This document shows positions 1-64,000 of a stretch of DNA of 64,000 bases, in pieces. This stretch comes from Bradyrhizobium sp. AUGA SZCCT0176 (GTDB lineage: Bacteria > Pseudomonadota > Alphaproteobacteria > Rhizobiales > Xanthobacteraceae), in the NCBI RefSeq assembly GCF_018130145.1, contig NZ_JAFCMB010000012.1, positions 1-64,000 of the forward strand, written 5' to 3'. The stretch's first letter is position 1. Each line of letters begins with the position of its first letter. The notes beneath the pieces were generated by a model. The model did not search any database and was not told where the DNA came from. It saw only the letters and a program-made list of their open reading frames with translations. The translations under genes and the position numbers were made by a program.

Positions 1-89
1 GACCTGTACCCCCTCACCCGGATCGCACCGGACGATGCTTCGCATCGCCGAGGCGATCCGACCTCTCCCCGCAAGCGGGGCGAGGTAAG
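1..89. repeat. Right half of a dispersed palindromic intergenic repeat
   Basis: These 89 bases are identical to positions 10487-10575, where the complete element is present. The block ends in CCTCTCCCCGC-aa-GCGGGGCGAGG, a self-complementary hairpin, and contains the inner hairpin GGCGATGCGAAGCATC-like (GATGCTTCGCATC). The left half of the element would lie to the left of the window. It sits at the 3' side of the binding-protein gene that ends at 108, so it may also act as a terminator. That role is inference. Confidence 0.85.
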
Positions 90-107
90 ACAGCGCCATC
101 ACCGCAC

Positions 108-1325
108 TCACTTCACCAACGAGCATCCACCATCCGCCATCGGCCGGAACGCCTGATCGGCGGGAATCGTCGAAACCAGCTTGTAATAATCATACGGATA
201 TTTCGACTCCGCCGGCTTCTTTACCTCGAACAGATACATCGGGTGGATGACGCGGCCGTCCTGGCGGATGGTGACGTCGCCGAACAGCTTGTCCTTGCCC
301 TTGAACTTCTTCATCTGCGGCACGGCGTCCCTGGCATGGTCGCTGCCGGTCGCCGCCACCGCGTTGAGATAGGCGAGCGTGGAGGCATAGACGCCGGCCT
401 GATTGCCGCTCGGCATCTTGCCGTTCATGCCGGGCCGCGCCGCAAAGCGTTTGGCGAACGCACGGGTGTCGTCATCCATGTCCCAGTAAAACGCCTCCAG
501 CAGTTGCAGCCCCTGCGCGATCTTCAATCCCATGCCGTGCACGTCGTTGACGAACAACAGGAACGCCACCATGGTCTGGCCGCTCTGCTGGATACCGAAC
601 TCATTGGCCTGCTTGACCGCATTGATGGTGTCGCCGCCGGCATTGGCAAGGCCGATCACCTTGGCCTTGGAGCTCTGCGCCTGCAGCAGGAACGACGCGA
701 AGTCCGACGTACCGAGCGGATGCTTGCTCGAGCCCAGCACTTTGCCGCCATTCTTTTCGATGTAGTTGGTGGCCTCGGCCTCGATGCCCTTGCCGAGCGC
801 ATAGTCGACCGTGACGAAGTACCAGTCCTTGCCGCCGCGCCCCATCATCGCCGCCGCCGTGGTGTTGCCGGTGGCCCACGCGTCGTTGACCCATTGAATG
901 GTGTTGGGCGAACAGGCCTTGCCGGTGAGGTCGGAGCTCGCTGTCGATGACGCCAGGAACGTCATGCGGGAGTCCCGCACCAGCGCATTGATGGCGAGCC
1001 CGACCGCCGAATTGGGCACATCGACGATGGCATCGACACCCTCGACATCGAGCCATTTGCGCGCGATCCCCTGACCGACGTCAGCCTTGTTCTGGTGATC
1101 GGCATAGACGATCTCGACCTTGATGTTCTTGCCGCCGCCGCCAAAGTCCTCCGCCGCCATGCGCGCGGCTTCCACCGACCCCATGCCGTTGGTGTCCTGG
1201 AAGATGCCGGAAATGTCGTTGAGCACGCCGATCCGGACGACGTTTTCGGAAATCTCCGCCCGCGCCGGTCCGAACGCGGCGCAGGATAGCGCGAGCGCCA
1301 GATAGACCCTGATATTCTTCATCAT
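108..1325 (-). CDS. Aromatic-acid-type ABC transporter periplasmic binding protein (Peripla_BP_6 / LivJ-like)
   Basis: 405 aa with a Sec signal peptide (residues 1-23, cleavage near ARA-E). It has the fold and order of the type I branched-chain-amino-acid-like binding proteins: an N-terminal IGVLNDISG strand, the ADHQNKADVGQGIARKW segment and a VPNSAV segment. It is paralogous along its whole length to the protein at 3965-5179. Relatives in Rhodopseudomonas/Bradyrhizobium bind p-coumarate-like and benzoate-like acids, so an aromatic acid ligand is inferred from family and from its position as the third gene behind a CYP199A P450 and its ferredoxin (53 bp gap). No permease or ATPase gene is nearby. 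ATGATG start preceded by AGGGAGAG. Confidence 0.85.
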   Translation of the reverse strand: MMKNIRVYLALALSCAAFGPARAEISENVVRIGVLNDISGIFQDTNGMGSVEAARMAAEDFGGGGKNIKVEIVYADHQNKADVGQGIARKWLDVEGVDAIVDVPNSAVGLAINALVRDSRMTFLASSTASSDLTGKACSPNTIQWVNDAWATGNTTAAAMMGRGGKDWYFVTVDYALGKGIEAEATNYIEKNGGKVLGSSKHPLGTSDFASFLLQAQSSKAKVIGLANAGGDTINAVKQANEFGIQQSGQTMVAFLLFVNDVHGMGLKIAQGLQLLEAFYWDMDDDTRAFAKRFAARPGMNGKMPSGNQAGVYASTLAYLNAVAATGSDHARDAVPQMKKFKGKDKLFGDVTIRQDGRVIHPMYLFEVKKPAESKYPYDYYKLVSTIPADQAFRPMADGGCSLVK

Positions 1326-1378
1326 TCTCTCCCTATGGATGTGATCGTTGTTGTTCCCGGACTGCGCCGGGTTTGAAT

Positions 1379-1714
1379 TCAGATCTGCCGGTCCGGCAGC
1401 CGCACGATGAGGCCGTCGAGTTCCGGCGTGATTTTGATCTGGCAGGACAGCCGGCTGTTCGGCAGCCGCTCGGCGGCGACGCCGTGGAGCAGCTCGTCCT
1501 CCTCCTCGCTCATGGGCGCGAGCCGCGCGATCCAGCCCTCATCGACATAGACATGGCAGGTCGCGCACATCGCGTTGCCACCGCACTCGGCCACGATCTC
1601 GTCGACGCCGTGCGTGGTTGCGACCTGCATGACGCTGGCGCCGACGCTCGCGTCGATGCGTTCGGAACGGTTGTCGGGACGATTGAAAATGATGGTCGGC
1701 ATGATCAGGCTCAC
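1379..1714 (-). CDS. [2Fe-2S] ferredoxin, adrenodoxin/palustrisredoxin type, P450 partner
   Basis: 111 aa. Cluster ligands are visible as C44-x5-C50-x2-C53 (ECGGNAMCATCH) and C91 (LSCQIKI), the spacing of vertebrate-type [2Fe-2S] ferredoxins that serve class I bacterial P450s. It should pass electrons from a ferredoxin reductase to the P450 encoded immediately upstream; no reductase gene is in the window. The GTG start at 1714 overlaps the P450 stop codon by four bases (GTGA), so translation is probably coupled. An alternative ATG at 1702 (MPTIIF) gives a more typical N-terminus and cannot be excluded. Confidence 0.93.
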   Translation of the reverse strand: MSLIMPTIIFNRPDNRSERIDASVGASVMQVATTHGVDEIVAECGGNAMCATCHVYVDEGWIARLAPMSEEEDELLHGVAAERLPNSRLSCQIKITPELDGLIVRLPDRQI

Positions 1715-2922
1715 GCTGCTTTGATGGACACGGGCAGGCTTTCGAGGCCCCGCAGCGTGTTATTGAAACGCCGCGTCGCCGGCCCCGTGATCTCGATCGC
1801 ACTGACCCGTTTTGCCAGCGCCGAAAGCACCGCCTCGCCTTCCAGCCGCGCGACCAGCTGGCCGACGCACATGTGAATGCCGGAGCCATAACCGACGTGG
1901 CCACTGGTCTTGCGCGTCACGTCATATTCGTCAGGCCGGTCCCATCGCCGCGGATCGCGGTTGGCTGCGGCGAGGAACATCAGGATTTTCTCGCCCTCGC
2001 CGATCCGCGACCCGCTGATCTCGACGTCCCGTGTGGTGGTCCGGAAGAACGTCTGCACCGGGCTTTCGAAGCGCACCGCCTCCTCAAAGGCGTTGCGCGC
2101 CAGCGTTGGGTCGCTCCGCAGCCGTGCCCATTGATCGGGAAAACGCGCCAGGCAATAGACCGCGGCGCCGATGCCGTTGACCGTGGTATCGAGGCCGGCG
2201 CTGAGCAGCGAGCGCACCAGCAATGGCGCTTCCGCGGCCGTGATATCGCCGGCATCGGCGCGGGCATGGATGCAGGCGCCGAAACCGCCGGGCGCGAGAT
2301 TTTCACGCTGGCATTGGTCGGCGACATAGGCCTGATGCGGCGCCGAGCGCTCGATCGCGTCCTGACGCAGCTTGTTCGGCGGCCCGAACGAGTTGAAGAC
2401 AAGGCTCGCATAGGGCAGCAGGTTTTCGCGCCCCTCCGGCTTGAGTCCGAGCGCATCGGGAAACACGGACAACGGATAGGCCTCGGCGAGGTCGGCGATG
2501 GCGTCGAAGCTGCCTTTGGCGAGCAGCGCTTCGACCCGGGATTCGGCGGCGGCGACAAAGCTGCCGCGCAATTGCTTCATCACCGTCGGCGATAGCACCC
2601 GGCTCAGCACCGCCCGTGTGCGCGCATGTTCCGGCGGATCGGCCTCCAGAATGATGCTTTGCGGCCGCCAGGCCTTTTCCTTCGCAAAGTCGCTGAGGCC
2701 GACGCCGCGGCTGGAGCAGAAGGTCAGGGGATCGTTGAGGACGGCATGGACCTCGGCATGGCGGGCGACGCCGTAGACGTTCCACTTGTCGAACCAGACG
2801 ACCGGCCCAGCTTCCCGGAGCACCTCGTGAGCGGGATGCGGGTCTTCGAAGAACTCGATCGAGAACGGATCGATGTCCATATGCGGCACGCCCGCCGATG
2901 GCGTGAAGCCTGATGTACTCAT
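1711..2922 (-). CDS. Cytochrome P450, CYP199A family (para-substituted benzoate oxidation)
   Basis: 403 aa, normal length for a soluble bacterial P450. Visible motifs: I-helix oxygen-activation SAGLDTTVNG, ExxR-region EEAVRFESPVQ, and the heme loop GYGSGIHMCVGQ with the axial cysteine. Long stretches (DKWNVYGVAR, NDPLTFCSSRGVGLSDF, EADPPEHART, RFNNTLRGLESLPV) match what I remember of CYP199A4/CYP199A2 of Rhodopseudomonas palustris, which O-demethylate or hydroxylate 4-methoxy- and other para-substituted benzoates. The substrate is therefore inferred to be a para-substituted aromatic acid. ATG at 2922 follows GGGAGGT by five bases. First gene of the P450-ferredoxin-binding protein operon, divergent from a MarR regulator. 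Confidence 0.95.
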   Translation of the reverse strand: MSTSGFTPSAGVPHMDIDPFSIEFFEDPHPAHEVLREAGPVVWFDKWNVYGVARHAEVHAVLNDPLTFCSSRGVGLSDFAKEKAWRPQSIILEADPPEHARTRAVLSRVLSPTVMKQLRGSFVAAAESRVEALLAKGSFDAIADLAEAYPLSVFPDALGLKPEGRENLLPYASLVFNSFGPPNKLRQDAIERSAPHQAYVADQCQRENLAPGGFGACIHARADAGDITAAEAPLLVRSLLSAGLDTTVNGIGAAVYCLARFPDQWARLRSDPTLARNAFEEAVRFESPVQTFFRTTTRDVEISGSRIGEGEKILMFLAAANRDPRRWDRPDEYDVTRKTSGHVGYGSGIHMCVGQLVARLEGEAVLSALAKRVSAIEITGPATRRFNNTLRGLESLPVSIKAA

Positions 2923-2995
2923 TCCGACCTCCCAAAGTTTGTTCTTGTAAAGAGCTGGCGCATGTCTCTATCTCTCAAGCCCAGCGTTTGCAGCG

Positions 2996-3532
2996 ATGAT
3001 CAGGGACATGAGCAGTCAACCACCCGCCAGGAATGCGCGCCGGCAGAGACCGGCGGAGGTCGCAGATGCCGATGACGGCCCGACCCTCGATCTCGAGCGC
3101 TACGTTCCGGCGTTCATCACCTTCATCGCCAACAAGCTCTCGAACAGCGCCACCGCGTTCTATCAGCGCAATTTCGGCGTCAACGTCACGGAATGGCGGA
3201 TCATGTCGCTGCTGGCGATCGAACCCGGCATCCCGGCCTCGCGGATCTGCCACGTGATCGGCTTCGACAAGGGACCGGTCAGCCGCACCCTGTCGATGCT
3301 CCAGAAGCGCGGCCTGGTTGCGATCCGGACCGCCCCGGACGACGGACGCACCCATTCGATATCGCTGACGGCGAAGGGACGCTCCACCCACGACAAGGTC
3401 ATCGTCGCCGCGCTCGAACGCGAACGACGGCTGCTGTCCGTCCTGCGCAAGGACGAGCGGGAGGTGCTGATCGACCTGCTGCGCCGCGTCCACGGCAATC
3501 TCGATGCCGTCAAGGGCGTCGGCGGCCCATAG
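2996..3532 (+). CDS. MarR-family transcriptional regulator, divergent from the P450 operon
   Basis: 178 aa. The winged helix-turn-helix lies about residues 60-125: WRIMSLLAIEPGIPASRICHVIG, then recognition helix DKGPVSRTLSMLQKRGLV and wing PDDGRTHSISLTAKG. A basic, probably disordered N-terminal tail of about 30 residues precedes it. Divergent placement suggests control of the P450-ferredoxin-binding protein operon; family members usually respond to aromatic acids or their CoA thioesters. Start is uncertain: neither ATG 2996 nor ATG 3008 has a well-spaced ribosome binding site. Confidence 0.88.
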   Translation: MIRDMSSQPPARNARRQRPAEVADADDGPTLDLERYVPAFITFIANKLSNSATAFYQRNFGVNVTEWRIMSLLAIEPGIPASRICHVIGFDKGPVSRTLSMLQKRGLVAIRTAPDDGRTHSISLTAKGRSTHDKVIVAALERERRLLSVLRKDEREVLIDLLRRVHGNLDAVKGVGGP

Positions 3533-3699
3533 GCTGTCCGGCAACGACCATTTCATATGAAGCGCACCGGTCCGCGCCGCGGATGACACGGCGGCGTTCC
3601 GTGACCCGCTTTGGCTTTCGCCCATCCATACCTCCCTGCGAGACCCGGCAGCTGGACTGCTTCTGCGGCCATCATTGACCGAGAGACTGGCACGAATTA

Positions 3700-3735
3700 G
3701 TTGCCGTGGCAACAATATAGAGTTGCTAAAGCAAC
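3700..3735. promoter_or_regulatory. Pair of inverted repeats GTTGC-N4-GCAAC, probable regulator operators
   Basis: GTTGC-CGTG-GCAAC occupies 3700-3713 and GTTGC-TAAA-GCAAC occupies 3722-3735. Both have the same arms and a four-base spacer. Their centres are 22 bp apart, about two helical turns, which fits two dimers on one DNA face. They lie upstream of the minus-strand stub described for 3533-3964 and not in front of any intact gene. Confidence 0.5.
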
Positions 3736-3780
3736 GAAATGCTCGGTCGGGAACTTTGGCCCTGCTGCATGCGGCTACGC

Positions 3781-3871
3781 TCGTCATGCCCGGCCTTGTG
3801 CCGGGCATCCACGTCTTTGCATCCTTTAAGCACGAAAGACGTAGATGGCCGGGACAAGCCCGGCCATGACG
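3781..3871. repeat. Dispersed palindromic repeat, GTCATGCCCGG family (copy 1)
   Basis: Begins CGTCATGCCCGGCC and ends GGCCGGGACAAGCCCGGCCATGACG, with inner AGACGT/ACGTCT arms, so the whole block folds into one long imperfect hairpin. Related copies lie at 35960-36048 and 39875-39984. Confidence 0.8.
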
Positions 3872-3964
3872 AAGGAGGAAATCTGACAGCTAAGGAAGGC
3901 TCAGACAGTACTGGCTGCTTTTTCGGCCCAACCCTGAGGATCGCCGCACGCCGCGCCGCGCCGT

Positions 3965-5179
3965 CTATTTCGACAGCGGACAGCCGCCGTCCTTCTCGGG
4001 CCGGAACGCGTCCTCGCCCTTGATCGTGCCGACCACTTTCAAAAGGTCCCATTTCGACTGCGACTCATCCGGCTTCTTGACCTCGAGCAGGTAGAGCGGA
4101 TGGATTTTTCGTCCATCGGCGCGAATGAAACCCTTGCCGAACAGCGGATCGTCGGTTGGCATCGCCTTCATCGCTTCGACAACCGCCTTGCCGTCGGTAG
4201 CGCCGCCGGCCTTGTCGACGGCCTTGAGGTAGTGAATCACCGAGGCATAGACGCCGGCCTGCATGTCGTTGGGATAATTCTTCTGCGGGTGGCGCTCGGC
4301 AAACTTTGCGGCGAAGCGGCGGGTGCCGTCGTTCAGATCCCAGTAGAACGGATTCATGATCTGCGCGCCCTGCGCCGCCTTCAGCGTCAGCGCCGGCAAC
4401 CCGTTCATGCCAAGGATCAGGCCGACCAGCTTCTGCTTCTGGGTGAGGCCGAATTCGGCCGCCTGCTTCATCGACGTGATGGTGTCATCGCCGGCATTGG
4501 CGATGCCGACGATATCAGCACCGGAGCCTTGCGCCTGCAGCAGGAAGGAGGCGTAATCCGCCGTCCCCAGCGGATGGCGGACGGCGCCGACCACCTCGCC
4601 GCCGGCGGCCTTGACCGCTTCCATCGCCTGCTTTTCGAGATCGTGACCGAACGCATAGTCAGCGGTGAGGAAGAACCATTTCTTGCCGCCCTTCGCCACC
4701 ACCGCCTTGCCGAGACCGTGGCCATACGCGTAGGTGTCGTAGGTCCAGTGTACGGTGTTGGGGGTGCATTTCGCGCCGGTCAGCAGCACGGTTCCGGCGC
4801 CGGAGCCGATGAACACCTTGTTCTTCTGTTCGCTGATGCCTGCGACCGCGAGCGCGATCGCCGAGTTCGGCAGATCGAAGATCGCATCGACGCTTTCGTT
4901 TTCATACCAGCGCCGGGCGATGCCGACGCCGATGTCAGGCTTGTTCTGGTGGTCGGCCGCGACCACCTCGACGACCTTGCCGACGGCCTTGCCGCCGTAA
5001 TCCTCGACCGCCATCTGGGCCGCGACCACCGAACCGATGCCCTGGTAGGTCGCGAACACGCCGGACTGATCGTTCAGGATACCGATGCGGACTTTTTCCT
5101 GCGCCTGCGCGCCCGAGACGAGCAGGACCGCGGCCGCAGCAACCAGCGGCGTCTTCAGCCGCGAAAAAACATGACCCAT
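3965..5179 (-). CDS. Aromatic-acid-type ABC transporter periplasmic binding protein, paralogue of the one at 108-1325
   Basis: 404 aa from ATG 5179, chosen because GGGAGGT lies five bases upstream; a longer reading adds 14 non-signal residues. Signal peptide residues 1-26, cleavage near AQA-Q. The mature part starts KVRIGILNDQSG and shares ADHQNKPDIGVGIARRWYE, DLPNSAI and the C-terminal IHPLYLLEVKKP block with the paralogue. By family it binds an organic or aromatic acid for an ABC importer whose membrane and ATPase subunits are not in this window. Divergent from a MarR gene with a palindromic operator between them (5234-5250), so regulation by that MarR is likely. Confidence 0.87.
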   Translation of the reverse strand: MGHVFSRLKTPLVAAAAVLLVSGAQAQEKVRIGILNDQSGVFATYQGIGSVVAAQMAVEDYGGKAVGKVVEVVAADHQNKPDIGVGIARRWYENESVDAIFDLPNSAIALAVAGISEQKNKVFIGSGAGTVLLTGAKCTPNTVHWTYDTYAYGHGLGKAVVAKGGKKWFFLTADYAFGHDLEKQAMEAVKAAGGEVVGAVRHPLGTADYASFLLQAQGSGADIVGIANAGDDTITSMKQAAEFGLTQKQKLVGLILGMNGLPALTLKAAQGAQIMNPFYWDLNDGTRRFAAKFAERHPQKNYPNDMQAGVYASVIHYLKAVDKAGGATDGKAVVEAMKAMPTDDPLFGKGFIRADGRKIHPLYLLEVKKPDESQSKWDLLKVVGTIKGEDAFRPEKDGGCPLSK

Positions 5180-5233
5180 CCGGACCTCCCTGTGTTTACA
5201 ACTCCAAAAGGCAATCTTCACGCTGCCGAAATT

Positions 5234-5250
5234 ACTTATATAATATAAGT
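5234..5250. promoter_or_regulatory. Perfect palindrome ACTTATA-taa-TATAAGT, probable MarR operator
   Basis: A 17-bp site with 7-bp perfect arms in the 112-bp gap between the divergent binding-protein gene (start 5179) and MarR gene (start 5292). Size, AT content and position are typical of a MarR dimer site that represses both directions. Confidence 0.65.
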
Positions 5251-5291
5251 ATTTTTCGGAGAGTCAATCTCGACCGGGAATCACCGAACAC

Positions 5292-5822
5292 ATGCAAAAA
5301 CCCCGCAGCCGCGCCGCGGCGAAAAAATCCCCGCTGGTTGAAACCGCCGATGACAAGAGAAAGTCGCTCGATCTGAGCGCGTTACAGCAGACGCCCGGGT
5401 TCATGATCCGGATCCTGCAGCTGCTGAATTTCGAAGCTTTTTTCCGGCACTTCCAGGCGCTGGAAGTGTCGCCGGTCGAATACTCCATCCTCATGACCGT
5501 GCGCGACAACGAGGCCGTGACGCAGAGCGAACTCGCCGCCGTGCTCAAGATGCAACTGCCAAACCTCGTGAAGATCCTGTCTGCCATGGAAGAGGCCGGC
5601 ATCGTGAGGCGGAAGCGATCGTCCCGCGACAAGCGTGCGGTCGAGCTTTCGCTCAGCGCGGCCGGGCAAAGGCGGGCCGATGAGGCAAGCCGGGCTGGCG
5701 AGACCTTCAATGAACACACGCTCGCCCCGCTCAGCAAGCCAGAGCGGGCGGCATTTCTTCAGATGCTGACGCGGCTGGTCGACGCCTACCGGCACGAACT
5801 TTCGCGAAGCAACGCCTCTTGA
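5292..5822 (+). CDS. MarR-family transcriptional regulator
   Basis: 176 aa. The wHTH is at about residues 70-130: VEYSILMTVRDNEAVTQSELAAVL, recognition helix MQLPNLVKILSAMEEAGIV, wing RSSRDKRAVELSLSAAG. The N-terminus is a short lysine/arginine-rich tail. Divergent from the paralogous aromatic-acid binding protein and tail-to-tail with the feruloyl-CoA synthase-type gene three bases away. It probably controls the binding-protein gene and itself through the palindrome at 5234-5250. The ligand is unknown; an aromatic acid or its CoA ester is the natural guess. Confidence 0.9.
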   Translation: MQKPRSRAAAKKSPLVETADDKRKSLDLSALQQTPGFMIRILQLLNFEAFFRHFQALEVSPVEYSILMTVRDNEAVTQSELAAVLKMQLPNLVKILSAMEEAGIVRRKRSSRDKRAVELSLSAAGQRRADEASRAGETFNEHTLAPLSKPERAAFLQMLTRLVDAYRHELSRSNAS

Positions 5823-5825
5823 AGC

Positions 5826-7691
5826 TTAGCCGGCGCACCCGATCCACTCGGCCGATGCGCTGTCGTCCAACACCGCCACCGCGCCTGCCCGGCGGGTCAG
5901 CACCGCGCGCTGGTTGATGTAGCCCTTGTCGGTGATCTCGCCGCCATCGACGGAAGCAGGTTCGGCCAGCAGCAGCGCGCGCGTGGCGTGGCCGGACGAG
6001 TTGGTGCCCTGCGCTTTCAGTTTGGCGAGACCCTGCCCGATCGCGGCGCGAACTTCTTCGTGGCCGATGACCTCATCGGCGGCGGCGTTGTCGGGCAGAC
6101 CGGCATGGGCACGACAAGCGGCGATGTTGGGGAACACCAGAAAGCGGACTTCATCGCCGCCATGTCCGGCGACGACAATATCCTGCGCCAGCGGCGCGAG
6201 TGCTGCGATGCCGGCGACGCGCAGCGTGCCGACATTGACCCACGTACCGGAGTTGAGCTTGAAATCCTCGGCGACGCGGCCGTCGAAAAACAATCCGAGT
6301 TCTGGCCGCTCGGGATCGGCAAAGGTCACGGCGTCGCCGATCAAATAAAAGCCTTCCGCATCGAACGCCTGCGCGGTGAGTTCCGGCGCCTTCCAGTAGC
6401 CGGGCGTGACATTCGGTCCGCGCACCCGCACCTCGAGCTTGTCGCCTGACGGAACCAGCTTCAGTTCGGTGCCTGATATCGGCACGCCGATATTGCCGGA
6501 GCGCCTGGCCTGGAAATGGCAGTCGGTCGCGAGCGGCGAGGTTTCGGTCGAGCCCCAGGCCGACACCATCGGCAGCGCGCGGCCGCTGGTTTTGATCGAG
6601 AGTTCCTCCAGCGCATCCCAGAGATTCTGCGGCAGCGCCGCCCCCGCATAGAACGCGAACTTCACCTCGCCAAAGAATTTTTGGCGCAGTTCCTCGTCAC
6701 TGCGCAGCGCCGCGATCAGCATGTCGAAGCCGCGCGGCACGTTGAAATAGACCGTCGGCATCACGCTGCGCAGGTTCGCCAGCGAAGTCGCGAACAGCCC
6801 CGGCGCCGGCTTGCCGCCGTCGACATAGAGCGTGCCGCCATTGCGCAGCACCAGATTGAAATTGTGGTTGGCGCCGAACGTATGGCTCCAGGGCAGCCAG
6901 TCGAGGATCACGAGATCGTCGCGCGCCGCTTCCAGGAACGTCCAGGTCTGCGCCTTGGCCTGCTGGCTCGAGGTCAGCATGCGCTGGGTGTTGATCACAG
7001 CCTTCGGCGTGCCGGTCGAACCCGAGGTGAACAGGAACTTTGCAATTGTGTCCGGCGTGACGGCCTTGAAGGCTTTTTCGACGACCGGCGTTTCCGGTGT
7101 CGCCGCGATCTTTGGGAATGGGATCACGTCGCTATCGCTGGGATCGCTGCTGACAATTTTTGCCGAATGCAGCGGTGCAATCGCCGCGAGCGCCGCCGCG
7201 AATGGTTTGGCGTTGGAGACATAGATCGCGCCGGGCCCGAGCAGACTGATCATGCCCTTGAGCTTGTCGAAATCCCTGGACATCAGCGAATAGGCCGGCG
7301 AGATCGCCGCCGAGGGTACTCCGACATGCTGAGCAGCCAGCGCTAACAATGCATGGTCGACGCTGCTGTCGGACAGGATCACCAATGGCCGTTCCGCGCT
7401 CAGCTCCTGCGCCAGAATCCACGCCGCGGCCGAGCGAACCTGCCGCAATGCACCGGCATAAGTGACGGTGTTCCAAGGCACATCTGGTGTCTTGCGGTCG
7501 GCAAGAAAAATCCGCTCGGGCGTCTGCCGGGCCCAATGTTCGAGCCAGTCGCCGACGCAGCGCGCGCCTGGCTTCAGCGGCACCGTCGATTTCAGGATGA
7601 TGCTGCCGTCCGTGCGGCGATCGGCAGAGATCGCGGGCTTCGCAAACAGCGCTTCGGATTGGTCGCGGCCTGTGGCGGCGGCTGTCGTCAT
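5826..7691 (-). CDS. Feruloyl-CoA synthase-type aryl-acid:CoA ligase (ANL superfamily)
   Basis: 621 aa from ATG 7691, which follows GAGGAGG by six bases; a longer frame (to 7766) would run through the operator. The AMP-binding P-loop LFTSGSTGTPKAV is at residues 220-232, and GSTETSPLA is the A5 region. The stretch FDGRVAEDFKLNSGTWVNVG and the C-terminal GEITDKGYINQRAVL are characteristic of the feruloyl-CoA synthase family. It should activate hydroxycinnamate-like acids (ferulate, p-coumarate, caffeate) to CoA thioesters with ATP, the first cytoplasmic step of side-chain shortening. No hydratase/lyase or vanillin dehydrogenase partner is in this window. Divergent from a MarR gene with a double operator between them. 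Confidence 0.9.
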   Translation of the reverse strand: MTTAAATGRDQSEALFAKPAISADRRTDGSIILKSTVPLKPGARCVGDWLEHWARQTPERIFLADRKTPDVPWNTVTYAGALRQVRSAAAWILAQELSAERPLVILSDSSVDHALLALAAQHVGVPSAAISPAYSLMSRDFDKLKGMISLLGPGAIYVSNAKPFAAALAAIAPLHSAKIVSSDPSDSDVIPFPKIAATPETPVVEKAFKAVTPDTIAKFLFTSGSTGTPKAVINTQRMLTSSQQAKAQTWTFLEAARDDLVILDWLPWSHTFGANHNFNLVLRNGGTLYVDGGKPAPGLFATSLANLRSVMPTVYFNVPRGFDMLIAALRSDEELRQKFFGEVKFAFYAGAALPQNLWDALEELSIKTSGRALPMVSAWGSTETSPLATDCHFQARRSGNIGVPISGTELKLVPSGDKLEVRVRGPNVTPGYWKAPELTAQAFDAEGFYLIGDAVTFADPERPELGLFFDGRVAEDFKLNSGTWVNVGTLRVAGIAALAPLAQDIVVAGHGGDEVRFLVFPNIAACRAHAGLPDNAAADEVIGHEEVRAAIGQGLAKLKAQGTNSSGHATRALLLAEPASVDGGEITDKGYINQRAVLTRRAGAVAVLDDSASAEWIGCAG

Positions 7692-7749
7692 CGGTTTCCT
7701 CCTCGCGCGGCCCATCGGCCGCCGGCCTCTTTGGGCCGCTCTTGCGCAT

Positions 7750-7786
7750 ATTGTTGGTCGCAACAATTGTTGTCGTCAACAACAAT
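7750..7786. promoter_or_regulatory. Two overlapping inverted repeats (ATTGTTG-N4-CAACAAT type), probable MarR/CouR-like operator
   Basis: First site: ATTGTTG-gtcg-CAACAAT at 7750-7767, perfect 7-bp arms. Second site: TTGTTG-tcgt-CAACAA at 7767-7782, flanked by further matching bases. The sites share arms and spacer length and are centred 16 bp apart, between the ligase start (7691) and the divergent MarR start (7841). MarR-type CouR of Rhodopseudomonas represses p-coumarate genes from such a position and is released by the CoA thioester; the same logic is inferred here. Confidence 0.7.
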
Positions 7787-7840
7787 ATTTCCTTCGCCGC
7801 TGCAAAGCGCTAGAAGGGAAGCGACGCCGGGAGAAACGAT

Positions 7841-8359
7841 GTGTCCAACAGAGCGGCCCAACCAGCCTTGAAAACCCCGGTTTCCGCGAACGGCAAGCGC
7901 GGCGGAAATGGCAAGGCACGCGACCAGGAGCAGAATATCGAGATCGGCCTCGACGGGCTGGTCGGCCATGCCGGCTACGCGGTGCGGCGCTTCCAGATCT
8001 GGATCTTTCAGGATTTCATCCGGACGCTGGCGGCGGTCGATATCAAGCCGACGCAGTATTCGGTGCTGACGGTGATCGGCGCCAATCCGGGCCTGAGCCA
8101 GATGGCGGTCGCCAAACGGCTCGGGATCGAGCGCGCCCGGCTGGTGCACCTCCTGGACAGTCTGGAAGATCGCAAGCTGGTGCGGCGCGTCCAGTCCCGG
8201 ACCGACCGCCGCTCCCACGCGCTGCACCTGACCGCACGGGGCGAGGCGTCGCTGCGGCAATTCAAGCTGCTCGCGGCCGAACACGAACGTCATGTGGCCG
8301 AGAAGATCGGGGCCGAGAACCGGGAGCAACTGCTGCGGATTCTGGCGCCGTTCACCTGA
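7841..8359 (+). CDS. MarR-family regulator of the aryl-CoA ligase gene (CouR/FerR-like by position)
   Basis: 172 aa, GTG start at 7841 preceded by GGGAGA. The wHTH covers about residues 65-130: QYSVLTVIGANPGLSQMAVAKRLG, recognition helix IERARLVHLLDSLEDRKLV, wing TDRRSHALHLTARG. Divergent from the feruloyl-CoA synthase-type ligase and separated from it by a double palindrome. By analogy with CouR/FerR it probably represses the ligase until its hydroxycinnamoyl-CoA product accumulates. The analogy rests on context, not on residue-level evidence. Confidence 0.88.
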   Translation: MSNRAAQPALKTPVSANGKRGGNGKARDQEQNIEIGLDGLVGHAGYAVRRFQIWIFQDFIRTLAAVDIKPTQYSVLTVIGANPGLSQMAVAKRLGIERARLVHLLDSLEDRKLVRRVQSRTDRRSHALHLTARGEASLRQFKLLAAEHERHVAEKIGAENREQLLRILAPFT

Positions 8360-8523
8360 ACGCGCGGGCGCGACGAACTCCAAGCCCCGCAGCTGACACC
8401 GCGCCTATAAATTAGGCAAAGACAAGGCGCCGCGCTTGGAGCGCGAGCACGCCTCGTTTTCCGACAAGGCAATTAAACCATGGACATTGCAGGGCTATTG
8501 CCGTCTCGCGGGTTGCATCCTTA

Positions 8524-8535
8524 ATTGTACACAAT
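8524..8535. promoter_or_regulatory. Inverted repeat ATTGT-ac-ACAAT, candidate GntR operator upstream of allophanate hydrolase
   Basis: A 12-bp site in the 264-bp gap before the allophanate hydrolase gene. FCD-type GntR regulators usually bind short symmetrical TTGT-N2-ACAA-like sites, and such a regulator is encoded at 10587-11324. The rest of this gap shows no gene; the frames present lack ribosome binding sites. Confidence 0.45.
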
Positions 8536-8623
8536 GGCACATCGCTTGCTTCAATCCGGATGGAACTCCTCGCTTTGGGAAGTCGATCGTGACTGACCTC
8601 AGCCAACCCAGGACGGGCATCAC

Positions 8624-10414
8624 GTGACTGAAACCGTTGCTGCGATCGTCGCCGCGCACCGCGCCGGCACCATGACGCCGGCCCAAACCGTCGCGCGCAG
8701 CTATCAGCGCATCCGCGACCACAACGATCCCGCCGTGTTCATCTCCCTGCGCGACGAAAAGGACGCGCTGGCCGAAGCTGAAGCGCTGAGCGCAAACGAT
8801 CCGGCGACGCTTCCGCTGCTGGGCGTGCCGGTCGCGGTGAAGGACAATATCGATGCGCTGGGCCTGCCGACCACGGCCGCCTGCCCGGCGTTTTCCTATC
8901 TGCCGACGCGGGACTCGACCGCGGTCGCAAAGCTGCGCGCGGCCGGCGCCATCATCATCGGCAAGACCAATCTCGATCAGTTTGCCACCGGCCTGGTCGG
9001 CGTGCGCTCGCCCTATGGCACCCCGGTCAACCCGGTCCGCAACGATCTCATCCCAGGCGGATCGAGTTCGGGATCGGCGGTCGCGGTGTCAGCTGGGTTA
9101 GTGCCGCTCGCGCTCGGCACCGACACGGCAGGAAGTGGCCGTGTGCCGGCGATGCTCAACAACATCGTCGGGTTGAAGCCGAGCCTCGGGCTGATCTCCA
9201 ATGCCGGAATGGTGCCGGCCTGCCGCACGCTGGATTGCGTTTCGGTGTTCGCGCTCACGGTGGACGACGCCGTGACGGCACTATCAGCGATGGCCGGCCC
9301 TGATGACGCCGATCCGTTTTCACGCGACCGGCCGCTCGGCGCGGTCACGGCATTTCCCGGACAACTCCGGCTCGGCGTTCCCCGCGACGGTCAATTGGTC
9401 TTCTTCGGCGACCGTGAGTCGGAGCAGGCCTATGGCGAGGCGCTGAAGCGCTGGACCTTGCTGGGCGCGACGCTGGTCGAATTCGATCTCGAGCCGTTTT
9501 ATGAGACCGCGCGGCTGCTCTATGAGGGACCCTGGGTCGCCGAACGCTATCTGGTGATCCGCGATCTCCTGGCGTCGTCGCCGGATTCGATTCATCCCGT
9601 CACGCGCGAGATCACCATAGCCGGCGCGCGGCCGACCGCAGCCGATACGTTCGCCGCGCTCTACCGGCTGCAGGCGCTGCGGCGCGTCGCCGAGCGCACC
9701 TTTGGCAATGTCGATGCGCTGGTGCTGCCGACCGCGCCGACCGCCTACTCGACCGCGCAGGTGCTGGCCAATCCGATCGAGCTCAATAGCCGGCTCGGCA
9801 CCTACACCAATTTCGTCAACCTGCTCGATCTCTGCGGGCTGGCGCTGCCATCCGCGATGCGGTCCGACGGCATTCCGTTCGGCATCACGCTGCTCGCGCC
9901 TGCCGGACATGACGCGCAGCTCGCCAGCATCGGCCGCGCCTTCCACGCCGATACCGGACTGAAGATGGGTGCCAAGGACCTGACGCAGCCGCCGCTCGCA
10001 GCATTGTCGCCGCAACTGAGTGGCGACGAAATCGCGATCGCGGCCGTCGGCGCGCATCTCTCCGGCATGGCGCTGAACGGCGAACTGACTGATCTCGGCG
10101 GACGCCTGCTGGAAGAAGCCTCGACCGCGCCGGACTACAAGCTCTATGCGCTCGACACCACGCCGCCAAAACCCGGCATGCTGCGCGTCGAGGCGGGCGC
10201 GGGATATCAGATCAAGCTCGAACTCTGGGCGCTGTCGGCGGCTTCATTCGGAAAGTTCGTCGCCGCGATTCCGCCACCGCTGTCGATCGGAACCGTTCGT
10301 TTGGCTGACGGCCGCGGCGTGAAGGGATTTTTGGTCGAACCGGCCGCGGTGAGCGGCGCGCGCGATATTTCAGCATTCGGCGGCTGGCGCGCGTTCATGG
10401 CTCAGAAGGTTTGA
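8624..10414 (+). CDS. atzF: Allophanate hydrolase (AtzF-like)
   Basis: 596 aa, the length of stand-alone AtzF enzymes. The N-terminal amidase-signature domain has the Ser-cisSer-Lys triad at K73 (VAVKDNID), S147 (GGSSSGSA) and S171 (TDTAGSGR). From about residue 430 a C-terminal gamma-glutamylcyclotransferase-like domain follows, ending in GVKGFLVEP and the final FGGWRAFM. It hydrolyses allophanate (urea-1-carboxylate), releasing ammonia and CO2 in the final step of biuret/urea-type nitrogen release. GTG start at 8624 with AGGACGGG upstream. It converges on the GntR-AtzHEG-Dpp operon across a palindromic repeat and probably completes that pathway. Confidence 0.94.
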   Translation: MTETVAAIVAAHRAGTMTPAQTVARSYQRIRDHNDPAVFISLRDEKDALAEAEALSANDPATLPLLGVPVAVKDNIDALGLPTTAACPAFSYLPTRDSTAVAKLRAAGAIIIGKTNLDQFATGLVGVRSPYGTPVNPVRNDLIPGGSSSGSAVAVSAGLVPLALGTDTAGSGRVPAMLNNIVGLKPSLGLISNAGMVPACRTLDCVSVFALTVDDAVTALSAMAGPDDADPFSRDRPLGAVTAFPGQLRLGVPRDGQLVFFGDRESEQAYGEALKRWTLLGATLVEFDLEPFYETARLLYEGPWVAERYLVIRDLLASSPDSIHPVTREITIAGARPTAADTFAALYRLQALRRVAERTFGNVDALVLPTAPTAYSTAQVLANPIELNSRLGTYTNFVNLLDLCGLALPSAMRSDGIPFGITLLAPAGHDAQLASIGRAFHADTGLKMGAKDLTQPPLAALSPQLSGDEIAIAAVGAHLSGMALNGELTDLGGRLLEEASTAPDYKLYALDTTPPKPGMLRVEAGAGYQIKLELWALSAASFGKFVAAIPPPLSIGTVRLADGRGVKGFLVEPAAVSGARDISAFGGWRAFMAQKV

Positions 10415-10417
10415 TAC

Positions 10418-10575
10418 TCCCTCGCCCCGCTCTTGCGGGGAGAGGGTTGGGGTGAGGGGCCTCTCTCCGAGCAAAGATTGTCGAGCGACCTGTACCCCCT
10501 CACCCGGATCGCACCGGACGATGCTTCGCATCGCCGAGGCGATCCGACCTCTCCCCGCAAGCGGGGCGAGGTAAG
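10418..10575. repeat. Complete dispersed palindromic intergenic repeat between convergent genes
   Basis: The left arm CTCGCCCCGC-tctt-GCGGGGAGAGG (10421-10445) and the right arm CCTCTCCCCGC-aa-GCGGGGCGAGG (10548-10571) are almost exact reverse complements. The whole 155-bp unit can fold as one long hairpin or as two small ones. Positions 10487-10575 recur identically at 1-89. It lies between the stop of allophanate hydrolase and the end of the GntR gene and may terminate both. Confidence 0.85.
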
Positions 10576-10586
10576 GAAGAGCGCCT

Positions 10587-11324
10587 CTACGGATGCGACA
10601 CCGCGTAAATCTCATACTCCCCGCGTACCAGTTCGATATGCGCGCGCATCGCGCCCGCCGCGCCGGTCTTGTCGCCCCGCATGATCGCGACCACGACGCT
10701 GTCGTGTTCGGCGTGCGATTTTGCGAGGCGCCCGAGATTGCGGAACTGGGCGCGGCGGAACGGCTGCACCCGCACCCGCGTCGCCAGGGTCATCTCGGCG
10801 ATATAGCCGTTTTGCGAGCCGGCATAGATTGCGTTGTGAAAGCGCTCGTTGACTTCGTGGAACCGCTCGGGATTGCCGGCGTAGCTCAGCACCCGCAGTT
10901 CCTCGTGGATCGCCTCCAGCTTCTGGCGTTCCGCGGCCGGCATCCGCTCCGCGGCGAGTCCTGCGCACAGCGCTTCCAGCTCCGCCATCGCCTCGAACAT
11001 TTCAGTCAGACGCTCGATCGACGGCTGGGCCACCACGGCGCCGCGATGGGCGCGGGATTCGACCAGGCCGCTCGCCACCAGCTGCCGCAGCGCCTCGCGC
11101 ACCGGCGTTCGCGACACGCTGAAGCGTCGCGCAATATCGGTCTCGTCCAGCCCCGATCCCGGCGCCAGCACCCCGCGAACGATCTCGTCGGCAAGCTGCA
11201 GCCGCAATTCCTCCGCGCGCGTGACCTTGTCCGCCTGCGGCGAGGCGCGGTCGACACGCCGCACCACCGGCTCGGACTCTAGGCCGGCTTGCGGGATGCG
11301 CGTTGGAAGATCGTCAAGGCTCAT
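10587..11324 (-). CDS. GntR-family regulator, FCD subfamily, of the AtzGEH-Dpp operon
   Basis: 245 aa. The N-terminal winged HTH lies at about residues 35-100 (LRLQLADEIVRGVLAPGSGLDE, then RFSVSRTPVREALRQLVASGLV, the classical GntR recognition segment). The C-terminal FCD effector domain lies at about 110-235, with the NERFHNAIY histidine and later histidines that bind metal or ligand in this subfamily. It is the last gene of the minus-strand operon, 36 bp beyond the AtzH-like gene, and so probably a local repressor. Candidate sites are the palindromes at 18714-18738 and 8524-8535. Confidence 0.92.
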   Translation of the reverse strand: MSLDDLPTRIPQAGLESEPVVRRVDRASPQADKVTRAEELRLQLADEIVRGVLAPGSGLDETDIARRFSVSRTPVREALRQLVASGLVESRAHRGAVVAQPSIERLTEMFEAMAELEALCAGLAAERMPAAERQKLEAIHEELRVLSYAGNPERFHEVNERFHNAIYAGSQNGYIAEMTLATRVRVQPFRRAQFRNLGRLAKSHAEHDSVVVAIMRGDKTGAAGAMRAHIELVRGEYEIYAVSHP

Positions 11325-11360
11325 GTCGTTTGACCCAAAATCCCTTCGACTCCGATCCCT

Positions 11361-11753
11361 TTACGAGGCCGGCTCGTCAATGATGCTGACATGGGCGGCG
11401 ACGATTCTCCACCCCTCGGGAAACCGTATCCAGGTCTGCATCTGGCGCCCCACCTTCTTGCCGCTCCACACGTCGCGATAAAATAACGTCGAGGCGACCG
11501 CGGTATCGCGGCCATAGGTGGTGATCACGGTCTTGTCGGTCGTACGCATCAGCCCCACCGGCGAGCGGCCGGCGCGGAACGCCATGATCGCCTCATAGCC
11601 GTAGAGATTTTCGTTGATGCCGTAGCGCAGCGTGTGGGGATCGTTGCGGAACAATTCGTCCAGCACCGCGACGTCGTTCGACACCAGCGCCGTTTCATAG
11701 CGCGCGAATTGCGCTGACACCTCAGTGAGCACGTCGGGAAGATCGATATCCAT
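11361..11753 (-). CDS. atzH: AtzH-like / HpxZ-like protein (DUF3225, NTF2 fold)
   Basis: 130 aa from ATG 11753; a longer frame runs back into the amidase gene and has no support. The NTF2-like cone fold is indicated by [23 protein letters not shown] and the final [12 protein letters not shown] strand. Homologues accompany AtzG/AtzE in s-triazine degraders and HpxX/HpxY in Klebsiella purine catabolism (HpxZ). A carboxybiuret decarboxylase role has been proposed for AtzH, so the exact reaction here is uncertain. It starts two bases after the amidase stop, which indicates tight translational coupling. Confidence 0.88.
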
Positions 11754-11755
11754 GG

Positions 11756-13144
11756 CTAAAGTCCTCTTGGCGCAGGCGCCGCAGCAACGCCGGATTGCTC
11801 CAGCGCATAAGCGACGCGAAGCGCGATATCCTCGCGCCACGGTGCGGCGATGATCTGAACCCCGATCGGCATCGGCGCCAGCGGCACCGGCACCGCGACC
11901 ACGGGAAGCCCGATGAACGAAATCGGCTGGGTATGGATGCCGATATTGGCGCGCACCGGCAGTTCGACGCCGTCGAGCTTGAAGGTCACCTGGCCGAGTT
12001 TTGGCGCGGTGCAGGGCGTCGCCGGCGCGATGATCACGTCGACCGACTTGAACAGCTCCAGCACCTGCGTGCGATACCAGCGGCGGAATTTCTGCGCGCG
12101 ATCGACCAGCGGCGCCGGCACCATCGCGCCCGCGATCAGGCGATCGCGCACCGCCGGATCGAAATCGTTCGGGCGCTTGCGCAGGCGATCGAGATGCAGC
12201 GACGCGCCCTCGGTGGTGGAGATGACGTAAGCCGCGGCCCGCGCGCGCGCGGCCTCGGGGATTTCAATCGTCTGCGTTGCACCGAGAGCCTTGGCAACGC
12301 GCGCCACGGCCTCGACGGCCTCCGGAAACACGTTCTTCTGGAAATAACCGCCGGCTATTGCGACGCGCAACCCGCCGATGCCTTGCGTGAGCTGCGACGT
12401 CACGGGCTCGAGCGGCCGCGTGGTGCACGCGGCGTCATCCGCATCAGGCCCCTGCATCACATCATAGGCCAGCGCGAGATCGCCGACGCTGCGCGCAAAA
12501 GGTCCGAGATGATCGAAGCTCGCCACGAACGGAAACGAGCGCGCCCGCGACAGACGGCCGTAGGTCGGCTTCAAGCCAAAGATCCCGCAGAACGACGACG
12601 GCACCCGGATCGAACCGTTGGTATCCGAGCCCAGCGCGATCGGCACCAGGCCGCCACCGACCGAACTGCCGGAACCACCGGAGGAGCCGCCCGTCATGCG
12701 CGTCGGATCGTGCGGATTGCGCGACGGGCCGTCATGGACGTTCTCGCCGGTGAAGTCGTAGGCGTATTCGCCCATGTTGAGCGCGCCGACCAGGACGGCG
12801 CCCGCCGCCTCCATGCGCTCGACCAGCGTCGCATCGCGCGACGACGGCGCAAGGTCGCGGTTGATCTTCGAGCCTGCGCGCGTCGGCAGGCCCTTGACGT
12901 CGAACAGGTTTTTCACCGCGAATGGCACGCCCGCGAGCGGGCCCACCTTTTGTCCCGCCGCAATCGCCGCATCGACCGCGCGCGCCTTGGCCCGCGCGCG
13001 ATCCGCGGTCACGTCAGTGAAGGAGTTCAGAACGGAATCATGTTTGGCGATCCGCGCCAGCGCGTCTTCGGTCGCCGCAAGCGCGGTCATCCTGCCACCG
13101 CTCACGGCCTGCGCGATCTCTTGAGCGGTCTGTTGAACGGTCAT
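11756..13144 (-). CDS. atzE: AtzE-family amidohydrolase (1-carboxybiuret/oxalurate-type hydrolase catalytic subunit)
   Basis: 463 aa from ATG 13144; the longer frame starts inside AtzG. Amidase-signature triad: K78 (FAVKNLFD), cis-S154 (MTGGSSGGS) and S178 (GSDTNGSIR). AtzE and its relatives descend from GatA of the amidotransferase and require a small GatC-like partner, here the AtzG-like gene ending seven bases upstream. In triazine degraders AtzEG deaminates 1-carboxybiuret; in Klebsiella the HpxXY pair is assigned to oxalurate. The substrate in this organism cannot be decided from sequence. Confidence 0.92.
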
Positions 13145-13151
13145 GGCGCGT

Positions 13152-13331
13152 TCAGGCTGCGAAGACACTGGCGGGCTCGGTTTCGTCGGGCAATGCAAAT
13201 TCATCGACCAGCCGCGCCAGTCTCAGCGATACTTCGAGGTTCGCGCGCACCGCCGGCCGCCAGGAATCTTCCACCGGCAGCGCCAGCGCTTTGGCGACGG
13301 CGTCGATATAATCGTCCAGGGGTTCGGCCAT
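13152..13331 (-). CDS. atzG: AtzG-like small subunit (DUF4089, GatC-like)
   Basis: 59 aa from ATG 13331, with GGGAG five bases upstream. The protein is short, acidic and helical: DDYIDAVAKALALPVEDSWRP then RANLEVSLRLARLVDEFALP, ending in the family's PASVFAA tail. This matches the AtzG/HpxX family, which wraps the AtzE amidase as GatC wraps GatA and stabilises it. It lies between the importer ATPase gene (17 bp) and the AtzE gene (7 bp), so all three are co-transcribed. Confidence 0.88.
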   Translation of the reverse strand: MAEPLDDYIDAVAKALALPVEDSWRPAVRANLEVSLRLARLVDEFALPDETEPASVFAA

Positions 13332-13348
13332 TTCGCTCCCATCCAGGT

Positions 13349-15064
13349 TTATGAGTGAACCGGCAACGGCGGATGCGGGATCGCCGTCAGCAGCTCCTTT
13401 GTATAGGCGTCCTGCGGATTGCCCAAGACCTGTTCGGACGGGCCCTGCTCCACGATTCGTCCCGCGCGCATCACGATGACACGATCGCACAACAGGCGCA
13501 CCACATTCAAATCATGGGAGACAAACAGATAACTCATACCCATCGACGCCTTGAGGTCCTGCAGCAGATTGAGCACCACCGCCTGCACGGAGACGTCGAG
13601 CGCCGCGGTCGGCTCGTCGAGGATCACGAGCTTTGGGTGCAGCGCAATCGCGCGGGCGATGCCGACGCGGGCTTTCTGGCCGCCGGACAATTGATGCGGA
13701 AAGCGATCGAGCAGATTAATGGGGAGACCGACCAGCCCGGCCAGTTCCTCGCAGCGGGCGCGCAGCGCGTCGCGTCCCCTGATGTCGCCGAGCTGCATGA
13801 TCGGATCGACAATGGCGCGCGCCGCCGTGAAGCGCGGGTTGAGGCTGTCGGTTGGATCCTGGAACACCATCTGGATGCTTTTGCGTAGCGGCAGCCGCGC
13901 AAAGGCGTTGGGCAGCATGGAGCCGATCTCGTCGCCGTCGAACACGATACGGCCCGAGGTCTGGTCGAGAAGCCGCATTACCATCATCGACGTCGTGGAT
14001 TTGCCGCAGCCGGATTCACCGACCAGACCGACGCTCTCGCCGTGGCCGACCGTAAAGCTGATGCCGTCGACCGCGCGGAACAGTTCGGCCTCGACCGGCG
14101 GCTTGCGCGAGAACAGCTTGCCGAGCACGGCCGTGGCGCCCTGGCGCGGATACTCCTTCACCAGTTTCTCGACCAGCAGCAGCGGCTTGGTTTCGTTGTC
14201 GGCCGGCCCAGCTGAAGTCAGCGCCGGCAGCGCCGCCGCGTCTTCCTCCGGCAACAGATCGCGCAAGGAGACACCGAGCCGCGGCGTCGCGCGCATCAGC
14301 TTCTTGGTGTAGGCATGTTCGGGGTTGGCGAAGATGTTGGCGGATTTCGCGGTCTCGACCACGCGGCCCTTTTCCATCACCACCACGCGGTCGCAATAGG
14401 CGGCGGCAAGGCCAAGGTCATGAGTGATCAGGATGGTCGACATGCCGCGCCGTTTCGTGAGCTCGACGATCAAATCCATCACGGCCTTTTGCGTCGTGAC
14501 GTCGAGGCCGGTGGTCGGCTCGTCCGCGATCAGAAGCTGCGGATTGCAGGCCAGCGCCAGCGCGATCACGACGCGCTGGCACATGCCGCCGGAGAGTTCG
14601 AATGGATAGGCGTGGTAGCGCTCGCGCGGGCGCGCGATCTTGACCTGCTCCAGCGCTTCGATCGCCTTCTCGCCGCGATCACTGGCCGCTGACTGCACAT
14701 GCTGGCGCAGCACGTCCTCGATCTGGTCGCCGACTTTACGGATCGGATTGAGCGCCGCGCGCGGGTTCTGGAAGATCATCGAGATTTCGCGGCCGCGCAA
14801 ATCGCGCATCTGGTTCTCAGTCGCGGCCTTGACGTCGATGCCGGAAAACATCACCGAGCCCTCGGCGATCTTGCCGGCGCGGTCGAGGATCCGCATCACA
14901 GCGTAAGATGTCACCGACTTGCCGGAGCCGGACTCGCCGACGATGCCGAGCGTCTCGCCCTTGGCCACGGAGATGTTGACGTGCTGCACCGCCTTGACGA
15001 TACCGCGCCGTGTGGCGAATTCCACCGTGAGGTCGTTGACGTCGAGCAATGGCTGCGCGGTCAT
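13349..15064 (-). CDS. Dipeptide/oligopeptide-type ABC transporter ATPase, fused DppD-DppF
   Basis: 571 aa from ATG 15064 (GAGGGCGAG upstream). Two complete ABC cassettes lie in tandem. The first has Walker A GESGSGKS, signature LSGGM and Walker B LLIADEPTTG. The second has GESGCGKS, LSGGQ and LVILDEPTAA. Each cassette is followed by the OppD/F C-terminal extension (PEHAYTKKLMRATPRL; PQDAYTKELLTAIPHP). One polypeptide therefore supplies both ATPase subunits, as in GsiA-type systems. It energises the permease pair encoded upstream. Confidence 0.95.
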   Translation of the reverse strand: MTAQPLLDVNDLTVEFATRRGIVKAVQHVNISVAKGETLGIVGESGSGKSVTSYAVMRILDRAGKIAEGSVMFSGIDVKAATENQMRDLRGREISMIFQNPRAALNPIRKVGDQIEDVLRQHVQSAASDRGEKAIEALEQVKIARPRERYHAYPFELSGGMCQRVVIALALACNPQLLIADEPTTGLDVTTQKAVMDLIVELTKRRGMSTILITHDLGLAAAYCDRVVVMEKGRVVETAKSANIFANPEHAYTKKLMRATPRLGVSLRDLLPEEDAAALPALTSAGPADNETKPLLLVEKLVKEYPRQGATAVLGKLFSRKPPVEAELFRAVDGISFTVGHGESVGLVGESGCGKSTTSMMVMRLLDQTSGRIVFDGDEIGSMLPNAFARLPLRKSIQMVFQDPTDSLNPRFTAARAIVDPIMQLGDIRGRDALRARCEELAGLVGLPINLLDRFPHQLSGGQKARVGIARAIALHPKLVILDEPTAALDVSVQAVVLNLLQDLKASMGMSYLFVSHDLNVVRLLCDRVIVMRAGRIVEQGPSEQVLGNPQDAYTKELLTAIPHPPLPVHS

Positions 15065-15074
15065 TGGCTCGCCC

Positions 15075-15974
15075 TCAAGTTCTGCGCTGCGGATCGACGA
15101 TATCGCGCAGACCATCGCCAAGCAGGTTGAAGCAGAACACCGCGATCATCAGCGCGAGGCCCGGGAACAGCGCGATCCACCATTCGCCCGACACCATGAA
15201 GCCGGCGCCCTCCGCGACCATGATGCCCCATTCGGCGGTCGGCGGCCGCACGCCAAGGCCGATGAACGACAGCCCTGCGGCGTTGAGGATCGCGTAACCC
15301 ATGGTCAGCGACATCTGCACGATCATGATCGGCATGATGTTGGGCAGGATGTGCACCAGCAGAATCCGGAACTCGCCATTGCCCGACAGCCGCGCCGCCT
15401 GCACGAAGCCGGCGTTGCGCCGGACATTGGCCTCGGCGCGGGCGACGCGGGCATAGAGCGGGAAATTCACGATCGCGGTCGCGATGATGATGTTCTGCAC
15501 GGTATTGCCCAGCGCAGCGACGATGCCCATCGCCAGCACGAACAGCGGAAACGCCATGATGGTATCTGCGATGCGGCCGACGATGCGGTCGGTCCAGCCG
15601 CCGAAATAGCCGCCGGCGATGCCGGCAAGCCCGCCCATCAGGAACACCAGCGCCACGGAAGCCACCGCGATGAACACATCCAGCCGTGTGGCCACGATGA
15701 CGCGGCTGAAAATATCGCGGCCCAATTGATCGGTGCCGAACCAGTGCGCCGCCGACGGCGCCTTCAGCGCGGCTGAAGTGTCGCTTGCCAGCGGATCATA
15801 GGGAACAACATAGGGGCCGAATATCGCCGCGAACAGGATCACGACCAGCAGCCCGAAGGCAAAGGCGGTGACGCGGTTCTCGCCGAGCACATAGCGGGTA
15901 TGTTCGAAGATCGCCGATAGTCCCGAGGTTCGCGCGGGACCGGCGGGTTCGACGGCAGGCGCAACGGTGCTCAT
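15075..15974 (-). CDS. Dipeptide-type ABC transporter permease (DppC-like)
   Basis: 299 aa, inner-membrane protein. It has the typical DppC N-terminal cytoplasmic tail and first membrane segment (VTAFAFGLLVVILFAAIFGPYVVPYDP), the GTDQLGRDIFSRVI segment, and the EAA loop AAGLSFIGLGVRPPTAEWG. The C-terminal FNLLGDGLRDIVDPQRR is diagnostic for the family. It pairs with DppB, five bases upstream. Confidence 0.95.
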   Translation of the reverse strand: MSTVAPAVEPAGPARTSGLSAIFEHTRYVLGENRVTAFAFGLLVVILFAAIFGPYVVPYDPLASDTSAALKAPSAAHWFGTDQLGRDIFSRVIVATRLDVFIAVASVALVFLMGGLAGIAGGYFGGWTDRIVGRIADTIMAFPLFVLAMGIVAALGNTVQNIIIATAIVNFPLYARVARAEANVRRNAGFVQAARLSGNGEFRILLVHILPNIMPIMIVQMSLTMGYAILNAAGLSFIGLGVRPPTAEWGIMVAEGAGFMVSGEWWIALFPGLALMIAVFCFNLLGDGLRDIVDPQRRT

Positions 15975-15979
15975 GCTTA

Positions 15980-16993
15980 TTACCCTTCCAATCTCACGCG
16001 CGGATCGATCACGCCATACAGAATGTCGATGATCAGATTGAGCAGCACGTACATGACCGCCATGGTCAGCACGAAGCCTTGCACCGGCGCGAAGTCCGAC
16101 GAGATCAGGGCTTCCACGGCGTAGGAGCCGATGCCGGGCCAGGCGAAGACTTTCTCCACCAGCACGTTGGCCCCGAGCAGGAACGAGAACACCATGCTGA
16201 GCGTGGTGATCACGGGCAGCATCGCGTTACGGAAGGCGTAAGTGACGATCACGGTGCCCGGCGACAGGCCGCTGGCGCGCGCGGTGCGGACGAAATCCGA
16301 GGCCAGCACCGCCAGCATCGAGGCCCGCGTCATGCGCGCGATCGGCGCCAGCGAGAAGATCGCCAGCGTCGTTGCGGGGAGGATCAGCTGGCTCAGCGCG
16401 GAACGAAACGCCTCGAGGTCGCGCGCGATCAGGGTGTCGATCAGATAGAAGCCGGTCACCGTCGGCGGCGCGCTGTAGAACACATCGAGCCGGCCGAGCG
16501 GCGCCGGCGACCAGCCGAGCCGGAAATAGAAGACATAGACCAGCACCAAGCCGGTAAAGAACACCGGCAGCGACACGCCGGCCGTCGTCGTTATTCGGCA
16601 GAGGTGGTCGATCCACGAGCCGGGCCGGGTGGCGGCCAGCACGCCAAGCGGGATAGCGATCACGATGGAAACAAACAGGCCGAGCAGCGTCAGCTCGGCA
16701 GAAGCCGGCAGGCGATTGCGGATTTCGGCGGCGACGGGCTGGCCGGTGGTCAGCGAATTGCCGAAATCGCCATGGGCGAGATCGTTGGTGTAGCGGAAGA
16801 ACTGTTCGATCAGCGGCTTGTCGAGGCCGAGTTTTTTCCGGATCTGCTCGACCGCCTCCTTGGTCGCGGCCGGCCCGGCAAAATACGCGGCGGGATCGCC
16901 GGGTAGCGCCCGCGTCAGCAGGAACGTCACGATCACGACCCCGATCAACGACGGGATCGCAAACATCAGCCGCTTGCCGATCATGGTCAGCAT
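15980..16993 (-). CDS. Dipeptide-type ABC transporter permease (DppB-like)
   Basis: 337 aa with about six membrane segments. The N-terminus IPSLIGVVIVTFLLTRALPGDPAAYFAGP and the C-terminal EKVFAWPGIGSYAVEALISSDF and LNLIIDILYGVIDPRVRLE are family hallmarks. It forms the translocation channel with DppC. The gene starts six bases after the binding-protein stop. Confidence 0.95.
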   Translation of the reverse strand: MLTMIGKRLMFAIPSLIGVVIVTFLLTRALPGDPAAYFAGPAATKEAVEQIRKKLGLDKPLIEQFFRYTNDLAHGDFGNSLTTGQPVAAEIRNRLPASAELTLLGLFVSIVIAIPLGVLAATRPGSWIDHLCRITTTAGVSLPVFFTGLVLVYVFYFRLGWSPAPLGRLDVFYSAPPTVTGFYLIDTLIARDLEAFRSALSQLILPATTLAIFSLAPIARMTRASMLAVLASDFVRTARASGLSPGTVIVTYAFRNAMLPVITTLSMVFSFLLGANVLVEKVFAWPGIGSYAVEALISSDFAPVQGFVLTMAVMYVLLNLIIDILYGVIDPRVRLEG

Positions 16994-16999
16994 GGCGGA

Positions 17000-18619
17000 T
17001 TACGCCTTCACCAGCGCGCGATAGTCGAGCCTTCGGTGGAACCAGTATTGATAGCCGGAGATGTTCTTCTGCATCGCGACGTTGACGAAGGGCTGATACA
17101 GCGGAATGCGCGGGATATCCTTGTAGGCGAGATCGACGAAACCCTTCACGTCGCTGTCGTAGGCCGCCTTGTCGCCGGTCGAGGCCGCGTTGCGCGCGCC
17201 GTCGATCAGCTTGTCCATCTCCGGCGACTTGTAGCTCATGGTGTTGAAGACGGAATTGTTGCCGTGATAGCACCAGTAGAAGAAGTATTCGGGGTAATCG
17301 AGCCAGCCCGAGAACACGTTGGTGTAGAGCGGCATCTCCTTCTTGTTCAACTCGGTACGCCAATTGGCGCCAGGGATCTTGTTGATCGTGGCCTTGATGC
17401 CGATCTGGGCGAGGCTCTCCTGCACCAGCACGCAGAGCGGCTCGTTGACCCCGGCGAAATTGAGATCGAACGAGATCGTGGTCTCGAAACCGTTGGCGTA
17501 GCCGGCTTCCGCCAGCAGCGCCTTCGCCTTGGCCATATCGGTGGAATATTTGGTCGGCTGCGGCCACGCCACTTCGGTGGCCTTGTCGGCGGACGCGCCG
17601 AACATCGGATTGGCGAGGCCGAACAGCACGACGTCCATGATTTTTTGATAGGGAAGCGCGTAGGCGATCGCCTGGCGCACCTTGGGATTGTCGAACGGCG
17701 GCTTGGTGACGTTCATGCCGATATACTGGATGCCGTTGGAGAACGGCAGCGACACCACGTTGAGCTTGCCATTGGCCTTCATCTCCTGGAAATCCTTGAA
17801 CGGCAATTCATAGGAGATGTCAGCGTCGCCGCGCTCCAGCAGCGCGCGGCGGTTGCCGGCCTGCGGCACCATGCGCCAGATCACGCGCTTGATCTTCGGC
17901 AGGGGGCCACCGACCCAGGCGTCGTTGCGCTCCATGATGACTTCGGTGCCGGCGGTCCACTTCGACAGCTTGTAGGCGCCCGAGCCCGCGGTCTGCTGTT
18001 TTGTGTATTCGAGACCCCAGGGGTCCTTCTCGCTCGCATTCTTCTTCACGAGCTCGGAATTGACGACGCAGGGTACGATGACCGCGAGGTCGGGGATCGT
18101 CAGCCGGTCCTTCTTGGCAAAGTCGACGCGTACGGTGTTGTCGTCGACGACAACGAACTGCTCGGGCTTGGTCAGCGAGCCCGCGCTCATCTGGAAGGTC
18201 GGAAAGCCGCCGACCGAGACCGCTCGATCGAGCGACCATTTGACGTCCTTGGCCGCGACCGGCGTGCCGTCGTGGAATTTCGCGTTCTTCTTCAGCTTGA
18301 AGGTCACCGACATGTCGTCGATCTTCATGTCGTCGGCGAGTTCGCCCTTGAACTTGTCGCGGTCGTAATACGGCACGCCGCCGGGACCGCTCTTCATCTC
18401 ATGGGTGATCAGGCGGTCGTAGCAATTCCACGACACTTCATAGCCGGGCACGTTGGTGCCGACGCCATGGATGTCGAGGTTGTTTGGACCGCCTTCCGAG
18501 ACGATCAGAAGCGTCTCCGACCGCGCATCGGCCTTGGCGGGGGAGAAAATGGCCGGCGCCGGCACCAGGGCGCCGGCGGCGACCCCGGTGACGGATTTCA
18601 GGAAATCGCGACGCTTCAT
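17000..18619 (-). CDS. Dipeptide-type ABC transporter binding protein (SBP family 5) with Tat signal
   Basis: 539 aa, normal for family 5. It begins MKRRDFLKSV, a twin-arginine motif, then a short hydrophobic stretch and cleavage near AKADARS, so export by Tat in folded form is likely. The conserved N-terminal block YDRLITHEMKSG and the middle block KFHDGTPVAAKDVKWSLDR identify the family. First gene of a minus-strand operon that continues through the importer, AtzG, AtzE, AtzH and GntR. The ligand is probably a ureido or amide nitrogen compound and not a peptide, inferred from those partners. Confidence 0.93.
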   Translation of the reverse strand: MKRRDFLKSVTGVAAGALVPAPAIFSPAKADARSETLLIVSEGGPNNLDIHGVGTNVPGYEVSWNCYDRLITHEMKSGPGGVPYYDRDKFKGELADDMKIDDMSVTFKLKKNAKFHDGTPVAAKDVKWSLDRAVSVGGFPTFQMSAGSLTKPEQFVVVDDNTVRVDFAKKDRLTIPDLAVIVPCVVNSELVKKNASEKDPWGLEYTKQQTAGSGAYKLSKWTAGTEVIMERNDAWVGGPLPKIKRVIWRMVPQAGNRRALLERGDADISYELPFKDFQEMKANGKLNVVSLPFSNGIQYIGMNVTKPPFDNPKVRQAIAYALPYQKIMDVVLFGLANPMFGASADKATEVAWPQPTKYSTDMAKAKALLAEAGYANGFETTISFDLNFAGVNEPLCVLVQESLAQIGIKATINKIPGANWRTELNKKEMPLYTNVFSGWLDYPEYFFYWCYHGNNSVFNTMSYKSPEMDKLIDGARNAASTGDKAAYDSDVKGFVDLAYKDIPRIPLYQPFVNVAMQKNISGYQYWFHRRLDYRALVKA

Positions 18620-18856
18620 GGTGATGCTCCAACGCCCGAGGGAAACGGCTTTGGAACTGGGAATCGCAAGGTTCGTGCCAAACCTTAATGAAGGGCTAAC
18701 CTCTCCATAAGAGATTGATATTACATAGTAATATCAATTATCTGACCAAATTGTCTCGACGAAGCGAGCTTCAAATTGCATACAAAGATGCATAATTGCC
18801 CGCTCTTTGAGCAGAAATTTTGTACGCCTCTTTGATGTGCGGTTTCGTCGCACCCG
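18620..18856. promoter_or_regulatory. Promoter region of the Dpp-AtzGEH-GntR operon with a 25-bp palindrome
   Basis: ATTGATATTAC (18714-18724) and GTAATATCAAT (18728-18738) are perfect 11-bp arms around a three-base spacer, 95 bp before the operon's first codon. A second weaker symmetry, TGCAT-N6-ATGCA, lies at 18777-18792. Both are AT-rich in a GC-rich genome and are the best operator candidates for the local GntR regulator. No gene fits in this stretch. Confidence 0.65.
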
Positions 18857-19810
18857 TCAAACCGGCCACACTAGGTCCTGCAATTCGGAAAGGTTGCCGG
18901 CCCTGCCCTGCCAGTCCTCGATGCAGATATGCCGGACCGGATCGCTGGCCCGATGCAACAGCATCAGCGCCATCAGCCGCCGTTTCATGGCCGGATTGAT
19001 GTCGGCGGGCGCGTATCCGAACCCTTCGAACAGGCTGCGTATCCGCCGTGGGTTTCCCGCGGCCATGAACGCGCTCGGACCCAGCAGGTCATATTCGCCC
19101 CAGCCGGTCATCACGTCGCCGAAATCAAACAGCCCCGAGAGGCGCCAGCCGGTGCCTTGCTGGCTCAACAAGAAGTTCTCCGGAATGTATTCGCCGGTCA
19201 GGATGACCGGCGGCTTGTCCAGCGGAATAAGCGTCGCGGCATCGCGCAGGATGTCGTCGAAGCCATCGAGAAACTTCTTTGACATCCCGAGGCGCTCGTG
19301 CCGCGCGCGGCAGCCCTCGATTTGCCTGGATATGAACCGGTCCCATTGCGGCTCGATGTTTGCGAGTTCTCCGAGCGGGGCGCGCTGCACTTCGGCGATG
19401 GCCGCGCCGATCTGCGCAAGCACGCGTTCCTTCTGGTCTTCAGGCAGCCTCGGCCAGACCTCGGAGCCGACGACACCGTGCAGCCGCGTGATGATGAGAT
19501 AGGGCCACCCGTCGCGCTCGCCTTCGAACAGGATTTCCGGAATCGGGATGCTCAATTGTCCGCGTAACTGCCTCAGCGATGCGCGCTCGGAGACAAACTG
19601 GCCGCGAAGGATTGGCGGAAAGAGCTTCAGGATCAGGTCATCGTCGAGGCCGATGACGAGGTTGGTACCGGTCGCGAAAACATGCGGCGCCGCCGGCTTC
19701 AAGCCGTGGCCATGCGCGATGTCTGATACCACCGGCAGCCAGCGGGACTGGTCGGCGCGCCAGGCCTGAAAGGCCTCGAAATCGGAAAGAACTGGCAGCG
19801 AAGGTGTCAT
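18857..19810 (-). CDS. Aminoglycoside phosphotransferase/choline kinase-fold protein with altered catalytic motif
   Basis: 317 aa from ATG 19810; a GTG one codon earlier is also possible. The kinase-like APH fold is supported by GTNLVIGLDDDLILKLFPP (N-lobe lysine strand), the catalytic-loop region VILTGEYIPENFLL and the metal-binding segment SGLFDFGDVM. The catalytic loop reads TGEYIPEN where the family normally has HGDLHPGN, so the usual catalytic Asp is Glu. The substrate is unknown; resistance should not be assumed. It stands alone on the minus strand, with a palindromic repeat just upstream of its start. Confidence 0.8.
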   Translation of the reverse strand: MTPSLPVLSDFEAFQAWRADQSRWLPVVSDIAHGHGLKPAAPHVFATGTNLVIGLDDDLILKLFPPILRGQFVSERASLRQLRGQLSIPIPEILFEGERDGWPYLIITRLHGVVGSEVWPRLPEDQKERVLAQIGAAIAEVQRAPLGELANIEPQWDRFISRQIEGCRARHERLGMSKKFLDGFDDILRDAATLIPLDKPPVILTGEYIPENFLLSQQGTGWRLSGLFDFGDVMTGWGEYDLLGPSAFMAAGNPRRIRSLFEGFGYAPADINPAMKRRLMALMLLHRASDPVRHICIEDWQGRAGNLSELQDLVWPV

Positions 19811-19818
19811 CACTCAAC

Positions 19819-19932
19819 CGTCATTGCGAGCCAACGGGTCGCGCGAATGCGCACCCGATGACAGGCTCCGCGAAGCAATCCATTCTTTCTTTCCTTGGAG
19901 CGATGGATTGCTTCGCTTCGCTCGCAATGACG
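19819..19932. repeat. Dispersed palindromic repeat, CGTCATTGCGAG family (copy 1)
   Basis: Begins CGTCATTGCGAG and ends CTCGCAATGACG, with inner GCGAAGCAATCCAT/ATGGATTGCTTCGC arms. A shorter copy lies at 38547-38628. It separates the phosphotransferase gene from the UgpB-type gene. Confidence 0.82.
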
Positions 19933-19953
19933 AAAAAATTGATTTCTCGCGCC

Positions 19954-21276
19954 CTATCGGTCCGGATTCGCCCGCTCGAACTGGCGCAGCAGACGGTTGC
20001 CGCGCTCGGCGGCGAGGTCGAGGGCGGCTTGCGCGGTCCGCTTGCCGCTAAAGACCTGCTCCAGTTCCTCGTCGATCGCGTCGCGGATCAGCACGAACGA
20101 GCCAAGCCGGATTCCCTTGGAGTGCTCGGTCGGCGGCTTCAAGGTCATCTGCTCGATCGAGATCGCCGCTCCGGGATTGCGATCATAAAACCCCTGCGCA
20201 CGTGAGAGATCGAAGGCGGCGCGGGTGATCGGCAGATAGCCGGTGTTCTGGTGCCAGCCCGCCTGGACTTCCGGCCTCGACAGAAACGCGAAAAACTTCG
20301 CGACCCCGGTATATTCAGCGCGTGGCCGGGCCCGCAGCACCCATAAGGTCGCGCCGCCGATGATGGTGTTCTGCGGCGCGCCAGTCACGTCGGGATAATA
20401 CGGCATCAGGCCGTAACCGACCTCGAATTTCGAATTGGCCTTGATGTCGGCGCGGGTCGCCGACGAGCCGATGAAGATTCCGCACTCGCCCTTCTGGAAG
20501 CGCGGCTCGGCCGACTGGCCGCGGCCGCTATAGTCGTACACTTTCGTGGCCTGCCATTCCGCCAGCTGCGTGATGTGACGCACCACGCTCGGGTTGTTGA
20601 AGGTCAGTTCGGCGTCGAGACCGCCAAACCCATTGCCCTTGGTCGCCAGCGGCAGGTTATGGAATGCCGAAAAATTCTCGACATTGATCCAGGAAGGCCA
20701 GGAGGTGGTCAGGCCGCAGACCGCGCCCGCCGCGCGCAACCTCTTCGCCGCAGCCCCAATTTCGGGCCAGGTTTTCGGCGCCACTTCGGGATCTAGACCG
20801 GCGGCGCGGAAAAGGTCCTTATTGTAATAGAGAATCGGTGTCGAGGCGTTGAACGGGAACGACAGCATGTTGCCGGCGACGTCGGAATAATAGCCTGCGA
20901 CGGCCGGCAGATAGGCAGCCGGCGAGAACGGCTCCGACTGGTCGCGCATCAACTCGAACACCGGATAGATCGCGCCCTTTGCCGCCATCATGGTCGCGGT
21001 CGCGATCTCGTTGACCTGAACGATGGCGGGCTGGCTGCGTGAACGAAAGGCGAAGATCGCCGCCGTCACCGTTTCGGTGTAATTGCCCTTGTAGGCCGGA
21101 ACGATCCGGTAGTCGGATTGCGAGGCGTTGAAATCGGTCGCGAGCTTCTCCAGCTGCTTGCCGAGTTCACCCGACATCGCGTGCCACCACATGATCTCGG
21201 TGGTCGCCTGCGCCGGAGTTACCAGCACGGTGAGTGCGAGCGCGACGGGCTGAAACAACCTCAAGACCGACTTCAC
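19954..21276 (-). CDS. UgpB-type extracellular solute-binding protein (glycerol-3-phosphate/sugar ABC family), orphan
   Basis: 440 aa if translation starts at GTG 21276, chosen because the next residues form a signal peptide (VKSVLRLFQPVALALTVLVTPAQA) and no Met occurs before the mature domain. Mature N-terminus TEIMWWHAMSG and blocks AYKGNYTETV, QVNEIATATMMA, FPFNASTPILYYNKDLF and AEPRFQKGECGIFIGSSATR are UgpB-like. Family role: binding glycerol-3-phosphate or glycerophosphodiesters for UgpAEC. None of those partners is present. It is divergent from the DctP-type sensor-linked gene 217 bp away. Confidence 0.88.
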   Translation of the reverse strand: MKSVLRLFQPVALALTVLVTPAQATTEIMWWHAMSGELGKQLEKLATDFNASQSDYRIVPAYKGNYTETVTAAIFAFRSRSQPAIVQVNEIATATMMAAKGAIYPVFELMRDQSEPFSPAAYLPAVAGYYSDVAGNMLSFPFNASTPILYYNKDLFRAAGLDPEVAPKTWPEIGAAAKRLRAAGAVCGLTTSWPSWINVENFSAFHNLPLATKGNGFGGLDAELTFNNPSVVRHITQLAEWQATKVYDYSGRGQSAEPRFQKGECGIFIGSSATRADIKANSKFEVGYGLMPYYPDVTGAPQNTIIGGATLWVLRARPRAEYTGVAKFFAFLSRPEVQAGWHQNTGYLPITRAAFDLSRAQGFYDRNPGAAISIEQMTLKPPTEHSKGIRLGSFVLIRDAIDEELEQVFSGKRTAQAALDLAAERGNRLLRQFERANPDR

Positions 21277-21493
21277 TGATGAATCACTTTGCCAAAACCG
21301 CTTGTCAGGACCGCGACCAAATCTGCGCGCTGCGCCCTCATAGATGCCCGCGCCCGCCGTTTCAATCCACCACCGCCGTCGCACCGCACAATTAACGATT
21401 GCAGCGGCTCCGGATAGCCAAGTGTGGGCGCCTTCTGCTAAAAAAACATTGAACCTTTTCTTCCCGCCGCAGACTTCTTCACAAGGGGATTTG

Positions 21494-22489
21494 TTGCCTG
21501 TGTATCGCCGCGCCGACCTTTCGCGGATCATAATGCTTGTTCTGGCGTTGTTCCTGACAGCGGCCGCAACGAGCGTTTTTGCGCGCGAATTTCGCGCCGC
21601 CGATACCCAGAACGAGAGTTATCCGACCGTGCAGGCGCTGCACTACATGGGCAGCCTGGTTGCGGAACGCACCGGCGGCCGCCACGAGATCAAGGTGTTC
21701 CATTCGCGCCAGCTCGGCGAGGAAAAGGAAACCCTGGAGCAGACCCGCGCAGGCGCCATCGATATCAATCGTACCAACGTCGCATTGATCGGGACCATGG
21801 TGCCGGCGATGAATGTGCTGGCGATGCCGTTTCTGTTCCGCTCCATCGAGCATTTGCAGAAGGTGCTGGATGGTCCGATCGGCAACGAGATCCTGGACAG
21901 CTTCGAACCTTACGGCTTCGTCGGCCTCGCGTTCTACGATTCCGGCGCCCGTTCGATCTACAACCACGTCCGCCCGGTCACCTCGATGGCCGACCTCAAG
22001 GGCTTGCGGATTCGGGTGCAGCAATCCGAGCAGATGGTCGAGATGATCCGCTCGCTCGGCGCCGATCCGGTCGCACTGCCCTACGGTCAGGTGCTGACCG
22101 GACTCTCGACCAAATTGATCGACGGCGCCGAGAATAACTGGCCGTCCTTTGTCACCACCGATCACTACAAATTCGCCGGCTTCTACACCCTCACCGAACA
22201 TACGATGAGCCCGGAAGTGCTGGTGATGTCGAAAAAGGCGTGGTCTAGCCTGTCGCCCGAAGACCAGAAGGCCTTTCGCGAAGCCGCACAGCGCTCGAGC
22301 CGCTTCATGCGCGAAAAATGGCGCGATCTCGAAGAGCGCTCGCGCAAGCAGGCGGAAGACGCCGGCGTCAAGATCGTCACCGATTTCGACCGCAAGCCGC
22401 TCGAGGCGGCGATGGCGGGAATTTACGCCAAGGCGCAGCAAGACCCCGCGATTGCGCGGCTCATTGAACGAATTCGCAAGGTGCAGTGA
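21494..22489 (+). CDS. TRAP-family (DctP) solute-binding protein linked to a sensor kinase
   Basis: About 331 aa if TTG 21494 is the start. AAGGGGA (21483-21489) just upstream and the basic signal peptide that follows (YRRADLSRIIMLVLALFLT...ATSVFA) support an initiation here, with TTG 21491 or GTG 21500 as alternatives. DctP hallmarks are KGLRIRVQQSEQMVEM with the ligand-carboxylate arginine, GGRHEIKVFHSRQLGEEKE, and VALPYGQVLTGLSTKLIDGAENN. No DctQ/DctM membrane subunit follows. Instead a histidine kinase gene begins two bases after the stop, so this protein probably presents an organic acid to the kinase. Confidence 0.9.
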   Translation: MPVYRRADLSRIIMLVLALFLTAAATSVFAREFRAADTQNESYPTVQALHYMGSLVAERTGGRHEIKVFHSRQLGEEKETLEQTRAGAIDINRTNVALIGTMVPAMNVLAMPFLFRSIEHLQKVLDGPIGNEILDSFEPYGFVGLAFYDSGARSIYNHVRPVTSMADLKGLRIRVQQSEQMVEMIRSLGADPVALPYGQVLTGLSTKLIDGAENNWPSFVTTDHYKFAGFYTLTEHTMSPEVLVMSKKAWSSLSPEDQKAFREAAQRSSRFMREKWRDLEERSRKQAEDAGVKIVTDFDRKPLEAAMAGIYAKAQQDPAIARLIERIRKVQ

Positions 22490-22490
22490 G

Positions 22491-24587
22491 TTGGCCGCAA
22501 CCTCGCAACAAGACGGATCAGTGGAACGGCCGGCGAGCCTCGCCGCACGCGGCCGTATTCGCATCGTCCAGGTGCTGCGCGCGGTCCCGATCCGCTGGCG
22601 CATCCTGTCGATCGCGGCCTTGAACTCCGCCGTGGTCGTGGTGCTGGCCGCGCTGATATGGAACGGCGCCAAGGTGCTCGGTTCGGCCTGGGAAGATGTT
22701 CGCCACGTCAGGGAATCCGACAAGATCCTGGCGCTGCTTGAAAGCGAAACCAGCCGGCTGCAGAACCTGATCCATCGCTACATCAACCAGCCGAGCCCGG
22801 AACTGTTCGCGGAGATCCTGCTGCTGCGCGAAGCCGTGCTCGGCACACTGACCAACCGCGCCTCGAACGACCCGATGCTTTCGGGCTCGGTCGAGCAGCT
22901 CGAGCAGGTCACCGACCGCTTCCTCAACGGTTTCGGCGAACTGCGCGCGGTGCAGGCGACGATCTCTAAAACCTACGAGCAACAGGTGCTGGGCCCGGCC
23001 AGGGACATGGCCGGGCTCTATTCCATCATCGAGGGCGCCACCGGGCACCGCGATGCGCTGATCTGGCCGTCGCTCGGAAAATCCCGCGAGGCGTTTACCG
23101 GGATGCTGGTCGCCGCCAACGCCTATTACCTTTCGCTGGCGTCGGCTTCGGCCGAGGACGCCCGCCGCAATACCGAGACGATCGAAAAAACCATCCCGGT
23201 GATGTCCGACCTTGCCGACAATGATTTGCAGCGCATGGCGCTGACGCGGCTGCATGCGAAAACCCTGGCGTTGCGCGAGGGACTGGCGAAGCTGACCGAG
23301 CAGCTTGCGATCCGGACCGAATTGTTGCGCAACACCATCGACGCCAGCCAGGCCGATGCGATCGGCGTGATCGACAGCCTGTCGGTGAAGATGCGCCAGC
23401 GCGAGCAAAAGGCGCAGGAAACCTTCGACCGCACGCTGGCGGGCATTTCGCGCCGGGTGCTGTCGATCGCCGTGATCTTCCTCGGCATCATCCTGTCCGC
23501 GGGTGTCCTGATCGCGCTCTCGATCCGGCTGCCGCTGCAGCAGATCATGGCGTCGATGCACGCGATCACCTCGGGCAATTACGATCGCGCCGTGCAGGGC
23601 ACGTCAGCCAAGGACGAGGTCGGCGCGATGGCGCGCGCGGTGGAGGTGTTCCGCGAAAACGCCATCGCCAAACGCAAGACCGAGGACGAGCTGCGCGCGT
23701 CGAAGGAAAAGGCCGAGGGCGCGCTGCTCGAACTCAATGCCGCCCAGCAGAACCTGATCGACGCCGAACGGCTGGCGGCGCTGGGCGGCCTGGTCGCCGG
23801 CGTCGCCCACGAGGTCAACAACCCGATCGGCATCAGCCTGACGGTGGCATCGAGCTTCGCGCGCCGCGCGGAAATCTTCGAGACCGAGCTGCGCACCGAG
23901 CCGCTGCGCCGCTCCAAGCTCGACGAGTTCGTCAAGAGCTCGCGCGACGCCGCCGGGCAACTGGTGGCCAATTTGCACCGTGCCGGCGAACTGATCCAGT
24001 CGTTCAAGCAGGTGGCGGTGGACCGCTCCCATGCCGAGCGGCGGCAATTCAGCCTCAGCGAGGCCACCGACCAGATCGTCGCGAGCCTGCGCCCGGTGTT
24101 GAAGAAGGCGACGATTACGCTGTCGGTCGACGTGCCGGAGGGTCTGTTGATCGACGGCTATCCCGGCTCCTACGGCCAGATTTTAACCAATCTTTTCCTC
24201 AACGCAGCCAATCATGCCTTCGCCGACGGCCGTTCCGGCGCGATCTCGCTTTCGGCACGGGCCCGCGGCAGTGACGATGTCGAAATCATTTTTGCCGATA
24301 ATGGGGCCGGAATGACGCCGGACGTCCAGCGGCAGGCGTTCGATCCGTTCTTTACCACGCGCCGCAACGAGGGCGGTACCGGACTGGGCTTGCATATCGT
24401 CTATAATCTTGTCACTCAACAGCTCGGCGGCCGGATGATGCTGGAGTCAAGGCTAGGACAAGGCACCACTTTCCGCATTATCATGCCCAAGGTCGCCAAG
24501 GGAATCGTAACCAGCGGACCCACTATCACAGACGCAGCAGCCGACGGAACCCCTCAATGGCCGAACAGGACGATGTCCTCCACCTGA
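22491..24587 (+). CDS. Membrane sensor histidine kinase (DctB/NtrB-type HPK4), coupled to the DctP protein
   Basis: 698 aa from TTG 22491 (AAGGTG upstream); an ATG 39 bases earlier overlaps dctP. Numbering from that ATG: membrane helix 1 at about 51-70, an all-helical periplasmic domain of about 260 residues, helix 2 at about 336-357, HAMP, coiled coil to 440, phospho-acceptor His453 in GGLVAGVAHEVNNPIG, and N box N584 (LFLNAANHAF). G1 is DNGAGM, the F box FDPFFTTRRNEGG, and G2 GTGLGLHIV. The helical sensor resembles the arrangement of TorS, which reads a periplasmic binding protein. It carries no receiver domain of its own. Confidence 0.9.
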   Translation: MAATSQQDGSVERPASLAARGRIRIVQVLRAVPIRWRILSIAALNSAVVVVLAALIWNGAKVLGSAWEDVRHVRESDKILALLESETSRLQNLIHRYINQPSPELFAEILLLREAVLGTLTNRASNDPMLSGSVEQLEQVTDRFLNGFGELRAVQATISKTYEQQVLGPARDMAGLYSIIEGATGHRDALIWPSLGKSREAFTGMLVAANAYYLSLASASAEDARRNTETIEKTIPVMSDLADNDLQRMALTRLHAKTLALREGLAKLTEQLAIRTELLRNTIDASQADAIGVIDSLSVKMRQREQKAQETFDRTLAGISRRVLSIAVIFLGIILSAGVLIALSIRLPLQQIMASMHAITSGNYDRAVQGTSAKDEVGAMARAVEVFRENAIAKRKTEDELRASKEKAEGALLELNAAQQNLIDAERLAALGGLVAGVAHEVNNPIGISLTVASSFARRAEIFETELRTEPLRRSKLDEFVKSSRDAAGQLVANLHRAGELIQSFKQVAVDRSHAERRQFSLSEATDQIVASLRPVLKKATITLSVDVPEGLLIDGYPGSYGQILTNLFLNAANHAFADGRSGAISLSARARGSDDVEIIFADNGAGMTPDVQRQAFDPFFTTRRNEGGTGLGLHIVYNLVTQQLGGRMMLESRLGQGTTFRIIMPKVAKGIVTSGPTITDAAADGTPQWPNRTMSST

Positions 24588-26302
24588 TCGACGATTCCGA
24601 AACCGCCCCGGATGATTCGTCTGTACGCAAATGGAAGATCGCCGTCATCGACGACGATCAGGCGGTGCATGAAGGCACCCGGTTTGCGCTGAGCGACTAC
24701 AACCTCCACGGCGCCACGCTGGAAATCCTCTCCGCCTATTCCGCGGCTGAAGGCCGCGTCCTGATGCGCGACAATCCCGATATCGCCGCCGTGCTGCTCG
24801 ACGTCATCATGGAAACCGACGTCGCCGGCCTCGACCTCGTCGAGTACATCCGCAACGACATCAAGAACGAGACCGTCCGCATCATCCTGCGCACCGGCCA
24901 GCCCGGCCAGGCGCCGGAGCGCCGCGTCATCGTCCAGTACGACATCAACGACTACAAGGCCAAAACCGAGCTCACCGCCGACAAGCTGTTCACCTCGCTG
25001 ACCGCCGCCTTGCGCAGCTATCAGCAGCTCGAGCGCATGGTGCAGACAAGGCGCGGGCTCGAAATCATCATCGACGCCGCCTCCACCCTGTATGATTTCA
25101 AATCGATGCAGCGCCTCGCCGAAGGGGTGTTGACGCAACTGGCTTCGCTGCTCAATGTCGATTGCGCCGGTATACTGGTGCTGCGCGACGACGGCGCCCC
25201 CGGCAGCGAATTCTCCGTGCTGGCGGGTTCGGGTTGCTACAGCCGCTTCATCGGCTCGACCAGTTCAAAATCACTCGATCCGGATTTGCGGCAGATGGTG
25301 GAAGACGCCTTCACGCGCCGCAAGAACGAGTTCGCCGACCACCGCAGCGTGCTTTACCTGCGCACCGGCTCTGGCCGTGAGGTCGTGGTGCTGCTGCAGG
25401 CCGAGCGCCAGCTTTCCGACACCGATCGCGCGCTGGTCGAGATTTTCTCCAGCCGGCTGTCGATCGCGTTCGACAATGTGATCCTCTACCAGCAGCTGCA
25501 CGCGGCCAATACCCAGCTCGAAGACCGCGTCGCCCAGCGCACCCGCGCGCTGATGCAGGCCAACCGCCGGCTTTCGGCGCAGTGGCTGCGGCTGCAGCGC
25601 GCCAACGGCTTCAAGAATGAAATCCTCGGCACCGTCGCCCACGACCTGAAAAACCCGCTCGGCGTCATTCTCGGCCGCACCGAAATGCTGAACGAACTGA
25701 TCAGCGCCGGCTCGCCGAAGGAAAACGTCACTGCGCAGGTCGACCACATCCGCGACGCCACCAAGCGCCTGACCTCGATGGTCGATCATCTGATTTCGGA
25801 TGCGATGGCGGACGCCTTCGACATCACCATCCGCCGCGAGCCGGTCGACGTCGGCGCCCTGGTGGCCGAAGTCACCGACGCCAATCTGCCCTCGGCCGTG
25901 AACAAGCAGCAGACCATCAACGTCTCCGCGCCGCCGAATTTCGTCACCATGTGTGACGTCGACCGGATCCGCGAGGCGATCGACAATCTGGTCAGCAATG
26001 CCATCAAATATTCACCTATCGGCGGCAAGATCACGGTGGGCGTCACCCATGAGGGTGACAACACCGTCGTGCGGATCACGGACGAGGGCGCGGGCCTGTC
26101 GCCCGAGGATCTCGGCCGGCTGTTCGGCCGCTTCCAGCGGCTGTCAGCCAAGCCGACCGCGGGCGAAAGCTCGACCGGCCTCGGTCTATCGATCGTCAAA
26201 CGCATTATCGACATGCATGGCGGCCATGTGACCGCGGATAGTCCCGGCCCCGGACAGGGGTCGACGTTTACGGTTACACTGCCTGCAGCAGAGACATCAT
26301 GA
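24557..26302 (+). CDS. Soluble REC-DUF3369-histidine kinase hybrid
   Basis: 581 aa, no membrane segment. Order: receiver domain with phospho-acceptor D82 (AAVLLDVIM) and acidic pocket IDDD at 31-34, then a GAF-like DUF3369 region at about 150-310, a short coiled coil, HisKA with H362 (GTVAHDLKNPLG), and HATPase (NAIKYS, DEGAGLS, STGLGLSIVKRI). The receiver is N-terminal, so the protein can take phosphate from the upstream kinase and in turn act as a kinase for the next gene. It overlaps the upstream kinase by 31 bp and the downstream regulator by 4 bp. Confidence 0.9.
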   Translation: MAEQDDVLHLIDDSETAPDDSSVRKWKIAVIDDDQAVHEGTRFALSDYNLHGATLEILSAYSAAEGRVLMRDNPDIAAVLLDVIMETDVAGLDLVEYIRNDIKNETVRIILRTGQPGQAPERRVIVQYDINDYKAKTELTADKLFTSLTAALRSYQQLERMVQTRRGLEIIIDAASTLYDFKSMQRLAEGVLTQLASLLNVDCAGILVLRDDGAPGSEFSVLAGSGCYSRFIGSTSSKSLDPDLRQMVEDAFTRRKNEFADHRSVLYLRTGSGREVVVLLQAERQLSDTDRALVEIFSSRLSIAFDNVILYQQLHAANTQLEDRVAQRTRALMQANRRLSAQWLRLQRANGFKNEILGTVAHDLKNPLGVILGRTEMLNELISAGSPKENVTAQVDHIRDATKRLTSMVDHLISDAMADAFDITIRREPVDVGALVAEVTDANLPSAVNKQQTINVSAPPNFVTMCDVDRIREAIDNLVSNAIKYSPIGGKITVGVTHEGDNTVVRITDEGAGLSPEDLGRLFGRFQRLSAKPTAGESSTGLGLSIVKRIIDMHGGHVTADSPGPGQGSTFTVTLPAAETS

Positions 26303-27036
26303 GCCAGAGCCAGCACATCATCATCGTCGACGACGAGGCGCCGGCCCGCGAAATGGTCGGCGATTACCTCAAGATGCACGGTTTCGCCGTGACGCTATGC
26401 GACGGCGGCAAGAGCCTGCGCGGCGTCATCGAAACCAATGTGCCCGACCTCGTCGTGCTCGACCTCAACATGCCCGAGGAAGACGGGCTCTCGATCATCC
26501 GCGACCTGAAAAGCCGCATCAACGTCCCCGTCATCATGCTGACGGCGACCGCAAGCCCGATCGACCGCGTCGTCGGCCTTGAGCTTGGGGCTGACGATTA
26601 CATCGCAAAGCCCTGCGAGCTGCGCGAATTGATGGCGCGCATCCGCTCGGTGCTGCGCCGCAGTGCGCCGGTCAAGGCGGCGACGCCCGAGGCCGCCGGC
26701 GCCAAGGCGGAAAAGGAGCAATTGGTGCGGTTCGGCACCAAATGGCTCGATCTCGAGGCCCAGGCGCTGCGCGACGACGAAGGCAACGAGCATCCGCTGA
26801 CCGCGTCCGAATTCGGCCTGTTGAAGGTGTTCGCGGCCAATCCGAAGCGGGTGCTGTCGCGCGAGCGGCTGCTGGAGCTGGCGAATGCGCGCGACGCCGA
26901 AGCGTTCGACCGTGCGGTCGACCTCCGCATCATGCGGATCCGGCGCAAGATCGAGATCGACCCGACCAAGCCCGCCGTGATCCGCACCATCCGCGGCGGC
27001 GGCTACCTGTTCTCGCCGACCGGCGAGAAGGGTTAG
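26299..27036 (+). CDS. OmpR-family response regulator
   Basis: 245 aa. Receiver domain residues 6-120 with D11/D12 and phospho-acceptor D55 (VVLDLNMPEEDG), K105-region IAKPCELREL. The C-terminal winged helix has LTASEFGLLKVFAANPKRVLSR and the terminal VIRTIRGGGYLFSP. Its ATG overlaps the stop of the hybrid kinase (ATGA), so it is the output of that cascade. Targets are unknown; the divergent UgpB-type gene and distant transporter genes are possibilities. A palindromic repeat follows the stop. Confidence 0.94.
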   Translation: MSQSQHIIIVDDEAPAREMVGDYLKMHGFAVTLCDGGKSLRGVIETNVPDLVVLDLNMPEEDGLSIIRDLKSRINVPVIMLTATASPIDRVVGLELGADDYIAKPCELRELMARIRSVLRRSAPVKAATPEAAGAKAEKEQLVRFGTKWLDLEAQALRDDEGNEHPLTASEFGLLKVFAANPKRVLSRERLLELANARDAEAFDRAVDLRIMRIRRKIEIDPTKPAVIRTIRGGGYLFSPTGEKG

Positions 27037-27050
27037 CTGCGAAAATCAGC

Positions 27051-27171
27051 GTCGTCCCCGCGAAGGCCGGGACCCATAACCACCTACAGTCGTGATTCTG
27101 CACGTTTGGTCGTTGTCCTGTTCCAACAAGATTGGCTGCGGCGTATGGGTCCCGGCCTTCGCCGGGACGAC
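27051..27171. repeat. Dispersed palindromic repeat, GTCGTCCC family (copy 1)
   Basis: The outer arms, GTCGTCCCCGCGAAGGCCGGGACCCATA-type at the left and its near-exact reverse complement at the right (ending GCCGGGACGAC), pair over about 28 bp around a 65-bp centre. The element follows the response regulator stop and may stop transcription before the sigma factor gene. Confidence 0.82.
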
Positions 27172-27396
27172 AATTTCTCCCGCACTGCGGAACGATTTTC
27201 GATCTGAAATCCTCCAATTTTCCGCACATTGAAATCATTATCATTTTCGCCCGAAATGTTTCGTCGCAGCCGCTGTGACGAAACAATTCTCCCCGGCACG
27301 AAACCATTTTCCCCCTTCCGTGCAGACATCCCGAAACGTTCGTTAACTAGAAATCTCCCAACGACACGCCGCCAAGCGGCGAACTGGGAGTTTGTC
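27172..27396. promoter_or_regulatory. Leader region of the ECF sigma factor gene with an 8-bp-arm inverted repeat
   Basis: GTTTCGTC (27258-27265) and GACGAAAC (27277-27284) form a perfect inverted repeat with an 11-base spacer, and GAAAC-type words recur through the stretch. No gene is evident; a frame in phase with the sigma factor extends to 27229 but has no ribosome binding site. Confidence 0.4.
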
Positions 27397-28008
27397 ATGC
27401 CGAACGTGATTGCCATCAACGCTGCAGCCCGCAAGCACATTGCCGATGCCCGCGCGACATCGGACGAATCGCTGCTGGAGAGCATTGCCAAAGGCGACCG
27501 CACGGCGATGCACGTGCTTTATTCCCGGCATCACGTACGGGTTTACCGCTTCATCCTGCGCATGGTGCGCGATACCACGATGGCGGAAGACCTCGTCAGC
27601 CAGGTGTTTCTGGACGTGTGGCGCACCGCCAGCCAATTCGAAGGCCGCTCCCAGGTTTCGACCTGGTTGCTGTCGATCGCCCGCTTCAAGGCGCTGACCG
27701 CGCTGCGCCAGCGCAAGCATGAGGATATCGATCAGGACGACGTGCTCGAGATCGCCGACGAAGCCGACACCCCGGAAGCGTCGCTCGACCGCAGCAACAC
27801 CAGCGCCATCCTGCGCGCCTGTGTCGCCAAGCTGTCGCCGGCGCACCGCGAGATCATCAACCTGGTCTACTACCACGAGAAGTCGGTGGAAGAGGCCGGC
27901 GCGATCATCGGTATTCCCCAGAGCACAGTGAAGACCCGGATGTTCTACGCCCGCAAACAATTGGCCGACTTGCTTAAGGTCGCAGGCGTGGACAGCATCG
28001 CCGCATAA
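27397..28008 (+). CDS. ECF-type RNA polymerase sigma factor
   Basis: 203 aa from ATG 27397 (GGGAG six bases upstream). Region 2: LYSRHHVRVYRFILRMVRDTTMAEDLVSQVFLDVWRTASQFEGRSQVSTWLLSIARFKAL. Region 4: LSPAHREIINLVYYHEKSVEEAGAIIGIPQSTVKTRMFYARKQL. These are the only two conserved sigma regions, as in ECF factors. No anti-sigma factor gene is next to it; the following gene is a tiny exported protein. The target regulon cannot be read from the window. Confidence 0.92.
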   Translation: MPNVIAINAAARKHIADARATSDESLLESIAKGDRTAMHVLYSRHHVRVYRFILRMVRDTTMAEDLVSQVFLDVWRTASQFEGRSQVSTWLLSIARFKALTALRQRKHEDIDQDDVLEIADEADTPEASLDRSNTSAILRACVAKLSPAHREIINLVYYHEKSVEEAGAIIGIPQSTVKTRMFYARKQLADLLKVAGVDSIAA

Positions 28009-28184
28009 AACTTAGATATTTCAATCAGTTATATTGGCATAGGAAGCAAGAAACCGGGTCGATTTCGAAGCCAAAGATTAAAGGCGACGAAACAAATGAA
28101 ACAATCCACGACATCACCCGGAAAAACTCTGCCCCTATACCTATCATCAACAACGCAACACCAACGCCGAACAGGAGAGCGAAC

Positions 28185-28376
28185 ATGCTGAAGCCGTCCT
28201 TCCGCCTCTTCATTGTCCCGCTCGGCGCGGTCGCCACCCTCGCTTCATTGTCCGCCCAGAACGTCTCGCCCCGCGCCCAGCGCGATACCGGTTCGATGTT
28301 TGTGCGCGAACAAGTGGTCGATTGCAGCACCAAGAGCGCCGCTGAGGTCTGTGTGATCCCGGACGCCGTTCGCTAA
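28185..28376 (+). CDS. Small exported protein of unknown function
   Basis: 63 aa, unrecognised family. CAGGAGAG lies seven bases before the ATG, an unusually good ribosome binding site. Residues 1-24 look like a Sec signal peptide (MLKPSFRLFIVPLGAVATLA). The short mature part has two cysteines (VDCSTKSAAEVC) that could form a disulfide. It follows the ECF sigma gene by 176 bp, and that gap holds no other gene. Co-regulation with the sigma factor is a guess. Confidence 0.7.
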   Translation: MLKPSFRLFIVPLGAVATLASLSAQNVSPRAQRDTGSMFVREQVVDCSTKSAAEVCVIPDAVR

Positions 28377-28599
28377 ACAAGTTTCTGACGAGCCGACCAA
28401 GCTTTAACCGACCAAGGCTTAACCTCCCAAGAACCTCCAACGACCCGGCCGGGATGCCCCCCGCCCGGGTCGCTCTGTATTTGGCGGGTGCGATCCGCTC
28501 CCTCAGCTATCGTTCAGGACTAATTTGCAACTAATTCGCATTTGCATTATCGTCATGACCTGACTTTAGGGATTTCAAGGATCACAGGGGGAGGCCACC
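28377..28599. terminator. Intergenic region with a GC-rich hairpin (28441-28472)
   Basis: CGACCCGG (28441-28448) and CCGGGTCG (28465-28472) form an 8-bp stem after the small exported protein gene. The following T content is poor (CTCTGTATTTGG), so it is only a plausible terminator. The rest of the stretch holds no gene and should carry the promoter for the cupredoxin gene. Confidence 0.45.
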
Positions 28600-29079
28600 A
28601 TGTTCGTCTCGTATCGCGCAGCCATCGGCGCGTCTGTTTTGCTCGGCCTCGTCTCGGGCGGGGCGATCGCGGCCGGCGATTTGTCGCGGCAGACGCCGAT
28701 CGAGGTCACCGTCGCATTGGGCTCGCCGGGCAAGCATGAATTCACGCCGAAGCAACTGAAGTTCGAGACCGGCAAGCTCTACAAACTGATCCTGCGCAAC
28801 GACAGCAACGACCCGCATTATTTCACCTCGCATGCGTTCTCGGCGATGGTATGGACGCGCAAAGTGCAGGTCACGCAACAGCGCGACGGCAAGGGCGTGA
28901 CGCTGGCCGAATTCAAGGGCGCGATGCGCGAGATCGAAGTCTATCCGGGCCACTCCGCCGAATGGTGGCTGGTACCGGTCGCCGCCGGCCGCGTCACCGA
29001 CCTGCGCTGCGACATCAAGGGCGCCGACGGCAAGACCCACGCCGACCTCGGCATGACCGGCGAGATCGTGATCGAGTAA
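28600..29079 (+). CDS. Periplasmic cupredoxin-domain protein
   Basis: 159 aa with signal peptide 1-25 (cleavage near AIAAG). One cupredoxin domain with the type-1 copper ligand pattern: H78 (PHYFTSH; H73 is the alternative), C137, H147 and M152 (DLRCDIKGADGKTHADLGM). It probably binds one copper and shuttles electrons or stores copper in the periplasm. GGGGGAG lies upstream of the ATG. It precedes a membrane protein and the cio-type oxidase operon, but there is no direct evidence that it donates to that quinol oxidase. Confidence 0.85.
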   Translation: MFVSYRAAIGASVLLGLVSGGAIAAGDLSRQTPIEVTVALGSPGKHEFTPKQLKFETGKLYKLILRNDSNDPHYFTSHAFSAMVWTRKVQVTQQRDGKGVTLAEFKGAMREIEVYPGHSAEWWLVPVAAGRVTDLRCDIKGADGKTHADLGMTGEIVIE

Positions 29080-29133
29080 TGGTGCGCTTCCTGCTTGACG
29101 CGATCGAGCCGGTCGTGATGTTTGCCGCTGACA

Positions 29134-30117
29134 ATGGAAGCTGCGGCAAACCCGGATGAAGTTCGGCTGCGCAAGGGATCCTCGCTCAGGGAAAGGTTTG
29201 TCCAGGCGGGCTCCGGCGCTGTAATTCTTCTGATTATTGTCCCGGGCCTGCTTACCTGGGCCTCGGGCGGCCGACCATTCATTCCTGCACTCTGGGTCGT
29301 GCCGCTCGGATTGTTCCTGATCGGCGTTGCCGCCCTTGAGCGCAATGTGGCCTGGATCATCACGCAAGATGGCATCCTGATCGGCGAGCAGCGTCCGCTT
29401 GGTCAGGTGCACAAGCGAATGATCAGCCATCACGACATCGCAGAGGTTCGCGTCCGCAAGAACAGGTTCAGCTATCCCGCGAGTTTCAGCCTCGTGTGCA
29501 GGCTGGCCTCAGGGGGTGTCTTGATCTCGCCACCGCTGCCGGACATCACGCGCGTCAACGAAACCGCCTCAATTGTTACGGGATTGCTCGGTTGTCCCGA
29601 TGCCGCGCCCATCGACAACCCGCTCGAGGCCGGCAACGCCGAGATCACCCTTGGCTCGCCGGTCAGCTCCGATCTGGGCCGCGTGATTCGAATGGCCGTG
29701 CCGGTTGTGGCCGGCCTGTGCGCTCTGCCATTCCTCATCGCATTCTGGATCGGCGAGTGGGAGATGGCGCTCGGATTGCTCTTGCCGCTCGGCTTTCTCG
29801 CTGCCTTTGCTCTCTACCGCTACGCGCACCGCCTCGCCGGCGCGTGCTGGTTCATTCGGCAAGGCGAGATCCGTGTCGAGCGGATTGCGTTAAGCGGCAA
29901 GCCATCCGCCGAGACGATCCATGCAGGTGACGTCGCAGCGATCGAGGTCGACGAGCCCGATTCCAAGGACCGGACCTGCACCATCAGCATTCGGCTGCAC
30001 ACCGGCCAGACCTTCTGCAGCCCGACAAAGCACGACGAAAATGCCGCACGTGCCGTGCGCGCAGAAATCATTCGGCGTCTCAATACGCCTCCGGATGCCG
30101 GAACATTGTCCGGATAG
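29134..30117 (+). CDS. Membrane protein of unknown function with PH-like domains
   Basis: 327 aa from ATG 29134. Four hydrophobic segments in two pairs (about 28-45 and 53-69, then 188-207 and 213-233) are each followed by a soluble beta-rich stretch. One reads WIITQDGILIGEQRPLGQVHKRMISHHDIAEVRV and the other WFIRQGEIRVERIALSGKPSAETIHAGDVAAIEV. This duplicated helix-pair plus bacterial PH-like layout is seen in uncharacterised proteins; I do not recognise a specific family. No strong ribosome binding site is visible. Confidence 0.6.
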   Translation: MEAAANPDEVRLRKGSSLRERFVQAGSGAVILLIIVPGLLTWASGGRPFIPALWVVPLGLFLIGVAALERNVAWIITQDGILIGEQRPLGQVHKRMISHHDIAEVRVRKNRFSYPASFSLVCRLASGGVLISPPLPDITRVNETASIVTGLLGCPDAAPIDNPLEAGNAEITLGSPVSSDLGRVIRMAVPVVAGLCALPFLIAFWIGEWEMALGLLLPLGFLAAFALYRYAHRLAGACWFIRQGEIRVERIALSGKPSAETIHAGDVAAIEVDEPDSKDRTCTISIRLHTGQTFCSPTKHDENAARAVRAEIIRRLNTPPDAGTLSG

Positions 30118-30203
30118 AGGACCTCTGCTGCAAAAGCCGCGGTACTGTTATCGCATCCGGCATGATAGGTTTCACGCCAGGTTAGCTGCGATAGGTGGTG
30201 CCG

Positions 30204-31613
30204 ATGTTCGAAGGCTGGGATGCCGTTGTATTGGCCCGGGCGCAGTTTGCCTTCACGATGTCGTTCCACATCGTATTCCCGGCCTTCTCGATCGGGCTCG
30301 CCAGTTATCTCGCGGTGCTTGAAGCGCTGTGGCTGTGGACCCGGCGCGAGGTCTATATCAACCTGTTCAATTACTGGCTGAAGATTTTCGCCGTCGCTTT
30401 CGGCATGGGCGTGGTGTCGGGCATCGTGATGTCCTACCAGTTCGGCACCAATTGGTCGGCCTTCTCGGACAAAACTGGCCCCGTGATCGGCCCGCTGATG
30501 GCCTATGAGGTGCTGACGGCGTTCTTCCTCGAGGCGGGTTTCCTCGGCGTAATGCTGTTCGGGCTCGATCGCGTCGGCCCCAGATTGCATTTTTTCGCGA
30601 CGCTGATGGTCGCGGTCGGCACGCTGATTTCAGCGTTCTGGATTCTGTCGGCCAATTCCTGGATGCAGACACCCACAGGTCACGCCCTCAATGCCGAAGG
30701 CCAGTTCATCGCCGTCGACTGGTTCAAGGTGATCTTCAATCCATCATTCCCTTACCGGCTCGTGCACATGGTGCTGGCGGCGTACCTGACCACCGCGTTG
30801 GTGGTCGGCGCGGTGGGCGCCTGGCATCTGCTGCGCGACCCGCATCTGGCCGGCCCGCGTGTGATGTTCTCGATGGCGATGTGGATGGCGACGATCGTCG
30901 CCCCGCTCCAGATCCTCGCCGGCGACCAGCACGGGCTCAACACGCTGGAGCATCAGCCGGTGAAGATCATGGCGATGGAAGGCCATTTCCAGAGCCACAA
31001 GGACGGCGCGCCGCTGATTCTGTTCGGCTGGCCCAATCAGGCCGCGGGCAGGATGGACTACGCGATCGAAGTCCCCAAACTGGGCTCGTTGATCCTCAAA
31101 CATTCCCTCGACGCGCCGATGGCCGGCCTCGACACCGTGCCGCGTGAAAACTGGCCGCCGGTGCCGATCACCTTCTGGTCGTTCCGGATCATGGTCGGCA
31201 TGGGGCTCCTGATGATGGGGCTCGGCCTGCTCAGCCTGCTGATGCGCTTCCGCGGTACGCTGTACAATTCGCGTCCGCTGCACATGTTTGCGGTCGCGAT
31301 GGCTCCGTCGGGTTTCATCGCAGTGCTGGCGGGCTGGATCACCACCGAGACCGGGCGTCAGCCATACACGGTGTATGGATTGCTGCGAACGGTGGATTCG
31401 GCGTCGCCACTGGCTGCGCCCGCGGTCGCCTCGTCGCTGATCGCCTTCATCATTGTTTATTTCGTGGTGTTCACCGCCGGCGTGATCTACCTCCTGCGCC
31501 TGATGGCACAGCCGCCGCATCACGGCGAGGAAGGTCCGCGCAGCGACGTCCCGGCGCGCGCCGCCGGCATCACGCCGGCCGCCGGTGCTGTCGCCGAGGG
31601 AGCCGCGCGATGA
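30204..31613 (+). CDS. cioA: Cytochrome bd-type quinol oxidase subunit I (CioA/CydA)
   Basis: 469 aa from ATG 30204 (AGGTGG five bases upstream). Nine or so membrane helices. N-terminal RAQFAFTMSFHIVFPAFSIG carries the heme-ligand histidine; QILAGDQHGLNTLEHQPVKIMAMEGHF is the start of the Q loop, and EGHFQS is conserved. The Q loop is short, the cyanide-insensitive (CIO) type. It oxidises quinol and reduces O2 to water without proton pumping and supports low-oxygen or poisoned respiration. Overlaps subunit II by four bases. Confidence 0.95.
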   Translation: MFEGWDAVVLARAQFAFTMSFHIVFPAFSIGLASYLAVLEALWLWTRREVYINLFNYWLKIFAVAFGMGVVSGIVMSYQFGTNWSAFSDKTGPVIGPLMAYEVLTAFFLEAGFLGVMLFGLDRVGPRLHFFATLMVAVGTLISAFWILSANSWMQTPTGHALNAEGQFIAVDWFKVIFNPSFPYRLVHMVLAAYLTTALVVGAVGAWHLLRDPHLAGPRVMFSMAMWMATIVAPLQILAGDQHGLNTLEHQPVKIMAMEGHFQSHKDGAPLILFGWPNQAAGRMDYAIEVPKLGSLILKHSLDAPMAGLDTVPRENWPPVPITFWSFRIMVGMGLLMMGLGLLSLLMRFRGTLYNSRPLHMFAVAMAPSGFIAVLAGWITTETGRQPYTVYGLLRTVDSASPLAAPAVASSLIAFIIVYFVVFTAGVIYLLRLMAQPPHHGEEGPRSDVPARAAGITPAAGAVAEGAAR

Positions 31614-32617
31614 TCCCCATCGACCTTCCGACCATCTGGGCCTTCATCATCGCCTTTGCGGTGTTCGTCTATGTCGTGATGGACGGCTTCGATCTCGGCC
31701 TCGGCATCCTGTTTCCGCTGTTTCCGAAGAAGGAAGATCGCGACGTCATCATGAACAGCGTCGCGCCGGTCTGGGACGGCAACGAGACCTGGCTGGTGCT
31801 CGGCGGCGGCGGCCTGATGGCGGCCTTCCCGCTGGCCTATGCCGTGCTGATGCCGGCGCTCTACACGCCGATGATCGTGATGCTGCTCGGGCTGGTATTC
31901 CGCGGCGTCGCCTTTGAATTCCGCTGGCGCACCACGCGCGAACGCAACCGCTGGGACATTGCGTTTGCCGGCGGCTCGCTGCTGGCGACGCTGGCGCAGG
32001 GCATTGCGCTCGGCGCCATCCTGCAGGGCATTCAGGTCTCGGGGCGACATTATGCCGGCGGCTGGTGGGACTGGCTGACGCCGTTCAGCATCCTCACCGG
32101 CGTCGCGCTCGTGATCGGCTATGCGCTGCTCGGCGCGACCTGGCTTGTCATGAAGACCGAAGGCGAATTGCGCGACCGCGCCTATCAGCTGAGCTGGCTG
32201 CTGCTGGTTGCGATGCTGTGCGCCATCGGCATCGTCAGCATTGCAACGCCGTTCCTGCATGTGCAGTACACCCATCGCTGGTTTGCCTGGCCCAACATCA
32301 TCCTGACCGCGCCGGTGCCGGTCGCGGTAGCCGCCGTCACCGTGATGTTGCTGCGCAGCCTCGCCAACAAATATGACTACCAGCCGTTCTTCCTGACGCT
32401 GGCGCTGTTCGCGCTGTCCTATGCCGGGCTCGGCATCAGCATGTATCCCTATATCGTGCCGCAGAGCATCACGATCTGGCAGGCGGCCTCGCCCGAGAAC
32501 AGCCAGTTGTTCATGCTGGTCGGCGTCGCCATACTGATCCCGCTGATCCTCGGCTATACCGCGTGGGCCTATTGGGTGTTCCGCGGCAAGGTCAAAGCCG
32601 AAAGCGGCTATCACTGA
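31610..32617 (+). CDS. cioB: Cytochrome bd-type quinol oxidase subunit II (CioB/CydB)
   Basis: 335 aa, about eight membrane helices. The N-terminus FVYVVMDGFDLGLGILFPLFPKKEDRDVIMNSVAPVWDGNETWLVLGGGGL is the hallmark of subunit II. It forms the heterodimer with subunit I and supports heme d assembly. The start overlaps cioA (ATGA) and the stop overlaps the small gene that follows (TGATG), so the three are translationally coupled. Confidence 0.96.
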   Translation: MIPIDLPTIWAFIIAFAVFVYVVMDGFDLGLGILFPLFPKKEDRDVIMNSVAPVWDGNETWLVLGGGGLMAAFPLAYAVLMPALYTPMIVMLLGLVFRGVAFEFRWRTTRERNRWDIAFAGGSLLATLAQGIALGAILQGIQVSGRHYAGGWWDWLTPFSILTGVALVIGYALLGATWLVMKTEGELRDRAYQLSWLLLVAMLCAIGIVSIATPFLHVQYTHRWFAWPNIILTAPVPVAVAAVTVMLLRSLANKYDYQPFFLTLALFALSYAGLGISMYPYIVPQSITIWQAASPENSQLFMLVGVAILIPLILGYTAWAYWVFRGKVKAESGYH

Positions 32618-32772
32618 TGACAAAGGCGTTTTCCAGCGAAAAAAGCTCCAGCGAGCCGACACCGCGGCCGCTGACGCAGCGCCTGCTGTGGTTTGCCGCG
32701 CTGTGGCTCGGCGGCGTCGGCACGGTGACGCTGATCTCCTACGGCCTGCGGCTCTGGATCGCGCCGAAATGA
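32617..32772 (+). CDS. Small DUF2474 membrane subunit of the CIO oxidase
   Basis: 51 aa, start ATG 32617 overlapping the cioB stop by one base. One predicted membrane helix (LLWFAALWLGGVGTVTLISYGLRLWI) after a polar serine/proline-rich N-terminus. Proteins of this family follow cioB genes and are thought to be functional counterparts of CydX. The position and size make this assignment firm despite its shortness. Confidence 0.85.
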   Translation: MTKAFSSEKSSSEPTPRPLTQRLLWFAALWLGGVGTVTLISYGLRLWIAPK

Positions 32773-32780
32773 GGCCTTTG

Positions 32781-32802
32781 TCACAATCACCGGCGATTGT
32801 GA
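32781..32802. promoter_or_regulatory. Perfect inverted repeat TCACAATC-N6-GATTGTGA after the cio operon
   Basis: 8-bp perfect arms with a symmetrical CCGG centre, eight bases after the stop of the small oxidase subunit. It could be a terminator hairpin (no T tract follows) or a regulator site for the L,D-transpeptidase gene 146 bp downstream. The choice cannot be made from sequence. Confidence 0.45.
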
Positions 32803-32948
32803 TATCAGAAAATAGAAGCCATTCCAGCAGGATACCGCCCCTGCTGCCCTAAACTTGCCATCAAGCTGGCCCTGAGATTTGATGGTTCCGCTGATTTGGC
32901 TATAAGCGCCAACCAATTGGCCAACGCGCCAACAAGGAGAGCTCCGCA

Positions 32949-33548
32949 ATGACGAAGTTTCGGCACCTGATCTGGATGATGATCGCAACGAGCGGTCTGA
33001 TCCTCTCAGCCTCGCAGAGCAACGCGCAGCTGCGGCAGCCCGATGTGGGCGACCAGCCGGGGCTGGTCGCCGACGAATCCGTCCAGCTCGATCCGCAGTT
33101 CAGGAAGACGGCGGTGCTCTACCGCACCAACGAAGCGCCGGGCACCATCATCGTGGTCACGGCCGAGCGCCATCTCTATCTGATCCAGGGCGGCGGCCGC
33201 GCGCTGCGCTACGGCATCGGCGTCGGCCGCGAGGGTTTCACGTGGCAGGGACTCGTCAACATCACGCAAAAGAAGGAATGGCCGGATTGGACGCCGCCGC
33301 CGGAAATGATTCAACGCCAGCCCTATTTGCCGCGCTTCATGGCCGGCGGCCCGGGTAACCCGCTCGGTGCGCGGGCGATGTATCTCGGCACCACCGTCTA
33401 CCGCATTCACGGCACCAACCGCCCCGACACCATCGGCACCGCCGTCTCGTCCGGCTGCTTCCGGCTCGTCAACGCCGACGTCGCCGATCTCTATGAGCGC
33501 GTCCCGGTCGGCACCAAGGTGATCATCCGGCAGAAGCCCGAACTGTAA
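32949..33548 (+). CDS. L,D-transpeptidase (YkuD domain)
   Basis: 199 aa with signal peptide 1-26 (cleavage near SNA-Q). The YkuD domain covers about residues 66-197, with catalytic H154 (YRIHGTNRPDTIG) and C170 (TAVSSGCFRLVN). The usual SHGC motif is SSGC here, a variant common in alphaproteobacteria. It cross-links peptidoglycan stem peptides 3-3 or attaches proteins to them in the periplasm. AAGGAG precedes the ATG. It stands alone between the cio operon and an amino-acid binding protein. Confidence 0.92.
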   Translation: MTKFRHLIWMMIATSGLILSASQSNAQLRQPDVGDQPGLVADESVQLDPQFRKTAVLYRTNEAPGTIIVVTAERHLYLIQGGGRALRYGIGVGREGFTWQGLVNITQKKEWPDWTPPPEMIQRQPYLPRFMAGGPGNPLGARAMYLGTTVYRIHGTNRPDTIGTAVSSGCFRLVNADVADLYERVPVGTKVIIRQKPEL

Positions 33549-33605
33549 TTGCGACAGCACCGTCTCTTCCGCAGATCCATTTCCCTGAAATTGGTGAGTT
33601 AAAAA

Positions 33606-34646
33606 ATGCTACGTACATTTCGAGGCGGCCTCCTCATTGGGCTGGCGGTCGCAATCGCGGTCGCGGCTGGCGCAATCACCTATGAACGCTATGACACCAA
33701 GACCCTGAAGCGGACGCTGAAGCGCGGCGAACTGCTGTGCGGCGTCAACAAGGGCCTGCCGGGCTTCTCGATCCCCGACGACAAGGGCGACTGGACCGGA
33801 TTCGACGTCGATTTCTGCCGCGCGGTGGCGGCTGCGATCTTCGACGATCCCAAGAAGGCGAAGTTCATTCCCCTCGACGCCAGCGAGCGGTTCAAGGAGC
33901 TGTCGAGCCGCAAGGTCGACATTCTCTCGCGCAACTCCACCTGGAGCATGTCGCGCGAGGTCAACAACGCGCTCTATTTCCCGGCCGTCGCCTATTATGA
34001 CGGTGAAGGCTTCATGCTGCCGGCCTCGCGCAAGATCGATTCCGGACTGGACCTCAACAACAGCAAGATCTGCGTGCAGGACGGCACCACCACCGTGCTC
34101 AACGTCGCGGATTATTTCCGCGCCAACAACATGAAATACACGGAGATGAAATTCGCCAAGCTGGACGATGTCGTCAAAGCCTATAATGAAGGCAAGTGCG
34201 ACACCCTGACCGCCGACGTCTCCCAGCTCTACGCGCTGCGCCTCAACCTCAGCAAGCCGGACGACCACACCATCCTGCCCGACGTCATCTCGAAGGAGCC
34301 GCTGGCACCCGTGGTGCGGCAGCGCGACGACGACTGGATGATGATCGTGAAGTGGACCCTGTACGCGATGATCAACGCCGAGGAGCTCGGCATCACCTCG
34401 AAAAACATAGACGACGCGCTGAAGTCGAAGAAGCCGGACGTGATGCGGCTGGTCGGCACCGAAGGCGCCTATGGCGAGGACCTCGGCCTCACCAAGGATT
34501 GGGCCGCCCGCATCATCCGCCACGTCGGCAATTACGGCGAGATCTACGACCGCAATGTCGGCGCCGAATCCAAGCTCAAGATCCCGCGCGGCCTGAACTC
34601 GCTCTGGAGCAACGGCGGCATCCAGTACGCCCCGCCGATCCGGTGA
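33606..34646 (+). CDS. General L-amino-acid binding protein (AapJ/BztA-like), orphan
   Basis: 346 aa. N-terminal hydrophobic signal or anchor (LLIGLAVAIAVAAGAI). SBP family 3 features: LKRGELLCGVNKGLPGFS, DWTGFDVDFCRAVAAAIF, LSRNSTWSMSRE, ICVQDGTTTVLNVADYFR, and the C-terminal LGLTKDWAARIIRHVGNYGEIYDRN, all typical of AapJ. Family role: periplasmic binding of a broad range of L-amino acids for AapQMP. No aapQMP genes follow; a palindromic repeat ends the unit. The ATG lies 57 bp after the transpeptidase stop, so the two could be co-transcribed. Confidence 0.93.
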   Translation: MLRTFRGGLLIGLAVAIAVAAGAITYERYDTKTLKRTLKRGELLCGVNKGLPGFSIPDDKGDWTGFDVDFCRAVAAAIFDDPKKAKFIPLDASERFKELSSRKVDILSRNSTWSMSREVNNALYFPAVAYYDGEGFMLPASRKIDSGLDLNNSKICVQDGTTTVLNVADYFRANNMKYTEMKFAKLDDVVKAYNEGKCDTLTADVSQLYALRLNLSKPDDHTILPDVISKEPLAPVVRQRDDDWMMIVKWTLYAMINAEELGITSKNIDDALKSKKPDVMRLVGTEGAYGEDLGLTKDWAARIIRHVGNYGEIYDRNVGAESKLKIPRGLNSLWSNGGIQYAPPIR

Positions 34647-34660
34647 CGGCCGATAAGGCC

Positions 34661-34761
34661 GTCATCCCGGGATGGTGCGTTAGCACCAGACCCGGAATCT
34701 CGAGATTCCCCGATGCGCAATTGCGCACCTGCGGTTCGCGCTACGCGCGCCCCGGAATGAC
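34661..34761. repeat. Dispersed palindromic repeat, GTCATCCCGGG family
   Basis: Begins GTCATCCCGGG and ends CCCGGAATGAC, with inner ATGCGCAATTGCGCA and CGCGCTACGCGCG hairpins. It lies between convergent genes (AapJ-like and acyl-CoA dehydrogenase) and could terminate both. Confidence 0.78.
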
Positions 34762-34772
34762 TGCCTAGATTC

Positions 34773-35912
34773 TCAATAACTCTTCATCCGCGCCAACTGA
34801 TCGGCGTGATAATTGCTGTCGCCGAACAGTTCCTGGCAGACCCGCGCGCGCTTCATGAAGAAGCCGATGTCGAACTGGTCGGTCATGCCCATGCCGCCAT
34901 GCATCTGCACGCCTTCCTGGACCGCCCGCGTCGCGGTGGTCCCGGCGCGTGCCTTTGCAACCGCAACCGCGGCACTGGCGTTGGCGAAATCGCCATCGAG
35001 CGTCTGCAGCGCCTTCAGCACGGCAGCGCGCGTGATCTCGATATCGATATAGAGCTCGGCGGCGCGATGCTGCAGCGCCTGGAATTCGCCGATCAGCTTG
35101 CCGAACTGTTTGCGCTCCTTCAGATACGTCACGGTGCGGCCGAACACTTCCTCGCTGAGGCCTACCATTTCGGATGCGACCGCGCCGCGGCCGATATTGA
35201 GCACGCCTTCGAGCAATGCTCCGCCCTGATCGACCTCGCCGAGCACGCTGTCCGCATTGACCTCGACATTGTCGAATTCGATGCGCGCCGCATTGTGCGA
35301 ATCCACCATCGCGGTGCGCTCGACCGCGAGGCCCTTGGACTTGGGATCGACCAGGAACAGCGTCAGCCCGTTGCGCTCGCCGGCGGAGCCAGCCGTGCGC
35401 GCCGCGACGATCAGGAGATCGACGGTGTGGCCGTCGACCACAAAGGCTTTTGCGCCGTTGAGCTTGAAGCCGTTGCCGGAACGCGACGCCTGCAGCTTGG
35501 TCTGCAACGGACGATGCTTGGCGCCCTCGTCGACCGCAAGCGCTGCGAGCAGCGAGCCGTCAGAAATTTTGGGCAGATGCGCGGCCTTTTGCGCGTCGCT
35601 GCCGCCGCGCGTCAGTGCGGAGGCTGCCAGCACCGCGGTCGAGAGAAACGGCGACGGCATCAAGGTGCGGCCGATTTCCTCCATCACCACGCCTGCCTCG
35701 ACGGCGCCTAACCCGCTGCCGCCAAAGTTTTCCGGCACCAGCAGACCCGAAAAGCCCATCTCGGCAAACGCCTTCCAGAGCTCGCGGGAAAATCCCGTGG
35801 CGTCCTTCGCATCGCGCAAGGCTCGCAGATGCGACACCGGCGCCTTGTCGCTGATAAGGCCGCGCGCGCTGTCGCGCAGCATGGATTGTTCTTCGGTGAG
35901 GACGAGTGCCAT
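34773..35912 (-). CDS. Acyl-CoA dehydrogenase
   Basis: 379 aa from ATG 35912; a 26-residue longer frame is translated from the palindromic repeat upstream and is rejected. Three-domain ACAD fold: N-terminal helices to about 110, beta domain with LNGAKAFVVDGHTVD and DSHNAARIEFDNVEV, and C-terminal helices with ERKQFGKLIGEFQALQHRAAELYIDIE and the FAD-contacting QMHGGMGMTDQFD. It introduces a double bond into an acyl-CoA with FAD. It lies behind a second ACAD on the same strand; paired ACADs often form heterotetramers on bulky or dicarboxylic acyl-CoAs, which is inferred here. Confidence 0.9.
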   Translation of the reverse strand: MALVLTEEQSMLRDSARGLISDKAPVSHLRALRDAKDATGFSRELWKAFAEMGFSGLLVPENFGGSGLGAVEAGVVMEEIGRTLMPSPFLSTAVLAASALTRGGSDAQKAAHLPKISDGSLLAALAVDEGAKHRPLQTKLQASRSGNGFKLNGAKAFVVDGHTVDLLIVAARTAGSAGERNGLTLFLVDPKSKGLAVERTAMVDSHNAARIEFDNVEVNADSVLGEVDQGGALLEGVLNIGRGAVASEMVGLSEEVFGRTVTYLKERKQFGKLIGEFQALQHRAAELYIDIEITRAAVLKALQTLDGDFANASAAVAVAKARAGTTATRAVQEGVQMHGGMGMTDQFDIGFFMKRARVCQELFGDSNYHADQLARMKSY

Positions 35913-35959
35913 GGAGAGGATCCGAAACGCTTGAGTTGATCGACTGACTGAATTTGTTT

Positions 35960-36048
35960 CGTCATGCCCGGGCTTGTCCCGGGCATCCACGTCTTTGGCT
36001 CACACCGTGAGAAAGACGTGGATGGCCGGGTCAAGCCCGGCCATGACG
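35960..36048. repeat. Dispersed palindromic repeat, GTCATGCCCGG family (copy 2)
   Basis: Begins CGTCATGCCCGGGCTTGTCC and ends GGTCAAGCCCGGCCATGACG, with inner GACGTGGATGG/CCATCCACGTC arms. It lies between two co-oriented acyl-CoA dehydrogenase genes and so would be transcribed with them. Confidence 0.85.
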
Positions 36049-36058
36049 GTGTGGGAGA

Positions 36059-37243
36059 CTAAGCCCCCGGCAGATCGAGGATCCGCTTGGCGACGATGCC
36101 GAGCATCACCTCCGAGGTGCCGCCTTCGATCGAATTGGCCTTGGTGCGCAGCCAGGCGCGCGGGCGGGCGCCGCCTTTGGAGCGCTCGCTTTCCCATTCC
36201 AGCGCGTCGACGCCGCCGGCCGACATCAGGATTTCGTAGCGGCGCTTGTTGAGTTCGGTGCCGTAATATTTCATCGCCGAGGAAAACGCCGGATGCGACT
36301 GGCCGGCTTTCGCCAGATCGACCGCGCGTTCCGCCGCCGCCGACAGCGCCGCCTCGTCGATCTCGAAGCTCGAGATCTGGCCGCGCAGCATCGCATCATC
36401 CAGCCGGCCCTGCTCGTCGCTGCCGACCGAATCGGCCGCGACCTGCCCCAGCGGACGGCCGACGCCGCGCTCGCCCATGCCCGAGATCATCGCGCGTTCG
36501 TGCTGCAGCAGATATTTCGCCACATCCCAGCCGCGGTTGACGGTGCCGACCACATGCGATTTCGGCACCCGCACCCCATCAAAGAAGGTTTCGCAGAACG
36601 GCGAGGCACCCGAGATCAAGAGGATCGGTTTGGTCGTGACGCCCTTCGACGTCATGTCGAACAGAATGAAACTGATGCCGTCATGCTTCTTCGCGGCGCC
36701 ATCGGTGCGCACCAGGCAAAAAATCCAGTCGGCGTAGTTGGCATATGACGTCCAGATCTTCTGGCCGGTGATGACGAAATCATCGCCGTCGCTCTCGGCG
36801 CGGGTCTGCAGCGAAGCGAGGTCCGATCCGGCGTTCGGTTCGGAGTAACCCTGGCACCAGCGGATCAGACCCGCGGCGATGTCAGGCAGATGCTCCTTCT
36901 TCTGCGCCTCGTTGCCGTATTTCAGCAGCGCCGGCCCGAGCATCCAGATGCCGAAGCTCGACAGCGGCGAACGCGCGCCCATCGCCGCCATTTCCTCGCG
37001 CAGCACCTTGTGCTCGGCGCGATCGAGCCCTCCGCCGCCATATTCCTTTGGCCAGTCGGGCACCGTCCAGCCCTTGTCGCGCATCCGCTCGAACCAGACG
37101 CGCTGCGGTTCGGAAGAGAATTTGGCGTTGCGGCCGCCCCAGTACGTGTCGCCTTCCGAGGTCATGGGCTTGCGCATCTCCGGCGGGCAATTGGCCTCGA
37201 GCCAGGCGCGGGTTTCACGGCGGAATTGATCAGGATCGGACAT
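36059..37243 (-). CDS. Acyl-CoA dehydrogenase, large (PimC/FadE-like) type
   Basis: 394 aa. Features: DKGWTVPDWPKEYGGGGLDRAEHKVLREEMA, the flavin/substrate segment WCQGYSEPNAGSDLASLQTRAE, ITGQKIWTSYANYADWIFCLVRT, FFDGVRVPKSHVVG, and C-terminal NSIEGGTSEVMLGIVAKRILDLPG with the glutamate-containing EGGTSE loop. It resembles the larger subunits of paired dehydrogenases acting on pimeloyl-CoA or steroid side chains. First gene of the pair; ATG at 37243. Confidence 0.9.
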   Translation of the reverse strand: MSDPDQFRRETRAWLEANCPPEMRKPMTSEGDTYWGGRNAKFSSEPQRVWFERMRDKGWTVPDWPKEYGGGGLDRAEHKVLREEMAAMGARSPLSSFGIWMLGPALLKYGNEAQKKEHLPDIAAGLIRWCQGYSEPNAGSDLASLQTRAESDGDDFVITGQKIWTSYANYADWIFCLVRTDGAAKKHDGISFILFDMTSKGVTTKPILLISGASPFCETFFDGVRVPKSHVVGTVNRGWDVAKYLLQHERAMISGMGERGVGRPLGQVAADSVGSDEQGRLDDAMLRGQISSFEIDEAALSAAAERAVDLAKAGQSHPAFSSAMKYYGTELNKRRYEILMSAGGVDALEWESERSKGGARPRAWLRTKANSIEGGTSEVMLGIVAKRILDLPGA

Positions 37244-37402
37244 GGTGCGTTTCCATATGGGGCGAGTTGAAACGACCTTAGTCGCCGCATCGCGGAATTC
37301 AACATCTCTCTGCGCCGCGCCATGCTCGGTCAGCCGTAGTCACGCGCCGGGATCGGGTGTATCGCAGAGGCGGCAACGATTGAAAAACAAGAGGAAACCG
37401 AC

Positions 37403-37948
37403 ATGCGGCTGAAGTTGCTTTCGCCTGGCGAAATGAACCCCGAGCAAAAAGAAACCTACGACGAGTCGATTGCCGGCAAGCGCGGCGCCGCGCCGGCGCC
37501 GATGATGGCCTGGCTCAACAGCCCCCAGATGGCCAAGCATGCCACGCGGCTCGGCGAGCAACTTCGTTTCAACACGATCTTTCCCGCAAAGCTTTCCGAG
37601 ATCGCGATCCTCGTCACCGCACGGCACTGGACCTCGCATTACGAATGGTTCGCGCACAAGCGCCTGGCGCTGAAGGGCGGCATGGACCCGAAAATCATCG
37701 ACGACATCCGCGACCGCCGCACGCCCACCTTCGACGACCCCAAGGGCCAGATGATCTACGACGTCGCGAAATCGCTGCACGAGGGGCACGAGGTCTCCAA
37801 GCCGTTGTACGACGCGGCGGTGGAATTGCTTACGGTGCGCGGCGTGACAGAGGTCATCGGGCTGTGCGGATACTACACGATGGTTTCGATGACGCTGAAC
37901 ACGTTCGAGTTCGGGCTGCCGGATGGGGAAGTTTCGGACTTGGCATAA
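37403..37948 (+). CDS. Carboxymuconolactone decarboxylase-family (AhpD-like) protein
   Basis: 181 aa, all-helical. The CMD core EIAILVTARHWTSHYEWFAHKRLALKGGM at about 69-97 carries the E-x11-H-type residues of the family but no CxxC pair, so an AhpD-type peroxidase role is unlikely. Probably a small hydrolase/decarboxylase or a structural homologue of unknown substrate. AGAGGAAAC precedes the ATG. Divergent from the acyl-CoA dehydrogenases and followed after 92 bp by a VOC-family gene. The 159-bp gap upstream of the gene shows no other feature. Confidence 0.82.
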   Translation: MRLKLLSPGEMNPEQKETYDESIAGKRGAAPAPMMAWLNSPQMAKHATRLGEQLRFNTIFPAKLSEIAILVTARHWTSHYEWFAHKRLALKGGMDPKIIDDIRDRRTPTFDDPKGQMIYDVAKSLHEGHEVSKPLYDAAVELLTVRGVTEVIGLCGYYTMVSMTLNTFEFGLPDGEVSDLA

Positions 37949-38040
37949 GATTTGGAAACGCATGGTTTCTGAATTGCCGGTATCCGTCTCCCGGATTCTC
38001 CCTACTTTAAAATCTCGGCAAGGCAAATGGAGACATCGAC

Positions 38041-38535
38041 ATGCCCGACAACACTCCCATCATCGCCGGCACACGGATCGGGCATGTCCATCTCAAGGTC
38101 GCCGACCTCGAACGCGCGCTCGGGTTCTACTGCGGTGTGCTCGGCTTTGAGATCATGCAGCGGATGGGCTCGGCCGCGGCGTTCATTTCGGCCGGCGGCT
38201 ATCATCATCACATCGGCCTCAACACCTGGGAAAGCAAAGGCGGCCATCCGCCGCCGCCGGGCACCACCGGGCTGTTCCACACCGCGATCCTCTACCCCAC
38301 CCGCCCGGCGCTGGCGGACGCGCTGCATCGGGTGATGCAGGCCGGCATTGCGCTCGACGGCGCCAGCGACCACGGTGTCAGCGAGGCGCTGTATTTGCGC
38401 GATCCTGATGAGAACGGCGTCGAACTTTACCGCGACCGGCCCAAGGAAGAATGGCCGCGCGCCGCCGACGGCTCGCTGTCGATGTTCACGAAGCGGCTGG
38501 ATCTCGAAGATTTGCTGCGGCAACGGGAAGCGTAG
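38041..38535 (+). CDS. VOC-superfamily (glyoxalase/extradiol dioxygenase-like) protein
   Basis: 164 aa, one pair of beta-alpha-beta-beta-beta modules. Possible metal ligands are H17 (GHVHLKVADLERALGFY), H57 (YHHHIGLN) and the glutamate of DENGVELYRD. This resembles short bacterial catechol-2,3-dioxygenase-like (CatE) proteins and glyoxalase-like lyases. The reaction is not determined. GGAGA lies seven bases before the ATG. Probably expressed with the CMD-family gene, hinting at a ring-cleavage or detoxification step. Confidence 0.82.
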   Translation: MPDNTPIIAGTRIGHVHLKVADLERALGFYCGVLGFEIMQRMGSAAAFISAGGYHHHIGLNTWESKGGHPPPPGTTGLFHTAILYPTRPALADALHRVMQAGIALDGASDHGVSEALYLRDPDENGVELYRDRPKEEWPRAADGSLSMFTKRLDLEDLLRQREA

Positions 38536-38546
38536 TCTTTTCTCAC

Positions 38547-38628
38547 CGTCATTGCGAGCGAAGCGAAGCAATCCATCTCTCCGCCCGCGGCGCTATGGAT
38601 CTTCGTCGCTACGCTCCTCGCAATGGCG
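38547..38628. repeat. Dispersed palindromic repeat, CGTCATTGCGAG family (copy 2)
   Basis: Begins CGTCATTGCGAGCGAAGCGA and ends CTCCTCGCAATGGCG. It overlaps the last codons and stop of the MFS gene that ends at 38609. Related to 19819-19932. Confidence 0.8.
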
Positions 38629-39853
38629 CCGTCTTCCCGCGAATCATGATCAGCACGGCGGCAATCAACTCGAGACCAATGCAGCCGTAGAACGGCAGCG
38701 AATAGCTTCCCGACATGTCGCGCAGCAGTCCGACCACGCCGGGACCAAATGCATAGGTGATCTGGTTGATCGCGGTGATCAGGCTGACCAGCACGCCGAA
38801 CGCGCGCGGATCGAATTCGCGCTGCACGATCAGCGCCGGCAGCGTGATCAGATTGCCTACCGAAAAGCCGAACAGCGCGCAGGCCGCCATCAGCGCGTAA
38901 TCATTGTGCACGTTGATGACGACCACCAGCGCCACCGCCTGGCTGACGAACGAGAGCGCGGATGCCAGCCGCTGGTTCATCTGGTCGATCACGAACGAAA
39001 ACAGCACGCGGCCGACCACCGCCATGGCGGTCAATAGCGCGACCGCGATCGCCGCGCGCTCGCGCCCGATCACCGAATCCAGAAACGAGATCAGATGCAC
39101 GATGAAGCCGACCTGCGCGAACAGCACCAGCGCGAAGGCTAACGATACCGACAGGAAACCGATATCGCGAAACGCCCGCGCGCGAATCTGGATCGGCGAT
39201 GGCCCATCCGCGGCGCTGACCTCGCCCCCGTTTGCGCTCGCATGGCCCGGCGGCCGCCCGACGTAAATCAGGATGACCGGTACCATCAGCACGACCATCA
39301 CGACCGCAGCGGCAATCATCGCGCCCGGGAAGCCGAAATAGCCGATCGCCAGTACCAGCAGCGGCACGCCGGCGATACCGCCAAAGCTGGCGCCGTTCAA
39401 CGCCAGGCTGATCGCCATGCCGCGCTTCCTGTCGAACCAGAGGCCCAGCGTGTTGGTGATCATGCCGAGGCTGGTCCCGGCCCAGCCGAAGGCGAGAAAA
39501 GCGTTGGCGAGATAGAGCTGCCAGGGTTCGCGCACCTGGCCGATCGCAACAGCGGCGATCGCCATCGTGCCTATGCCGGCGATCATGCAGTTCCGGGGAC
39601 CGAACGCCCTGATCGCCTCGCTGACGAAGGCAACCAGCGCCGCGCCGGACAGATAGAAGAACGTCGTGCCGAGCGAAATCAGCGACGCCGGCCAGCCGTG
39701 CAGCCGCTGCAGCTCGGCGACATAGACGCTCTGGCCGTAAAAGCCGAGCCCCCAGCCGAAGGTCGCGAGCAGGAAACAGACGAGGACAATCCGCCAGCCG
39801 TCGTAGCGTAGCGAAGTTTCGTCGATGGCGGTGTGAATGGGGCCCTTTAACAT
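38609..39853 (-). CDS. Major facilitator superfamily transporter (oxalate:formate-antiporter-like)
   Basis: 414 aa from ATG 39853; longer frames run into the repeat upstream. Twelve predicted membrane helices. The WFDRKRGMAISLALNGASFGGIAGVPLLVLAIGYFG region after helix 4 and the central loop (about residue 195-215) are typical of MFS_1 monocarboxylate/OFA-type carriers. The substrate is unknown. The last six residues and stop codon are encoded inside a palindromic repeat, and another repeat lies directly upstream, so the gene is bracketed by mobile-looking sequence. Confidence 0.85.
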   Translation of the reverse strand: MLKGPIHTAIDETSLRYDGWRIVLVCFLLATFGWGLGFYGQSVYVAELQRLHGWPASLISLGTTFFYLSGAALVAFVSEAIRAFGPRNCMIAGIGTMAIAAVAIGQVREPWQLYLANAFLAFGWAGTSLGMITNTLGLWFDRKRGMAISLALNGASFGGIAGVPLLVLAIGYFGFPGAMIAAAVVMVVLMVPVILIYVGRPPGHASANGGEVSAADGPSPIQIRARAFRDIGFLSVSLAFALVLFAQVGFIVHLISFLDSVIGRERAAIAVALLTAMAVVGRVLFSFVIDQMNQRLASALSFVSQAVALVVVINVHNDYALMAACALFGFSVGNLITLPALIVQREFDPRAFGVLVSLITAINQITYAFGPGVVGLLRDMSGSYSLPFYGCIGLELIAAVLIMIRGKTAPLRGA

Positions 39854-39874
39854 TCTTGTTCTTTGTTCTTGCAC

Positions 39875-39984
39875 CGTCATGCCCGGATCAGTCCGGGCAT
39901 CCACAATCTTCCTTACCACCAAAGGCTTGGATGGCCGGGTCATCTAGCGCGAAGACGCGCTTCGCGCTTCTGCCCGGCCATGAC
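39875..39984. repeat. Dispersed palindromic repeat, GTCATGCCCGG family (copy 3, with insertion)
   Basis: Begins CGTCATGCCCGGATCAGTCC and ends CCCGGCCATGAC. The right arm is interrupted by an extra hairpin (GCGCGAAGACGCGCTTCGCGC-like) not present in the copies at 3781 and 35960. It lies just upstream of the MFS start. Confidence 0.78.
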
Positions 39985-40048
39985 AACAACAAATAGCAGA
40001 ATCACAAGAGCAATAATTCGGCGCAGGCCGAAATGTCAGCAGCTGTCA

Positions 40049-40408
40049 TCAGGCCTTCTTCGGCGGCTCGTAGAAGAACCGCTCGCGGAAAATCCTGTCG
40101 CCGCGCCATTCCTGCATGGCGACTTCATCGATCCGCATCGCTGCGCCGGATGGGTAGGTGAAATCGAAAATCCAGTGGATCGCGACACGATCGCCCTCGA
40201 GGACCGAGGACACGCAGGTGGTGACGACGCTCGACACCCGCTCCAGCGTCGCGCGCTCTTGCCCCACCAGCACGTCGCGGCCGACGCGCGGCGGCGCGCT
40301 GTTCTCCTGCATGGTGGCGTCTTCGGTGTAATAGCGTTCGATGGCGCCGGCATGGTCGCCGGAAACGACGACGGCGATGAATTCGTCAAGACGCGCGCGC
40401 GAGGGCAT
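40049..40408 (-). CDS. SnoaL-like/NTF2-fold protein
   Basis: 119 aa from ATG 40408, with CTGGAGG five bases upstream. Cone-shaped NTF2 fold indicated by LDEFIAVVVSGDHAGAIERYYTEDATMQENS and IHWIFDFTYPSG...RIDEVAMQEWRGDRIFRERFFYEP. Many such proteins are small isomerases/cyclases or binding domains; no substrate can be named. It starts 25 bp after the stop of the second MFS transporter and is probably its operon partner. Confidence 0.8.
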   Translation of the reverse strand: MPSRARLDEFIAVVVSGDHAGAIERYYTEDATMQENSAPPRVGRDVLVGQERATLERVSSVVTTCVSSVLEGDRVAIHWIFDFTYPSGAAMRIDEVAMQEWRGDRIFRERFFYEPPKKA

Positions 40409-40433
40409 GGGGGCCTCCAGAATGTGACTGCTA

Positions 40434-41684
40434 CTAGATAGTGGGGCCGGCAAGTTCGTCAACTTCCCGAAACTTCGCCCGCCGCCGCGCGAATGATGCG
40501 AGCGACAGCACCGCGAGCCCGAGCAGCACCGGCGGAAACACCACCATGTTGACCATCGACCAGCCGTAATGCGCCAGCAACTGGCCGGACGAGAACGAGC
40601 CGATCGCCATCACCCCGAACACCAGGAAATCGTTGAAGGCCTGCACCTTGTTGCGCTCCTGCGGCCGGTGCGTCTCCAGCACCAGCGCGGACGCGCCGAT
40701 GAACGCGAAATTCCAGCCCACGCCGAGCACGATGAGGCAGGCCCAGAAATGCATCGCTGTGATGCCGGATAGGCCAATCAATGCGGCGGCGGCCTCCAGC
40801 AACAGGCCGAGCGCGACAATGCGAGGCGCGCCGAAGCGTGCGATCAGCGAGCCCGTGAAGAAGCTCGGCCCATACATCGCCACGATGTGCCACTGGATGC
40901 CGAAGTTGGAATCGCTGACGGTGAGCCCGCACATCTTCATCGCGAGCGGCGCTGATGTCATCACCAGATTCATCATGGGATAGGCGATCACGCCGCACAG
41001 CGCCGCCGCAATGAAGCGCGGCTGCCGCGCGATCTCGAACAGCGGCCGGCCGCCATGCATGTCCGCCGCGGCAGGTTTTGGCGCATCGACGCCGAACAAG
41101 ACCACCATCGCCACCAACGCCACCAACGCCTGCGCGACGAAACTGAAGGCAAACAGATAAGGCGGCCAGATATCCATGGTCCATTGCACGAGCTGCGGAC
41201 CGAGCACGCCGGCAAACACACCGCCCGCCATCACCCACGACACCGCCTTTGGGCGGAACGCGACGCTGGCGCCGTCGGCCGCGGCAAAGCGATAGGATTG
41301 CGCCACCGCGCCATAGAGTCCGCCGAAGAAGGTCGCACAGCAAAACAGCCAGAACGAGCCTTGCAGGATGGCAGCCGCACCGATCAGACCGGTGAGCACG
41401 CCGCAGCCGGTGCCGATGATGAAGGCGACGCGGCGGCCATAGGCACGCGAAATTGCCCCGGTCGGCAGCGTGCCGGCGGCGAGGCCTAGCACATACATCG
41501 AGAGCGGCACGGTCGCGAGCGAGATGTCGGGCGCCAGCGTCGCGCCGACGATCGAACCGGTGGCGAAGATCACTGCCGAGTTGGCGCCGGTCAGCGCCTG
41601 CGCCGCGGCGAGACGCAGCACATTGGCGCGCGCCCGCGCGTCATTGGTCATCTCTGCGGTGGCAGTGGTATCCAGCATCGGCAT
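40434..41684 (-). CDS. Major facilitator superfamily transporter
   Basis: 416 aa, twelve predicted membrane helices. The motif-A equivalent is GAISRAYGRRVAFIIGTGCG between helices 2 and 3, and a long central loop (about 205-225) contains PKPAAADMHGGRPLFEI. The substrate is unknown. Start either ATG 41684 or ATG 41678; a GGGCGGG lies upstream. A small hairpin (TCCCGCC at 41685-41691 with GGCGGGA at 41703-41709) sits immediately before the start codon and may affect translation. Confidence 0.85.
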   Translation of the reverse strand: MPMLDTTATAEMTNDARARANVLRLAAAQALTGANSAVIFATGSIVGATLAPDISLATVPLSMYVLGLAAGTLPTGAISRAYGRRVAFIIGTGCGVLTGLIGAAAILQGSFWLFCCATFFGGLYGAVAQSYRFAAADGASVAFRPKAVSWVMAGGVFAGVLGPQLVQWTMDIWPPYLFAFSFVAQALVALVAMVVLFGVDAPKPAAADMHGGRPLFEIARQPRFIAAALCGVIAYPMMNLVMTSAPLAMKMCGLTVSDSNFGIQWHIVAMYGPSFFTGSLIARFGAPRIVALGLLLEAAAALIGLSGITAMHFWACLIVLGVGWNFAFIGASALVLETHRPQERNKVQAFNDFLVFGVMAIGSFSSGQLLAHYGWSMVNMVVFPPVLLGLAVLSLASFARRRAKFREVDELAGPTI

Positions 41685-41790
41685 TCCCGCCCGGCAGGCC
41701 CCGGCGGGAGCTGCAATTCATTGGCCTGTTTGATTTGCGGCACTATGAAGACGTGCAGACGTGCGATCAACCGACGCAAACGGGCGCGCG

Positions 41791-42486
41791 CTATGCGCTG
41801 GGCTCACCCTTTATCGTTCGCTCGAACACCAGAATCAAATTATTCGCCGGCATCGGTACGGTTTCGATCAATGCAAGCCCGACGCCTTCAGCCAACCGGC
41901 TGACATCTTCGATATCGCGCACGCCCCATTCGGCGTCGCGGTCGCGAAGGCTGGTGTCGAAGACGGCGTTGCTGAGCGCGGTGTGCTTGCCGTCGCGCTT
42001 GAACGGGCCATAGAGAAACAGCCGCCCGTCGCTGCGCAAGTAACGCGCCGCGCCGGCGAACAATCCTTCCGCGACGCGCCAGGGGGCGATGTGAATCACA
42101 TTCGCGCAGAACACCGCCAGCAAGTCGGAAGGCCCGCTACCGTCATGCATCTGATCGCACCATGCGGGATCGCTGAGATCGATCCGCATTTCGGGACGGA
42201 TGTTCGGCAGACCCGCATGCGCGCGCCACGCCGCAATGCTGTTCAGATGCGCCTCGTTGAAATCGCTCGGCCACCAGGTGATGTCGGGCGCATGGCGGGC
42301 GAAATGCACCACATGCTGGCCGGTGCCGCTGCCGGCCTCCAGCACGTCGCCGGATTTGCCGGCGAGGAATTTCTGCAGCACCGCCCAGATCGGCGCATGG
42401 TTGCGATGGAATGCGGCCGCGTCCAGCCGGCCGTCGGCTTCAATCGGCCGGCCATCCTTGCCAAACTCCACCACAAACTCAGCCAC
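41791..42486 (-). CDS. SAM-dependent methyltransferase-like protein (DUF938)
   Basis: 231 aa, GTG start at 42486. Rossmann motif I is DVLEAGSGTGQHVVHFARHAP (about residues 47-67), with WWPSDFN as motif II and CANVIHIAPWRVAEGLFAG as the post-motif typical of DUF938 proteins. The substrate is unknown. The gene follows the ArsR-type regulator by nine bases on the same strand, so it may belong to the regulator's transcription unit next to the sox cluster. Confidence 0.85.
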   Translation of the reverse strand: MAEFVVEFGKDGRPIEADGRLDAAAFHRNHAPIWAVLQKFLAGKSGDVLEAGSGTGQHVVHFARHAPDITWWPSDFNEAHLNSIAAWRAHAGLPNIRPEMRIDLSDPAWCDQMHDGSGPSDLLAVFCANVIHIAPWRVAEGLFAGAARYLRSDGRLFLYGPFKRDGKHTALSNAVFDTSLRDRDAEWGVRDIEDVSRLAEGVGLALIETVPMPANNLILVFERTIKGEPSA

Positions 42487-42495
42487 CGCAAAATC

Positions 42496-42861
42496 TCACT
42501 TCAAGTCTTCGCAATAGATTTCCTTCAAGAGCTGCAAGACGCGCAGGGCACGCTGATCCACCACGCGGTAATGCAGCGTCTGCGAGGCCCGCCGGAATTC
42601 GACCAGACCATCGGCGCGCAATTTGGCCAGATGCTGCGACAGCGCCGACTGGCTGAGCTTGGCGACGCCGACGAGTTCACCGACAGTCATCTCGCCGCGC
42701 ACCGCGAGAAAGCAGAGAACCAGCAGCCGCTTCTCGTGACCGAGCAATTTGAGCAGTTGCGCGGCCTCACCGGCCTGTTTCGCCAGCTTCTTCAGGGACG
42801 CCTCGTCCTCTGCGGCGTTGCCGATGGGCATCTTGTTGGTTGTTGCCGCTTCTGCTCTCAT
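42496..42861 (-). CDS. soxR: ArsR-family dithiol regulator of the sox cluster (SoxR/SqrR/BigR-like)
   Basis: 121 aa from ATG 42861; an upstream ATG at 42936 would overlap the operator. Winged helix: LLGHEKRLLVLCFLAVRGEMTVGELVGVAKLSQSALSQHLAKLRADGLV. Two cysteines, C50 (RLLVLC) and C117 (EIYCEDLK), occupy the alpha-2 and alpha-5 positions of SqrR/BigR/YgaV, where persulfide or polysulfide links the pair and lifts repression. Divergent from soxC with a palindrome between them. The sulfur-sensing function is inferred from these two residues and the context. Confidence 0.87.
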   Translation of the reverse strand: MRAEAATTNKMPIGNAAEDEASLKKLAKQAGEAAQLLKLLGHEKRLLVLCFLAVRGEMTVGELVGVAKLSQSALSQHLAKLRADGLVEFRRASQTLHYRVVDQRALRVLQLLKEIYCEDLK

Positions 42862-42938
42862 CGCCTGTATCCGGATCGAAATCAGCGCCGCCTGGGCGCG
42901 GTGTATCAGTTTATCGCGCCCATGGTTATTTAGCATTG

Positions 42939-42949
42939 ACTAAATTAGT
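42939..42949. promoter_or_regulatory. Palindrome ACTAA-a-TTAGT, probable ArsR-type operator
   Basis: An 11-bp AT-rich symmetrical site in the 154-bp gap between the regulator start and soxC. It is placed to control both directions. Confidence 0.6.
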
Positions 42950-43015
42950 GAATGACGATAAACCCGCGAAAAAGCAACAAATGATGCGGCCATGTGGCGG
43001 CAAGGGGAATGAAAC

Positions 43016-44320
43016 GTGCGGCCTGATCTCTGGCGCAGCATATCTCTACTGTCGAGCACGGGCGCGCACACGCGGCTCGGCCGGCGTTCCCTGCTCGGCC
43101 TTGGCGCGGCGCTGACCGGTAGCCTTGCGCTCGGTCCAAAACAGGGAAATGCAGAGCCCTCGCCGGCATCCCCACCCGCGGACGCGCCATGGTCGCAATC
43201 GATCGGGCCCGGCGTGGTCGACCGGCCCTATGGCCGGCCCGCCGATACCGAGGCCGGCGTCATCAGGCGCAACGTGCCGTGGCTCACCGCCGGCACCGAA
43301 TCCTCGATCAGCTTTTCGCCGCTGCAGGATCTGCACGGTATCATCACGCCGAACGGCCTGTTTTTCGAGCGCTATCACGCCGGCCGGCCGGACGTCGATC
43401 CGGAGCAGCACAAGCTCATGATCCACGGCCTGGTCGAGCGCCCGCTGCTTCTCTCGATGAAAGACATCGTCCGTTTTCCGCAGGTCACGCGCATCCATTT
43501 CATCGAATGCCCGGCCAATGGCGGCATGGAGTGGCGCGCTGCGCAGTTGAACTCGCTGCAGTTCAATCACGGCATGATCTCCTGCGCGGAATGGACCGGG
43601 GTGCGGCTGTCGACCCTGCTGGAAGAGGTCGGCATCAAGAAGGAGGCCAAGTGGGTCATGGTCGAGGGCGCCGACGGCGCGCACATGAACCGCAGCCTGC
43701 CGCTCGACAAATGCCTCGACGATTGCCTCGTGGTCTACGCGCAAAACGGCGAGGCGCTGCGGCCCGAACAGGGTTATCCGCTGCGGCTGGTGGTGCCGGG
43801 CTGGGAAGGCAATGTCAGCATCAAATGGCTGCGCCGGATCAAGCTCGGCGACAAACCCTGGCATTCGCGCGAAGAGACCTCGAAATATACCGACCTGATG
43901 CCGGACGGCACCTCGCGCGGCTTCACCTGGCTGATCGACGCCAAATCCGTCATCACCTTCCCCTGCCCCGAAAAGCCCCTCTCGGGTCCCGGCCTCTATG
44001 AAATCAGGGGATTGGCATGGACCGGCAACGGCAAGGTCAAGCGCGTCGACGTCTCGACCGACGGCGGCGTCAACTGGCAGAGCGCGCGGCTGCATGAGCC
44101 GGTGCTGTCGAAAGCGCTGACGAAATTCACGATACCCTGGCGCTGGGACGGCGCGCCGGCACTGCTGGAATCCCGCGTCATCGACGAGACCGGCTATGTG
44201 CAGCCGACGATCGCGCAGCTGCGCAAGCAGCGCGGAACCAATTCGGTCTATCACAACAATTCGATCCAGACCTGGCAGGTGAAGGGCGACGGGAGCGTGT
44301 TCGATGTCCAGCTCGCGTAA
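43016..44320 (+). CDS. soxC: Sulfite dehydrogenase molybdoprotein SoxC
   Basis: 434 aa, GTG start at 43016 after AAGGGGA. Tat signal around GRRSLLGLGAALTGSLALG. Molybdopterin domain with the Mo-coordinating C165 (IHFIECPANGGMEW), then the dimerisation domain (LSGPGLYEIRGLAWTGNGKVKRVDVSTDGGVNW). With SoxD it oxidises the sulfane sulfur still bound to SoxY, allowing full thiosulfate-to-sulfate oxidation without sulfur globules. It opens the sox operon, divergent from the ArsR regulator, and overlaps soxD. Confidence 0.96.
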   Translation: MRPDLWRSISLLSSTGAHTRLGRRSLLGLGAALTGSLALGPKQGNAEPSPASPPADAPWSQSIGPGVVDRPYGRPADTEAGVIRRNVPWLTAGTESSISFSPLQDLHGIITPNGLFFERYHAGRPDVDPEQHKLMIHGLVERPLLLSMKDIVRFPQVTRIHFIECPANGGMEWRAAQLNSLQFNHGMISCAEWTGVRLSTLLEEVGIKKEAKWVMVEGADGAHMNRSLPLDKCLDDCLVVYAQNGEALRPEQGYPLRLVVPGWEGNVSIKWLRRIKLGDKPWHSREETSKYTDLMPDGTSRGFTWLIDAKSVITFPCPEKPLSGPGLYEIRGLAWTGNGKVKRVDVSTDGGVNWQSARLHEPVLSKALTKFTIPWRWDGAPALLESRVIDETGYVQPTIAQLRKQRGTNSVYHNNSIQTWQVKGDGSVFDVQLA

Positions 44321-44978
44321 GCACCTCGCGCTGCTTTGCGCCGGCGTGATCACCGCCGCCGGCACCTTCGCTTACGCCGCCGAGCCCGGATATTACGGCT
44401 ATGGCGAGCGGGCGACGCCTGGGCAGATCGCCGGCTGGGATATCGATGCGCGCGGCGAGGATGGTGTGGGCCTGCCCGCGGGCCGCGGCGGCGTGCACCG
44501 GGGCGCGGAGGTCTATGCCGAGCAATGCGCGGCCTGCCATGGAACTTTCGGCGAAGGCGAGGGCCGGTTTCCCAAGCTCGTCGGCGGCGCCGGGACGCTC
44601 AGGGACGACCGGCCGGAGCTGACGGTCGGCAGCTACTGGCCGTTTGCGCCGACCCTGTGGGACTACATTAACCGCGCCATGCCGATGGCTGCACCGCACA
44701 CATTGTCAGCCGATGACGTTTATGCTTTGACCGCCTATATTCTGAACCTGAACGACATCGTTCCCAGTGAATTTGTCGCCGACCGGGAAAGCTTGCCGAA
44801 AGTCAAAATGCCCAATCGCGACAATTTCCTCTGGACCGATCCGAGGCCCGATACGGCAGCTAAACCGTGCATGAACGCATGCGTTGACCCCGCCGGCGTC
44901 AAAATCGTGTCCACGGCGGAAGGCAAGAACCTGACGCCACGTACCACGGGTCCGCTCGACACGATACAAGCAAAATAG
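44304..44978 (+). CDS. soxD: c-type cytochrome SoxD
   Basis: 224 aa with signal peptide 1-25. One heme site C75-A-A-C78-H79 (EVYAEQCAACHG) and GVGLPAGRGGVHRGAEVY typical of SoxD. The C-terminal part has CMNAC without a histidine, so only one heme is expected; Paracoccus SoxD carries two. It is the electron-accepting subunit of the SoxCD complex. The gene overlaps soxC by 17 bp. Confidence 0.94.
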   Translation: MSSSRKHLALLCAGVITAAGTFAYAAEPGYYGYGERATPGQIAGWDIDARGEDGVGLPAGRGGVHRGAEVYAEQCAACHGTFGEGEGRFPKLVGGAGTLRDDRPELTVGSYWPFAPTLWDYINRAMPMAAPHTLSADDVYALTAYILNLNDIVPSEFVADRESLPKVKMPNRDNFLWTDPRPDTAAKPCMNACVDPAGVKIVSTAEGKNLTPRTTGPLDTIQAK

Positions 44979-45033
44979 AATTGGCAAGCAAAGTAGAGTT
45001 GGCAAGCTTGAATAGAAATTACGGGAAACGTCC

Positions 45034-45399
45034 TTGAGCAACACACCTCTAAACAAGCTTGGGCTGATCGCGGCGATGGTGCTGGCGCTATCGATCGGCG
45101 CAGCCGCGAGCCCCGCTTATGCCCAGTCCGCGGCGGCGGAAGGCCAGAAACTGGCCTTCGACCGCAGCAAGGGCAACTGCCTGACCTGCCACGCGATCAA
45201 GGGCGGCCAGTATCCCGGCACGCTCGGGCCGGAGCTGGTCGACATCAAAAGCAAATACCCCAACCGCGACGAGCTCGTCGCCATTATCTACGACGAAACC
45301 AAGCGCAATCCGCTGACTGTGATGCCTCCGTTCGGACGAAACCGGATTTTGACCGACAAGGAAATCAGCGCGGTCGTGGATTTCCTGCAAACATTGTGA
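45034..45399 (+). CDS. soxX: c-type cytochrome SoxX
   Basis: 121 aa. TTG start at 45034 is needed to include the signal peptide (NKLGLIAAMVLALSIGAAASPAYA); ACGGGAAACG lies upstream. Heme site C49-L-T-C52-H53 (GNCLTCHAIKGGQYPGTLGP) and the probable axial Met in LTVMPPFGRN. It pairs with SoxA to link thiosulfate to SoxYZ. The ATG internal to the signal peptide is a weaker alternative start. Confidence 0.95.
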   Translation: MSNTPLNKLGLIAAMVLALSIGAAASPAYAQSAAAEGQKLAFDRSKGNCLTCHAIKGGQYPGTLGPELVDIKSKYPNRDELVAIIYDETKRNPLTVMPPFGRNRILTDKEISAVVDFLQTL

Positions 45400-45426
45400 C
45401 GGCGCGCCTTTCAGGAGAACTTTCGG

Positions 45427-45921
45427 ATGACAAATACTGACAATGGATTTTCCGCCACGCGGCGCCTGATCCTGCAAGGCGCGGGCGCGGTGGCGCTGGT
45501 CGGCCTTGGCAATCTTCCCTTTGGCCTCGCGCCGGCGTTCGCGGCCGCCAACGACAAATATCCGGAAGAGGCGTTCAAGCAGAAGAGCGAAGCCGACGCG
45601 ATCAAGTCGCTCTACGGCAAGACGGCAGAAGTTTCCGACAAGGTGAAGATGGACGCGCCCGAGATCGCCGAGAACGGCGCGGTGGTGCCGGTATCGGTCA
45701 CGACGACGCTCGCCGACGTGACCTCGATCTCGTTCCTGGTGGCTGAAAACCCGGTCGCTCTGGTGGCCTCCTACAAGATTCCGGCCGGCACGATGCCGAG
45801 CGTTGCCAACCGCATCAAGATGGCGAAGACCAGCAACGTGATCGTCGTCGTCGAAGCCGGTGGCAAGCTCTACAGCGCCACCAAGGAAGTCAAAGTCACC
45901 GTCGGCGGCTGCGGCGGTTAA
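45427..45921 (+). CDS. soxY: Sulfur carrier SoxY
   Basis: 164 aa with a Tat signal (ATRRLILQGAGAVALVGLG). The protein ends in VTVGGCGG; the cysteine of this GGCGG swinging arm carries the pathway intermediates. The middle part (PEIAENGAVVPVSVTTTLADVTSISFLVAENPVALVASY) is the conserved immunoglobulin-like domain. It forms a heterodimer with SoxZ, 27 bp downstream, and travels with it through the Tat system. Confidence 0.97.
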   Translation: MTNTDNGFSATRRLILQGAGAVALVGLGNLPFGLAPAFAAANDKYPEEAFKQKSEADAIKSLYGKTAEVSDKVKMDAPEIAENGAVVPVSVTTTLADVTSISFLVAENPVALVASYKIPAGTMPSVANRIKMAKTSNVIVVVEAGGKLYSATKEVKVTVGGCGG

Positions 45922-45948
45922 GACACAGATAATCGAAGGATCGAAACA

Positions 45949-46260
45949 ATGGCATCGACCATTCGCGTGCGCGCCACCTCGTCAGGCGAAACCACCGAAG
46001 TGCAGGCGCTGATCCAGCACCCGATGGATTCCGGCTTCATCAAGGATTCCAAGGGCGAGCTCATTCCGCCGCATTTCATCCAGCAATTGACCTTCGAATA
46101 TAACGGCAAGCCGGTATTCACAGCCGATTGGGGCGGCGGCGTCTCCAAGGACCCCTACGTCAAGTTCGCCTTCAAGGGCGGCAAGAAGGGCGACGAACTG
46201 AAAGTGAGCTGGGTCGACAACAAGGGCGCCACCGACACGACAACGGCGAAGATTCAATGA
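45949..46260 (+). CDS. soxZ: SoxY-binding protein SoxZ
   Basis: 103 aa, no signal peptide. IRVRATSSGETTEVQALIQHPMDSGFIKDSKGELIPPHFIQQL is the SoxZ signature, followed by the beta-sandwich ending VSWVDNKGATDTTTAKI. Partner of SoxY and probably co-exported with it. The stop overlaps the soxA start. Confidence 0.97.
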   Translation: MASTIRVRATSSGETTEVQALIQHPMDSGFIKDSKGELIPPHFIQQLTFEYNGKPVFTADWGGGVSKDPYVKFAFKGGKKGDELKVSWVDNKGATDTTTAKIQ

Positions 46261-47120
46261 AGCTGCGATCCACGATACAGTTCGCGGCGGCGGCGTTCGC
46301 GCTGGCTCTGCTGGCGTTCGCCGCGCCGCCTGCGGTCTCCGCCGACAAGGTCGACCCGGTCGCCGACGAGAAAGCGTTCAAGAAATTCTTCTACGACAAA
46401 TTCCCCAAGCTGAAGCCGGAGGATTTCGTCAACGGTCCCTATTCGATGGACGCGGACCTGTACAAGCAATGGCAGGATAAGGAACAGTTCCCTCCCTACG
46501 AGTTCTCGCTCGAACTGGGCAAGGAGATGTTTTCCAAGCCGTTCAAGAACGGCAAGACCTATGGCGACTGCTTCCCGAATAACGGCATCGGCATCCGCCA
46601 GGACTATCCCACCTTCGACGAGAAAGAAGGCAAGGTCATCACGCTGGAGCTGGCGCTTAACCGCTGCCGCGAGGCGAATGGCGAGCCGGCGTTCTCCTAT
46701 GTGCGCGACGAGATGGCGGCGCTGACCGCCTATATGGCCTTCACCTCACGCGGCAAGCCGTTCAACATCAAGGTTCCGAACGACCCGCGCGCGCTGGCTG
46801 CTTATGAAAACGGCAAGGAATATTTCTACACGCGGCGCGGCCAGCTCAATTTCTCCTGCGCCACCTGCCATGTGCAGAGTCCGGGCGAGAAGGTCCGCAC
46901 CGAAGTGCTGGCGCCGGCGCTCGGCATTGTCAACGCGATGCCGATCTATCGCTCCGAGTGGAACGGCATGGGCACGACGAGCCGGCGCTTCACCACCTGC
47001 AACAGCCAGATCCGCGGCGTGCCGCTGACGCCGCAGGACGATGAATATCGCAACGTCGAATACTACCTGTCCTATGTCAGCAACGGATTGCCGATATCAG
47101 GCCCGGGAGCGCGGCCATGA
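46257..47120 (+). CDS. soxA: c-type cytochrome SoxA (monoheme type)
   Basis: 287 aa from ATG 46257, overlapping the soxZ stop; longer frames run antisensibly through soxZ. Signal peptide 1-29. One heme site C201-A-T-C204-H205 (QLNFSCATCHVQSPG). C248 (RRFTTCNSQIRG) is the axial, persulfide-modified cysteine that receives the thiosulfate sulfane sulfur. The ancestral first heme domain keeps only C105 and C137, so this is the monoheme SoxA type. It overlaps soxK by four bases. Confidence 0.95.
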   Translation: MKLRSTIQFAAAAFALALLAFAAPPAVSADKVDPVADEKAFKKFFYDKFPKLKPEDFVNGPYSMDADLYKQWQDKEQFPPYEFSLELGKEMFSKPFKNGKTYGDCFPNNGIGIRQDYPTFDEKEGKVITLELALNRCREANGEPAFSYVRDEMAALTAYMAFTSRGKPFNIKVPNDPRALAAYENGKEYFYTRRGQLNFSCATCHVQSPGEKVRTEVLAPALGIVNAMPIYRSEWNGMGTTSRRFTTCNSQIRGVPLTPQDDEYRNVEYYLSYVSNGLPISGPGARP

Positions 47121-47425
47121 GGATCACGACACTCACATCGATCGCAGTGTTGCTGCTGCTAGGTGCGACATCGGCGCTGGCCGCCGGCGAGGACGACTAC
47201 AAGGCCGCCTACGCCGCTGCTGAAGCCGCCAACAAGCAGGCGGCTTCCTTGCGCAATCAATGGACCACGACGGCCTCTATGCTGGCGGCGGCCAAGAAGT
47301 TCGCCGATGGCGGCGATTTCGACAAGGCCACAGCGTCAGCCAAAGAAGCGGAAGCGCTGGCGAAAGCTTCGATCTTCCAGGCCACCAGCGAAAAGGAACG
47401 CTGGAGAGATTTGGAAATTCGCTAG
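47117..47425 (+). CDS. soxK: SoxXA-binding protein SoxK
   Basis: 102 aa with signal peptide 1-22. The mature part is helical and alanine-rich (DDYKAAYAAAEAANKQAASLRNQWTTTASMLAAAKKFADGGDFDKATASAKEAEALAKAS). It fits the SoxK proteins that stabilise and activate monoheme SoxAX. ATG overlaps the soxA stop. Confidence 0.9.
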   Translation: MRITTLTSIAVLLLLGATSALAAGEDDYKAAYAAAEAANKQAASLRNQWTTTASMLAAAKKFADGGDFDKATASAKEAEALAKASIFQATSEKERWRDLEIR

Positions 47426-47426
47426 G

Positions 47427-47471
47427 GCATGATCCGGAAAAGTGGATACCGGTTTTCCGACAAGATCATGC
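47427..47471. repeat. Short dispersed palindromic repeat (GCATGATC ... GATCATGC) inside the sox operon
   Basis: 45 bp, outer arms GCATGATC/GATCATGC and inner CGGAAAA/TTTTCCG. It lies in the 86-bp gap between soxK and soxB, the only sizeable gap in the soxXYZAKB run. I recognise the family as very common in Bradyrhizobium genomes. Confidence 0.85.
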
Positions 47472-47511
47472 TCAAGTAAGAGGCGTGTTTTTGCGACGCG
47501 CGGAGATTAGT

Positions 47512-49254
47512 ATGCCGATCCGCCGCCGGGAGTTTCTGACGCTAGCAGGCGCGGCTACCCTCGCAGGCAGCCTGCCTCGCCTCGCGCGCAGCGCCGACAG
47601 CGTCTACGACCTCGAACGCTTCGGCAATGCCCGCATCCTGCACATCACGGATACGCACGCGCAGCTCAAGCCGGTGTTCTTCCGCGAACCCAGCGTCAAT
47701 CTCGGCATCGGCTCGATGCAGGGCAATCCGCCGCATCTGGTCGGCAAAGCCTTTCTCGACCGCTTCGGCATCCGGCCCGACAGCGCCGATGCCTATGCCT
47801 TTACCTGCATCGAGTTCGAAAAAGGCGCGCAACGGTTCGGCAAGCTCGGCGGCTTCGCGCATCTGAAAACGCTGGTCGATCGCCTGCGCAGCGACGTCGG
47901 CGCCGGCCGCTCGCTGCTGCTCGACGGCGGCGATCTCTGGCAGGGCACCGGTCTTGCCAACGTCCTGAAGGGCGCCGACATGGTCGACGCCTCGAACCTG
48001 CTCGGCATCGACGCTATGACCGGCCATTGGGAATTCACCTATGGCGAGAAGGCGCTGCGCAGCAATCTCGAGCGTTTCAAGGGCGAGTTCCTGGCGCAGA
48101 ACGTTTTCCTGACCGAGGAAGCCGCCTTCAACGACGCCAAGGCGTTCGATCCGGCATCGGGCCGCGTGTTCAAGCCGTACACGATCAAGGAGATCGGCGG
48201 CCGTCGGGTCGCCGTGATCGGACAGGCTTTTCCTTACGTGCCGATCGCGCACCCCAAACGCTTCACGCCGGACTGGAAATTCGGCATCCGCGACGAAGAG
48301 CTGCAGAAGCTCGTCGATGGCTTGCGCAACACCGACAAGGTCGATGCGGTCATTTTGCTGTCGCATAACGGCATGGATGTCGATCTCAAACTCGCCAGCC
48401 GCGTCACCGGCGTCGACGTCATTCTGGGTGGTCACACCCACGACGCCGTGCCGCAGCCGATTGCGGTGACCAATCCGGGCGGCGTCACGCTGGTGACCAA
48501 TGCCGGCTCGAACGGCAAGTTCCTCGCCGTGCTCGATCTGGACATCGGCAAGGGAAAGGTCGCAAACGTGCGCTACCGGCTGCTGCCGGTGTTCTCCGAA
48601 CTGCTGAAGCCAGATCCGGCGATGCAGGGGCTGATCGACAAGACCCGCGCGCCGCATGCGGGCGACTGGGTCGACAAGATCGCTTCCGCCGATCGGCTGC
48701 TCTACCGCCGCGGCAATTTCAGCGGCAGCATGGATCAGTTGATCTGCGACGCACTGCGCGGCGAACTCGATGCCGAGATCGCCCTGTCGCCGGGTTTCCG
48801 CTGGGGCACCACGGCGCTGGCAGGCCAGGCGCTGACGATGGAAGACGTGCTGGCGCAAACCGCGGTCACCTATCCCGAGACCTACGTCGTGACCATGACC
48901 GGCAGCCAGATCAAGGACGTGCTCGAAGACGTCTGCGACAACCTCTTCAACACCGATCCCTACTACCAGCAAGGCGGCGACATGGTCCGGCTCGGCGGCC
49001 TCGCCTATGCCTGCACGCCGGCGGAAAGCGTCGGCAAGCGGATTTCCGAACTGACGCTCGATAATGGCAGCCCGCTGCAAGCCGCCAAGAGCTACAAGGT
49101 GGCGGGATGGGCCTCGGTCAACGAACAGACCGGCGCGCCGGTCTGGGATGTGGTGGCGAAGCATCTGAAGTCGGGCAAGCCGCCCAACCGCTCGGCCCCG
49201 GGCGTGACGCTGAAAGGCGTCGAAGGCAATCCGGGCATTTCGAAACAGGTATGA
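47512..49254 (+). CDS. soxB: Thiosulfohydrolase SoxB
   Basis: 580 aa from ATG 47512 (GCGGAGA upstream). Tat signal RRREFLTLAGAATLAGSLPRLARS. Metallophosphoesterase-like domain with ILHITDTHAQLKPVFFREP, LLDGGDLWQG, MTGHWEFTYG, ILLSHNGMD and VILGGHTHD as dinuclear-metal ligand blocks, then the 5'-nucleotidase-like C-terminal domain. It hydrolytically releases sulfate from SoxY-bound thiosulfonate, the signature step of the Sox pathway. The stop overlaps the DsrE-like gene. Confidence 0.97.
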   Translation: MPIRRREFLTLAGAATLAGSLPRLARSADSVYDLERFGNARILHITDTHAQLKPVFFREPSVNLGIGSMQGNPPHLVGKAFLDRFGIRPDSADAYAFTCIEFEKGAQRFGKLGGFAHLKTLVDRLRSDVGAGRSLLLDGGDLWQGTGLANVLKGADMVDASNLLGIDAMTGHWEFTYGEKALRSNLERFKGEFLAQNVFLTEEAAFNDAKAFDPASGRVFKPYTIKEIGGRRVAVIGQAFPYVPIAHPKRFTPDWKFGIRDEELQKLVDGLRNTDKVDAVILLSHNGMDVDLKLASRVTGVDVILGGHTHDAVPQPIAVTNPGGVTLVTNAGSNGKFLAVLDLDIGKGKVANVRYRLLPVFSELLKPDPAMQGLIDKTRAPHAGDWVDKIASADRLLYRRGNFSGSMDQLICDALRGELDAEIALSPGFRWGTTALAGQALTMEDVLAQTAVTYPETYVVTMTGSQIKDVLEDVCDNLFNTDPYYQQGGDMVRLGGLAYACTPAESVGKRISELTLDNGSPLQAAKSYKVAGWASVNEQTGAPVWDVVAKHLKSGKPPNRSAPGVTLKGVEGNPGISKQV

Positions 49255-49712
49255 CAGGCCTTACCACCACCCTGCGCATCATGACCGCGGCGCTGTTGAT
49301 CGCAGCGACTGCACCGGTCGTGCGCGCCCAGCAGGCGCCGCTGCAGGACAAGCCGTTTGCCGAGCACAAGATCGTGCTGCAGCTTTCGGACAATGACCCG
49401 CGCAAGCAGGGTCTCGTGCTCAGCGTCGCCAGCAACCTGATGAAGCACTACGACCCCGACAAGGTCGCGATCGAAATCGTGGCATTCGGCCCGGGCATCG
49501 AACTGCTGCGCCCGGAGAATCCCAACCGCAAAATGGTCGAGAGCCTGGTCGCCCAGGGCGCGCGGTTCGATATCTGCCTCAACACCGTCGACACGCTCGA
49601 ACGCGAGAGCGGCAAACGGCCGGAATTCATCGCGGCTGCGACGCCGGTCCAGGTCGGCGTCGCGCAGATTCTGTTCCTGACCGAGAATGGATATACGCTG
49701 GTCAGGCCTTGA
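49251..49712 (+). CDS. Periplasmic DsrE-family protein of the sox operon
   Basis: 153 aa from ATG 49251, overlapping the soxB stop (ATGA). Signal peptide 1-26 (cleavage near VRA-Q). The DsrE/DsrF-like fold is supported by KIVLQLSDNDPRKQGLVLSVASNLMKHYDPDKVAIEIVAFGPGIELL and FDICLNTVDTLERE. The single cysteine C109 is at the position of the sulfur-relay cysteine in DsrE-type proteins. Most DsrE proteins are cytoplasmic, so an exported one, coupled to soxB, may carry sulfur in the periplasm. That is inference. Confidence 0.85.
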   Translation: MTGLTTTLRIMTAALLIAATAPVVRAQQAPLQDKPFAEHKIVLQLSDNDPRKQGLVLSVASNLMKHYDPDKVAIEIVAFGPGIELLRPENPNRKMVESLVAQGARFDICLNTVDTLERESGKRPEFIAAATPVQVGVAQILFLTENGYTLVRP

Positions 49713-49846
49713 ATACCGCTGTCCGGCCTTCGGGGAGCAAGACTCCCTCGACAAAGCCATCTCGTGGAGACGAAAGCCGTTTGAGAAGGCGACAAAAATA
49801 GAATAATATCCTCCGCGAGACCCAGATAGAGAACGCGGCAGCGACC

Positions 49847-50887
49847 ATGATCTTTCGTCAGCTCTTCGACAGCGTTTCGGGCACCTACAGTTACCTGCTG
49901 GCCAGCCGCGCCGGCGGCGAGGCGCTGATCCTCGATCCCGTGCTGGAAAAGGCCGACCGCTATTGCCAGCTGCTGCGCGAACTCGATCTGCGGCTGGTCA
50001 AGGCGGTCGACACCCATCTGCACGCCGACCACGTCACGGGCCTCGGCGAACTGCGCGATCGCACCCAGTGCATCACCATCATGGGCGAGCAGAGCAAAGC
50101 CGACGTGGTGTCGATGCGCGTCTCCGACGGCGACAAGGTGATGATCGAAGGTTTGAGCCTGGATGCCCTGTACACACCCGGCCACACCGACGATTCCTAT
50201 AGCTATTTGATGGGCGACCGCGTCTTCACCGGCGACACGCTCTTGATCCGAGGCACCGGCCGCACCGATTTCCAGAACGGCAGCGCGCGGGCGCAATATG
50301 ATTCGATCTTCAACCGGCTGCTGAAGCTGCCGGATGAGACCATGGTATTCCCCGCCCACGACTACAAGGGCGACACGGTCTCCACCATCGGCGAGGAGAA
50401 GCGTTACAATCCGCGCCTGCAGGTCCGCGGCATCGACGAGTATGTCGAGTTGATGAACAATCTCAATTTGCCGAATCCAAAACTGATGGACGTGGTGTTG
50501 CCAGCCAACATGCATGTCGGCCTGCACCAGGACGATCTCGCCAAACAGGGCCTCGCACTGTCGGCGCGCGCCGCGATCGACAGTATCGGTAAGCCCGACA
50601 TCCTGCTGGTCGATCTGCGCGAGGCCAGCGAGCGCGCCAAGCACGGCACGCTGTCGGGCGCCCTGCATGCGCCCTACCCCGGCATCGCCGAAAGCTTAGC
50701 GCCGGGCGGCATGCTGCGCGAAGTCGCGGCCGCGACGGGACGGCGCGTGGTGTTCTTCTGCGCGTTCGGCGAACGCTCGGCGATGGCGGTCACCGCCGCC
50801 AAGAACGCCGGCCTTGCCAACACCGCCCATATCGAGGGCGGCATCGACGCCTGGAAGAAGGCCGGCGGCCCGGTGGTGATGGGGTAG
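49847..50887 (+). CDS. Persulfide dioxygenase-rhodanese fusion (ETHE1/CstB-like)
   Basis: 346 aa. The N-terminal metallo-beta-lactamase domain has the mononuclear-iron set H57/H59 with D61-H62 (THLHADH), H113 (YTPGHTDDS), D130 (FTGDTLLIRGTGRTDF) and H170 (VFPAHDY), as in ETHE1. The C-terminal rhodanese domain (about 240-345) has catalytic C304 in FFCAFGERSAMA. It should oxidise glutathione or low-molecular persulfide to sulfite and exchange sulfur with thiosulfate in the cytoplasm. It lies 134 bp after the DsrE-like gene, extending the sulfur cluster. Confidence 0.92.
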   Translation: MIFRQLFDSVSGTYSYLLASRAGGEALILDPVLEKADRYCQLLRELDLRLVKAVDTHLHADHVTGLGELRDRTQCITIMGEQSKADVVSMRVSDGDKVMIEGLSLDALYTPGHTDDSYSYLMGDRVFTGDTLLIRGTGRTDFQNGSARAQYDSIFNRLLKLPDETMVFPAHDYKGDTVSTIGEEKRYNPRLQVRGIDEYVELMNNLNLPNPKLMDVVLPANMHVGLHQDDLAKQGLALSARAAIDSIGKPDILLVDLREASERAKHGTLSGALHAPYPGIAESLAPGGMLREVAAATGRRVVFFCAFGERSAMAVTAAKNAGLANTAHIEGGIDAWKKAGGPVVMG

Positions 50888-50898
50888 AATCTTTTGCC

Positions 50899-50924
50899 GT
50901 CGTCCCTGCGAACGCAGGGACGAC
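50899..50924. terminator. Hairpin GTCGTCCCTGC-gaac-GCAGGGACGAC between convergent genes
   Basis: A perfect 11-bp stem with a four-base loop, 11 bp after the persulfide dioxygenase stop and 20 bp from the end of the convergent cobalamin binding-protein gene. Probably a bidirectional terminator; its outer bases match the GTCGTCCC repeat family. Confidence 0.7.
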
Positions 50925-50944
50925 GAAATAGTCTTTCCGGGACT

Positions 50945-51778
50945 TCACCGCCCCACCCGCTTCAATTCCGCAGTCAGTACATCCAGCGCTTCCGCCAGCA
51001 TCACGCCGCCGCATTCGGTCAGCCGTTCCGGAATCACGATGCGTTTTTCCGGCGGATAGAACCGCGCGAGTGCCGGATGCAGCAGAAAGGCCTGGCCGTC
51101 GTCGCGCGCGAAATCGCCGGCCTGCGACACCAGCAGCAAATCCGGTTTCTGGCTCACGATCGCCTCGAGTGAAGCGAAGCCGCCGAAATTGAAGCCGAGA
51201 TCACCGGCCGTGTTGAACAGCCCGGTCTCCGCCAGCAGCGAGCCGACAAAGCTGTCGCTGCCCGCGACCCAGCCGCGCCGCGACAGCGGCAGCACCCGAT
51301 AGTGTTTTGCGGCGACAGCCTGGCGCGCCCGCGCTAACGCCGCATCGAGCAACGCGATCTGCGCCGCCGCGCGATCGGGGTGGCCGACGATATCGCCGAA
51401 CTCGCGAATCTGGTCCTTCACTTCAGGCAGCGTTCGCGGCACCGGGAGTTCGGCGAGACGCAGCCCATGCGCTTTGAGCAATTCCCGCGTCGAACGCTTG
51501 TCGTACAGATTGGCGACGACGATGTCGGGCTTCAGCACCATCACGTCTTCCGCGCCGCCCGACAGTTTTGGATAGCGAGCGACGTCACCGGCCACCCAGG
51601 CATCGCGCGAATAACGCGAAAGTCCCAGGATCTGTTCGGGATCGGCCAGCGACAGCAGCAATTGATCGCTGCAGACGTTCATCGACACGATGCGCGGCAG
51701 CTTGGCGGCAGACGCTGCGCTATCAGGCATCGCCAGCGCGGCAACCGCCAGCAGCACGGCAAGCCGGCGGCGTATCAC
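50945..51778 (-). CDS. Cobalamin/heme-type ABC transporter periplasmic binding protein (BtuF-like)
   Basis: 277 aa from GTG 51778, which overlaps the ATPase stop (GTGA); a GTG four codons earlier is also in frame. Signal peptide 1-24. SBP family 8 features: LPRIVSMNVCSDQLLLSLADPEQILGLSRYS and ASLEAIVSQKPDLLLVSQ. The cobalamin assignment rests on the divergent riboswitch-controlled receptor; heme or ferric siderophore would be the alternative on sequence alone. Confidence 0.85.
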   Translation of the reverse strand: MIRRRLAVLLAVAALAMPDSAASAAKLPRIVSMNVCSDQLLLSLADPEQILGLSRYSRDAWVAGDVARYPKLSGGAEDVMVLKPDIVVANLYDKRSTRELLKAHGLRLAELPVPRTLPEVKDQIREFGDIVGHPDRAAAQIALLDAALARARQAVAAKHYRVLPLSRRGWVAGSDSFVGSLLAETGLFNTAGDLGFNFGGFASLEAIVSQKPDLLLVSQAGDFARDDGQAFLLHPALARFYPPEKRIVIPERLTECGGVMLAEALDVLTAELKRVGR

Positions 51779-52557
51779 AGATCCGCCCACGGTACGATCA
51801 CGGCCTCGCGCTGGTATTCGGCGCGGTAGGCGCTGATCCGGAACACGTCGGCTATCACCCGCTCCGACAGCGCTTCCACCGGCGCGCCCTGCGACACCAG
51901 CCGGCCCTCCTTCAGCACCAGCACATGATCGGCGAATCGTGCAGCCAGGCCGAGGTCGTGCGTCACCACGATGACCAGCACGCCCTTGTCGGCGGTGGCG
52001 CGCAAATTCTTCATCACGTCGATCTGGTGACGCGGATCGAGCGAAGCGGTCGGCTCGTCGGCGAGGATGACAGGTGCCTCCACCGCGAGCACGCGCGCCA
52101 GCGCGACGCGGCTGCGCTCGCCGCCGGACAGTTCGGTGACGCGGCGTTCGCTGAACTCCACCACATCGACGGCCTGCATCGCGCGCAATACGGCTTCAGT
52201 ATCCCTGGGCGACAGCCGCGCCGGATCGGTCGCGCCATGCGGATAGCGGCCGAGCGCCACGATGTCGCGCGCCGGCAGCGGCCAGTGCACGATGTGGCCC
52301 TGCGGCAAATAGGCAAAGCGCTTGGCGCGTTCGCGCAGCGACAGATCAGCCAGCGCATCGCCGCCGATATGGACGTCACCGCGGGACGGCAGCAGCCCCG
52401 ACAACGCCCGCAACAGCGTGGTTTTGCCGGCGCCGTTCGGTCCGACCAGCGCGACCAGATGCCCCGCGGTGAGCGACAGCGAGACATCGCTGAGCACATG
52501 GCGGCCGGCCAGTGTCACGTTCACACTGCGGGCGGTGAGAAGCGCGGCTTCGCTCAA
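51775..52557 (-). CDS. Cobalamin/heme-type ABC transporter ATPase (BtuD/HmuV-like)
   Basis: 260 aa. Walker A GPNGAGKTTLLRALSG, Q loop YLPQGHIVHWP, signature LSGGERSRVALARVLA, Walker B VILADEPTASLDP and switch VTHDLGLAARFADHVLVLKEG. One soluble ATPase that works as a dimer with the permease. It overlaps the permease by four bases upstream and the binding protein downstream, so the three genes are translationally coupled. Confidence 0.93.
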   Translation of the reverse strand: MSEAALLTARSVNVTLAGRHVLSDVSLSLTAGHLVALVGPNGAGKTTLLRALSGLLPSRGDVHIGGDALADLSLRERAKRFAYLPQGHIVHWPLPARDIVALGRYPHGATDPARLSPRDTEAVLRAMQAVDVVEFSERRVTELSGGERSRVALARVLAVEAPVILADEPTASLDPRHQIDVMKNLRATADKGVLVIVVTHDLGLAARFADHVLVLKEGRLVSQGAPVEALSERVIADVFRISAYRAEYQREAVIVPWADL

Positions 52558-53597
52558 GCGACACCTCCCCCGAGCGCGCGGCGTTCGCGCGCGATCAGAT
52601 AGAGGAAGAACGGCACGCCAATGATCGAGGTCAGCACGCCGACCTTGATGTCACTGGTCGAGGGAATGATCCGCACCGCGATGTCGGCGGCGAGCAGCAG
52701 CGCCGAGCCTGCCAGCGCACTCGGCACCAGCAGCCGCGCCGGATCATGACCGATCAACGGCCGCATCAGATGCGGCGCGACGAGGCCGATGAAGCCGATG
52801 GTGCCGGTGACCGCAACCGCGCCGCCGACCCCAAGCGCAACGCCGGTGATCACGATCAGCCGCAGGCGCCCGACATCGACGCCGAGGCTCTGCGCGGTTT
52901 CCTCACCGAGGCTGAGCGCGCGAAAGGAATGGCGCTGGCTGAACAGGATAATACCACCGGCAACGATGAACGGCAGCGCCAGCATCACGTGCTGAAAACT
53001 GCGATCCTCCAGCGATCCGAGCAGCCAGAACGCGATCTCCAGCACCACGAAGGGATTGCTGGAGAGGTTCATCACCAGCGCGGTGGCGGCGCCCGCCAGA
53101 CTCGAAATCGCAAGGCCCGCCAGGATCAGGATCAGCAGCCCGGCATTGCGGCCGGCGATCGTCAGCAGCACGAACACCGATCCGAAAGCGGCCATGATCG
53201 CCACCACCGGCAACGCATAGGAGCGCACATCGGCCCACCCCAGCGCGATCACCAGCACCGCGCCGAACGCGGCCGATTGCGGCGCGCCGAACAGCGAGGG
53301 CGAGGCCAGCGGATTGCGCAGCAGGCCCTGCAGCGACGCGCCTGACATTCCCAGGATGGCGCCGATCGCCAGCGCCAAGATGGTCCGCGGCAGGCGGATT
53401 TCCCGCACGATCACCTGCGACACATCGCTGCCGCCGCCGAGGAGAGCTTCCATCACCGCCAGCGGCGACAGCCGCACCGGCCCGATGCCGAGCGAGATCA
53501 GCACCAACAGCCCGACGAGGCCGGCGAGCGCGGCCGTCACGCCAATCCGGCGCCGCGCGGCCTCCTCGTTTGCAGCAATGATGGTCTCAACACTCAT
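52554..53597 (-). CDS. Cobalamin/heme-type ABC transporter permease (BtuC/FecCD family)
   Basis: 347 aa from ATG 53597 (GGGGACG upstream), about ten membrane helices. Family blocks: REIRLPRTILALAIGAILGMSGASLQGLLRNPLASPSLFGAPQSAAFGA, GEETAQSLGVDVGRLR and GTIGFIGLVAPHLMRPLIGHDPARLLVPSALAGS. First gene of the importer operon, divergent from the TonB receptor. The 150 bp between its start and the receptor-side riboswitch shows no second riboswitch on this strand. Confidence 0.93.
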   Translation of the reverse strand: MSVETIIAANEEAARRRIGVTAALAGLVGLLVLISLGIGPVRLSPLAVMEALLGGGSDVSQVIVREIRLPRTILALAIGAILGMSGASLQGLLRNPLASPSLFGAPQSAAFGAVLVIALGWADVRSYALPVVAIMAAFGSVFVLLTIAGRNAGLLILILAGLAISSLAGAATALVMNLSSNPFVVLEIAFWLLGSLEDRSFQHVMLALPFIVAGGIILFSQRHSFRALSLGEETAQSLGVDVGRLRLIVITGVALGVGGAVAVTGTIGFIGLVAPHLMRPLIGHDPARLLVPSALAGSALLLAADIAVRIIPSTSDIKVGVLTSIIGVPFFLYLIARERRALGGGVA

Positions 53598-53749
53598 CGA
53601 TCGTCCCCGGACGGTCAGCCCGTACCGCACTACGCGTTCGAACGGTACTGCTCATGCGACATAAAAGACGCACTCGTCCAGTGAGGATCGCAGGCGAGGC
53701 CTTATGGGATTGACTCTATCTTTGACAAACTTCTACCATAATTTTCGAC

Positions 53750-53921
53750 GGTTCCCGTTTTGGGGATCAAAAGGGAATGCGGTGCGGGGACAGTCCCCCA
53801 ATTCCGCGGCTGCCCCCGCAACTGTAAGCGGTGAATCTTTCGTCCTACGCCACTGGGATTCTCGGTCCTGGGAAGGCGACGAAAGGTAACGACCCGCAAG
53901 CCAGGAGACCTGCCGTCAGCC
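53750..53921 (+). ncRNA. Cobalamin (adenosylcobalamin) riboswitch
   Basis: All landmark segments are present in order: GGTTCCCG, AAAAGGGAATGCGGTG, the CCCCCGCAACTGTAAGCGG core, GCCACTGGG, CCTGGGAAGGC, and the B12 box with GCAAGCCAGGAGACCTGCC at 53895-53913. It is on the plus strand, 125 bp before the TonB receptor start. Bound cobalamin should shut receptor synthesis off. The stretch 53922-54045 then holds the expression platform; I did not resolve its fold. Confidence 0.96.
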
Positions 53922-54045
53922 GTGGTCACACGCGAAGATGTCGGTCGGGGAGTACAGGCATTAGTTTCACCAGAGCTGCTTACAGCACGATGGTGGGACT
54001 TGGTTCGCTGTGACGTGCCACTGACGTCATACCGAGGCCTGAACC

Positions 54046-56325
54046 ATGTCTTCCACCACCACTGCCGCCAAGCGGTGCCGCCGTCTTTTGCTGGCGTCCA
54101 GTTTTCTGGCGCCGATCATGGCGCTCACCAATTCCGGCGCGCAGGCCCAGCAGACCGCCACAGCGGATCAACTGCCGGCGATCGAGGTCAACCCGCCCGG
54201 CGACCAGAACCGGACCCGCGCCAAACCCGCTTCCGATCAAGGCTCGGGCACGCGCCGCGTCGTCGCGCCGAACCCGAGGCCGTCAAGCAATCGGAACCCT
54301 GCGCCGGGGACCGGCTCGAACGTCGCGTCACAAGGCGATGGCCAGGGCGGCGGCGGAACGCCCGTCCGGCAATTCGCCGGCATCGTCGGCACATCGGCGA
54401 CCGTCATCACGGCTGAAGAAATCGCGCATTCACCCGCGCAGACCTTGCAGGAAATCATCGCGCAAACACCGGGCGTGCAGCTCACCAGCCTGTATGGCGG
54501 CGTCAACGGCGCGAAGACCAGCGTCGATCTGCGCGGATTCGGCGCGTTTGCGACCTCCAACACCCTCGTGCTCATCAACGGCCGCAGGCTCAATGACGTC
54601 GACATGGCCGGTGTCGATTTTTCAACCATCCCGCGCGATTCGATCGAGCGCATTGAAATCACCCGCGGCAACAGCGGCGCGGTGCTGTACGGCGACAATG
54701 CGGTCGGCGGCGTCGTCAACATCGTGCTGAAAAACGGCGTCGGCGGCCCGCCGGTCGCGATCCGCGGCGAAGCCGGCGTCGGCTCCTTCAACCAGCGCAT
54801 GGCCTCGGTCTCGGCCGCGACCAATTTCGGTCCGTGGTCGACGTCGTTCTATGGCAACGCCATCAAGTCAGACGGCTACCGTGTCAACAACGCGCTCGAC
54901 CAGCGCAACGGGGTCGGCAACCTCAACTACACCACGCCCGGCCTCACCGCGTTCCTGACCGTGACCGGCGACGATCAGAAGCTCGGCTTCCCCGGCGGCC
55001 GCATCGTCGATCCCTCGATCGGCGTCAACGAACTGGTCACGGCCCGCACCGGCACCAGCACGCCGTTCGACTACGGCAACCAGCAGGGCGCCAGCGCCAC
55101 CGCCGGCTTCACCAAGACCCTGTGGAACGGCGTCGATCTCATCATCGATGGCGGTGTGCGGGACAAGAAACAGCAGGCCGCGTTCTTCAATCCCTTCGCC
55201 AACAGTTACGTCGACAGCCATCTTCAGACATGGTCCCTGACACCTCGATTGAGCGTCAAGAATGTAATGTTCGGACTACCCTCTTCGATCCTGACGGGCA
55301 TCGATTATTACGATGCGACGTTCCATCAGGAGCGGCCGGAATTTAAGGGCACACCGCCGATCCATACTTACGATCTGTCGCAAAGAACGATTGCCGGCTA
55401 TTGGCAGCAAACCCTTGGGCTGTTGCCGACAACGGATTTCTCGTACGGCGCGCGAATCCAGAACACCAGCCTGAGTGCGCGGGACCGCCTTAACGATCCG
55501 CCGAATTGCGCCCTGTTTTTTACCTGCGGCGCTCAGAACCTTCCGCTGGATAGCAGCGAAGTCCAGCACGCGCTGCATGTCGGCCTCGAACATCGCTTCA
55601 ACAATATCGTCTCGGTATTCGGCCGGGCCGCCCGCGCGTTCCGCACGCCGAATGTCGACGAGAGATTGTCCTCCGGACCCTCCTTCGATCCTGTCTTCTT
55701 CACCCCAATTCCCGGCACCTTCCAGCTGAAAACCCAGACCTCGCACGACGTCGAAGGCGGCTTCCGCATCAAGTCGGGCGGATTCCAGATGCAATCGAGC
55801 ATCTACAACATGGACCTCGAGAACGAGATCCATTTCGTCCCCGCGCTGTTCTACAACGTCAACCTCGATCCGACCCGCCGTTACGGCTCCGAGACCAGCG
55901 CCTCGCTTCGCATCAGCGACAGCGTGCTGCTGCGCGGCGGTGTGGCCTACACCCGGGCGGTGTTCCGTGAAGGGCAGTTCGCCGGCAATGACGTTCCGCT
56001 GGTGTCCCGCTACACCGCCAGTGGCGGCGTGACTTGGAACATCTGGCAAAATTATCTGGTTGCGGACGCCACGGTGCGCGGCTGGAGCGAGCGCTACATG
56101 GACAACGACCAGAAAAATACCCAGCGACGCATCCCGGCCGATGCCACCATCGACTTCAAGCTGAGCGGGGCCTATCAGCACTTCTTCTGGTCGGTGAGCG
56201 TCAACAACGTGCTCAACGCGCTATACTACGACTATGCGATCGCAAGCTCGTTCACCGACGGCCGCTTCAGCGCCTATCCGCTGCCGGGCCGGACCTACAT
56301 GGTGAAGGCCGGCGCGACGTTCTGA
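54046..56325 (+). CDS. TonB-dependent outer-membrane receptor, cobalamin (BtuB-like)
   Basis: 759 aa. Signal peptide 1-34, then LPAIEVNPP as a probable TonB box. A low-complexity linker of about 70 residues rich in P, N, R and G follows. The plug domain (SATVITAEEIAHSPAQTLQEIIAQTPGVQLTSLYGG, DLRGFGAFATSNTLVLINGRRLNDVD, RIEITRGNSGAVLYGDNAVGGVVNIVLK) precedes the beta-barrel ending in LPGRTYMVKAGATF with a terminal Phe. Transport of B12 or a corrinoid is inferred from the riboswitch directly upstream and the divergent BtuCDF-type importer. Confidence 0.92.
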   Translation: MSSTTTAAKRCRRLLLASSFLAPIMALTNSGAQAQQTATADQLPAIEVNPPGDQNRTRAKPASDQGSGTRRVVAPNPRPSSNRNPAPGTGSNVASQGDGQGGGGTPVRQFAGIVGTSATVITAEEIAHSPAQTLQEIIAQTPGVQLTSLYGGVNGAKTSVDLRGFGAFATSNTLVLINGRRLNDVDMAGVDFSTIPRDSIERIEITRGNSGAVLYGDNAVGGVVNIVLKNGVGGPPVAIRGEAGVGSFNQRMASVSAATNFGPWSTSFYGNAIKSDGYRVNNALDQRNGVGNLNYTTPGLTAFLTVTGDDQKLGFPGGRIVDPSIGVNELVTARTGTSTPFDYGNQQGASATAGFTKTLWNGVDLIIDGGVRDKKQQAAFFNPFANSYVDSHLQTWSLTPRLSVKNVMFGLPSSILTGIDYYDATFHQERPEFKGTPPIHTYDLSQRTIAGYWQQTLGLLPTTDFSYGARIQNTSLSARDRLNDPPNCALFFTCGAQNLPLDSSEVQHALHVGLEHRFNNIVSVFGRAARAFRTPNVDERLSSGPSFDPVFFTPIPGTFQLKTQTSHDVEGGFRIKSGGFQMQSSIYNMDLENEIHFVPALFYNVNLDPTRRYGSETSASLRISDSVLLRGGVAYTRAVFREGQFAGNDVPLVSRYTASGGVTWNIWQNYLVADATVRGWSERYMDNDQKNTQRRIPADATIDFKLSGAYQHFFWSVSVNNVLNALYYDYAIASSFTDGRFSAYPLPGRTYMVKAGATF

Positions 56326-56422
56326 GCCCGGACGCCGGTCCGGGGCCCGCTCCGGACCGGCTTGTCCTGACCTGACAAGCCAGTATTCTCTTTGGCCCCG
56401 AGGGTTAAGGGAATGCTGGTTG

Positions 56423-57439
56423 ATGCCTGATGTTTCCGCCGTCGCGGCGACCGATCTGTTGCAGCGGGAAATCGCCGATCCCGACACGCAATGGAGCCTC
56501 GGCACGTTCGGCGCCATCGCCGAATTCGCACGCGACCGCGACGAGCCGGTGCGGTTGACGCAATCGATCGAGGCCGTTGCAGCCGTGACGCCGCGCGGCG
56601 GCATTGCGCTGAAACCGGGCGGCAACAGCCGGCCGTTCGCCTCCGAGAGCATCACCAAGTCAGGCTGGAGCCATCGGATCGCGCTGTGCCTGCCGTCAGG
56701 CAATTGTGCGATGAACGGCCGCAACGCGCTGACGGAAATCGGCGCCGATCACGAGGCGCTGCGGCCGGAGGACCGAGAGTCCTTCCTGTTCGATCTCGGT
56801 CTCGGTGCGCTGCAGGCGGATTTCTGCGTGCGCATCGGTGACCCCAATCTCGCCGCGCGACTGCGCCAACTCTGCGGCCGCGCCATCTTCGAACACGACA
56901 ATCCCGCGATGGGGATGATTCTTGGCGCGAACCCGCATCGCGTCTTCATCAGCCGGCTCGGCCGCATCGAGGTCTATCAGCCGATCCCGCCGCCCTCGGG
57001 CAAGAGCCCGGAAGGGCCCCACACGCACGTGCTGCCAAGACTGCTGAAAAGCGGCCGGACCCATGCAGCCACCGAGCCGGTTCCCGAAGGCTGGATCCCC
57101 TGCGCGCACATCTATCCGCCGCATCCGTTGCGTGACGGAATGGGCGAAGCCCGGCCGTTCGACCGGGCACATCACCAGCGTTTTCAACGTATCTTGGCGG
57201 CGTGCGGCGATCCCGAAACGCTGGCGATCAAGCTGCGCGTCGTCGATGCGGTGCTGGCGGGGGAACCGCCGGTGGCGATCGCCGGCGACCGTCACGGCCG
57301 CGCCGGCATCCGCATCGCGCTGCGCCAGGTCAAAGCCGAAGGTCAGGCGTCAACGACATTGGCAGCCTGGCTGGCCAGTTTCGACCAGAGCGGTCCTGAA
57401 GACGGCGATGACCCCACCGCCCTTCACCATCAGGGCTGA
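56423..57439 (+). CDS. Uncharacterised protein downstream of the cobalamin receptor
   Basis: 338 aa from ATG 56423 (AAGGGA upstream). I do not recognise a family with certainty. It begins with a helical stretch followed by DTQWSLGTFGAIAEFARD. A middle region with several conserved-looking histidines and aromatics reads RIALCLPSGNCAMNGRN, EHDNPAMGMILGANPHRVFISRLGRIEVYQPIPPPSGKSPEGPHTHVLPRLL. A later stretch is PCAHIYPPHPLRDGMG. No signal peptide or membrane segment. The HTHV and PPHP elements could bind a metal. It starts 98 bp after the receptor stop and could share its riboswitch control. Confidence 0.65.
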   Translation: MPDVSAVAATDLLQREIADPDTQWSLGTFGAIAEFARDRDEPVRLTQSIEAVAAVTPRGGIALKPGGNSRPFASESITKSGWSHRIALCLPSGNCAMNGRNALTEIGADHEALRPEDRESFLFDLGLGALQADFCVRIGDPNLAARLRQLCGRAIFEHDNPAMGMILGANPHRVFISRLGRIEVYQPIPPPSGKSPEGPHTHVLPRLLKSGRTHAATEPVPEGWIPCAHIYPPHPLRDGMGEARPFDRAHHQRFQRILAACGDPETLAIKLRVVDAVLAGEPPVAIAGDRHGRAGIRIALRQVKAEGQASTTLAAWLASFDQSGPEDGDDPTALHHQG

Positions 57440-57551
57440 ATCAACGCGATAACGGGGCGTTTTCGACCCAAATTCGCCCCCTCAGCGGCGCAATCCATGG
57501 TATTACCGCCGAAACACCGCCCGACGGCATGCGTCGCGGTTCCAGAGGTAT

Positions 57552-57803
57552 ATGATGAACGACGAACCGAAGAGTCCGGCCGAAATGAAAGAGATTCGGC
57601 TGCACCGCAAGCGTACCCAGGAGGTCGAGGGCATCAAGGCGATGGCCGAGATCGCGGCCTCCGACATCGCGATTCGCAAGCGGACTGAAAAGCTGCGCGC
57701 GCTGCGGCTGGCCAAGGAAGCTGAAGACCTTGCCAATCCGCCCGAACCGAAGGCCAAGCCTAAAGCGAAAGCCAAAGTGGCGAAGAAGGCTAACGTAAAA
57801 TGA
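57552..57803 (+). CDS. Small lysine-rich coiled-coil protein, member A of a paralogous pair
   Basis: 83 aa, ATGATG start with AGAGGT upstream. Highly charged helix (EMKEIRLHRKRTQEVEGIKAMAEIAASDIAIRKRTEKLRALRLAKEAEDL) followed by a PKAKPKAKAKVAKKA tail that resembles a nucleic-acid-binding, histone-like tail. Unknown function. It overlaps the next gene by four bases (ATGA), and the two share KLRALRLAKEAE/KLKALRLAREAA. Confidence 0.7.
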   Translation: MMNDEPKSPAEMKEIRLHRKRTQEVEGIKAMAEIAASDIAIRKRTEKLRALRLAKEAEDLANPPEPKAKPKAKAKVAKKANVK

Positions 57804-58087
57804 CGAAAGATGATCGCGACCGCGCCCAAGCGCGTCTGGATAAAACCACCCGCGCAGCCCAGGACGCGCGGTCCGGCAAGGCCGACCGCGATGCGGCCTC
57901 GAGGGCCATGCTCGACAATATGGCGAAGCTGAAGGCGTTGCGGCTAGCCCGCGAGGCCGCCGCACCTCCGGCTCCCGTCAAGGCAAAGAAGGCAGCGGCC
58001 AAATCGAAGAAGCCGGGCGAGAAGCGCCCGACCCCCGCGTTGGGCGATTGGCTGGCGAGCCAGCAAAGCGGCGGACGACGGACTTAA
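57800..58087 (+). CDS. Small lysine-rich coiled-coil protein, member B of a paralogous pair
   Basis: 95 aa. Helix DRDRAQARLDKTTRAAQDARSGKADRDAASRAMLDNMAKLKALRLAREAA, then APPAPVKAKKAAAKSKKPGEKRPTPALGDWLASQQ, again with an alanine/lysine tail. Translationally coupled to member A. Function unknown; DNA binding is a guess from composition. Confidence 0.68.
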   Translation: MTKDDRDRAQARLDKTTRAAQDARSGKADRDAASRAMLDNMAKLKALRLAREAAAPPAPVKAKKAAAKSKKPGEKRPTPALGDWLASQQSGGRRT

Positions 58088-58171
58088 CATCGAAGACCTT
58101 GAGCTGAGCTCCTTGAGCTCAGCTTTGAAGTCCAGTCTTGAAGTTCAGTCTAAAAATTCGGTCTTGCAGCG

Positions 58172-58411
58172 TTACGCCGGTGGCCAATGGATCATCGAGC
58201 GCGTCTTGGTCTCGGCGTCATAGACCTGCACTTGCAGCATCTGGAATTTGTTCTTGAGCGCCGTGCCCGCCTCTTCGGCGGCTTCGACCGTGTCGTGGTG
58301 CGATTTGAAGTGACCATCCACGACAAGCGAATATCCATTGGTCGGCGCCTTGTCGGCGCGAATGATCTTGCGCGGCTGCTGTTCTTCGGTCTCGATGCGA
58401 GGCTTCTTCAT
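58172..58411 (-). CDS. Small protein of unknown function
   Basis: 79 aa from ATG 58411 (GGAG five bases upstream). N-terminal basic segment KKPRIETEEQQPRKIIRADKAP, then GYSLVVDGHFKSHHDTVEAAEEAGTALKNKFQMLQVQVYDAETKTRSMIHWP. This reads as a small alpha/beta domain of the kind annotated only as hypothetical in Bradyrhizobium. No signal peptide. Confidence 0.65.
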   Translation of the reverse strand: MKKPRIETEEQQPRKIIRADKAPTNGYSLVVDGHFKSHHDTVEAAEEAGTALKNKFQMLQVQVYDAETKTRSMIHWPPA

Positions 58412-58570
58412 TTTGGCTCCGTGTGATTGCCCCGTTTGAAGCAATATCGGCAAAAAGGGCAAGGAAAATTCGTGTTGCTGCCGCTAGTATAATGCGCAAA
58501 GTCGGTCGTATTACGGTGAATGCGTCAATTCGTCCGGATAAAGCCGGTTGAGCCGGCAAGAAGGCGCGAT

Positions 58571-58726
58571 ATGGGCGGAAACGGCAAAAAGAGCGAGCCT
58601 CCTAGGCAGGACAACGACAAGCCCGTGAAGCCGAAAGGCCTGCCTGTCGAGGACGACGATTACGAGGATGGCGACATCGCCACGCCCAAGCACGACCGCC
58701 ACGGCACTGACGACGAGCCGTTGTGA
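58571..58726 (+). CDS. Very small acidic, probably disordered protein
   Basis: 51 aa from ATG 58571 (AGAAGG upstream). Composition is extreme: basic first half (GKKSEPPRQDNDKPVKPKG) and acidic second half (VEDDDYEDGDIATPKHDRHGTDDEPL). Too short for family assignment; kept because of the ribosome binding site and non-random composition. Confidence 0.5.
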   Translation: MGGNGKKSEPPRQDNDKPVKPKGLPVEDDDYEDGDIATPKHDRHGTDDEPL

Positions 58727-58733
58727 ATTCCAT

Positions 58734-58861
58734 GTCGTCCCGGCGGGGACCCATACGCCGCGGCCGTTGTGATACGGCAAGCGGCTAGAGACTCCTAAAC
58801 AACAAACGTCGGTGGGTCCCCCGATGCGCAATTGCGCATCTGAGCTCAAGGCCGGGACGAC
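58734..58861. repeat. Dispersed palindromic repeat, GTCGTCCC family (copy 2)
   Basis: Begins GTCGTCCCGGCGGGGACCCATA and ends GGCCGGGACGAC, with inner ATGCGCAATTGCGCAT. Same family as 27051-27171 but with a different centre. Confidence 0.78.
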
Positions 58862-58868
58862 GCGAGAT

Positions 58869-60116
58869 CTAACCAAACCCATCGCTTTCGATCTTCCGGA
58901 TACTCCCGACATCGAGCAGATGCGCGCCAAAACCGCCGCGCGCCAGTTTGATCGCTGACGACGGCGAGGCCAGCAGAAATGCAGCGGTCATCGCCAACGG
59001 CACGGCGCTGAACCAGTCCAGCCGTACCGGCGTGAGTTCTTCGCGGCTGCCGGCATAGGGGCCGCTGGCGGTAAACACCCGGCCGCATTCCCGGATAATA
59101 TCGCCCCGCGTGCCGCCGCGCGATGCGCAACCGAGCAGCGCCTGCATCGCCAGATGCGTGAGCACGCCCTCGCGGCTTTCCGGCAGCGGCTCCGGCGTCT
59201 CGCCTTGCGAGACACGCAGCAGCAACCCAACGAGATCAATGCCGGCGCGGTAGGCGTTGACCGGCTCGACCAGCCGCGGGTTGCAATCGATCAGGAGCGG
59301 CGCCGTACCATCGTCGGGCATGATAAAATCGACCGACAACGCACCGTGCCAGCCGAGTTGCCCGCCGATCGTCTCGAGATAGGCGCGCACTATCGGCCGG
59401 CCCACGCTTTGCTTGATCGCCTCGCCGCCACCGACGCCGGCAGCGACTTGCCGATAGGCATGAAAGCCGACCAGCCGTCCCCGGCAAAACACCGACTGCG
59501 CCTTCTCGGTGGTGCCCGTGATGAGGTCCTGCGCCAGCACCTCGCCCGCGAACGCATCGCCGGCGTCGAGATCACACAGTGCTATTTCCAGATCATCCGT
59601 ATTGCGCACGAACCAGACGCCGCGGCTTGCGGTGCCGATCGAGGTCTTGACCACGGCTGGAAAACCGATGGCGTCGCGCAGCGCCCGTGCAGATTTGACG
59701 ATCCGCGTCGGCGGCTGCGGCAGCTTCCATTGATCGAGCAACCGGCTGAATCCGGCCTTGCTGTGCGCGGTGCGATAGCTCTCGAATGAAGGCAACGCAA
59801 CACCGGTACGGCCTTCCAATCGCGCGCGCATCCGCGCAAACAGAAAACCCTGCTCATGCGTCGGCAGCAGCACGTCGAAACGTTCGCGCGCCAGCAATTG
59901 TTCGACAAACGCCAGAAATCCGGCGGGGTCTGTGCGCAGGCCCGGGCAGCGGTGAAATTTGCGGACGAAGCGTGAGAACCGCGCCAGGCAATGGGCGGAG
60001 GGATCGCAAACCTCGACATGATGGCCCGACAGGCCCAGTATCGTGATGGCCTCGCGGGCTGAGGTACTGGAACCTTCTGACACCAGCACCCGGAGCGGCT
60101 TCCCCGGATCGATCAT
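58869..60116 (-). CDS. ATP-grasp enzyme of unknown substrate
   Basis: 415 aa. An N-terminal pre-ATP-grasp Rossmann-like domain begins LRVLVSEGSSTSAREAITILGLSGHHVEVCDPS. ATP-grasp core: FPAVVKTSIGTASRGVWFVRN (nucleotide lysine), EVLAQDLITGTTEKAQSVFCRGRLVGFHAYRQVAAGVGGGEAIKQS, then the Mg-binding LSVDFIMPDDGTAPLLIDCNPRLVEPVNAY. It probably forms a carboxylate-amine or similar bond via acyl phosphate. It resembles carbamoyl-phosphate-synthase-like ATP-grasp ligases. The 190 bp upstream, shared with a divergent MFS gene, shows no other feature. Confidence 0.75.
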   Translation of the reverse strand: MIDPGKPLRVLVSEGSSTSAREAITILGLSGHHVEVCDPSAHCLARFSRFVRKFHRCPGLRTDPAGFLAFVEQLLARERFDVLLPTHEQGFLFARMRARLEGRTGVALPSFESYRTAHSKAGFSRLLDQWKLPQPPTRIVKSARALRDAIGFPAVVKTSIGTASRGVWFVRNTDDLEIALCDLDAGDAFAGEVLAQDLITGTTEKAQSVFCRGRLVGFHAYRQVAAGVGGGEAIKQSVGRPIVRAYLETIGGQLGWHGALSVDFIMPDDGTAPLLIDCNPRLVEPVNAYRAGIDLVGLLLRVSQGETPEPLPESREGVLTHLAMQALLGCASRGGTRGDIIRECGRVFTASGPYAGSREELTPVRLDWFSAVPLAMTAAFLLASPSSAIKLARGGFGAHLLDVGSIRKIESDGFG

Positions 60117-60305
60117 GCCGGATCATTGCCGCGCCAGCCGACTTTGTCCCTGAACTTATTGACGCATTTGGCCCCTTCCGCGCCCTGCGGGGGCAGCCAT
60201 GCAGCGGTATTCATGGACAAATAACGGCTAACCACTATTTTCGGCGGGCATTTTCAAAAGCCAGCCTTTGCCGGGCCGTATATCGAGACGGGGTTTGACG
60301 CTGAT

Positions 60306-61544
60306 ATGGTCGATGTTCTGACCGCACCGCAGCACGTGAAAGCGGACAGTTCTCTGCGCACGCTGGCGGGAATTTCGGTGGCCCATTGGGTCAGCCATTT
60401 CCATATCTTCGTGCTGCCGATGCTGTTTCCTTACCTCAAGGCACAACTCGGCGTCGGCTACATCGAGCTCGGCTTCGCCCTGACCGTGTTCGGGCTGGTG
60501 TCTGGTCTCACCCAGGCGCCGATCGGCTATCTCGCCGACCATATCGGCGCGCGCAAGGTGCTGTTGATCGGCCTTTGTGTCGGCGGTCTCGCGCTGATCA
60601 TGCTCGGCATGCATCTGAGCTACACGTCGCTGATCGTCTGCGCTGCGCTGCTCGGGCTCGCCAACAGCGTCTATCACCCCTGCGACTACGCCATCCTCTC
60701 GGCGCATATGGATGTAAGGCGGATGGGTCGCGCGTTTTCGATCCACACTTTTGCGGGCTTCCTCGGCGGCGCGGTGGCGCCCGCGATCATGGCAGCACTG
60801 GTGGCGTGGCTTGGCGGCCTCGGCGCGCTGATCGTGGCCGGCGCCGTCGGCCCTGTGGTGGCGCTGCTGTTGATCGTGGTCGGCATTCCCGATGCGAGCT
60901 CGGCCGACCGCAAAGTGGATGGCGCGACACCCCACAGGCAAAGCGTCATCACGCCGGCGATCATCATGCTGACGTTCTTCTTCATGCTGCTGGGTCTCTC
61001 CAACGCCGGCATCAGCAATTTCGGCGTGGTCGCGCTGATGAGCGGCTATGGCGTGACATTCTCGGCCGCCAATATCGCGCTGACGGCGTTTCTCGGCGCC
61101 AGTGCGGCGGGCGTGCTGGCCGGCGGCTATCTCGCCGACCGCACCACGCGCCACGGACAGGTCGCGGCCGGCTGCTTTGGCATCAACGCACTCATCATGC
61201 TGGTGATTGCTACGACCACCTTGCCGTCGGTGGTGCTGACCGCGGCGATGGGAATTGCCGGGTTCCTCGGCGGCGTGATCGCGCCCTCCCGCGACATGCT
61301 GGTGCGCAACGCCGCCCCTCCGGGTGCGGCCGGCCGTGCGTTCGGCATCGTCTCCACCGGCTTCAACTTCAGCGGCATTCTGAGCCCGCTATTGTTCGGC
61401 TGGATCATGGACCAGCACCTGCCGCATTGGGTGTTCGGCGCCTCCGTCGCCTTCATGGTCCTAACGGTACTGCTCGCATTGATCACCGACCGCAAACCGA
61501 AAACGCGGTCGGAGGGCCCGGTCACAAGCGTGATGCATTCCTGA
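60306..61544 (+). CDS. Major facilitator superfamily transporter
   Basis: 412 aa, twelve predicted membrane helices. Motif A-like YLADHIGARKVLLIG between helices 2 and 3 and YLADRTTRHGQVAAGCFG in the second half. SNSVYHPCDYAILSAHMDVRRMGRAFSIHTFAGFLGGAVAP follows helix 4. The substrate is unknown. It is followed after an inverted repeat by a D-aminoacylase-type amidohydrolase on the same strand, suggesting uptake of that enzyme's substrate. Confidence 0.85.
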   Translation: MVDVLTAPQHVKADSSLRTLAGISVAHWVSHFHIFVLPMLFPYLKAQLGVGYIELGFALTVFGLVSGLTQAPIGYLADHIGARKVLLIGLCVGGLALIMLGMHLSYTSLIVCAALLGLANSVYHPCDYAILSAHMDVRRMGRAFSIHTFAGFLGGAVAPAIMAALVAWLGGLGALIVAGAVGPVVALLLIVVGIPDASSADRKVDGATPHRQSVITPAIIMLTFFFMLLGLSNAGISNFGVVALMSGYGVTFSAANIALTAFLGASAAGVLAGGYLADRTTRHGQVAAGCFGINALIMLVIATTTLPSVVLTAAMGIAGFLGGVIAPSRDMLVRNAAPPGAAGRAFGIVSTGFNFSGILSPLLFGWIMDQHLPHWVFGASVAFMVLTVLLALITDRKPKTRSEGPVTSVMHS

Positions 61545-61559
61545 ACCTCAATCCCGGCG

Positions 61560-61597
61560 GTTGACTGCATCAGGGGATATCAGATGATGCAGTCAAC
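61560..61597. terminator. Perfect 13-bp inverted repeat between MFS and amidohydrolase genes
   Basis: GTTGACTGCATCA (61560-61572) and TGATGCAGTCAAC (61585-61597) flank a 12-base loop and are followed by AAAATTTC. It could be a terminator after the MFS gene or, given the symmetry and the amidohydrolase start 28 bp on, an operator. Direction is undecided. Confidence 0.6.
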
Positions 61598-61624
61598 AAA
61601 ATTTCAAACCCGGGATGAATCGCC

Positions 61625-63367
61625 ATGACCAGTTCCCATGATCTCGTGATCCGTGGCGGCAATATTGCCGATGGCAAGGGCGGCGACCTCAATGAAGCCG
61701 ATATCGCCATCTCGGGCGGCCGCATCACCGAGGTCGGCAAGGTTTCCGGGAAAGGCAAGGAAGAGATCGACGCCCGGGGCAAACTGGTCACACCCGGCTT
61801 CGTCGACGTCCACACCCATTATGACGGCCAGGTCACCTGGAGCCAGGAGATTACGCCGTCGTCGCAGAACGGCGTCACCACAGCGATCATGGGCAATTGC
61901 GGCGTCGGCTTCGCGCCGTGCCGGCCGAGCGACCATGTCCGCCTGATCCAGCTGATGGAAGGCGTCGAGGATATTCCGGAGCCGGTGTTGAGCGCCGGCA
62001 TTCCCTGGGCCTGGGAAAGCTTTCCGGATTACATGGAGTGGCTGTCGAAAAGGAATTTCGACATGGATGTCGGCGCGCAGCTGCCGCACGCGGCCTTGCG
62101 CGTCTATGTGATGGGCGACCGCGGCGCGCGCCGCGATCCCTCCACGCCTGACGACAACAAGGCGATGGCGGCGCTCGCCGCCGACGCCGTGCGCGCGGGC
62201 GCACTCGGTTTCTCGACCTCGCGCACCCTCAACCACCGCACATCGACCGGCGACTACACGCCGACCTTGAAGGCCGGCGAGGACGAGCTGACCGCGATTG
62301 CCGCCGCGATGCACGGCCAGGGCCGCAGCGTGCTGCAATTCGTGCTCGATCTCTCCACCCTCAACGAAGATCTGCCGATGATGCTGCGGGTGGCCGAGAA
62401 CACCAAAATCCCGGTGTCGTTCTCGATCACGCAAAACGACAAGGCGCCGCAGCGCTGGCGCCAGACGCTCGACACCATCGCGGAGGCTTCCGCGCGCGGC
62501 CTGTCGATCACCGCGCAGATCGCCGCCCGCCCGGTCGGGCTGATGCTGGGCCTCGAATTGTCGCGCAACCCGTTCCAGACCCATCCGAGCTATCAGGCGA
62601 TCGCGAAACTGCCGTTGAAGGAGCGGCTGGCACGTTTGCACCAGGCGGAAGTGCGCGCCGCGATCCTGAGCGAACACGCGACCGCGACCGATGACCCGCT
62701 GTTCTTCCGGCCGAACTACGACAAGATGTATCTGCTCGGCAATCCCCCTGATTACGAACAGCCGCCGGAAAATACGTTGGGCGCGCAGGCCCGCCGCTTG
62801 GGCAAGCAGGCGGAAGAGCTGGCCTACGACGCGATGCTCACCGACGACGGCCGCGGCATGCTCTACGTGCCGTTCCTCAATTATGCCGACGGCAATCTCG
62901 ATGCGACGCGCGAGATGCTGCGCGACCCGAACGCGGTGCCGGGCCTTTCCGACGGCGGCGCGCATTGCGGCATCATCTGCGATGCAAGCTTCCCGACCTA
63001 CCTTCTGACGCACTGGACCCGCGACCGCAGCCGCGGCGAAAAACTCTCGATCCCGTTCGTGGTCGCGGCGCAGTCGCGCAAGACCGCGCTCTCGGTCGGC
63101 CTCTACGATCGCGGCGTGATCGCGCCGGGCTTCAAGGCCGACGTCAACGTGATCGACTACGACAAATTGCATCTGCATCCACCGAAGGTACATTACGATT
63201 TGCCGGTCGGCGGCCGCCGGCTGATGCAGCAGGTCGACGGCTATGACGCCACCATCGTCTCCGGCGTGGTGACGCAGCGCGGCGGCAAGGCCACCGGCGC
63301 ACGCCCCGGCAAACTGGTGCGCGGCGCGCAGGGTATCCAGCCGAAGTTTGGCGCGGCGGCGAGCTGA
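61625..63367 (+). CDS. Amidohydrolase, N-acyl-D-amino-acid deacylase/D-aminoacylase family
   Basis: 580 aa. The N-terminal composite beta domain begins LVIRGGNIADGKGGDLNEADIAISGGRI. The metal site HxH is in TPGFVDVHTHYDGQVTW, and a conserved GVTTAIMGNCGVGFAPCRP block contains a possible metal-bridging cysteine. SFSITQNDK and LSDGGAHCGIICDASFPTYLLTHW follow, with the C-terminal GVIAPGFKADVNVIDYD returning to the beta domain. Family role: zinc-dependent hydrolysis of an N-acyl bond or related amide. The true substrate is unknown. Preceded by an MFS gene. Confidence 0.9.
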   Translation: MTSSHDLVIRGGNIADGKGGDLNEADIAISGGRITEVGKVSGKGKEEIDARGKLVTPGFVDVHTHYDGQVTWSQEITPSSQNGVTTAIMGNCGVGFAPCRPSDHVRLIQLMEGVEDIPEPVLSAGIPWAWESFPDYMEWLSKRNFDMDVGAQLPHAALRVYVMGDRGARRDPSTPDDNKAMAALAADAVRAGALGFSTSRTLNHRTSTGDYTPTLKAGEDELTAIAAAMHGQGRSVLQFVLDLSTLNEDLPMMLRVAENTKIPVSFSITQNDKAPQRWRQTLDTIAEASARGLSITAQIAARPVGLMLGLELSRNPFQTHPSYQAIAKLPLKERLARLHQAEVRAAILSEHATATDDPLFFRPNYDKMYLLGNPPDYEQPPENTLGAQARRLGKQAEELAYDAMLTDDGRGMLYVPFLNYADGNLDATREMLRDPNAVPGLSDGGAHCGIICDASFPTYLLTHWTRDRSRGEKLSIPFVVAAQSRKTALSVGLYDRGVIAPGFKADVNVIDYDKLHLHPPKVHYDLPVGGRRLMQQVDGYDATIVSGVVTQRGGKATGARPGKLVRGAQGIQPKFGAAAS

Positions 63368-63456
63368 CGCAGGTTCGGCTTAGCCGCAATCGAGGTCGAT
63401 CGCGTTACCGCGCTTCGACACCCAACGTCGCAACGCTCGTTCCAGCTCGCCGCGGA

Positions 63457-63648
63457 TCAGGCGCCGCCAAACTTGGACGGATCATTGTAGCTCGGGGTCT
63501 GGTCCTGCAGCACGGGCGGGAAGCGCGGGTCCACAGGCTGGACGGGACGGACAATGACATGTCGCGGCTTGGCGTGATGCACCTTCTTTGCGGCGCTGGC
63601 AGAAGCACTAAAGGCGATCAAAACACCTAGGGCCAACACAAAACGCAT
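63457..63648 (-). CDS. Small exported proline/histidine-rich protein
   Basis: 63 aa from ATG 63648 (AGGATATTT upstream). Signal peptide 1-19 (MRFVLALGVLIAFSASASA). Mature part KKVHHAKPRHVIVRPVQPVDPRFPPVLQDQTPSYNDPSKFGG is short, basic and proline-rich. Function unknown; similar tiny secreted proteins occur in Bradyrhizobium. Confidence 0.65.
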   Translation of the reverse strand: MRFVLALGVLIAFSASASAAKKVHHAKPRHVIVRPVQPVDPRFPPVLQDQTPSYNDPSKFGGA

Positions 63649-63663
63649 CGCAAATATCCTTTA

Positions 63664-63693
63664 ATCAGCTACCCCGTTTGATCAGCTACCCCG
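63664..63693. repeat. Tandem direct repeat ATCAGCTACCCCG
   Basis: The 13-base word occurs at 63664-63676 and again at 63681-63693, 17 bp apart, just upstream of the small exported protein gene (minus strand). Confidence 0.6.
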
Positions 63694-63756
63694 CTTCCCA
63701 TGTGTAGGGCGGAACGCAGCGCCGCAATCTGTGACGGCATCAGGATCGCTCAAATC

Positions 63757-63846
63757 GGGGTGATCGCAAGGCACAGGCGCACGCCCGGGCAAACCGCTGC
63801 GCGGGGGCGCAGGGGTGTCACAACCGAAGTTTGGCGCCTCGGCGCG
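63757..63846 (+). pseudogene. Decayed copy of the 3' end of the amidohydrolase gene
   Basis: Positions 63777-63846 align with the last ~70 bases of the amidohydrolase gene (63297-63366): shared words include GGCGCACGCCC, GGCAAAC, TGCGCGG, GCGCAGGG and CCGAAGTTTGGCGC, with scattered substitutions and small indels that break the frame. It is interpreted as the tail of a lost tandem duplicate or a rearrangement scar. No other gene is seen in 63649-63846. Confidence 0.7.
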
Positions 63847-64000
63847 TCAGGCCTTGGTCGCAGCCTCAGTCACGAACTGATGACCGACCCACCATACGGA
63901 TTGGCGGGGATTCAATGCCTCATGCAGCATGGCGTATCCGCAGGCCTTGAACACGATTTCGCTCAGCGCCGCCGTGAGAAGCTTGCGGCCGTCCTTGTGC
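63847..64000 (-). CDS. Partial gene of unknown function, 3' end only
   Basis: An open frame enters from the right edge and ends at a TGA at 63847-63849, giving about 50 C-terminal residues: HKDGRKLLTAALSEIVFKACG, then YAMLHEALNPRQSVWWVGHQ and a short FVTEAATKA end. Codon use is like the neighbours. No family is recognised from this fragment. Confidence 0.55.
   Translation of the reverse strand, partial: HKDGRKLLTAALSEIVFKACGYAMLHEALNPRQSVWWVGHQFVTEAATKA

Follow-up and report, generated by a model that had tools for sequence, protein, structure and literature searches.

Binding proteins that activate sensor kinases have been characterized in only about 10 cases according to an excerpt of PMC9602780. 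In TorT-TorS, a periplasmic binding protein acts on an all-helical kinase sensor built of two stacked bundles (excerpts of PMC8534201 and PMC6321045), and in DctB-DctS-DctA of Bacillus subtilis, an accessory co-receptor serves the sensor kinase (excerpt of PMC6978683). Among open-licence papers, none was found on the operon analyzed here, in which the gene for a DctP-family binding protein is followed by those for a membrane histidine kinase (HK1), a soluble kinase (HK2), and an OmpR-family response regulator (RR).

The operon is located in a window of 64,000 nucleotides from Bradyrhizobium sp. AUGA SZCCT0176, with all four genes on the forward strand. The DctP gene (SBP family 7; PF03480, 277 bits; NF037995 and TIGR00787) occupies positions 21494..22489, HK1 22491..24587 (HAMP, 35 bits; HATPase, 82 bits), HK2 24557..26302, and RR 26299..27036 (Pfam receiver and Trans_reg_C). 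HK2 overlaps HK1 by 31 bases and RR overlaps HK2 by 4 bases, and HK1 has two possible starts, TTG 22491, separated from the stop codon of DctP by 1 base, and TTG 22452, within the DctP gene. Coordinates and Pfam domains bore out the original prediction of four tightly packed genes with an OmpR regulator and a soluble kinase carrying an N-terminal receiver; by Pfam, HK2 comprises receiver (D82), DUF3369, HisKA (H362), and HATPase, the receiver staying below the cut-off (28.2 versus 30.2 bits) with its active-site residues retained. The residue numbers proposed for H362 and D82 of HK2 and D55 of RR were correct, and the HK1 acceptor given as His453 is right when counted from TTG 22452 but wrong from 22491, where it is H440.

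HK1 preceded HK2 in 120/120 loci of the first set, with -27 to 217 bases between hits, and likewise in 17/17 further loci, 137/137 related loci in total; a chance gene array is excluded by this constant adjacency. Named loci are the top 80 among 546, and they do not all come from independent genomes, L109 being identical to L183. An orphan UgpB-type binding protein gene (19954..21336, reverse strand, start codon not settled; NF008211, 570 bits against a cut-off of 411) was divergent from the operon in 100 of 113 loci, and both the window and the 137 operon loci lacked a UgpA-like match at E 1e-20. UgpB is a conserved neighbour that may or may not belong to the system.

The DctP protein has a signal peptide, recognized by eye, and its closest solved chains were 4n8y (E 2.3e-97), 4mhf, 4mij, 4ovr, and 4x8r. 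Pocket residues R153, R174, and N214 were kept in 74/74 intact orthologues and correspond, in an alignment read by eye, to two arginines and an asparagine named in an excerpt of PMC7660916, a comparison covering three residues where that excerpt names four further ligand residues. The ligands of 4n8y, 4x8r, and 4mhf are given in excerpts of PMC11668362 and PMC7660916. With uronate binders as the nearest solved proteins and the key pocket residues kept, a sugar acid (uronate) is more likely to be the ligand than a C4-dicarboxylate.

As in binding-protein-coupled kinases of the TorT-TorS kind, dctP is linked to the kinase gene: an intact copy immediately precedes HK1 in 74 of the 118 classified first-set loci and in 10 of 15 loci read in other families of the order, the 15 being taken from 21 genomes with a sensor match; DctP identity in these ten was 62-67%. 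The remaining classified loci held a remnant (25 loci, 15 recognized by tblastn matches and 10 assigned by hand from reading frames) or no dctP (19 loci). L059 and L113, at contig edges, were excluded from first-set counts and tests. L179 was scored absent on a contig that holds 115 bases ahead of HK1; its genome gave no DctP match, and dropping it leaves 117 classified loci, 18 absent, and 43 DctP-less (7 keeping the tip residues described below). DctP was also absent from L245-L247, which carry little weight at 20-22% (distant). If the history is scored as losses only, dctP was lost in 18-20 independent events, and judging from this distribution DctP is ancestral yet expendable. Relocation of DctP elsewhere in the genome was ruled out in 21 DctP-less genomes, where the best other DctP was at most 42% identical and eight had zero DctP matches at E 1e-30. 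In several remnants the signal peptide survives together with a stop codon at or close to the start of HK1, and others are frameshifted; retention of remnant mini-ORFs for translational coupling to HK1 is not claimed because open frames are common in GC-rich DNA.

For intact DctP, dN/dS was 0.12-0.30. In hand-picked clades it was 0.07-0.11 for the HK1 sensor of four DctP-less clades and 0.035-0.125 for the sensor of three intact clades; in a fifth, mixed DctP-less clade it reached 0.26, with the catalytic domain also high (0.21). These values gave no clear signal of relaxed selection across the entire sensor after DctP loss. The kinases stay under purifying selection in clades without DctP, so DctP is not an obligatory subunit.

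Downstream of the sensor, the phospho-acceptor region of HK1 had no Pfam HisKA match at E 0.01 and the H-box was read from the letters; H440 was invariant in 121/121 aligned loci, as were D82 (121/121) and H362 (114/114) of HK2 and D55 of RR (106/106). The HK2 receiver was invariant at all five active-site positions tested. The DUF3369 domain (24998..25498, forward strand, 161 bits) is the sole PF11849 match in the genome and GAF-like by fold. In a model of modest confidence (mean pLDDT 70.1), residues 20-345 of HK2 were closest by Foldseek to 6oaq, 6ob8, and 6oap, a dual sensor histidine kinase (E 1.6e-8, TM 0.37-0.40), and by sequence, too, the HK2 front half matched 6oap best, if weakly (E 0.013). 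No HPt family matched DctP, HK1, HK2, or RR at E 0.01, and paralogous kinases of HK1 gave no guide to its partner, as no receiver was seen by eye in the frames listed around them.

With these residues, a His-Asp-His-Asp chain from HK1 through HK2 to RR is plausible and compatible with all data. HK1 and HK2 could instead phosphorylate RR in parallel, with the HK2 receiver as a side input or phosphate sink, and the GAF-like domain that HK2 has of its own would suit such an arrangement. It is nevertheless unlikely, given the invariant HK2 receiver and the one clade that lacks RR. In its six loci, 0 of 41 conserved HK1 DHp sites and 0 of 72 conserved HK2 receiver sites were changed, which suggests that HK1 still has some partner besides RR. 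In the same clade, however, a change was seen at only 1 of 34 conserved sites of the HK2 DHp, and this stasis counts against the chain, since loosening would be expected were RR the sole partner of HK2.

The periplasmic sensor of HK1 (residues 63-317 as delimited by eye; 22677..23441, forward strand) gave an all-helical AF2 model (pLDDT 76.5, pTM 0.49), in agreement with the large helical periplasmic domain foreseen for the membrane kinase. Foldseek ranked McpS 2yfa first (E 2.8e-4) and TorS 3i9y next (E 4.5e-3), and TorS-TorT complexes 3o1h-j were matched as well. The likeness to helical matches is moderate, at 8-16% identity, with VIA Z of 17.0 (2yfb) and 14.2 (3i9y) where unrelated helical proteins reach 13-16.5. 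The Pfam HBM family did not match HK1, for which HAMP was the only sound Pfam match.

Within this sensor, four residues changed mainly on branches without DctP. L190 (codon 23058..23060, forward strand, as for the other three) had 14/14 assigned changes on DctP-less branches and 10/12 on a second tree built without HK1 data, K197 (23079..23081) had 7/8 on both trees, V237 (23199..23201) had 11/12 and 9/11, and D240 (23208..23210) had 12/14 on both. Among 157 sensor sites tested, I179, L190, V237, and D240 showed a DctP-less excess at p<0.001, compared with 0/453 sites outside the sensor (HK1 catalytic 117, HAMP 31, HK2 241, RR 64), and 0/2000 random clade sets matched the observed sensor-site pattern. 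On the second tree, where L059 entered as a loss and loci whose HK2 is short were excluded, these four sites and K197 were the only sensor sites below p 0.005, with weaker single-site values (L190, 1.1e-3; V237, 2.5e-3). Over 20 loss lineages the change recurred in 12 at L190, 10 at I179, 9 each at V237 and D240, and 5 at K197. A slight extra change over the whole sensor was also present on DctP-less branches (p 0.04-0.07).

Intact loci had L at 190 and D at 240 in 75/75 cases, and two of the 75 (L097 and L171) deviated at one of the four sites. L190, K197, V237, and D240 were kept in 10/10 intact distant loci at 40-44% sensor identity; I179 and G175 were not conserved outside the family, with V and Q there in seven intact f20 loci. 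In a test fixed beforehand on 46 new loci (60 minus 14 identical to earlier ones), all four residues were kept in 10/10 intact loci, and at least one of them was changed in 25/36 loci without intact dctP (Fisher p 8.7e-5, kinship ignored). The new loci are not independent, as ten of the 25 changed ones resemble members of a previously used remnant clade; L299 was scored absent on 473 bases of upstream sequence, and for L313 (genome G107) the dctP state was known beforehand as L035 and the tip state was not. Of the 11 new loci keeping the tip without intact dctP, ten belong to genus g26, as do two of the eight such loci among 44 DctP-less loci in the first set; the tip may therefore serve another use or decay slowly.

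The changing sites cluster towards one end of the modelled helix bundle, apparently the membrane-distal tip, a position read from helix order in the model and not from measured distances. Their change on DctP loss indirectly supports DctP as a docked, non-obligatory co-sensor. The original prediction of DctP as a sensor subunit stands in that DctP would be a partner of HK1, with tip sites kept in its presence and repeatedly changed after its loss, and falls in so far as an obligatory role was meant. Alternatively, the tip residues could act in direct sensing or in packing of the HK1 dimer, with a shift of habitat or signal behind both the tip change and the loss of dctP and no contact between the proteins. 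McpS, solved with malate and succinate bound according to structure titles, and the DctP-less clades that keep the tip fit this explanation, which is improbable in view of excess change confined to one bundle end, recurring in independent losses, in a sensor that overall stays constrained.

For a TRAP transporter, DctQ and DctM genes would be expected beside DctP. Tblastn with the 12 DctM proteins of this genome as queries found none adjacent to the operon in the window or the 137 loci; flank lengths differ among loci, with no match in the window, matches at two of the 137 loci (at distances of 6.4 and 9.7 kb beyond the start of HK1), and matches at six of eight control loci. A DctQM pair served by this DctP, named at the outset as refuting evidence, is thus missing beside DctP as far as DctM queries reach, and 18 DctM loci lie elsewhere in the genome, so a distant pair might use it. 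The genome holds 24 DctP and 18 DctM loci above the family cut-off (two C7 rows counted as one), and no intact dctP was found in a genome without DctM, which was present in 40/40 relatives searched, so that a transport partner was always available. That DctP is an uptake protein for such a distant pair, placed in the operon for co-regulation by kinases controlling transport, is nonetheless doubtful, as the orthologue was not adjacent to DctM in the loci read, is 62-67% identical across families where other DctPs of the 21 genomes lacking it do not exceed 42%, and the tip change after DctP loss would be left unexplained.

We consider it probable, taking the model as a whole, that the DctP-family protein, probably a binder of uronate or a related sugar acid, binds HK1 at the membrane-distal tip of its sensor and modulates it in the manner of TorT and TorS. 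HK1 would then phosphorylate HK2 at its N-terminal receiver, which in the phosphorylated state would set the activity of HK2's own kinase, and HK2 would phosphorylate RR, a direction of phosphotransfer that we infer. HK1 would retain a second, DctP-independent function, perhaps direct sensing of the McpS type, and this would allow DctP to disappear without loss of the kinases. With somewhat more reserve, we lean towards a transporter-free DctP having become the dedicated periplasmic co-sensor of a TorS-like kinase at the head of a two-kinase cascade, repeatedly shed, with the loosening residues marking its docking site in the sequence itself.

The repeated losses offer a natural experiment in which a two-part sensor turns into a one-part sensor, and, if the model is true, HK1 falls back on DctP-independent sensing after each of them. 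Comparison of sites before and after loss could locate docking sites in other operons. Here, it offers a predicted contact site at residue level along with a testable ligand class, the uronates, constituents of plant cell walls.

Compared with known systems, the closest solved sequences to DctP, the uronate-type TRAP binding proteins 4n8y, 4mhf, and 4x8r, have a known or presumed role in transport, whereas DctP here has no adjacent DctM. HK2 resembles the REC-GAF kinase of 6oap, 6oaq, and 6ob8 in that a single chain carries a receiver, a GAF-like domain, and a kinase; that protein is light-responsive according to structure titles, whereas DUF3369 of HK2 has no known ligand and an upstream kinase, HK1, is encoded next door. 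DctB of B. subtilis is DctP-like; DctB-DctS-DctA includes a transporter, DctA, whereas none is adjacent here and the sensor is predicted to be helical. TorT-TorS of E. coli and Vibrio is the counterpart of the proposed pairing of a binding protein with a helical sensor. TorT belongs to a different binding-protein family from DctP and TorS carries its own relay domains; the present system differs in having a DctP protein, a separate REC-kinase, and repeated loss of the binding protein, which was not met in the excerpts of the TorT-TorS literature. The operon would add a DctP-type case to the binding-protein-coupled kinases, in bacteria including legume symbionts.

The four genes, all on the forward strand, encode the DctP binding protein (21494-22489), the membrane kinase HK1 (22491-24587), the soluble REC-DUF3369-kinase HK2 (24557-26302) and the OmpR-family response regulator RR (26299-27036), and overlap or nearly touch as originally predicted. 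Pfam assigned the DctP family to the first protein, HAMP and HATPase to HK1, receiver, DUF3369 (one match in the whole genome), HisKA and HATPase to HK2, and receiver and winged helix to RR. The residue numbers H362 and D82 of HK2 and D55 of RR were confirmed, and His453 of HK1 is correct when counted from the TTG at 22452 and incorrect from the TTG at 22491, which makes it H440.

Full-length HK1 was matched in 59 of 149 family genomes (E 1e-60), some via paralogous kinase domains only, and the periplasmic sensor alone in 175 of 391; order-wide, 37 of 397 genomes had a sensor match. Named relatives, the best 80 of 546, were chiefly Bradyrhizobium. One locus (L112), whose record bears the title Frankia sp. 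RB7 (JAUEPE010000036.1) yet groups inside Bradyrhizobium, is probably contamination or wrongly named. HK1 was followed by HK2 in all 120 loci of the first sets and all 17 further loci. In four loci of one other family (L238, L239, L240 and L243), a gap between HAMP and the phospho-acceptor region divided the HK1 match, suggesting about 100 extra residues there.

DctP is ancestral and has often been lost; intact dctP directly upstream of HK1 was also present in distant loci. Among 118 classified loci, dctP was intact in 74 (the open frame ending no more than 114 bases short of the HK1 match), a remnant in 25 (10 called by hand) and without anything recognisable in 19, including L179, cut by its contig end, with two further loci of unknown state outside the 118. 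The minimum number of state changes by parsimony was 15, and a losses-only reading gave 20, or 18 with HK1 data excluded from the tree. Many Bradyrhizobium remnants have lost their middle part and retain the signal peptide, and short open frames with a signal peptide are what is left of dctP in L057, L058, L060-L064, L066-L068, L072, L073, L076-L078, L084 and L089. In loci of the L060 type, the stop of the remnant overlaps the HK1 start TTG. In 21 genomes that lack an intact copy, no DctP orthologue was found at another place. HK1 sensors were under purifying selection both with and without DctP, and because DctP was often lost while this constraint persisted, it is not obligatory.

Using a tree built from the HK1 catalytic domain, HK2 and RR, the changes at each sensor site were divided between branches with DctP and DctP-less ones (dctP remnant or absent). 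At 4 of 157 tested sensor sites the changes were in excess on the DctP-less branches (p<0.001): I179 (11/13 changes), L190 (14/14), V237 (11/12) and D240 (12/14), followed by K197 (7/8) and G175 (5/5). No such excess occurred at any of the 453 tested sites of HAMP, the catalytic domain of HK1, HK2 and RR, and no site showed the opposite pattern. Position 190 was L in 75/75 intact loci, the window included, vs 18/44 DctP-less loci, and position 240 was D in 75/75 vs 23/44. Counted over the 20 losses, change occurred in 12 lineages at L190, 10 at I179, 9 each at V237 and D240, and 5 each at K197 and G175. Random clade sets with similar branch lengths (2000 drawn) yielded at most two such sites, never four. 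On the tree without HK1 data, single-site values were weaker (L190 10/12, V237 9/11), and the sensor sites with p<0.005 were I179, L190, K197, V237 and D240 only; neither the catalytic domain nor HAMP had any.

An AF2 model of HK1 residues 25-400 (pLDDT 76.5, pTM 0.49) was all-helical. Its six helices, including two long ones, may form a proximal and a distal bundle. In the model the changing sites map to where helix 3 ends, the helix 3-4 loop, where helix 4 begins and where helix 5 ends. These segments come together at one end of the bundle, and this end should be the membrane-distal tip, because helix 6 then runs about 70 residues to the membrane. In Foldseek the McpS sensor ranked first (E 2.8e-4), with TorS in fifth place (3i9y, E 4.5e-3), and VIA scored McpS at Z 17.0 (229 residues) and TorS at Z 14.2 (223 residues); the likeness is suggestive only, since unrelated helical proteins reach Z 13-16.5. 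Direct sensing of the McpS kind would explain how HK1 manages without DctP.

In other families, where 15 of 21 genomes with a sensor match were read, L190, K197, V237 and D240 were retained in 10/10 intact loci at 40-44% sensor identity, and sites 179 and 175 were not kept, being V179 and Q175 in all seven intact loci of family f20. L237, with a partial DctP, had P190, and the DctP-less L243 had P190, R197 and G237; the DctP-less L245-L247 were only 20-22% identical. A rule fixed beforehand, that all four ancestral residues mean intact dctP, was applied to 60 further loci, of which 14 identical to used ones were dropped. All 10 intact loci among the 46 scored were called intact, and the other 36 comprised 25 called lost, ten of them carrying a remnant type already in the training set, and 11 wrongly called intact (Fisher p 8.7e-5, kinship ignored). 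No scored locus combined a changed L190 or D240 with intact dctP. Ten wrong calls came from genus g26 and one from genome G711. The g26 loci L291-L297, L299 (judged on 473 bases upstream), L300 and L313 are without dctP and keep all four tip residues; the tip of another new g26 locus, L301, is changed (E240). Either another partner or slow drift may account for the mostly kept g26 tip.

The phospho-acceptor residues showed no variation wherever the aligned loci have a residue at the position: HK1 H440 (121), HK2 D82 (121), HK2 H362 (114) and RR D55 (106). No HPt family was detected by Pfam in the four proteins. A model of HK2 20-345 (pLDDT 70.1) best matched the dual sensor histidine kinase 6oaq/6ob8/6oap, one entry being in a BeF3-bound state, and lower-ranked matches were GAF domains and Rag-type proteins (long alignments, poor rmsd). 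The 6oaq/6ob8/6oap kinase is reportedly switched by phosphorylation of its receiver. Six loci of genus g10 (L150, L151, L152, L154, L155 and L157) keep HK1-HK2 and miss the RR orthologue there; none was found elsewhere in five of these genomes (G053, G133, G100, G079 and G009), the best other regulators being at most 49% identical, and G079 had no other regulator matching RR at E 1e-50. In this one clade, 0/41 sites conserved elsewhere were changed in the HK1 DHp and 0/72 in the HK2 receiver, as expected if the partner of HK1 is the HK2 receiver; with changes at 1/34 sites in the HK2 DHp and 6/60 in its CA domain, HK2's own partner site was hardly loosened either. Signal flow would run from HK1 to the HK2 receiver, the HK2 kinase and RR.

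An orphan UgpB-type binding protein gene (19954-21336, reverse strand) is divergent from the operon, an arrangement shared by 100 of the 113 loci whose upstream sequence spans 2500 bases or more, and is a second transporter-less binding protein beside it; no UgpA-like match (E 1e-20) was present in 137 operon loci or the window. A second UgpB above the cut-off is encoded in the genome, and by eye its adjoining frames look UgpA- and UgpC-like. For the orphan UgpB, a role as target or as a further sensor partner is conceivable. Just downstream of RR, and near the operon in many relatives, lies an ECF-type sigma factor gene (27397-28008, forward strand; NF009168, 346 bits vs cut-off 236).

The solved proteins nearest to DctP were 4n8y, 4mhf/4mij, 4ovr and 4x8r. 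PMC11668362 reports galacturonate in 4n8y and glucuronate in 4x8r and warns that co-purified ligands are possibly non-native, and PMC7660916 describes 4mhf as a glucuronate/galacturonate binder. R153, R174 and N214, which a by-eye reading of the sequence alignment matches to two arginines and an asparagine, three of the seven residues that PMC7660916 names, are kept in 74/74 intact orthologues. The best guess for the ligand is a uronate or a related sugar acid.

Known examples of sensor kinases on which a binding protein acts are TorT-TorS, LuxP-LuxQ and XylFII-LytS (PMC6321045 and PMC8534201) and DctB-DctS (PMC6978683), about ten cases being characterised according to PMC9602780; the HBM-type chemoreceptor CtpL is counted among receptors with indirect ligand binding in PMC6321045. 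As far as the open-licence literature searched shows, new beside these systems are a group of DctP orthologues that has no transporter and is linked to a kinase, the link of DctP to a REC-DUF3369 kinase, the repeated loss of DctP, and the site-specific trace of this loss on HK1.
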